A DNA stretch of 20,206 bases, taken from a virus. Each line of letters opens with the position of its first letter. Positions within the stretch are counted from its first letter, which is position 1. The stretch is taken from positions 1 through 20,206 of the IMG/VR virus record IMGVR_UViG_3300047312_000029; one strand, given 5' to 3'. Below the pieces are notes generated by a model, which was not told where the DNA came from, made no database searches, and saw nothing but the letters and a program-made list of their open reading frames with translations. The translations under genes were made by a program, and so were the position numbers. Shown here piece by piece: positions 1 to 20,206 of the stretch.

Positions 1-1931
1 ACATGCCCTTGCTCATTCTTGGCAACGTATTGCCCGGGGACTTCGTGATCGGCCTCGATCTTCAGCGCCTCGGAGCGGATCGCGGGGCCTTGGACAGCGG
101 GACCTTCGGTAGCCCCTACGCGGGCGCCAGCCCTTTCGCTTGGCGTTGCGCCAGGAGTTCCTTGATCTCCGCGCGCGCCAGCTCCCTGATCTCCGCTGCC
201 GACACCGCGTCCGAGTTCCGGCCGCTGAACTCCTTCAGCAGGCGCCGCGCCTGGCGCAGCCTCTGGACCGGGTCGTCCGGGAGCGGTACGAGTGAGGTCA
301 TCGGCGGGCGTTCTAGCCCCTTCGGATGGAGGTGTCGATGGTGCGCGAGGTTCAGCCCCTGGGACCGCTGCTGTTTCACGCGGAACGCCTGCTGGGGGCG
401 TTGGCGGAAGCTCCCCTGTCGGCATGGGACGCCCCGGTGCTTGGGGCTCTGGCGGCGGTGCTGGTGTCGCTCCGGCAGGCTCTCTACCCGGAGACGTTTC
501 CGACGGCCGGAGGACCGCGCTGGGCTCGGCCGTCACTGGCGCAGGTGTCACGGGCGCAGCTTCTCCTGCACCGGCTGGCGGGGCACCTTCGGCGCTGGCT
601 GGACGAGGCTCCGGATGATCCGGCTGCGGCACAGCAGCGCCAGGAACGGCAGTCGCGCTGGGCACTGGCATCGTCTCAGGTCGAGGCGCTGGCGGTGCAG
701 CCGCTTGAGGCGCTTCGATCGGCGGTGCCGCAGTCCCGGGCATAACCCGCTCTTGCGGGAGCGGTGGACGGCCGAACTGGCTCGGCTGCGGGTTGTTGAC
801 GTCCATGCCTTGCGGGGAGCCCGGAAGCGGCAGCCGCTCGGTCAGCGCTCCGGTCGCGGGTATGCCGCCTGTCACGGGTATGCCGCTGGCGCCGGGCGCC
901 TTGATCGCTGCTTCTCGTTCCGCGTCGGCGGATGACTGGAACTCGGGCTTCGGGGCAAAAGGCGCGGGCTCGCGCTTGAGAGCGCCATGCACCCCGGCAA
1001 AGCCAGCGCCGGTGATGGCGTTCTGCGCCGCTTGCTCGACGAACTGGCCCAGCGATGGCTGCTGCTCACCGAGCACCGCGGGGACGCCTGCCTGCGTGGC
1101 CGCGCCGGATACGGTCTGCGCGCCCGCCTGAAAGAGCATTTTGCTGACGATGTTCTTCAGAGGAATGCCGATCCAGGGCGCGGCCTCGAACAGGGGCGCC
1201 GTGGCCGCGACGATCGCGCTGGTGGCTGCGGCGTGCTTCCAGGCGTAAGCGACGGCGTCGTCGTGGCTCAAGCCTTGAGCGCTCGCCTGCAGGAAGGCGG
1301 GCTTCAGATCGTAGGCCAGGGACGTCAAGCCCATGCCACCGGCACCGCCTATGGCGGCACCGATGGGCCCACCCACCGCAAAGCCCGCGCCCGCGCCGCC
1401 TAAGCCCGCCGCCAGCATCGGGCCCGAGCCGCCGACGCCTTGGCCGAGCTGGTGCATAAAGCTCTGCTCGGGCTCCGGCTGCGCGCCTGGATCTGGCGGC
1501 GTAAAGATATTCCCGGTCGCGATGTCCTTGGTCTCTCGAACGCTTCCGGTGAAGCCCGAGCCAATGCCGCTGAAGAAGCCGGTCTCTCGCGCGGGCGCAG
1601 TCTGGTCCTCGCTTGGCGCGGCCGCGGCTTCCGGCGCGGGCGCAGCTGCAGGCGCAGCAACCGGGGCAGCACTCTGGTCTGGCGGGGTCCAGGTCATGGT
1701 GCTGAAATCAGGCGGCGCGGCGGGTGCTGCAGCTGGCGCCGCCGCGACCGGGGCCGCGGGCGGCGTCCAGGTCATTTTACTGAAATCAGGCGGCGCCGCA
1801 GCCGTCGGATCTGGCGCTGGTGTAGCCTGAGCTGGCACGGCTTCCGGGGCTGGCGGCGGCACCGGCGTCGGCGGTGGGGGCGGCGTCCATTTTAACTTGC
1901 TGAAATCGATTGGCGCCAGCGTATCGGGCAT
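1..1931 (-). CDS. Giant internal virion / large polyvalent-type protein, N-terminal 643 residues (runs off left edge)
   Basis: The frame opens at ATG 1931, five bases after the transglycosylase stop, behind a GGGGG/TTGAGG purine stretch, and stays open to base 3. Residues 1-115 are a Pro/Ala-rich linker carrying three copies of a short motif (residues 8-18, 48-58, 74-84; consensus DFS-K-M-T-WTPP). Residues 163-205 are a glycine-rich hydrophobic stretch. Residues about 205-345 are an alpha-helical Ala-rich domain, including GLSHDDAVAYAW, of the kind seen between enzymatic domains of phage large polyvalent proteins. Residues about 345-620 are again Pro/Ala/Gly-rich, then ordinary-looking sequence resumes (EALKIEADHEVPGQYVAK). 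Wobble GC is high in the helical domain and clearly lower in the linkers. By position it corresponds to the T7 gp16 slot, with the transglycosylase encoded separately just upstream. Family assignment is inference from architecture; the C-terminal domains lie outside the window. Two alternative-frame ORFs inside the second linker are discussed under findings. Confidence 0.75.
   Translation of the reverse strand, partial: MPDTLAPIDFSKLKWTPPPPPTPVPPPAPEAVPAQATPAPDPTAAAPPDFSKMTWTPPAAPVAAAPAAAPAAPPDFSTMTWTPPDQSAAPVAAPAAAPAPEAAAAPSEDQTAPARETGFFSGIGSGFTGSVRETKDIATGNIFTPPDPGAQPEPEQSFMHQLGQGVGGSGPMLAAGLGGAGAGFAVGGPIGAAIGGAGGMGLTSLAYDLKPAFLQASAQGLSHDDAVAYAWKHAAATSAIVAATAPLFEAAPWIGIPLKNIVSKMLFQAGAQTVSGAATQAGVPAVLGEQQPSLGQFVEQAAQNAITGAGFAGVHGALKREPAPFAPKPEFQSSADAEREAAIKAPGASGIPVTGGIPATGALTERLPLPGSPQGMDVNNPQPSQFGRPPLPQERVMPGTAAPPIEAPQAAAPPAPRPETMPVPSATAVPGAAVPQPDHPEPRPASAEGAPPAGAGEAAPVTPAPVTAEPSAVLRPSETSPGREPAGATPAPPPEPQAPGRPMPTGELPPTPPAGVPRETAAVPGAEPRAPSTPPSEGARTPADDLTRTAPGRPGPEAAPGAAPAEGVQRPELGRGVGSGDQGAGARGDQGTPGATPSERAGARVGATEGPAVQGPAIRSEALKIEADHEVPGQYVAKNEQGH
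1684..1917 (-). repeat. Three imperfect copies of a DFS-K-M-T-WTPP coding repeat
   Basis: Near-identical DNA blocks lie at about 1684-1718, 1762-1796 and 1882-1917. They encode the same 11-residue motif (P/I-DFS-K/T-M/L-T/K-WTPP) three times in the N-terminal linker of the giant protein. The two inner copies share almost all bases; the copy nearest the start codon has diverged. The Pro/Ala spacers between copies differ in length (29 and 15 residues), so this is a spaced motif and not a simple tandem repeat. Confidence 0.8.
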
Positions 1932-1935
1932 GGCC

Positions 1936-2499
1936 TCAACCCCCGAGCCGCCGGGCCAGCATGAGCTGCGCCCCCGGCATCAGCGGCACGCGCATGGGCG
2001 TGGCGGGCCCAGGCTCAGGAATGGCCTGAGACAAGGCGCCCATGCCAGGCGGGCTCCACGCGCTCTCGCGCATCGCGGCGAAGACGCGCGGATCCACGCC
2101 TGGCGCGGCAGGGGCGGCCGGAGTTGCAGCGGGCGGCTGCGGAATGGAGACCGGCGCGTCTTGGGTCGCTCCCGATAGCGCTGGTCCCGGACCAGTCTGC
2201 TGCCCTTGGTTGCCCGAAAGATACGCCGACAACCTTGGATTGCAGCCGGGACAAGTCCAGTCACCGAGCCCGCGCTTCGAGACGGCTTGGGCGAAGACCT
2301 GGTCCTGGACCTCGGGCGGCGCCGATGCCGCCGTCGGATATTGGCCTGTATCCACGCCGATTTGCGAGGCGTACTGCCGCCAGGTCGGCGTGATGAACTG
2401 ATACGCCCCCGACGCCGAGCTATGCGCATTCTGCGCGCCGTAATCACCGCCGCTCTCGAAGCGCTTGACGACGGCAGCCATGTCGGCGACGGAAGCCAT
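1936..2499 (-). CDS. Lysozyme-like lytic transglycosylase (virion-associated)
   Basis: This 187-residue protein has a lysozyme-like fold in its first ~95 residues. A predicted catalytic Glu sits in KRFESGGDYG (Glu15 from this start), followed by the substrate-groove motif SASGAYQFITPTW and a WTCPGC pair of cysteines before the domain ends near PRLSAYL. The remaining ~90 residues are a Pro/Ala/Gln-rich tail. The known role of such domains in podovirus ejection complexes (T7 gp16 N-terminus) is to cut peptidoglycan so DNA can cross the cell wall. ATG 2499 shares its A with the stop of the 676-residue gene (TGATG). An in-frame GTG directly before it (2502) is an equally possible start giving 188 residues. 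No signal peptide is seen, which fits a particle-carried enzyme better than a secreted endolysin. A lysis endolysin role cannot be fully excluded. Confidence 0.82.
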   Translation of the reverse strand: MASVADMAAVVKRFESGGDYGAQNAHSSASGAYQFITPTWRQYASQIGVDTGQYPTAASAPPEVQDQVFAQAVSKRGLGDWTCPGCNPRLSAYLSGNQGQQTGPGPALSGATQDAPVSIPQPPAATPAAPAAPGVDPRVFAAMRESAWSPPGMGALSQAIPEPGPATPMRVPLMPGAQLMLARRLGG

Positions 2500-4529
2500 C
2501 ACGGCCCCGCGAAGACTTGACCGTTATGAACGACAAACGTGCCGCCCCTCGGGTTCGGTGAAGTGCTGCCTTCGACCGCGCCTGGCGGGGCGGGACCAAG
2601 CGGCGTAGGGGCGCCGAAGCGTGAGCCGCCGGGGCCGCTGTATGAAGACTGCGCTCCCAGCCCGGATGTGATAAGGCCCCCTAGAGTGCCCTCCCCAAAC
2701 GGCGACGGCTGCACCGTCTGCGCTGGCGTTGCCGTCTGCGCTGGCGTTGCCGTCTGCGCTGGCGTCGTCGTTTGCGCTGGCGTCGTCGTTTGCGCTGGCG
2801 TCGTTTGCGATGTCGGCGTGGCGCCGGTCCCGGAAGCGCCGGGCTTGATCAGGCCGATCATCAAATGCTCCTCGGACTTGCCGCCGACCGGCTGGAAAGG
2901 GCTCAGCTTGGGGTTGCCGAACAAAGCGCCCGTGACCTTGGGGCCCCAATTCCCGCGCATCTCGTTGACCTGGTCGACGCTTGGCACCAGGCCCTTGTCC
3001 TGCAACATCTGGACCGCGACCTCGTGCGCCCGTCCTGGATTGTTGCGGTAGGTGAGGCTCTTGGACTGCAACTCCTCGACGAGATCGTCGATCGCCTTCT
3101 GCGCATCCGGCTTGAACGCGATCGGGTTGGTGAGGCCGGTCGGTGCTTTGCCCGGGTCTGGTCTCGGAAAGAGCCGCTGATCGGTGATGTAATCGTTCTG
3201 CTGCTGCTTGTGATAGGCGTCCTGGTCGATCGGCTTCGGCACGGACGCGACGGCGGTATACCGCTCGATCAGATCCTTCCGCCGCGCCTCGTTCGTCTCG
3301 GCGCCGATCGCCGCCTGCATCGCCGCGGTCCATTGTTCCGTCGTCTTGGGCATCTCGATGTAATTCTTGGCTTTGGCCGTGTCGGCATCGGTGTTGATCG
3401 GCACTCCCGGGTTGTTGTAATCCATGTAAGTTGCGCGGGCGCCGCCTTGCGTCTGCTGGATCTGCGCGACGCCCGCATCGTAGGCGCGTGCGCCTTGCGG
3501 CATCGGATCGCCGCGGCGATGGTCGACCAAGGTCCCGTCCGCCAGCACGATCTTGTCGTATGCGTTATCCGCGCTCGCTCGGCTGACATCGAGCGCGCTT
3601 TTCGCTGTCGTGTCGGCGACGGCTTGTCTGCCTGCGACTTCGGTGGTGGCGACGCCTTGCCTGCCCGCGACGTCGATATTGGCGACGGCCTGCGCGCTTT
3701 GGTTGGCGAGCGCCTGGTTATGGGATGAGGCTTCCCCCATGTGGGCTAAATACTCATCCGCCACCGATTGCGGAATACGGCCGGTCGCGACAGCTTGAAG
3801 GATAACCGCTTTGTTCTGCGCATAGATCTGATCGGCAGGGATGTGCGCCGCGATCTGCATCGCCGTCAGCTTCGCCATGTCGAGCCCGAGCGGCGACCGC
3901 GAGCCATCCTGCGCGGCAGGCGGGGCATGGATCGTTCCCGCAGGCGTGTCGCTGCCGCGCGCGTTCACGCTGCCGGGCGCAAGCACACCGCCAAGGGTTC
4001 CTTTCGGATCGGGGACCTGAGTGCCGTTGGAGCCGGTCGGCGGCGTTCCGGCAGGGGGCATGCCCCCTGGTGAGTTATCAACCGTTGTCGCGAGCTTATC
4101 CACCATCTGCGCAGGCGTCGACGTAGGCGGCACCCAATGGCCCGGGACCGTCTGGCCGGTCGGCGCAACTTGGGGCGGCGGGGCTCCCTGGTCCGGCATC
4201 GGCGCTACAGCCGCCGCCAAGCTCGGCGTCGCGGGTGCCGCGGCTGGCGCCGCAGCTGCGGGCGCCCCAGGATCGTTCATAATGTTCATATTGGTGGCCG
4301 CATCATGCCTGTAAGTCGGCGTCTGCTGCGGCCGCCCGTAGACGTCGAGCAACACAGCATGCCCGGCCGCCGATTGATCTTGGGTTTGAGCCGCATCGGT
4401 CAGGTTCTTGCGCGCCTGCGTGCCGTAGTAATACGCCTCGCTTTGCTTGGTCGGGTCCGGAAACGCGCTGAACACCGAGCTAAGCGCCTGGTCCCATTGC
4501 GGGCTGCCGGTGTTGAATTGTGAAGGCAT
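2499..4529 (-). CDS. Large internal virion protein (gp15-position), 676 aa
   Basis: I do not recognise a named family. Residues 1-85 look globular and helical. Residues 86-215 are a Pro/Ala/Gly linker. Residues about 216-330 are helical with a repeated VAGRQ-G/A-VA unit (about 287-306). Residues about 330-560 form a mixed domain rich in charged residues (AYHKQQQNDYITDQRLFPRP). Residues about 575-605 are five TPAQT-type repeats, and the protein ends in a Gly/Ser-rich tail closing with FVVHNGQVFAGP. It sits between the gp14-like proteins and the transglycosylase, which is where T7-type phages keep their long ejection-tube protein, so an ejection role is inferred from position. ATG 4529 follows the upstream stop by 13 bases. 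The leader has only an AGGG about 11 bases before the start, a poor ribosome site, so coupling to the upstream gene is likely. Confidence 0.75.
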   Translation of the reverse strand: MPSQFNTGSPQWDQALSSVFSAFPDPTKQSEAYYYGTQARKNLTDAAQTQDQSAAGHAVLLDVYGRPQQTPTYRHDAATNMNIMNDPGAPAAAAPAAAPATPSLAAAVAPMPDQGAPPPQVAPTGQTVPGHWVPPTSTPAQMVDKLATTVDNSPGGMPPAGTPPTGSNGTQVPDPKGTLGGVLAPGSVNARGSDTPAGTIHAPPAAQDGSRSPLGLDMAKLTAMQIAAHIPADQIYAQNKAVILQAVATGRIPQSVADEYLAHMGEASSHNQALANQSAQAVANIDVAGRQGVATTEVAGRQAVADTTAKSALDVSRASADNAYDKIVLADGTLVDHRRGDPMPQGARAYDAGVAQIQQTQGGARATYMDYNNPGVPINTDADTAKAKNYIEMPKTTEQWTAAMQAAIGAETNEARRKDLIERYTAVASVPKPIDQDAYHKQQQNDYITDQRLFPRPDPGKAPTGLTNPIAFKPDAQKAIDDLVEELQSKSLTYRNNPGRAHEVAVQMLQDKGLVPSVDQVNEMRGNWGPKVTGALFGNPKLSPFQPVGGKSEEHLMIGLIKPGASGTGATPTSQTTPAQTTTPAQTTTPAQTATPAQTATPAQTVQPSPFGEGTLGGLITSGLGAQSSYSGPGGSRFGAPTPLGPAPPGAVEGSTSPNPRGGTFVVHNGQVFAGP
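2716..2805 (-). repeat. Five-copy 18-bp tandem repeat (TPAQTx)
   Basis: Five head-to-tail 18-bp units (plus-strand unit gtctgcgctggcgttgcc with variants) occupy 90 bases and encode a Thr-Pro-Ala-Gln-Thr-Ala/Thr hexapeptide series in the 676-residue internal protein. The first two units are identical; the others differ by one to three bases. The length is a multiple of three, so copy-number changes would keep the frame. Confidence 0.93.
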
Positions 4530-4542
4530 GATGGGAGGAACC

Positions 4543-5601
4543 CTAATATGCGGTTGCAGGGTCGGGCTTCGACGTAAAGAGCGAGCCGAGATTAGTCACG
4601 TTCGGATCGGCGCTGCTGGGGCTGCCGAGATAGCGCGCGCCGCCATACGCGGCGAGCTGACCGATGCCGCCGATGATGCCCGCCTGCGATTTCTGATAGG
4701 CGATATCAGCCTGCGTCTGCGCCAGCTTGTTTTGCGCGATCGTGTTGGCATCGCTCTGCTTCAAGTTCGCAAGATCGGTGGCGTTGCCGTAGCTCAAGCC
4801 CGCGGCATCGAGCGCGCTCTGGCCCTTCGACTGCAGCAAGATGTCCTGCGCATTGCCGGTCCCGGTCGCGGCCTGATAGGCGACTTGGCTCGGCAGCAAT
4901 CGCGTCGCGCTGCCTTGGCGCAGCAAATTTTCGGCCGACTGCGCGGGCATGATCCCGACCCGGTTGGCGGCAATCGCCTGATTGACCGCTTGTCCCGGCT
5001 GCTCGTAGCTTTGCACCGCCGCGATCTTCGAGCCGTAATTGCGGATGTTGGTCGCGGCCTCGGCCATCCGCCGCGTCGTCGCGCCTTGCGCGACCGTGTC
5101 GCTGGAGACAGCGTTGTTACCGCCCGATGGATCCGACGCTTCGGGTCCTTGCGGTGCGCTCGACGAGGTGAGCAACGCCGCGGCTTGCTGCTGCGATCCG
5201 CTCTGCGCATCGGCAAGCTTCTGCTGCGTGGTCGCGTCAAGCAGCTGCTGCGCCTGCGTATCGCCGGTCTGGCGTAGGCTTTCAGCCTGCTGGTTCTCGG
5301 CAGCGAGCGTGTCCTGATAATTCTTGAGCGCGCTCATCTGGCTGGTGCGCATCTGATTGGCGGCAGTCGCGCGCGTGTTGAGCGTTTCTTGCTGCGCCGC
5401 GGTCTGCGCTGAAGTCTGCTGCAGCTGAGCGTTGAGACGCTGGCCGAAAGCCTCATTCTGCGCGTTCTGCGTTGCCAGATTTGACTGGCTAATCGCGTTT
5501 GCGCTCTCCTGCGCGGCTTTCGTCTGCTGCGCCGAGGAATACAGCGTCGTAGCGGCACCGAGCGCCGCAGCTCCAATCGAGACTGAGATAGCGTCACACA
5601 C
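4543..5601 (-). CDS. Gln/Ala-rich internal virion protein B (gp14-like), 352 aa
   Basis: A longer open frame reaches 5712, but its first 37 residues are an Arg-rich shadow of the previous gene. The better start is GTG 5601, eight bases after a GAGGT ribosome site and just past the previous stop. It gives an N-terminus MCDAISVSIGAAALGAATTL, typical of gp14-like ejection proteins, which often begin MCD/MC followed by a hydrophobic Ala/Gly segment. Residues about 6-20 form that hydrophobic segment. Residues about 21-110 are Gln/Ala/Asn-rich and predicted helical or coiled-coil, residues about 110-150 contain a loop with SAPQGPEASDPSGG, and the C-terminal half is again helical (AQNKLAQTQADIAYQKSQAG), followed by IIGGIGQLAAYGGARYLG. 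The inferred role is a channel component of the DNA-ejection apparatus inside the capsid. It resembles its upstream neighbour in composition and may be a diverged paralogue. Confidence 0.72.
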   Translation of the reverse strand: MCDAISVSIGAAALGAATTLYSSAQQTKAAQESANAISQSNLATQNAQNEAFGQRLNAQLQQTSAQTAAQQETLNTRATAANQMRTSQMSALKNYQDTLAAENQQAESLRQTGDTQAQQLLDATTQQKLADAQSGSQQQAAALLTSSSAPQGPEASDPSGGNNAVSSDTVAQGATTRRMAEAATNIRNYGSKIAAVQSYEQPGQAVNQAIAANRVGIMPAQSAENLLRQGSATRLLPSQVAYQAATGTGNAQDILLQSKGQSALDAAGLSYGNATDLANLKQSDANTIAQNKLAQTQADIAYQKSQAGIIGGIGQLAAYGGARYLGSPSSADPNVTNLGSLFTSKPDPATAY

Positions 5602-5611
5602 GGGCTTTACC

Positions 5612-6565
5612 TCACTTCTTGGTGCTGCCTGCGCTGGGGTCGCCCGCCGACGGGCTGCCCGCCCGGCCGAGCGCGGCTTGCTGCGCGATCCCGCCCGCGT
5701 TGAGCCCGCCATAAAGGCTGCTGCCGGTGTTGATCAGCCCCGCGAAGATATCGCCGATCGAGTTGACTTGCGGCACGCCTTGCAGGCTGGACACGGTATC
5801 GCCCGCCGTGCTGGTCAAGCCGGTGATCGCCGAGCGCTGCGTCTGCAGCGCGTTGTTCACGTCTTGGATGTTCGAGCCTGCGATTGGCGAGCCGATGCTC
5901 TCGGAACTCTGCACCTGGCCGAGCAGATTTTGCTTGGTTTGCGCGACGTTGGACTGCAGCTGGTTGGCGGCCTGCTGCGCCGCAGCGGTCTGCTCGGCGG
6001 TGGCGCGGCCGGAGGTCTCCTGCAGCAGCCCGGCCTGATTGATCCCGGCCTGGCTCGATGAGATGCCTTGCCGCGCCAAGCCGAAAGCCAGCGCCTTTTG
6101 CGCGATCTGCTTTTGATAATCGATCTGGTCCTGCGCCTTCGACATATAGTCGTTGGCGTATTTTTGGAAGTAATCCGGGCTGAACGATGCGAAAGCATCG
6201 TTGACCTTTTGCGTGCCCTCGCCGAGCAGCTGCGAGCGGCCGGTATCGTAAGCCGTCTGCCGCTCAGCCTGGTCCTGCACCTGCTTCTGCTGCTGCGCGT
6301 ATTGGTCCTGCTGCGCCTGGAATTGCTGCACATTGAGCGCGTTCTGCTGATCGGCGATCTCCCTCTGCGCCGCGATCTGCTTGTCGCTGAGATCCGCCGC
6401 CGCCATCTGCTGATACTGCGGCACCGTAATCGCGCCCCGGAGCGCATACTCGTCGGGAACGCCATCTTGGACGCTTCTCGTTCCCCGGTTTCCCTGCGCG
6501 TCGATATAAGGCGCATCGTGTGTCGTGGGAGCGCTGCTACCCCCGCCGCCGCCGCCCATGCACAT
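5612..6565 (-). CDS. Gln/Ala-rich internal virion protein A (gp14-like), 317 aa
   Basis: The N-terminus MCMGGGGGGSSAP followed by a short Asp/Tyr stretch is a hallmark seen in gp14-like podovirus internal proteins. Residues about 55-110 are an extremely Gln-rich helix (QQFQAQQDQYAQQQKQ) that should form a coiled coil. Residues about 110-235 remain helical, including QKALAFGLARQGISSSQAGI, and the C-terminus is Gly/Ala/Ser-rich ending in Lys-Lys. ATG 6565 lies one base after the GNAT gene's stop (TGAGATG), with TAGGAG nine bases before it; the in-frame ATG at 6559 is the alternative. It precedes a second protein of the same style, so the phage appears to carry two consecutive gp14-like genes. 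Function is inferred from composition, the MC start and location in the ejection module. Confidence 0.72.
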   Translation of the reverse strand: MCMGGGGGGSSAPTTHDAPYIDAQGNRGTRSVQDGVPDEYALRGAITVPQYQQMAAADLSDKQIAAQREIADQQNALNVQQFQAQQDQYAQQQKQVQDQAERQTAYDTGRSQLLGEGTQKVNDAFASFSPDYFQKYANDYMSKAQDQIDYQKQIAQKALAFGLARQGISSSQAGINQAGLLQETSGRATAEQTAAAQQAANQLQSNVAQTKQNLLGQVQSSESIGSPIAGSNIQDVNNALQTQRSAITGLTSTAGDTVSSLQGVPQVNSIGDIFAGLINTGSSLYGGLNAGGIAQQAALGRAGSPSAGDPSAGSTKK

Positions 6566-6566
6566 C

Positions 6567-7115
6567 TCATTGCACTCCTATGCTTGCCGTGAAGCCACGG
6601 CGCGGCTTCAAGTGCCGTGTCACGCGGGAAGCGCGATGGTCCCGGGTCAGGTCCCAGGCGTACAAAAGAAAGTCTTCGCGCTGTCGGCCATAGCCTTTCA
6701 GCACGCTCTCGATCTCGCCGCCCAGCATCTCGATCCAGCGACGGCTGTCGGTGTTCGCGGCCAGGACATAGGCTTCGCCGCGGTGATAGTTCGCATTCTT
6801 CAGGACCGGGATCACGAAATCCAAGGACCAGCGCGTCATCGAGCGGATCACGCCACGCCACTTCGCCGTGCCGAACGCGCCCGCGACCACGACGCCGGGA
6901 CGTATCGGGACCACACCGTTGATCGCGACAGGCTCGTCATCGAGCGTCCAGATCCGCCACAGCTCGCCAGCGACAGGGAGAAGACTATCGAGGAACGTGT
7001 CTTCGTTATCGTCCCAGCGCAGGGCGAAGATCTCGGCGCGATCGCGCGGGCGCAAGTTGCGCACGATATAAGCAAGCGCCGGCCTCGTGACATGATGCGA
7101 CGCGACGATGCTCAC
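6567..7115 (-). CDS. GNAT-fold protein of the T7 gp13 / DUF2833 type
   Basis: The 182-residue product has the layout of a GNAT acyltransferase-like fold. An N-terminal part (RNLRPRDRAEIFALRW) is followed by beta strands (LWRIWTLDDEPVAINGVVPI) and an aromatic/GTAKW segment. The C-terminal half, HRGEAYVLAANTDSRRWIEM then LGGEIESVLKGYGR, matches the usual end of GNAT domains, where a side-by-side residue exchange with a loop closes the sheet. Phage relatives (T7 gp13 / DUF2833 proteins) occur next to internal virion genes, as here. I do not see a clear acetyl-CoA pyrophosphate-binding Q/R-x-x-G-x-G/A loop, so catalysis is doubtful. Translation starts at GTG 7115, overlapping the nozzle gene stop by four bases (GTGA); no in-frame ATG is close. 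A ribosomal-type acetyltransferase is the alternative reading. Confidence 0.7.
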   Translation of the reverse strand: MSIVASHHVTRPALAYIVRNLRPRDRAEIFALRWDDNEDTFLDSLLPVAGELWRIWTLDDEPVAINGVVPIRPGVVVAGAFGTAKWRGVIRSMTRWSLDFVIPVLKNANYHRGEAYVLAANTDSRRWIEMLGGEIESVLKGYGRQREDFLLYAWDLTRDHRASRVTRHLKPRRGFTASIGVQ

Positions 7116-8536
7116 TTGGTCACGCCCTCTTGCAGGTTGAAATGCAGCGCCGCCATGATCGCCTCACCCGGGGCCTCGTGCTCCATGTGGACGCCGATAT
7201 GCGTGCCGTAGCCCGCGAACGGGATGCTCTGCAGCCCATAGGTGTTGTCCTGGATCGTGGCGCAGAGCTCGAACAGATCGGTGCGGTTCGGCAGCATGCC
7301 GATGCTGACGGACCATTGGCCTTGGCACATCACGTCGACGCTCTTGATGCGCTTCCACTCGGTCGGACTGTCGGCCGACATATGCGGCGTGCGGACCGTG
7401 ATCTTGCAGCTGTCGAACTCCGTGCGCGTTGCGCCGCCATAAAGATAGATGTTGCCCGCGTTGTCGTCGCAAAAGACCATGTTGCCGATCAGGGCAAAGG
7501 TGCGCACGTTGAAGCCGGGGCTAAGGGTGGACCACGCCGTGATATGTCCCGCGGGAAAATACGACAGCACATAAATCGTCGGACCCAGCGCCAGCCAGTA
7601 GCGCCCTTGGATCGGCTGCACCGTCGCCACCGCATGCGGCACGGCGGCCGCGTTGGACCGGATCCACGGGATCAGCGCCAGATCGATCGGCGAGCCGACA
7701 TCGTTGACCGAAGCCGCCAGATTGATGACATTCGACTTGAGCGAGCGAACGCCGCTGTCGGAGAGGAACAAGATATCGCCGGTGCCGAACTGCAGCACCG
7801 ATTGCGGCGCGATCACGCCGATGCGCAGCAGCTGCCCCAGCGTGTCTTTGGTCGGGTCGGGATCGAGCGCCCAGATCTGCGTCTGCAGCTGCGACATCAC
7901 CGCCATGTTGGAATAGTAGACTTCCATCGATATCAGCGGCTCGCCGAGCGGATCGTTGAGCGCCGTGTTGATGAAGCCCGCGCCGGGCTCGTCGGTCGAG
8001 TTCGGATCGTTTTGCGCCGGGTTGTTGACGCCGCTGAAGCGAAGATATTTGCCGTCGAGGCGATACATCTTCGACTTCCAGGTCCGCGCGTAGGTGCCGT
8101 GCGAATAGCTGCTGTCGACTTCCAGCACCATCGCGCCGTTATACCAGCAGTAGGTGACGCCGGTGCCGAGATCCTGGAAGCAAACGAAGAACAGCTCGTC
8201 GTAAGGCTCGACATCGAGAATGTCGTAAGGGCCGGTTCCCGCAAAGACGATGTTATGCGCGACGATCGGCACGGGGCACGCCCCTTGCGGGATCACAGCG
8301 CCGCCGGTGTTGACGCCGAAAGCATGCAGCGTATCGCGATGACCGAGCAAATAGAGATAGACCGGCGGCATCGTCGTCATCGGGACGAAGGCGTAGCGCT
8401 TCTCGATCTCGCCGCCCTGATTGAGAACGGCATTCTCCAAGATGCGCAGCGAGCCGCCCGGCGCGGTCAGCGGTGTCTTGCGGACATCGAAGCCTTCCTT
8501 GAAATCGGTGACACTGAAGACCCGCTGGTCCGGCAT
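7112..8536 (-). CDS. Tail nozzle / stabilisation-type protein (beta-propeller), 474 aa
   Basis: The sequence is beta-rich with regularly spaced aromatic and Gly/Asp turns (YWLALGPTIYVLSYF, MVFCDDNAGNIYLYGGATR), as in the propeller-like nozzle proteins that close the short tail of podoviruses. The opening FSVTDFKEGFDVRKTPLTAP with GGSLRILENAVLNQGGEIEK is characteristic: these proteins begin by describing a reference frame of values 'with a baseline' and contain a conserved N-rich GG-x-x-x-KR element. ATG 8536 shares its A with the adaptor stop (TGATG). Directly following the adaptor gene is the usual order for tail tube/nozzle genes. The role inferred is the distal part of the tail tube holding DNA in the virion until adsorption. 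The family call rests on pattern and gene order, not on catalytic motifs. Confidence 0.75.
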   Translation of the reverse strand: MPDQRVFSVTDFKEGFDVRKTPLTAPGGSLRILENAVLNQGGEIEKRYAFVPMTTMPPVYLYLLGHRDTLHAFGVNTGGAVIPQGACPVPIVAHNIVFAGTGPYDILDVEPYDELFFVCFQDLGTGVTYCWYNGAMVLEVDSSYSHGTYARTWKSKMYRLDGKYLRFSGVNNPAQNDPNSTDEPGAGFINTALNDPLGEPLISMEVYYSNMAVMSQLQTQIWALDPDPTKDTLGQLLRIGVIAPQSVLQFGTGDILFLSDSGVRSLKSNVINLAASVNDVGSPIDLALIPWIRSNAAAVPHAVATVQPIQGRYWLALGPTIYVLSYFPAGHITAWSTLSPGFNVRTFALIGNMVFCDDNAGNIYLYGGATRTEFDSCKITVRTPHMSADSPTEWKRIKSVDVMCQGQWSVSIGMLPNRTDLFELCATIQDNTYGLQSIPFAGYGTHIGVHMEHEAPGEAIMAALHFNLQEGVTK

Positions 8537-9288
8537 CAGCGCTGCACGCTACCGGGACCGGACCCGTAGCCCGGCGGGATGTAGTCGAGCCCCAGGACCG
8601 GCTGATGCCCGGGCCGGGACTGCGCGTCGCCGCCGCCCGCGCCGATCGCGGTGGGCCGGACTTGCTTATGGCTGAATTGCCGCACGCGATGGCGGCGCAG
8701 CGCCTCGTTCGCCTTGTTGAGCTTGAGGCTCGCATCCTTGGCGTTGTCGCGCTGCAGGATCTCGACCGCCGAGAACAGCACGATAATATTATCCGGCAGC
8801 GTCGCCTCGTCGCTGTCCTCGATCATCTTGGTAACGGTCTTGGTCCCGCGCAGGCGGACGATCGCGTTCGGGTCCATCGCCGTCCCGTCCGGGATCGGCC
8901 ACAACTCGATCATGTTGGTGTCGGCGTGGTGCATCCATTTGCGCGTCGGCCAGCACTTGAAGCCGTCGTCGGAGTTCCACAGCACCATGTCATAAGGGCC
9001 GATGCCGTAGGCCAGCTCGCTATAGACCGTATTGATCAGCACCCAGATATGCGTGATGTCGTCGAAGGCGAGATCGCTGGGGTAAGGGTAGTAGCGCTGC
9101 CCGTCGACGAGCTTGATGTCGCGATCGATGATCAGCTGCGGCCAGTCGTAGTCCTGGTACAGCTGGACCTGCGTGCGGTTAAGATAATAGAGCAGCGTGT
9201 CGCGGTCGTTGATCCCATGCGCGACATTGGTGCTGTGACCGACCTCGGCCCGGAGATCGGTCAGCATGTCGGAAAGCATTCTGCCCAT
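8536..9288 (-). CDS. Head-tail adaptor / tail tubular A-like protein, 250 aa
   Basis: The first 30 residues (MGRMLSDMLTDLRAEVGHST) and then YLNRTQVQLYQDYDWPQL form the N-terminal helical region typical of podovirus adaptor proteins, which dock under the portal. The next segment, DIKLVDGQRYYPYPSDLAFD, is the beta part seen in the same family. Residues about 165-205 are helical (DNIIVLFSAVEILQRDNAKD), and the last ~45 residues are a Gly/Pro-rich tail. Its place just before the nozzle gene supports the role. The start at 9288 follows the previous stop by three bases (TAAGCCATG). Met4 (9279) is an alternative start; there is only a weak GAG ribosome site, so coupling is likely. Confidence 0.82.
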   Translation of the reverse strand: MGRMLSDMLTDLRAEVGHSTNVAHGINDRDTLLYYLNRTQVQLYQDYDWPQLIIDRDIKLVDGQRYYPYPSDLAFDDITHIWVLINTVYSELAYGIGPYDMVLWNSDDGFKCWPTRKWMHHADTNMIELWPIPDGTAMDPNAIVRLRGTKTVTKMIEDSDEATLPDNIIVLFSAVEILQRDNAKDASLKLNKANEALRRHRVRQFSHKQVRPTAIGAGGGDAQSRPGHQPVLGLDYIPPGYGSGPGSVQR

Positions 9289-9291
9289 GGC

Positions 9292-9945
9292 TTACTCGCG
9301 CGGAAGAACTTTCGAGGTGTAGTTCTCGAAGCCGGGCGGATGGCTGCCGCCTGCGTTGACGTCCGGCAAAGTTGGGGAAATGCGTGCGGCGCTGGCGCGA
9401 CGCGAGGATCCGCGACCGCTGGTGTCGCGCACGATATGCGGCTGGTCCCCGGCTTGGGGCCCCAGCCCCAGCGCGTCGTCCTCGATCTCGTCCTCGTCCT
9501 GCGCATGCGCCGCGATCTCGTCCGGCGTCGGCTCGGTCTCGCGCGGGACCACTGGTCCCTCGGGCGCGTCCTCGGGCATCGTGAATTGATCGAGCGGGCG
9601 CAGCTTCGGATCGGGACTGTCCGGCTCGACCGGGCGCGGCTTGAAGACCTTCATCGTGCAGCGCGGGATGCTCGCATCCGACAGCGGCAGCCGCGGACGC
9701 GCGCCGGGGAAGACCTTCTCGATCACCTCCGGCGCGTAGATCGACTGCAGCCGCTGCAGCACTTCATCGTTGGGCGCGTCCCAAGCGCCCACGACATGGA
9801 CGTCGGTGATCGCTTCCTCGCCGTGCAGGAATTGCAGGATCGGCAGCTCGGGAAAAACGATCGGCCGCGAGCGATCGCGATAGACGATCGTGCTGTCGTC
9901 GCCGCCAAGGTTCACCATGCAGCGCAAAAGATGAAAGGCGGGCAT
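9292..9945 (-). CDS. Conserved phage protein of unknown function, 217 aa
   Basis: I do not recognise a named function. Residues 1-110 look like a compact folded domain (FHLLRCMVNLGGDDSTIVYR, then FPELPILQFLHGEEAITDVH) ending at LPLSDASIPRCTMKVFKP. Residues about 111-165 are acidic and Pro-rich (QDEDEIEDDALGLGPQ), and the last ~50 residues are basic and probably disordered, ending PPGFENYTSKVLPRE. The position between the capsid module and the adaptor suggests a head-completion or decoration role, or an assembly factor. ATG 9945 shares one base with the upstream stop (TGATG), with GGGGTGG about six bases before it. Residues 133-138 are encoded by DNA holding a perfect 15-base palindrome (9545-9559). 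Confidence 0.68.
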   Translation of the reverse strand: MPAFHLLRCMVNLGGDDSTIVYRDRSRPIVFPELPILQFLHGEEAITDVHVVGAWDAPNDEVLQRLQSIYAPEVIEKVFPGARPRLPLSDASIPRCTMKVFKPRPVEPDSPDPKLRPLDQFTMPEDAPEGPVVPRETEPTPDEIAAHAQDEDEIEDDALGLGPQAGDQPHIVRDTSGRGSSRRASAARISPTLPDVNAGGSHPPGFENYTSKVLPRE

Positions 9946-10184
9946 CAGACGCCACCCCGCTTCATCATTCCCGGCGATGGCGGCATCGAGGGCGGCATCA
10001 CCGTGTCGGCCATGCTGGGCCCCGCCGCGAGCGGGACTTTACGCGCGGGCAGCTTCGCCTGGCTCTTGCCCTTGTCGGCGGCGACGAAATCCTTCGCGAC
10101 TTTCTTCGGCACGCCGCTGCCTTTGATGCCGCCCGACGCGACCCCGTGCATCAGACGGCTTTGAGCCTTGGATGTGCTCGGCAT
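9945..10184 (-). CDS. Small basic conserved phage protein (MPSTSKAQ family), 79 aa
   Basis: The frame is open further upstream, but AAGGAG five bases before ATG 10184 fixes the start and gives MPSTSKAQSRLMHGVASGGI. This N-terminus, followed by GVPKKVAKDFVAADKGKSQ, is a recurrent phage hypothetical type (Met-Pro-x-x-Ser-Lys-x-Gln, then a Val-x-Lys-Asp-Phe-Val-x-x-Asp-Lys element). The protein is Lys-rich in its first half and Met/Pro-rich at the end (MPPSMPPSPGMMKRGG). It is the first gene after the capsid terminator-like hairpin and overlaps the next start by one base. No function is known to me; a minor head protein or DNA/RNA-contacting assembly factor is possible. Confidence 0.78.
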   Translation of the reverse strand: MPSTSKAQSRLMHGVASGGIKGSGVPKKVAKDFVAADKGKSQAKLPARKVPLAAGPSMADTVMPPSMPPSPGMMKRGGV

Positions 10185-10198
10185 GAAATCTCCTTTGC

Positions 10199-10246
10199 TA
10201 AAGAGAGGACCAGCCCGCTTCGGGGTAGAGGGGTGGAACGGGCTGG
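10199..10246 (-). terminator. Terminator-like hairpin after the capsid gene
   Basis: On the minus strand CCAGCCCG (10246-10239) pairs perfectly with CGGGCTGG (10217-10210), extended by a T-G and a T-A pair, with a loop of about 20 bases. It is followed by the pyrimidine run TCCTCTCTTT. It lies 33 bases after the major capsid stop and before the next gene's ribosome site. The imperfect U-run suggests an attenuating terminator that leaves some read-through to the tail genes. Confidence 0.55.
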
Positions 10247-10278
10247 CCCCCAAGTTTGTCGCCTACGGGGAAAAGGCG

Positions 10279-11358
10279 TCAGGCGATTTCGACAACAAGA
10301 GCGGAGTTGACCTGCTGTGCAACGATTTGCCCGGTATGCGTCATGCTCTTGTACATGACGAACTGGTTGTAAGGCCGCGCGGGCGTGAACTTGTGATCCC
10401 ACTCGCCGTCTTGCTTCATCAAGTAGATGTGCCGTGGATCCCACCAATAAGCGCGCTTCGTGAAGCCGAGATCATCGAGCGTCGGGTCGTACTCGATCAC
10501 CGTGTTCATGAACTTCACCTGCCCCATCGAGCCGTCCTGGGGTCCCGTGAAGCCGGTCATCGTGTAATTGCCGTTCGCGCGCAGCTCGACTTCCATCGCG
10601 CCGATGAATGCGCTGCCCGCCAGCATCTTCGACGGCTTGCCGCCGTAGCGGATCAGCTGGCGATATTCCGACTGCAGGAATTGCAAGAGCGCGCCGCCGT
10701 TGGTCGTCGCCGACGTCACCGCCCCGCGGCCGCCTGCCGTGCCGAACGCCGCCGTCGCCGCGCGGTTCTGCCACCAGGAAGTGGTGCGCGCGAGCCCGCC
10801 GAGCGTCCCTACGTTGGGAACCGCAGCGATGATCGACTGCATGCCCGCCAAGGCTTTCGCATCGCCGGTGCCGTCGCCCCACATCAGCGCGTTCATGCTG
10901 CGCGCATATTGCTCGCCGAAATCTTCGAGCTTGTCCTGCAGCAAGTTGACGAGGACCGTGACGTCGCGATCGCTATGGTTCGAGGTCGAGCTGCCGTCGC
11001 CTTCCTCGTCGGTGACGCTGATGCCGTCGATCTTCAGCTCGGTATGGGTGAGCGTCAGACCCATGTGATGCTCACGCCACGGGAAGTTGACGCGCTTGAT
11101 GTTGGCGGGCGTGTAGAAGCTGACCGTGTCGTTGTGCGTGTAGCCGACGACGTGATCGTTCACGCCGCCTGCGCCGTAATCGCCTTTCACCGCAAGACTG
11201 ATATTGCCCTTGCCGCCGGGGAAGGACTTCGCGCTGCTCTCGAACAAGCGCAGCAGAGGCTTGGCCTGGATGCTTTGCTTGAAGGTGTCGCCCTTGTTGT
11301 AATAGAAATCCAACGCCGCGTTGGCGATGTTGGAAAGTTCACCAGCGGTGAACGCCAT
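10279..11358 (-). CDS. Major capsid protein, 359 aa
   Basis: The protein follows the scaffold gene and has the profile of a podovirus coat protein. The N-terminus MAFTAGELSNIANAALDFYY leads into a long arm (FKQSIQAKPLLRLFESSAKS). A central segment, GNISLAVKGDYGAGGVNDHV, is followed by HHMGLTLTHTELKIDGISVT. A helix (VTVLVNLLQDKLEDFGEQYA) leads to MNALMWGDGTGDAKALAG, and the C-terminus is beta-rich (RHIYLMKQDGEWDHKFTPAR, PYNQFVMYKSMTHTGQIV). An HK97-type fold is expected for this class. ATG 11358 is preceded by GAGGA at nine bases. The gene lies between a candidate promoter and a terminator-like hairpin, which fits a product needed in hundreds of copies. No cleavable prodomain is evident. Confidence 0.88.
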   Translation of the reverse strand: MAFTAGELSNIANAALDFYYNKGDTFKQSIQAKPLLRLFESSAKSFPGGKGNISLAVKGDYGAGGVNDHVVGYTHNDTVSFYTPANIKRVNFPWREHHMGLTLTHTELKIDGISVTDEEGDGSSTSNHSDRDVTVLVNLLQDKLEDFGEQYARSMNALMWGDGTGDAKALAGMQSIIAAVPNVGTLGGLARTTSWWQNRAATAAFGTAGGRGAVTSATTNGGALLQFLQSEYRQLIRYGGKPSKMLAGSAFIGAMEVELRANGNYTMTGFTGPQDGSMGQVKFMNTVIEYDPTLDDLGFTKRAYWWDPRHIYLMKQDGEWDHKFTPARPYNQFVMYKSMTHTGQIVAQQVNSALVVEIA

Positions 11359-11375
11359 GATGCTTCGTCCTCATG

Positions 11376-12488
11376 TCAAGATGGCCGCCGCGAGTTCGCG
11401 ATCGCCATGACCACCGCCTCTCTGAGGTCGCGTGGTTGAGCGTTCGGCGTGCCGGTTGAGACATGGATGCTGGACGGACTTGAACGCGTCGGCCGCGGGG
11501 CAGGACGCACCGCTGCGAACGTAGCCTTGACCTCGTCATACGCCGTCTGCGTCAGCGCGACGGCCTCTTGCGGGGTGCGCGGCGTGCCGCGCTCTTGCAA
11601 CAGACCCTGGGCATAGCGGCGAACAGCACCCGCCATTTGGCCGTAGTCGGGGTCTCGTCGCTGGATACCGGCTTCCCAGGTGTCGACCGCAGCACGGATA
11701 TTGCCGACGTGCTGGACCTGCTGAGTTGTCGCCACTTCCCGATTAGCGTCTTGCAGCCTGGCTTCGGCTTGCGCGGCGCGATGCCGCGTGCGCGTCAGCT
11801 CCTTGGCCGTGTCTTCGTCGATCGTCCCGTCGTCGACCTGCTTCTGCAGATCCGGGTTGATGCGAAGACCCAATGCTTCCTGCGCCGCCATGACGTAAGG
11901 CGTCACACCGGCAAGAAAGCCTTGGTAGTCGCCGCGACGGAGCGAGGCGCCGACGCCCAAGAGCATGTTGACGTCTTCCGGCGCCAGCTGGTGCTCTTTG
12001 AGATAGCCCTGCAGCTGCCGGTGCGTTTGCAGCTCCGGTTGCAGGTTTTCGACGGCTTGACGGGCTTCGTTGCGTTGACTGAGAAGACGCTCAAAGCGCC
12101 GACGCGTCTCCGGCCTGAGCTTCTTTAGCTCGGCCTCGCTCGGGTCGGCTTCGGTCGTGGTTGCATCCGGCGGGGGAGTTTCCGCCTGGGCCGTAGCCGC
12201 TGCCTGGTCCTGAGAGACTGGTCCCGAAGGCTCGGCGTCCGCGTCCTGGTCCTGGGACAAGGAGGGGAGCGCTGTCTTTTCGGGGGTGGTCTCTACGACG
12301 CGTTTGACTGCGGCAAGCAATCCATCGCGATCTGACTGGCGGCTGTCGCCTGACGAGGGCGAAGTGCTGTCGGGTGCGCTTGACGAAGGCGCGGGAGAGC
12401 TGTCGGCCGGTGCCGGTGACGGCGCCGGTGTAGGTTCGGGCGCGCTCGACGAGGGCGCAATTACGTCATTTGTCTCGGTATCTGCCAC
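11376..12488 (-). CDS. Capsid scaffolding protein, 370 aa
   Basis: Immediately upstream of the capsid gene, this acidic, Ala/Gln-rich protein has a disordered Pro/Ser/Ala N-terminus (residues 1-115). A coiled-coil region follows (about 117-160, ETRRRFERLLSQRNEARQAV), then a middle helical domain (about 160-205, LAPEDVNMLLGVGASLRRGD). Next comes the recurring scaffold element INPDLQKQVDDGTIDEDTAK at 210-229 and a second helical region with RRDPDYGQ. The C-terminus is basic (REAVVMAIANSRRPS), as expected for the part that binds coat protein. The start is GTG 12488 with a weak AAGAG about five bases before it. The function, templating procapsid assembly and leaving before or during packaging, is inferred from the family pattern and neighbour. 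Confidence 0.83.
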   Translation of the reverse strand: MADTETNDVIAPSSSAPEPTPAPSPAPADSSPAPSSSAPDSTSPSSGDSRQSDRDGLLAAVKRVVETTPEKTALPSLSQDQDADAEPSGPVSQDQAAATAQAETPPPDATTTEADPSEAELKKLRPETRRRFERLLSQRNEARQAVENLQPELQTHRQLQGYLKEHQLAPEDVNMLLGVGASLRRGDYQGFLAGVTPYVMAAQEALGLRINPDLQKQVDDGTIDEDTAKELTRTRHRAAQAEARLQDANREVATTQQVQHVGNIRAAVDTWEAGIQRRDPDYGQMAGAVRRYAQGLLQERGTPRTPQEAVALTQTAYDEVKATFAAVRPAPRPTRSSPSSIHVSTGTPNAQPRDLREAVVMAIANSRRPS

Positions 12489-12520
12489 AGGGCTCTTGCC
12501 GATCCGCTGGGACCAGCAAG

Positions 12521-12550
12521 ATTTATGCGCTCAAGTGTAGGTTTTGTCTA
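12521..12550 (-). promoter_or_regulatory. Candidate sigma70-type promoter for scaffold and capsid genes
   Basis: On the minus strand TAGACA (12550-12545; five of six matches to TTGACA) is separated by exactly 17 bases from CATAAA (12527-12522; four of six matches to TATAAT). It sits 34 bases upstream of the scaffold start and just after a hairpin. The region is AT-richer than its surroundings. Prediction from spacing and consensus only. Confidence 0.4.
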
Positions 12551-12557
12551 GCGGTTG

Positions 12558-12588
12558 TGTCTCGCGCGGGCCCAAATGCCGCGAGACA
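12558..12588 (-). terminator. Nine-bp inverted repeat after the packaging module
   Basis: TGTCTCGCG (12558-12566) and CGCGAGACA (12580-12588) are perfect inverted repeats around a 13-base loop, seven bases beyond the stop of the 67-residue membrane protein. A second pair (TTTTGTCT at 12542-12549 and AGACAAAA at 12584-12591) can form a competing structure that would bury the candidate -35 element. No U-run follows on the transcript, so this may be a weak terminator, a processing site or a regulator of the promoter beside it. Confidence 0.45.
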
Positions 12589-12594
12589 AAAGCC

Positions 12595-12798
12595 CTAAGG
12601 CTTGGGCAGGCAGGTCATCAGGATTTGGGTCAAAAGCTCGGTGCGGCGCTCAAGCTGGCGCTCAAGGAACCACATCGTGGAGCCGAGAAAGATCGCGTTG
12701 ATGAACAAAAGCATGATGAAAACGGCGGGAAGGCTGGCGACAATGCCGCCGCCGACGTCGATCGCCTTGTGCAGGAGACCGCTCTCTTTCTCAGTCAC
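12595..12798 (-). CDS. Small single-helix membrane protein, 67 aa (holin-like candidate)
   Basis: The frame is open far upstream, but the coherent protein starts at GTG 12798, overlapping the stop of the 224-residue gene by four bases (GTGA). It reads MTEKESGLLHKAIDVGGGIV, then one strongly hydrophobic segment (residues about 19-44, LPAVFIMLLFINAIFLGSTM). It ends in an amphipathic, charged tail (FLERQLERRTELLTQILMTC) with Cys63. Small membrane proteins of this shape are common among phage structural genes and their role is not established. A holin or a membrane-contact protein is possible but unproven. It is the last gene before the hairpin at 12558-12588. Confidence 0.75.
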   Translation of the reverse strand: MTEKESGLLHKAIDVGGGIVASLPAVFIMLLFINAIFLGSTMWFLERQLERRTELLTQILMTCLPKP

Positions 12799-13469
12799 GG
12801 CGGCTGACCCAGCGTCCCCGGCGGCAACGGCGCTAACTGTTGCCGCACGTAGTCCTGCATCGACGGCGGCGGAGCCATCATCCGCCAGTCCTGCGGCCCT
12901 TGCACGGGCGGACCCACCGGCGGTGGCTGCTGGGGCGGGCCAGACATGGGAGGTCCAATTGGTGGTGGTGGCTGCGGCGGGCCAGACATGGGAGGTCCAA
13001 TTGGTGGTGGCTGCGGAGGCGGTGCCATCTGCTGGCGCACGTAGTCCTGCATGTTCGGCGCAGGCTGCGGCGGCAACACCAGCTGGACGGTCGGGTCCGA
13101 GCGCTGAAAATAGCTCTGCAGACCCTGAGCGCCATGATTTTGCAGGTTGGCTGGTCCCGGGACGAAGGACCATCCGCCGTTAGGGATCTGGGTCCAGCTG
13201 CCGCCGACCTGGCCGTCCGCGCCATTGTACTGGCTTTGATCCGAAAAGCTGGGGTGGTTCGGCTTCTTGTAAGTATCGGGATAATGCCCGTTACCGGCTC
13301 GCCCCGCACCACCAAGAAACGCGCCCCGCATGTCGTAGTTATACGTGTCTTGGCTCATGTCACGATGGTTGAGCGCCGACTGCAGCTGAACCCATTGCTG
13401 ATACTGTGCTTCCTGATCGGGCGTCAGCTGCGTGTTGTATCTGCCGGTGAAGTCGAGCGGGTCGCTCAT
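12795..13469 (-). CDS. Conserved portal-adjacent virion-type protein with Pro-rich repeat tail, 224 aa
   Basis: Residues 1-95 carry a pattern recurrent in tailed phages: LDFTGRYNTQLTPDQEAQYQ, then YDMRGAFL, then the strongly conserved-looking GHYPDTYKKPNHPSFSDQSQ. Residues about 140-224 are a Pro/Gln/Gly-rich tail in which MQDYVRQQ-M/L-AP occurs twice and a GPP-rich 14-residue unit (PPIGPPMSGPPQ core) repeats. The gene overlaps the portal stop by four bases (ATGA), so it is probably made together with the portal. No biochemical function is known to me; the location suggests a minor head or tail-joining component. Confidence 0.78.
   Translation of the reverse strand: MSDPLDFTGRYNTQLTPDQEAQYQQWVQLQSALNHRDMSQDTYNYDMRGAFLGGAGRAGNGHYPDTYKKPNHPSFSDQSQYNGADGQVGGSWTQIPNGGWSFVPGPANLQNHGAQGLQSYFQRSDPTVQLVLPPQPAPNMQDYVRQQMAPPPQPPPIGPPMSGPPQPPPPIGPPMSGPPQQPPPVGPPVQGPQDWRMMAPPPSMQDYVRQQLAPLPPGTLGQPP
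12935..13010 (-). repeat. Two 34-bp identical direct repeats (42-bp period) in Pro-rich coding tail
   Basis: The same 34 bases (beginning gcgggccagacatgggaggt) occur at 12935-12968 and 12977-13010, a 42-base period encoding a 14-residue Gly-Pro-Pro-Met-Ser unit. A third, diverged copy lies just below (about 12896-12930). A further 16-base direct repeat (gcacgtagtcctgcat) at about 12845 and 13037 encodes the two MQDYVRQ copies. The near-perfect identity suggests recent duplication. Confidence 0.9.
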
Positions 13470-15886
13470 GGCGTTGGCATCCCGGGATTACCCATCGCGC
13501 CGCGCGGCATGCCGCCGCCGGTGCCGGGACGATTGCCGTTACGGCCGTAGATCTGCAGCGGCGGCACTCTGGGCCCCAACGGACCGGCGGTGCCGGGACC
13601 AGTCATCGCATTGGTTGCAGCTGCGGGATTGGCCCCAGCCGGTCCTTGCGCGTTCGGGTCCGAACCCGGTCCCGGCGGCCGCGGCGGACCGCGACCGGCG
13701 CCGGTAGGACCCTCTGGTCCCGGCGGTCCGCCAGCCGCTCCAGGCGCGGCAGGCGGCTTCGACATTAGCTGGTTCAGCGCTTCCATGCTCGGCACGCCTT
13801 CGGCGAAAGCCTCGCTGATATCGATGTCGTCGCCCATGCGGCGGATCAGCTGCCGCGCCAGCCACTCGGGCGAGATCCCGGGAATGCGCTGCAGGAGCGG
13901 CACGAGCTGCGTCAGCACCTGCACGTCTTGCTGCCGGTTCGGCGGTCCGTTGGCGCCGACGTCGACCTCAAGCCAGATGTTATCCGCAACCATCTGTTTA
14001 TTGAGCTGCGGCCACACGGCGCCGGGACCGACCACCCGGACCACGGTCTGCTGGCTGACGTTGAGGACCAGGACCTGAGAGGCGGCTTGGGCCAGCTCCG
14101 TCATCACGTCGTTGATGTCATCGATGGTCGAGCTGAGATCGGTGTTCTGCGAGAACTGCGCGACCGAGACCTCGGTCGCGGTCGCGCTCGACGTGGTCCC
14201 CTGATCGGCCTGGTCCGAGCCCAGGACCCGCAAGACGTCCTCGAAGACCGGCTGCGTGTCGTAGACCGCGCTGTCGATCCCCGGCATCTTGATGACCTGC
14301 AGCACGTCGTCGATCTTCTGGCCGGGCGCCAGCGCGTTGAGTTCGAGCAAGGCGTTGGCGGGATGCGTGCGCAGCTTGTCGAGATCGGCTTCCTCAAGGA
14401 GGCCCGCCGCGACCGCGACCTTGGGCCGGTTGGCGCGGCGATGCTCGCGCAGGCCCTGGCGCGCGCGGTTGAGTTCCAGCTGCATGTCGCGGATCAGATC
14501 GATATCGCTCTGCGGAAAGAGCGTCTTCTCGTCATAGCCCTCGTTGAGCGTGACCGCGAACCACGGCCAAAAGCGCGTGATCTCGGCCTCGGGCGGGTTC
14601 GGCTCCTGCAGGAAATCGGGATAGCCGTCGCAGACGATGTAAACCGAGCCGTCCTTGCGATTGTAGATCTCCCACACGCAAGCCAGCGAGGCCGGACCAT
14701 CGCTGTCGCGGCCGCCGCTATGCGGATCGCCCGCCGCGTAACTGCGCTGCTCGGAGCCGGGCTCGTAGCCGCGGCTCTGACCGTCCTCGTTATAAGCGGT
14801 GTAGCTGGTCCCGATGTCGACCATGTAGATTTCTTCGATCTCGTCCTCGGTCAGCAGGTATTCCTGCGCCACCCAATCGGCGCCGAGAAATCCCCGCAAG
14901 GTCCGGCACCGCGTGTCGGGAATGATCGCGGTGCTGTCCGGGTAATCGAAGGTCAGGCCCTCGCGCACGATCAGCTGCGCCTCTGCGGTGAGGCTTTGGA
15001 TCGCGAGCTTCAATTCCTCGGCGTCGGCGCTGTCCTTGTCGATTTCCTCGTCGCTGAGATCGGCGGCCAGGCGCTCGATATTGGCAAGGCGCTCGCTCAT
15101 ATCGGCGATGCGATGCTCGATCTCCGGGCTGAGCTTCATCGCACGCTGGAAGCCGAGCTTGACATAGCCGACGCCGGTGACGATCGCGCGCCGGATCGTC
15201 ATCTTCATCGAGCCTTTGAAGCTGTGCGTCTGCTCGCCGATGTTGTACTCGTAAAGCAGCTCAAGGGTCTTGCCGACCCGCGTCATCATCTCATGCCATT
15301 GCTTGACCTGCGCGGCGTCCTGCATGATGGCCGCGCTCTCGGGATCGGGCGGGACGCCCGCCTGCATCGCCATCGCCATCTTCTGCTGCGCTTGCCCGAG
15401 TTGCTGACTGCTGCCGTCCCAATTCTGCGCGAGCAGCTTCTCCTTGATCTTGGCCTGCATCGTCGGGTTGTTGGGGTAGAGTTCCGCGGTGCGCTGCAGC
15501 ACATGCCGGATGCAGATGTTCGCGACATAGCGATCGTCACGCTTCTCCGATTTCTGCAGCTCCGGCCATTGGCGGCCTTCGCAAAATTCCTCGTTCTCGC
15601 GCATGCGCCGGAAGGGCACGCGCCAATGCTTGCGCGCGCGCTTGACGCGATCCTGCCAGCGCTTGACCAGCTTGCGCCGGGGCTCGTCGGGCTCCGGCGC
15701 ATCGCGCTGGATGAATTTGTTCTGCGACTGCGCCAGCGCCGGGTTGATCGTCGCTGGCGTCGGATCGAGCGGCGGCATGCCCGGCGGCATTCCACCCGGC
15801 TGCTGCGGTGGCGGGCCGCCCATACCCGGCGGGGCCGCACCGGCTGCGCCCAGATTGGAGGGTGGCGGAACTCCTACTTTCGGCAT
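13466..15886 (-). CDS. Portal protein, 806 aa
   Basis: The dodecameric portal forms the DNA gate at one capsid vertex and docks the terminase. The N-terminal ~45 residues are Gly/Pro/Met-rich. The clip/wing region starts near KLVKRWQDRVKRARKHWRVP and contains FCEGRQWPELQKSEKRDDRY, typical of long podovirus (P22-type) portals, then NICIRHVLQRTAELYPNNPT. A middle helical segment with many acidic residues lies around 270-310. A beta segment, FDYPDSTAIIPDTRCRTLRG, is followed by DEIEEIYMVDIGTSY. A long helix (IRDMQLELNRARQGLREHRR) and the region QGTTSSATATEVSVAQFSQN match the stem/barrel part. Residues about 708-806 are a collagen-like Gly-Pro-rich tail (GGPPGPEGPTGAGRGPPRPP). ATG 15886 follows GAGAGG closely. 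It lies after a small membrane gene and the terminase, and overlaps the next gene by four bases. Confidence 0.9.
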   Translation of the reverse strand: MPKVGVPPPSNLGAAGAAPPGMGGPPPQQPGGMPPGMPPLDPTPATINPALAQSQNKFIQRDAPEPDEPRRKLVKRWQDRVKRARKHWRVPFRRMRENEEFCEGRQWPELQKSEKRDDRYVANICIRHVLQRTAELYPNNPTMQAKIKEKLLAQNWDGSSQQLGQAQQKMAMAMQAGVPPDPESAAIMQDAAQVKQWHEMMTRVGKTLELLYEYNIGEQTHSFKGSMKMTIRRAIVTGVGYVKLGFQRAMKLSPEIEHRIADMSERLANIERLAADLSDEEIDKDSADAEELKLAIQSLTAEAQLIVREGLTFDYPDSTAIIPDTRCRTLRGFLGADWVAQEYLLTEDEIEEIYMVDIGTSYTAYNEDGQSRGYEPGSEQRSYAAGDPHSGGRDSDGPASLACVWEIYNRKDGSVYIVCDGYPDFLQEPNPPEAEITRFWPWFAVTLNEGYDEKTLFPQSDIDLIRDMQLELNRARQGLREHRRANRPKVAVAAGLLEEADLDKLRTHPANALLELNALAPGQKIDDVLQVIKMPGIDSAVYDTQPVFEDVLRVLGSDQADQGTTSSATATEVSVAQFSQNTDLSSTIDDINDVMTELAQAASQVLVLNVSQQTVVRVVGPGAVWPQLNKQMVADNIWLEVDVGANGPPNRQQDVQVLTQLVPLLQRIPGISPEWLARQLIRRMGDDIDISEAFAEGVPSMEALNQLMSKPPAAPGAAGGPPGPEGPTGAGRGPPRPPGPGSDPNAQGPAGANPAAATNAMTGPGTAGPLGPRVPPLQIYGRNGNRPGTGGGMPRGAMGNPGMPTP

Positions 15887-15893
15887 CTACCTC

Positions 15894-16055
15894 TCACGCG
15901 CGAAAGGCAGGCATGAACAAGAACAACCCGAGCAGCAGCACAGCGATGAACGCGAGCCAGTTGCTGGCCCAGCCGTAAGGCGCCATTTGCGGCACGGGCA
16001 GGCAGGAGAGAAACCAAAGAAACATATCCACCACGAAAAGGATTTGCAGGATCAT
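15894..16055 (-). CDS. Two-helix small membrane protein between terminase and portal, 53 aa
   Basis: A short gene starts at ATG 16055, sharing one base with the terminase stop (TGATG), with GGAGG six bases before the ATG. It ends seven bases before the portal start. The product begins MILQILFVVDMFLWFLSCLP (hydrophobic segment about 2-19), has a short polar turn (VPQMAPYGWASN), then a second hydrophobic segment (WLAFIAVLLLGLFLFMPAF), and ends Arg-Ala. Two close helices and a short basic end are holin-like features, but the position inside the packaging module is unusual for lysis genes, so function is open. The alternative frame here gives an Arg-rich, less protein-like product. Confidence 0.7.
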   Translation of the reverse strand: MILQILFVVDMFLWFLSCLPVPQMAPYGWASNWLAFIAVLLLGLFLFMPAFRA

Positions 16056-17629
16056 CACCAGCCTCCACTACCAAAGCCGAGTTTCACGCTCTTTTCGGCC
16101 TGGTCCCGCTGCATCTTGAGCCAGCCATAGGTGTTCTCCAGCGGCTTGTTGTCCTGGTCCCCTTTGCGCGCCTCGCTTGCCGAGACCTGCAAAGTGAGCC
16201 CAAGCCCGATATAGGCCAGCGTGTCGACGAAATCGTCATGCGCGTCGTAAGGGAACTTCAAGAGCTGGTCCCGCGCCGCAGGCCACCACGGCGCGCGCTC
16301 GGGGAAGCGCACGCGGTTCATGGAGAGACGGCCCTGAATGCTCTGCGCGCGGGTCTGCTTGTCGGCGATCGGCTGCATCTCGATGAGCGAGCAAAAAGTG
16401 TGCGTCTCAAGCATGCGCTTGCGGAGGAAAGGCCCCAGCGATTTCGAGATATGACCGCGCTCGGCCCACCAAAAGAGGGGCTTATGCAGCTTCATCATGC
16501 GCAGCATGCTCTCGACCGTCTGCTCGGCCGTCATCTGCCGCCACACGAGATCCGGCAGCACCCAGATCGTGTCTTCCTTATCGACGCCGATCATCATCAG
16601 GCAGGTCTTGTCCGAGCCTTGCTTGAGCGCGACCGCATGATCGGATGCGGCGTAGCAGCGAAGGTTGGCGGGCAGATCGTTGGGGCGATACGTGTGCAGC
16701 CAGTCGACGCTAAAAAAGGTCCCGCCTGCCGGGCTCGGCCGCCCTTGATAGAGCGCGCTGAAGCCACGCACGTCGCGACGCTGCAGCGATTGCAGATAGG
16801 ATTTGCCGAAACGGCCAGGCCATAAAGGCTCGTTGACTTGGCGATGCAAAGGGTCCTTGCCGTCGTCGAAAGCCAAGGCGGGAAGGTCGATAATATGCCA
16901 TTCGGCCGCTTCCTCGGGGTCGTAGTAGGTATTATGCGGATCGGTGAGCCGACCGATCAGATCGTCCTGATGCCAGCGCGTCTGGATCAGCATGATGCGG
17001 CCGGTCTCATCCATGAGCCGCGACGCGATGACTTGCGTGAACCACGTCCAGAGCGTGTCGCGAATGGTCGGGCTGTCGGCTTCCATGCGGTCTTTGATCG
17101 GGTCGTCGATGCACAGCAGATCACCGCCGCGGCCGGTCGTGGTCCCGCCGCGGCCGACAAAGGCGAGGATGCCGCCCGCGTTGGTCTCAAGCCGGTCGCT
17201 GGCTTTGCTGTCGGATTTGAGCGCGGTTTGCGGGAAGACCTGCGCATAGGCGGGGCTCAGCATGATATCGCGCACGGCGCGGCCGATGTCCTGGGAGAAT
17301 TTCTCGTTGTAAGTCCCGAAGATGACGCTCAGCTCGGGGTGCTTGCCCGCAAACCACGCCGTGAACATCTTCGACGCGAGCTGCGTCTTGCCGTGCCGCG
17401 GCGGCAGATTGATGATCAAACGCCGGATGCGCCCGGCTTCGAGTTCTTCGAGCGCGGCGCAGATCACTTCGTGAAAGCGCTGCACCTCATAGCGCGAGAA
17501 ATCGGGATCATCGGCATGGTTCGGGTTCGGCATCATCAGCTTGGTGAACGCGAGCATGCTGGTCTCGGCGTCCGTCACCGCAATGAGGCGCTTTAAGGTG
17601 GTTTCGTAACGGACGAGATCCGGCGTCAT
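16055..17629 (-). CDS. terL: Terminase large subunit (DNA-packaging ATPase/nuclease), 524 aa
   Basis: This is the packaging motor that pumps DNA through the portal and cuts concatemers. Residues 76-82 are the Walker A motif (PPRHGKT in LIINLPPRHGKTQLASKM). Residues 171-176 are Walker B (LLCIDD), followed by PIKDRMEADS. A coupling motif is seen at 212-223 (IMLIQTRWHQDD). The C-terminal RNase H-like nuclease shows YAASDHAVA with Asp330, WWAERGHIS with Glu390, and the conserved AHDDFVDTLAY with Asp465/Asp466. The length is normal for the family. It overlaps the preceding Pro-rich gene by four bases (ATGA) and the following membrane gene by one. No recognisable small subunit precedes it; the upstream neighbour is proline-rich and does not look like a DNA-binding TerS. 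Confidence 0.95.
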   Translation of the reverse strand: MTPDLVRYETTLKRLIAVTDAETSMLAFTKLMMPNPNHADDPDFSRYEVQRFHEVICAALEELEAGRIRRLIINLPPRHGKTQLASKMFTAWFAGKHPELSVIFGTYNEKFSQDIGRAVRDIMLSPAYAQVFPQTALKSDSKASDRLETNAGGILAFVGRGGTTTGRGGDLLCIDDPIKDRMEADSPTIRDTLWTWFTQVIASRLMDETGRIMLIQTRWHQDDLIGRLTDPHNTYYDPEEAAEWHIIDLPALAFDDGKDPLHRQVNEPLWPGRFGKSYLQSLQRRDVRGFSALYQGRPSPAGGTFFSVDWLHTYRPNDLPANLRCYAASDHAVALKQGSDKTCLMMIGVDKEDTIWVLPDLVWRQMTAEQTVESMLRMMKLHKPLFWWAERGHISKSLGPFLRKRMLETHTFCSLIEMQPIADKQTRAQSIQGRLSMNRVRFPERAPWWPAARDQLLKFPYDAHDDFVDTLAYIGLGLTLQVSASEARKGDQDNKPLENTYGWLKMQRDQAEKSVKLGFGSGGW

Positions 17630-17886
17630 TTGCGGTGCAGCGGCCCCCGCGACGTGTGCGTTTCATGCGGGCGCGCGCGCGTCGTGTGCTCGGGCTCGGG
17701 CTCCGGCTCATGCTTGGGCTCCGGCTCATGCTTGGGCTCAGCAGCGGGAACAGGAGCCGACGGCGCAGGAGCAGGCGGCGGCACGTCTTGTCCCGGCGTC
17801 ACCGGCGGGATGTAAGGCGGGTTGCTCACCGGCTGCGGGATATGCGGGGGATCGCTCGGGTTCGGCGTCGGGGTCGGCTCGGGCAT
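17626..17886 (-). CDS. Proline-rich small protein before terminase, 86 aa
   Basis: TAGGAG, eight bases before ATG 17886, fixes the start; the TAG within it is also the stop of the preceding 57-residue gene. A GTG at 17895 is in frame but overlaps this ribosome site. The product is almost wholly low complexity: PEPTPTPNPSDPPHIPQP, PPYIPPVTPG, then a charged repeat (KHEPEPKHEPEPEPEH) and a basic end (HETHTSRGPLHRK). The tandem KHEPEP unit is two copies of the same DNA. It overlaps terL by four bases, so it is co-translated with it. Function unknown; it occupies the usual slot of the small terminase subunit but lacks any visible helix-turn-helix. Confidence 0.6.
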   Translation of the reverse strand: MPEPTPTPNPSDPPHIPQPVSNPPYIPPVTPGQDVPPPAPAPSAPVPAAEPKHEPEPKHEPEPEPEHTTRARPHETHTSRGPLHRK

Positions 17887-17897
17887 AGCACTCACTC

Positions 17898-18071
17898 CTA
17901 GGCTGGCGGGGTGTCGGTCATCGGGGTGCCACCGGCAGCGATGTAGTCGCGGTATGCTTGCCGATGCACGCGCATCAACGCCGGGGTGGCATAAGGCGCG
18001 GGAGGCACGACTTGCGGTGCTGGCGCGGTGTGCTGCCGCGGCTCCGGCTCAGAGCGTTTCGGATCGGGCAT
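17898..18071 (-). CDS. Small Pro-rich protein with C-terminal helix, 57 aa
   Basis: ATG 18071 follows AAGGAG by seven bases, and that ribosome site overlaps the TGA of the Ig-domain gene. The product starts MPDPKRSEPEPRQHTAPAPQ, continues Pro-rich, then has a more ordinary helical stretch (ALMRVHRQAYRDYIAAGGTP), and ends MTDTPPA. The stop TAG supplies part of the next gene's ribosome site. The ribosome site, the tight packing and the non-random C-terminus support a real gene; function is unknown. Confidence 0.62.
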   Translation of the reverse strand: MPDPKRSEPEPRQHTAPAPQVVPPAPYATPALMRVHRQAYRDYIAAGGTPMTDTPPA

Positions 18072-18083
18072 CGCTTTGCTCCT

Positions 18084-18533
18084 TCAGACGAGAACGATCG
18101 CGTTCGAGGGCGGGGCCGCTGTCGTGCCGTCCGCATTGGTGGCCGAGACAATGCAAAGAAGGCTCTTGCCTGCGTCCTCCGGAAGAACGGTGTAAATGTT
18201 CGTGCCGTCGCCGACATCGGCGCCGTCGAGCTGCCACTGATAGGCGTAAGCTGTCGGCTCGCCGATCCAGTTGCCGTCGGTGGTCTTCGCCTCGGCGCCT
18301 TCCTGATAGACGAGCGGCACGTCGAGGTTGATCGGCGCCGCGACTTCCGGGACCAGCAGCGCGATATCGCCGGTCGCATCGATCGCGCCGACCCACATCC
18401 GCGGCATGCCGCCGCCTGCGGGCGGCACCAGCTCGATATAAAGCTCGCCGGGGGCGAGGCTGCCGCGCTTGGGCGGGATGAAGCCGACGCGATACGTCGA
18501 CATCAATATAACGGTTTCGGGATCAACGCTCAC
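18084..18533 (-). CDS. Fibre-associated protein with C-terminal Ig-like domain, 149 aa
   Basis: The start is GTG 18533, with GGAGG seven bases before it and a four-base overlap (GTGA) with the preceding gene. Met11 is a weaker alternative. Residues about 11-60 (YRVGFIPPKRGSLAPGELYI, then PRMWVGAIDATGDIALL) resemble the short attachment repeats found at the base of phage fibres. Residues about 70-149 form an Ig-like beta sandwich: a Trp-containing core (AYAYQWQLDGADVGDGTNIY), a Cys (SLLCIVSATNADG), and the recurrent Asn-x-x-Gly turn. Ig-like domains on phage surface proteins bind carbohydrates weakly. A role in tail or capsid decoration is inferred. Confidence 0.68.
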   Translation of the reverse strand: MSVDPETVILMSTYRVGFIPPKRGSLAPGELYIELVPPAGGGMPRMWVGAIDATGDIALLVPEVAAPINLDVPLVYQEGAEAKTTDGNWIGEPTAYAYQWQLDGADVGDGTNIYTVLPEDAGKSLLCIVSATNADGTTAAPPSNAIVLV

Positions 18534-18772
18534 TGACCGACCTCCATCGAAAGGACGTTGTCGCTGCGCTGTATGGGTTCAGCTTGCTTCGCACAGAGCT
18601 GTTCATATTCGGCTTGCTGCGCATAGAGCTGATCGTGCAGCGCCTGGATGATCGGATTGACGACGCGGAAAGGCCCCTCGCCCAGCGCCGCGAGCACCTG
18701 GTTCCATTGCTGCGCTTCGAGCGTGACGGTGAGCCGATCGGTTGGATTGAAGGGCTGAGCCATGATGGTCAT
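18530..18772 (-). CDS. Small helical protein, 80 aa
   Basis: The open frame extends into the fibre gene, but ATG 18772 gives a four-base ATGA overlap with the fibre stop and is chosen; Met4 at 18763 is also possible. The product MTIMAQPFNPTDRLTVTLEA is followed by an amphipathic helical region (QQWNQVLAALGEGPFRVVNP, then IIQALHDQLYAQQAEYEQLC) and a short tail ending in MEVGQ. It resembles short helical proteins found near phage fibre genes; its role (fibre chaperone or attachment) is unproven. Confidence 0.65.
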   Translation of the reverse strand: MTIMAQPFNPTDRLTVTLEAQQWNQVLAALGEGPFRVVNPIIQALHDQLYAQQAEYEQLCAKQAEPIQRSDNVLSMEVGQ

Positions 18773-19746
18773 GGCCCGAGATAGGTGACAGTGAACCGGG
18801 AAAGACCACTGCCGATCAGCGTCGGCGTTGCCGCTGACATAACTAAAACCCACAGGTCTATATAATCCGTCGATCCGTTCATGGTGAAAATGTGCGTCAC
18901 TGGCAAAGCATTAATGTTACCGAGCATAGTGACACCATTGCTGCCAATCTGAGTGGTAGCGCCGTTCGCACCGTTAAGAGTTATTTGGCACTGCGCCTGA
19001 ACGACGGAGTTTCCAGTCTGAGTGTCCCCGAGCGCCGCAATAAAAGTCGCCAGGTAACGGCCAGCGCGCTTCGGGTTGTAACGATGATTTGCCGCGTCCC
19101 ACCAGCCGTGACTGTCTTGCACCACTAAATCACAGTTAAAGTGCGTCCAAGTACTAGTGGTAATCGTGACAGAGGGGCCGTTATATGTTGCTTCGCAATA
19201 CGGATGCGAGACCCAGCCCATCGCCTCAGCAATCTCGGACGAGACTGAAAGGATGTCCCAGGTGGTGTTTCTGGCAGCAAAAGTAATTGCTGCGCGCATA
19301 CCCTTCGGAAGATTAGGGATAGTCAGCAGTGCTGAAGAACTATTGTAGATGACATTTCCTGGCGCGACGATGATGTCCGTACCAGCGGGACGGATCGTCG
19401 TGACGACGGGCGTGGTATTTATGCAGATCGTGAGACACGATCCCGCAATCGCCGCGGGCAAGTCCCACTCACAAGCCGTCGCTGCGCCGTTATACGCGTT
19501 AAAGCCCGCGTCCAAGGCGGTGTTGGTCGCTGCTGCTGTTTGCCCGTTGTTGAACGTCGTCGGTCCCAGCGCGTTGAGCTTGGTCCCGGCCGCGGCGAGG
19601 CGCGTGCCCAGGTCCATCTGCGACGCCGAGAGCACGCCGGTTGTGACGCCGCTCACCCACTTCGCGCCGTCCCATTTCCACACCGTGCCGTCGGGGCCGG
19701 TATAGAGCTGGCCGGTGGTCGGGGAGCTGGGGAAATCGAGGGCCAT
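18769..19746 (-). CDS. Fibre / receptor-binding protein with C1q-like tip, 325 aa
   Basis: The N-terminus (MALDFPSSPTTGQLYTGPDG, TVWKWDGAKWVSG) is a common phage fibre opening. Residues about 40-95 carry repeats of Ala/Thr/Asn. Residues about 95-190 form a beta-rich middle domain. The C-terminal ~135 residues (ATYNGPSVTITTSTWTHFNC, then DSHGWWDAANHRYNPKRAGR and YLATFIAAL) are a C1q/TNF-like jelly-roll, the trimeric knob found on fibre tips; it ends SRFTVTYLGP. The role inferred is receptor binding. DNA for the N-terminal part is about 70% GC and for the tip about 45% (line counts by eye), a sharp change inside one gene. It is followed by an overlapping gene (ATGA). Confidence 0.8.
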   Translation of the reverse strand: MALDFPSSPTTGQLYTGPDGTVWKWDGAKWVSGVTTGVLSASQMDLGTRLAAAGTKLNALGPTTFNNGQTAAATNTALDAGFNAYNGAATACEWDLPAAIAGSCLTICINTTPVVTTIRPAGTDIIVAPGNVIYNSSSALLTIPNLPKGMRAAITFAARNTTWDILSVSSEIAEAMGWVSHPYCEATYNGPSVTITTSTWTHFNCDLVVQDSHGWWDAANHRYNPKRAGRYLATFIAALGDTQTGNSVVQAQCQITLNGANGATTQIGSNGVTMLGNINALPVTHIFTMNGSTDYIDLWVLVMSAATPTLIGSGLSRFTVTYLGP

Positions 19747-19757
19747 AGCGCTATATC

Positions 19758-20206
19758 TCAGTAGTTATAATGCTCGATGACGAGCACCGAGCCGCTGCCG
19801 CCGTTGCCGCCCGCGAAGCCGTTGGTGCCTGCCGCGCCGCCCGCGCCGAGAGCGCCCACGGCATAAGGATAGGTTGCTGCAGGGTTGCCGATGATCTTGC
19901 GGCCATAGCTGCCAGCCGCGCCGCCGCCGCCCGTAAACACGGTGCCGGGCGCTGCCGTAGTCGCGCCGCCACCCGCGCCGCCGCTGCCGCTGCCGGTGGT
20001 CGCCAAGTTGCCGAACGATCCGACCACGGCCATACCCGCGCCACCATAAAAAGAGCTTCCGCCGTCGCCGCCTTTGACCTGTCCCGCGCTCTGCGAGATG
20101 TTGGAAGCAGGATAGCCACCGCTGCCCGCGTTGACGAAAAAATCAACCCCGGTGGTAGCGGTCGCGGGGGCGCCCCGGCCCCAGCCGCCCCCCCCCCCCC
20201 CCCCCC
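19758..20206 (-). CDS. Glycine-rich fibre/tail protein, C-terminal 148 residues (runs off right edge)
   Basis: The frame is open from the right edge to the TGA at 19758-19760. It is Gly-rich with interspersed aromatic and polar loops (GVDFFVNAGSGGYPASNISQ, then GGAGMAVVGSFGN, GGGGAAGSYGRKIIG), closing with GGNGGSGSVLVIEHYNY. Such polyglycine-rich C-termini with a final Tyr-rich strand are typical of phage fibre or adhesin tips. An internal ATG at 20033 is not the true start, because the same composition continues upstream to the edge. The first residues come from a run of 19 C (poly-Gly), so the extreme end may be inaccurate. Confidence 0.75.
   Translation of the reverse strand, partial: GGGGGGGWGRGAPATATTGVDFFVNAGSGGYPASNISQSAGQVKGGDGGSSFYGGAGMAVVGSFGNLATTGSGSGGAGGGATTAAPGTVFTGGGGAAGSYGRKIIGNPAATYPYAVGALGAGGAAGTNGFAGGNGGSGSVLVIEHYNY
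20188..20206. repeat. Homopolymer run of 19 C at the right edge
   Basis: The last 19 bases are all C (G on the coding strand), longer than any other homopolymer in the window. It continues the poly-Gly reading frame, but it also has the form of a sequencing or assembly artefact at a contig end. Confidence 0.95.

Follow-up and report, generated by a model that had tools for sequence, protein, structure and literature searches.

What is encoded by the gene that runs off the left edge of this viral contig, next to a separate gene for a wall hydrolase? The stretch analysed, here called the window, is the entire 20,206-base IMG/VR record, so its left edge is the end of the contig, and the open frame at 3..1931 on the minus strand continues for 643 codons without a stop, its 3' end being cut by that edge. 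In 2000 mononucleotide shuffles of the same letters no equally long open frame arose, the longest reaching 522. The frame is also encoded on independent contigs, and the gene is complete on two near-identical ones, L003, where it has 2,312 codons, and L004. Amino acid identity to the window is 92% for L003 (over 634 aligned codons) and 82% for L004, with dN/dS (NG86) of ~0.36 and ~0.51 respectively and with substitutions favouring the third codon position. The first-pass annotation had the gene open for at least 643 residues, which is borne out both by the frame itself and by the intact gene of L003, and an early stop beyond the left edge is excluded in the relatives, the stop of L003 lying far past it. 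From these relatives the complete protein is put at about 2,312 residues, of which the window would hold the first 643.

It is considered likely that the frame is the beginning of a ~2,310-residue internal virion (ejection) protein of a podovirus-type phage, a functional counterpart of T7 gp16 and epsilon15 gp17, in which short repeats would serve as docking tags ahead of a peptidase and an ejection module. The giant protein begins with repeats set on a Pro/Ala linker, continues with a helical segment rich in Gly and Ala and then another linker with a coiled-coil-like stretch, and ends with a predicted zincin-like metallopeptidase, an LPD1 domain and an ~870-residue all-helical ejection module. 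The last three lie outside the window and are ascribed to its protein by way of the relatives that are 82-92% identical over the shared part. Within the L003 protein (P0001) residues 1-160 are 50% Pro, Ala and Gly, residues 161-345 are Gly/Ala-rich and residues 346-643 are again 55% Pro, Ala and Gly, and in all 2,312 residues not one stretch of 19 residues has a mean hydropathy above 1.5. The composition of linkers, Gly-rich and Ala-rich segments described earlier is therefore real, but the Gly-rich part, which had been called hydrophobic, is only mildly so when judged by the hydropathy of the L003 protein. In the window the Gly-rich then Ala-rich helical segment (residues ~160-340) is at 912..1454 and the Pro/Ala/Gly linker that follows it (residues ~341-643, by composition) at 3..911, both on the minus strand. 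The Gly/Ala segment, delimited by composition and profile matches, is kept in the close clade (15 sequences, including one partial), with the profile rebuilt from N-terminal halves only after a first iterated profile had drifted to a C-terminal segment. Its Ala-rich helical domain matches no Pfam family, and it is possible that the segment is membrane-active.

For the part of the gene beyond the edge, enzyme domains had been suggested, with ADP-ribosyltransferase, protease, methyltransferase and polymerase named as candidates. A protease is predicted there, as a zincin with the pattern HExxHxxD, and the other three are absent from the complete relatives (Pfam and PHROGs, with 21 relatives covered by Pfam). 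The motif HEWIHARD starts at residue 1089 of the L003 protein, and H1089, E1090, H1093, D1096, Y1211, E1217, R1221 and E1224 are invariant in 62 of 62 relatives, which were gathered with a search pattern that selected for NSF[GA]HEW but left H1093, D1096 and the later Glu residues free. An Asp three residues after HExxH characterises the phage-type zincin of polyvalent proteins (Iyer et al. 2017, PMC5512222), and the giant protein has the full set of features of LPP zincins, namely HExxH, the Asp three residues downstream and a downstream Glu (E1217/E1224). Both invariant Glu residues sit within LPD1 (PF18796), which occupies residues 1208-1282 of the L003 protein (28 bits against a Pfam cut-off of 27) and was found by Pfam in all 21 diverse relatives, so the third metal ligand probably comes from LPD1. 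The peptidase region has a confident predicted fold (pLDDT 91), and the zinc peptidases MATCAP (E 0.045) and BACCAC_01431 (E 0.16) are among its top matches in the PDB, all of them weak; fold searches of the PDB with the peptidase and the C-terminal module gave no significant match, and PDB sequence searches with profiles of the two regions gave nothing meaningful. The giant protein is thus predicted to contain a zincin-like metallopeptidase of the phage polyvalent type, the sole enzyme found in the window lineage. A DdrB-type ParB domain is added in 8 of the 21 diverse relatives (Pfam) and occurs in many distant ones, and is absent from the window clade and from the protein of Microcystis phage Mae-Yong1326-1. 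The match of the N-terminal part to phrog_2206 (vRNAP) is weak (E 0.015). With LPD1 above the Pfam cut-off and a predicted zincin past the left edge, the proposal of the first-pass annotation that this is a large polyvalent protein appears largely right.

The last ~870 residues of the giant protein are predicted to be nearly all helical (pLDDT 87) and, judged by profile comparison, are homologous to the internal virion protein family of epsilon15 gp17 and VP2. Aligned with 10 internal virion proteins of epsilon15 gp17, VP2 and Pelagiphage type, the module gives an hhalign probability of 98.3% (E 1.4e-14) over 568 columns, and residues 1680-1999 of the L003 protein match the virion structural families phrog_6958 and phrog_684 in PHROGs, the latter being the VP2 family (E 1.8e-7). 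Foldseek against BFVD finds VP2 (6e-9), 'internal protein D' of Bordetella phage BB8 (2.6e-8), the core protein of RSB3 (5e-7) and JG068 (1.3e-5). There is also a weak hhalign alignment with residues 835-1159 of T7 gp16 (62.6%, E 7e-5), which is only suggestive of kinship with gp16 itself. It is known that gp16-C is found in the host cytoplasm and binds DNA (PMC8954989), which is the basis for the role proposed below for the module. The members of the epsilon15 gp17/VP2 family (phrog_684) that were examined are ~780-1,000 residues long and lack an HExxH peptidase ahead of the module, whereas in the giant protein ~1,300 extra residues precede it.

The neighbouring genes, all on the minus strand, are those of an ejection cassette in which the giant gene is the last and largest. 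A tail protein in the nozzle/DNA-stabilisation position (7112-8536) follows an SU10-type adaptor (PF24175, 8536-9288), and then come a homologue of T7 gp13 (6567..7115; internal virion protein, phrog_308), two small proteins in the gp14 position (5612..6565, starting MCMGGGGGG, and 4543..5601, starting MCDAISV) and a Pro-rich protein of 676 residues in the gp15 position (2499..4529). The roles of the gp14- and gp15-position proteins rest on position, because no sequence similarity to T7 gp14 or gp15 is detectable and they cannot be called homologues of these. Within the gp15-position gene an 18-base tandem repeat is found at 2715-2819 (5-6 copies of TPAQTx units), which has more copies in L004 and L007. 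The order from gp13 homologue through two small proteins, gp15-position protein and hydrolase to giant gene is that of T7 genes 13-14-15-16 and also that of Mae-Yong1326-1. The phage is not strictly a relative of T7, since it combines a gp13 homologue with an adaptor of SU10 type and an ejection module of epsilon15 type.

Between the gp15-position gene and the giant gene lies an Rpf-like transglycosylase (PF06737, 29.5 bits against a cut-off of 27, E 1.2e-6) at 1936..2502 on the minus strand, which starts with GTG at 2502 or ATG at 2500. It is read in another frame than the giant gene, whose ATG at 1931 comes after a gap of 4 bases, and has a dN/dS of ~0.08 against L004. PF06737 homologues occupy the same slot in relatives of the window clade, whilst the slot carries an M15 peptidase in L012, an SLT-type enzyme in L024 and an endolysin-type enzyme in L026. 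Unrelated wall hydrolases likewise fill it across L012, L015, L017, L024 and L026. No wall hydrolase was detected by Pfam within the giant chain of any of 21 complete relatives. A fused transglycosylase is suggested by the annotation of the only named phage with a match, Mae-Yong1326-1, whose ORF38 is named 'peptidoglycan transglycosylase'; there is no such Pfam domain in that protein or in the 21 relatives. The contrast with T7 gp16, in which transglycosylase and ejection protein are one chain, was correctly noted before, but wall hydrolases had already been reported to move from one ejection protein to another (PMC8954989), and the split is common in the family. It is apparent that the split is one part of a mosaic in which the hydrolase is frequently a separate, replaceable gene.

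The linker-rich N-terminus of the giant protein carries three copies of DFSKxxWTPP in its first ~85 residues, all read directly from the minus strand: DFSKLKWTPP at residues 9-18 (1878..1907), DFSKMTWTPP at residues 49-58 (1758..1787) and DFSTMTWTPP at residues 75-84 (1680..1709). Most relatives have 2-4 copies of a ~10-residue motif of their own, near-identical within a protein and unlike between phages. The N-termini of L004 and L007 have VPLxDANGYAILK three times, those of L008 and L010 have LGFTVDxYQPL three times, those of L012, L015 and L017 have LPVLDLDP three times, those of L016 and L073 have LPMATILPDD three times, and LPQxYSTPEE is found in L009, L011 and L013. Several relatives have FDDLIP or NPFADL two to three times, and Mae-Yong1326-1 has DPWAVV twice. 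In 37 of 64 proteins the repeats score higher than the 99% level obtained by shuffling the N-termini, with the statistics for the window motif computed on its L006 homologue. Two distant giant proteins are built in a similar manner, a 3,207-residue frame of Pseudomonas sp. A-1 (L092) that starts with the short repeats GLFDDMEP and GLFDDLEAP and a 3,161-residue frame of P. sagittaria (L093) that starts with SDIDSFL twice, and in both the preceding gene has a helical-looking tail. Given these two, the repeat design may be wider than the present giant-protein family.

A possible partner of the repeats is the C-terminal tail of the gp15-position protein, which in the window reads EGSTSPNPRGGTFVVHNGQVFAGP (2502..2573, minus strand) and is proposed as the repeat receptor from the covariation described here. 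Three types of tail are found, named by eye from their residues alone: a beta-like type (with VVRGGxVYP, FHNGQW or NGQW), a helical type (AIAAGKDPRAVAARLQEMGIDPGGL, pattern RLxxMGIDPxGL) and a UBA-like type (LGYNKNQAQAIAEFIK, pattern LGYsxdqA). Across 47 loci the similarity of the motifs correlates with the similarity of the last 40 residues of the gp15-position protein when similarity of the giant protein's core is controlled for (partial Mantel r 0.33, p 0.0003), the motif units of five loci having been set by hand before this version; with automatic motif choice r is 0.27 (p 0.0002). The gp15-position protein was picked by eye at loci where a further gene lies in between, the loci that gave rise to the docking idea also served to test it, and the partial Mantel test can be anti-conservative on related sequences. 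Among the control segments there is no covariation with the N-terminus of the gp15-position protein (-0.03), the giant protein after the peptidase (-0.03), the next upstream protein (0.04) or the C-terminus of the latter (0.008), and weak correlation with the middle of the gp15-position protein (0.07, p 0.036) and the C-terminus of the giant protein (0.115, p 0.005). The closest comparison is a minimal pair, in which the window and L006 share motif and tail and L007 has both replaced, with a core 93% identical to L003 and L006. A class rule that pairs FDDL motifs with helical tails gave 13/0/0/44, with patterns chosen after looking. Applied frozen to fresh loci, it found two concordant positives, which are close relatives of earlier ones, as well as L184, where the tail pattern gave a false positive, and it missed by its letter L123 and L092, which are of the same type by eye. 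The class rule is exploratory, and it is the similarity test that carries the docking claim.

These observations lead us to propose that the repeats are docking tags that would couple the giant protein to the gp15-position protein. In T7 a 'molecular tape' formed by residues 157-228 of gp16, which follow the transglycosylase domain, binds the C-terminal region of gp15 (PMC8954989), and as the transglycosylase is here a separate gene, the giant protein starts at the matching place. A bolder form of the idea, which may prove wrong about as readily as right, perhaps a little more so, is that a widespread and almost uncultured group of podoviruses uses a private docking code, in which 2-4 N-terminal peptides of ~10 residues would bind a C-terminal mini-domain of the gp15-position protein, the three tail types having matching peptide classes (e.g. 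F/L-D-D-L with the helical tail), so that each phage would load or assemble only its own ejection complex.

Two other readings of this part of the locus have to be weighed. The repeats might instead be capsid-loading signals that bind scaffold, portal or capsid, with the covariation produced by a shared recombination hot spot around the hydrolase gene, and it is true that tail and repeats lie within ~1 kb of each other and flank a swappable gene, where one recombination could exchange both. Yet the hydrolase between the two changed ends of the minimal pair is 96% identical, so both ends changed without it; the correlation also persists without the window clade (0.44), without the FDDL class (0.22) and when the next upstream protein is controlled for, and distant phages share motif and tail type, as in the fresh locus L168 and Mae-Yong1326-1, which both have DPWAVV together with the tail NGQ.WTL.NGVPT.V. 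This makes loading signals an unlikely explanation. It might also be thought that transglycosylase and giant gene are a single gp16-like chain broken by a frameshift artefact, as their frames are one base apart and only 4 bases separate stop from start, but the same split, with a start codon close behind the stop, is seen on independent contigs (L003, L004, L011, L013 and others), and the unrelated hydrolases in the slot of other relatives, as well as the 21 giant proteins that have none detectable by Pfam, render an artefact extremely improbable.

If the giant protein is an ejection protein, the steps of its use might be as follows. Its repeated N-terminal peptides would dock on the tail of the gp15-position protein and keep it in the ejection assembly, several copies giving avidity; at infection the separate upstream transglycosylase would cut the wall, the ejection module would pass through a channel of gp14/gp15 type and aid DNA translocation, and either before or after ejection the peptidase would trim the giant chain or a protein of the host. 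The peptidase may also be a maturation enzyme only, cutting the giant protein inside the head and having no role after ejection. P1 DdrB has a C-terminal zincin and is processed before packaging, head cleavage having been proposed as its maturation (PMC5512222), and a peptidase placed after the variable N-terminal half and ahead of the ejection module is plausibly sited for self-cleavage. Against this, the virion RNA polymerase of N4 shares the layout and yet is packaged without processing (PMC5512222), and a pure maturation role is regarded as somewhat doubtful. The protein as a whole could also be an injected effector of host takeover, a classical polyvalent protein whose peptidase acts on host cytoplasmic proteins and whose C-terminal part is only a delivery tag. 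LPD1, the HExxHxxD peptidase of phage type and the DdrB-ParB of relatives would fit such a role, which Iyer et al. 2017 (PMC5512222) proposed for proteins of this kind. However, a structural ejection module makes up the largest of the conserved parts, and the window lineage lost or never had ParB and has no second enzyme that could be found, so that a pure effector role would leave most of the protein unexplained, and the effector reading is held to be improbable. An ejection protein with docking repeats and a peptidase is preferred here.

The separate pieces of this protein are of known kinds, and it is in their combination that it differs from the systems described. It resembles T7 gp16 in being encoded by the last and largest gene of a cassette with a gp13 homologue, and suggestively in the weak alignment noted above, but has peptidase and LPD1 in place of a transglycosylase in the chain, together with N-terminal repeats. 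The virion RNA polymerases of N4 and DEV are giant ejection proteins in the gp16 position that are laid out in the same way, an N-terminal region being followed by a payload, an HExxH domain and a large domain of helices at the C-terminal end (PMC12633501); the giant protein differs in lacking an RNA polymerase domain (no Pfam polymerase match), and no homology between its peptidase and C-terminal regions and N4 vRNAP is detectable (hhalign <1%). Its LPD1 and its zincin, in which HExxH is followed three residues later by Asp, are shared with P1 DdrB and the phage polyvalent proteins, as is the DdrB-type ParB that a large subset of its relatives has; the giant protein differs in being fused to an ejection module and, in the window lineage, in having no ParB. 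Among 50,697 phage records the only significant match is ORF38 of Mae-Yong1326-1 (UUJ74515.1), 32% identical over residues 946-2185 and in the same gene order, which has a second HExxH motif (HELGH) upstream. This gene, at L005:8410-15735, encodes two HExxH motifs and LPD1. A flexible tail of ~340 nm was reported in the Mae-Yong1326-1 paper, yet the structural genes of this phage are of podovirus type.

An arrangement with the modules in separate genes is seen in Acinetobacter phage MD-2021a, where an 842-residue member of the epsilon15 family comes after a GNAT gene, small genes, a ~680-residue protein and a 963-residue protein with SLT and DdrB-ParB domains, the SLT domain of which is weak and below the Pfam cut-off. 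In these Acinetobacter phages ParB and hydrolase thus share the gene before the ejection protein, whereas many members of the present family have ParB in one chain with peptidase and ejection module, the hydrolase being separate. In MD-2021a, at L120:968-3859 and L119:3238-6099, the SLT-like and DdrB-ParB protein is directly upstream of the epsilon15-type ejection protein, which is an unfused module order.

For the joined chain and its docking code no description was found in the literature searched, an absence that is not in itself proof of novelty. Should the reading preferred here hold, a single chain would unite polyvalent proteins, with their peptidase, LPD1 and ParB, and the ejection proteins of podoviruses, which would tie two literatures together, and the earlier suggestion of enzyme domains delivered with the DNA would gain a concrete vehicle. 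The covariation of repeat and tail offers a directly testable rule for mutual recognition of ejection proteins, of which little is understood beyond T7-like and N4-like phages. The same rule could explain how payloads as unlike as ParB, peptidase and hydrolase can pass from phage to phage and still enter the virion.

Some relatives are found on bacterial contigs labelled Devosia, Siculibacillus, Sphingopyxis and Novosphingobium, which point to alphaproteobacterial hosts for part of the group. At the other end of the window, a very Gly-rich open frame at 19758-20204 on the minus strand, fibre- or adhesin-like in appearance, is cut by the right contig end.
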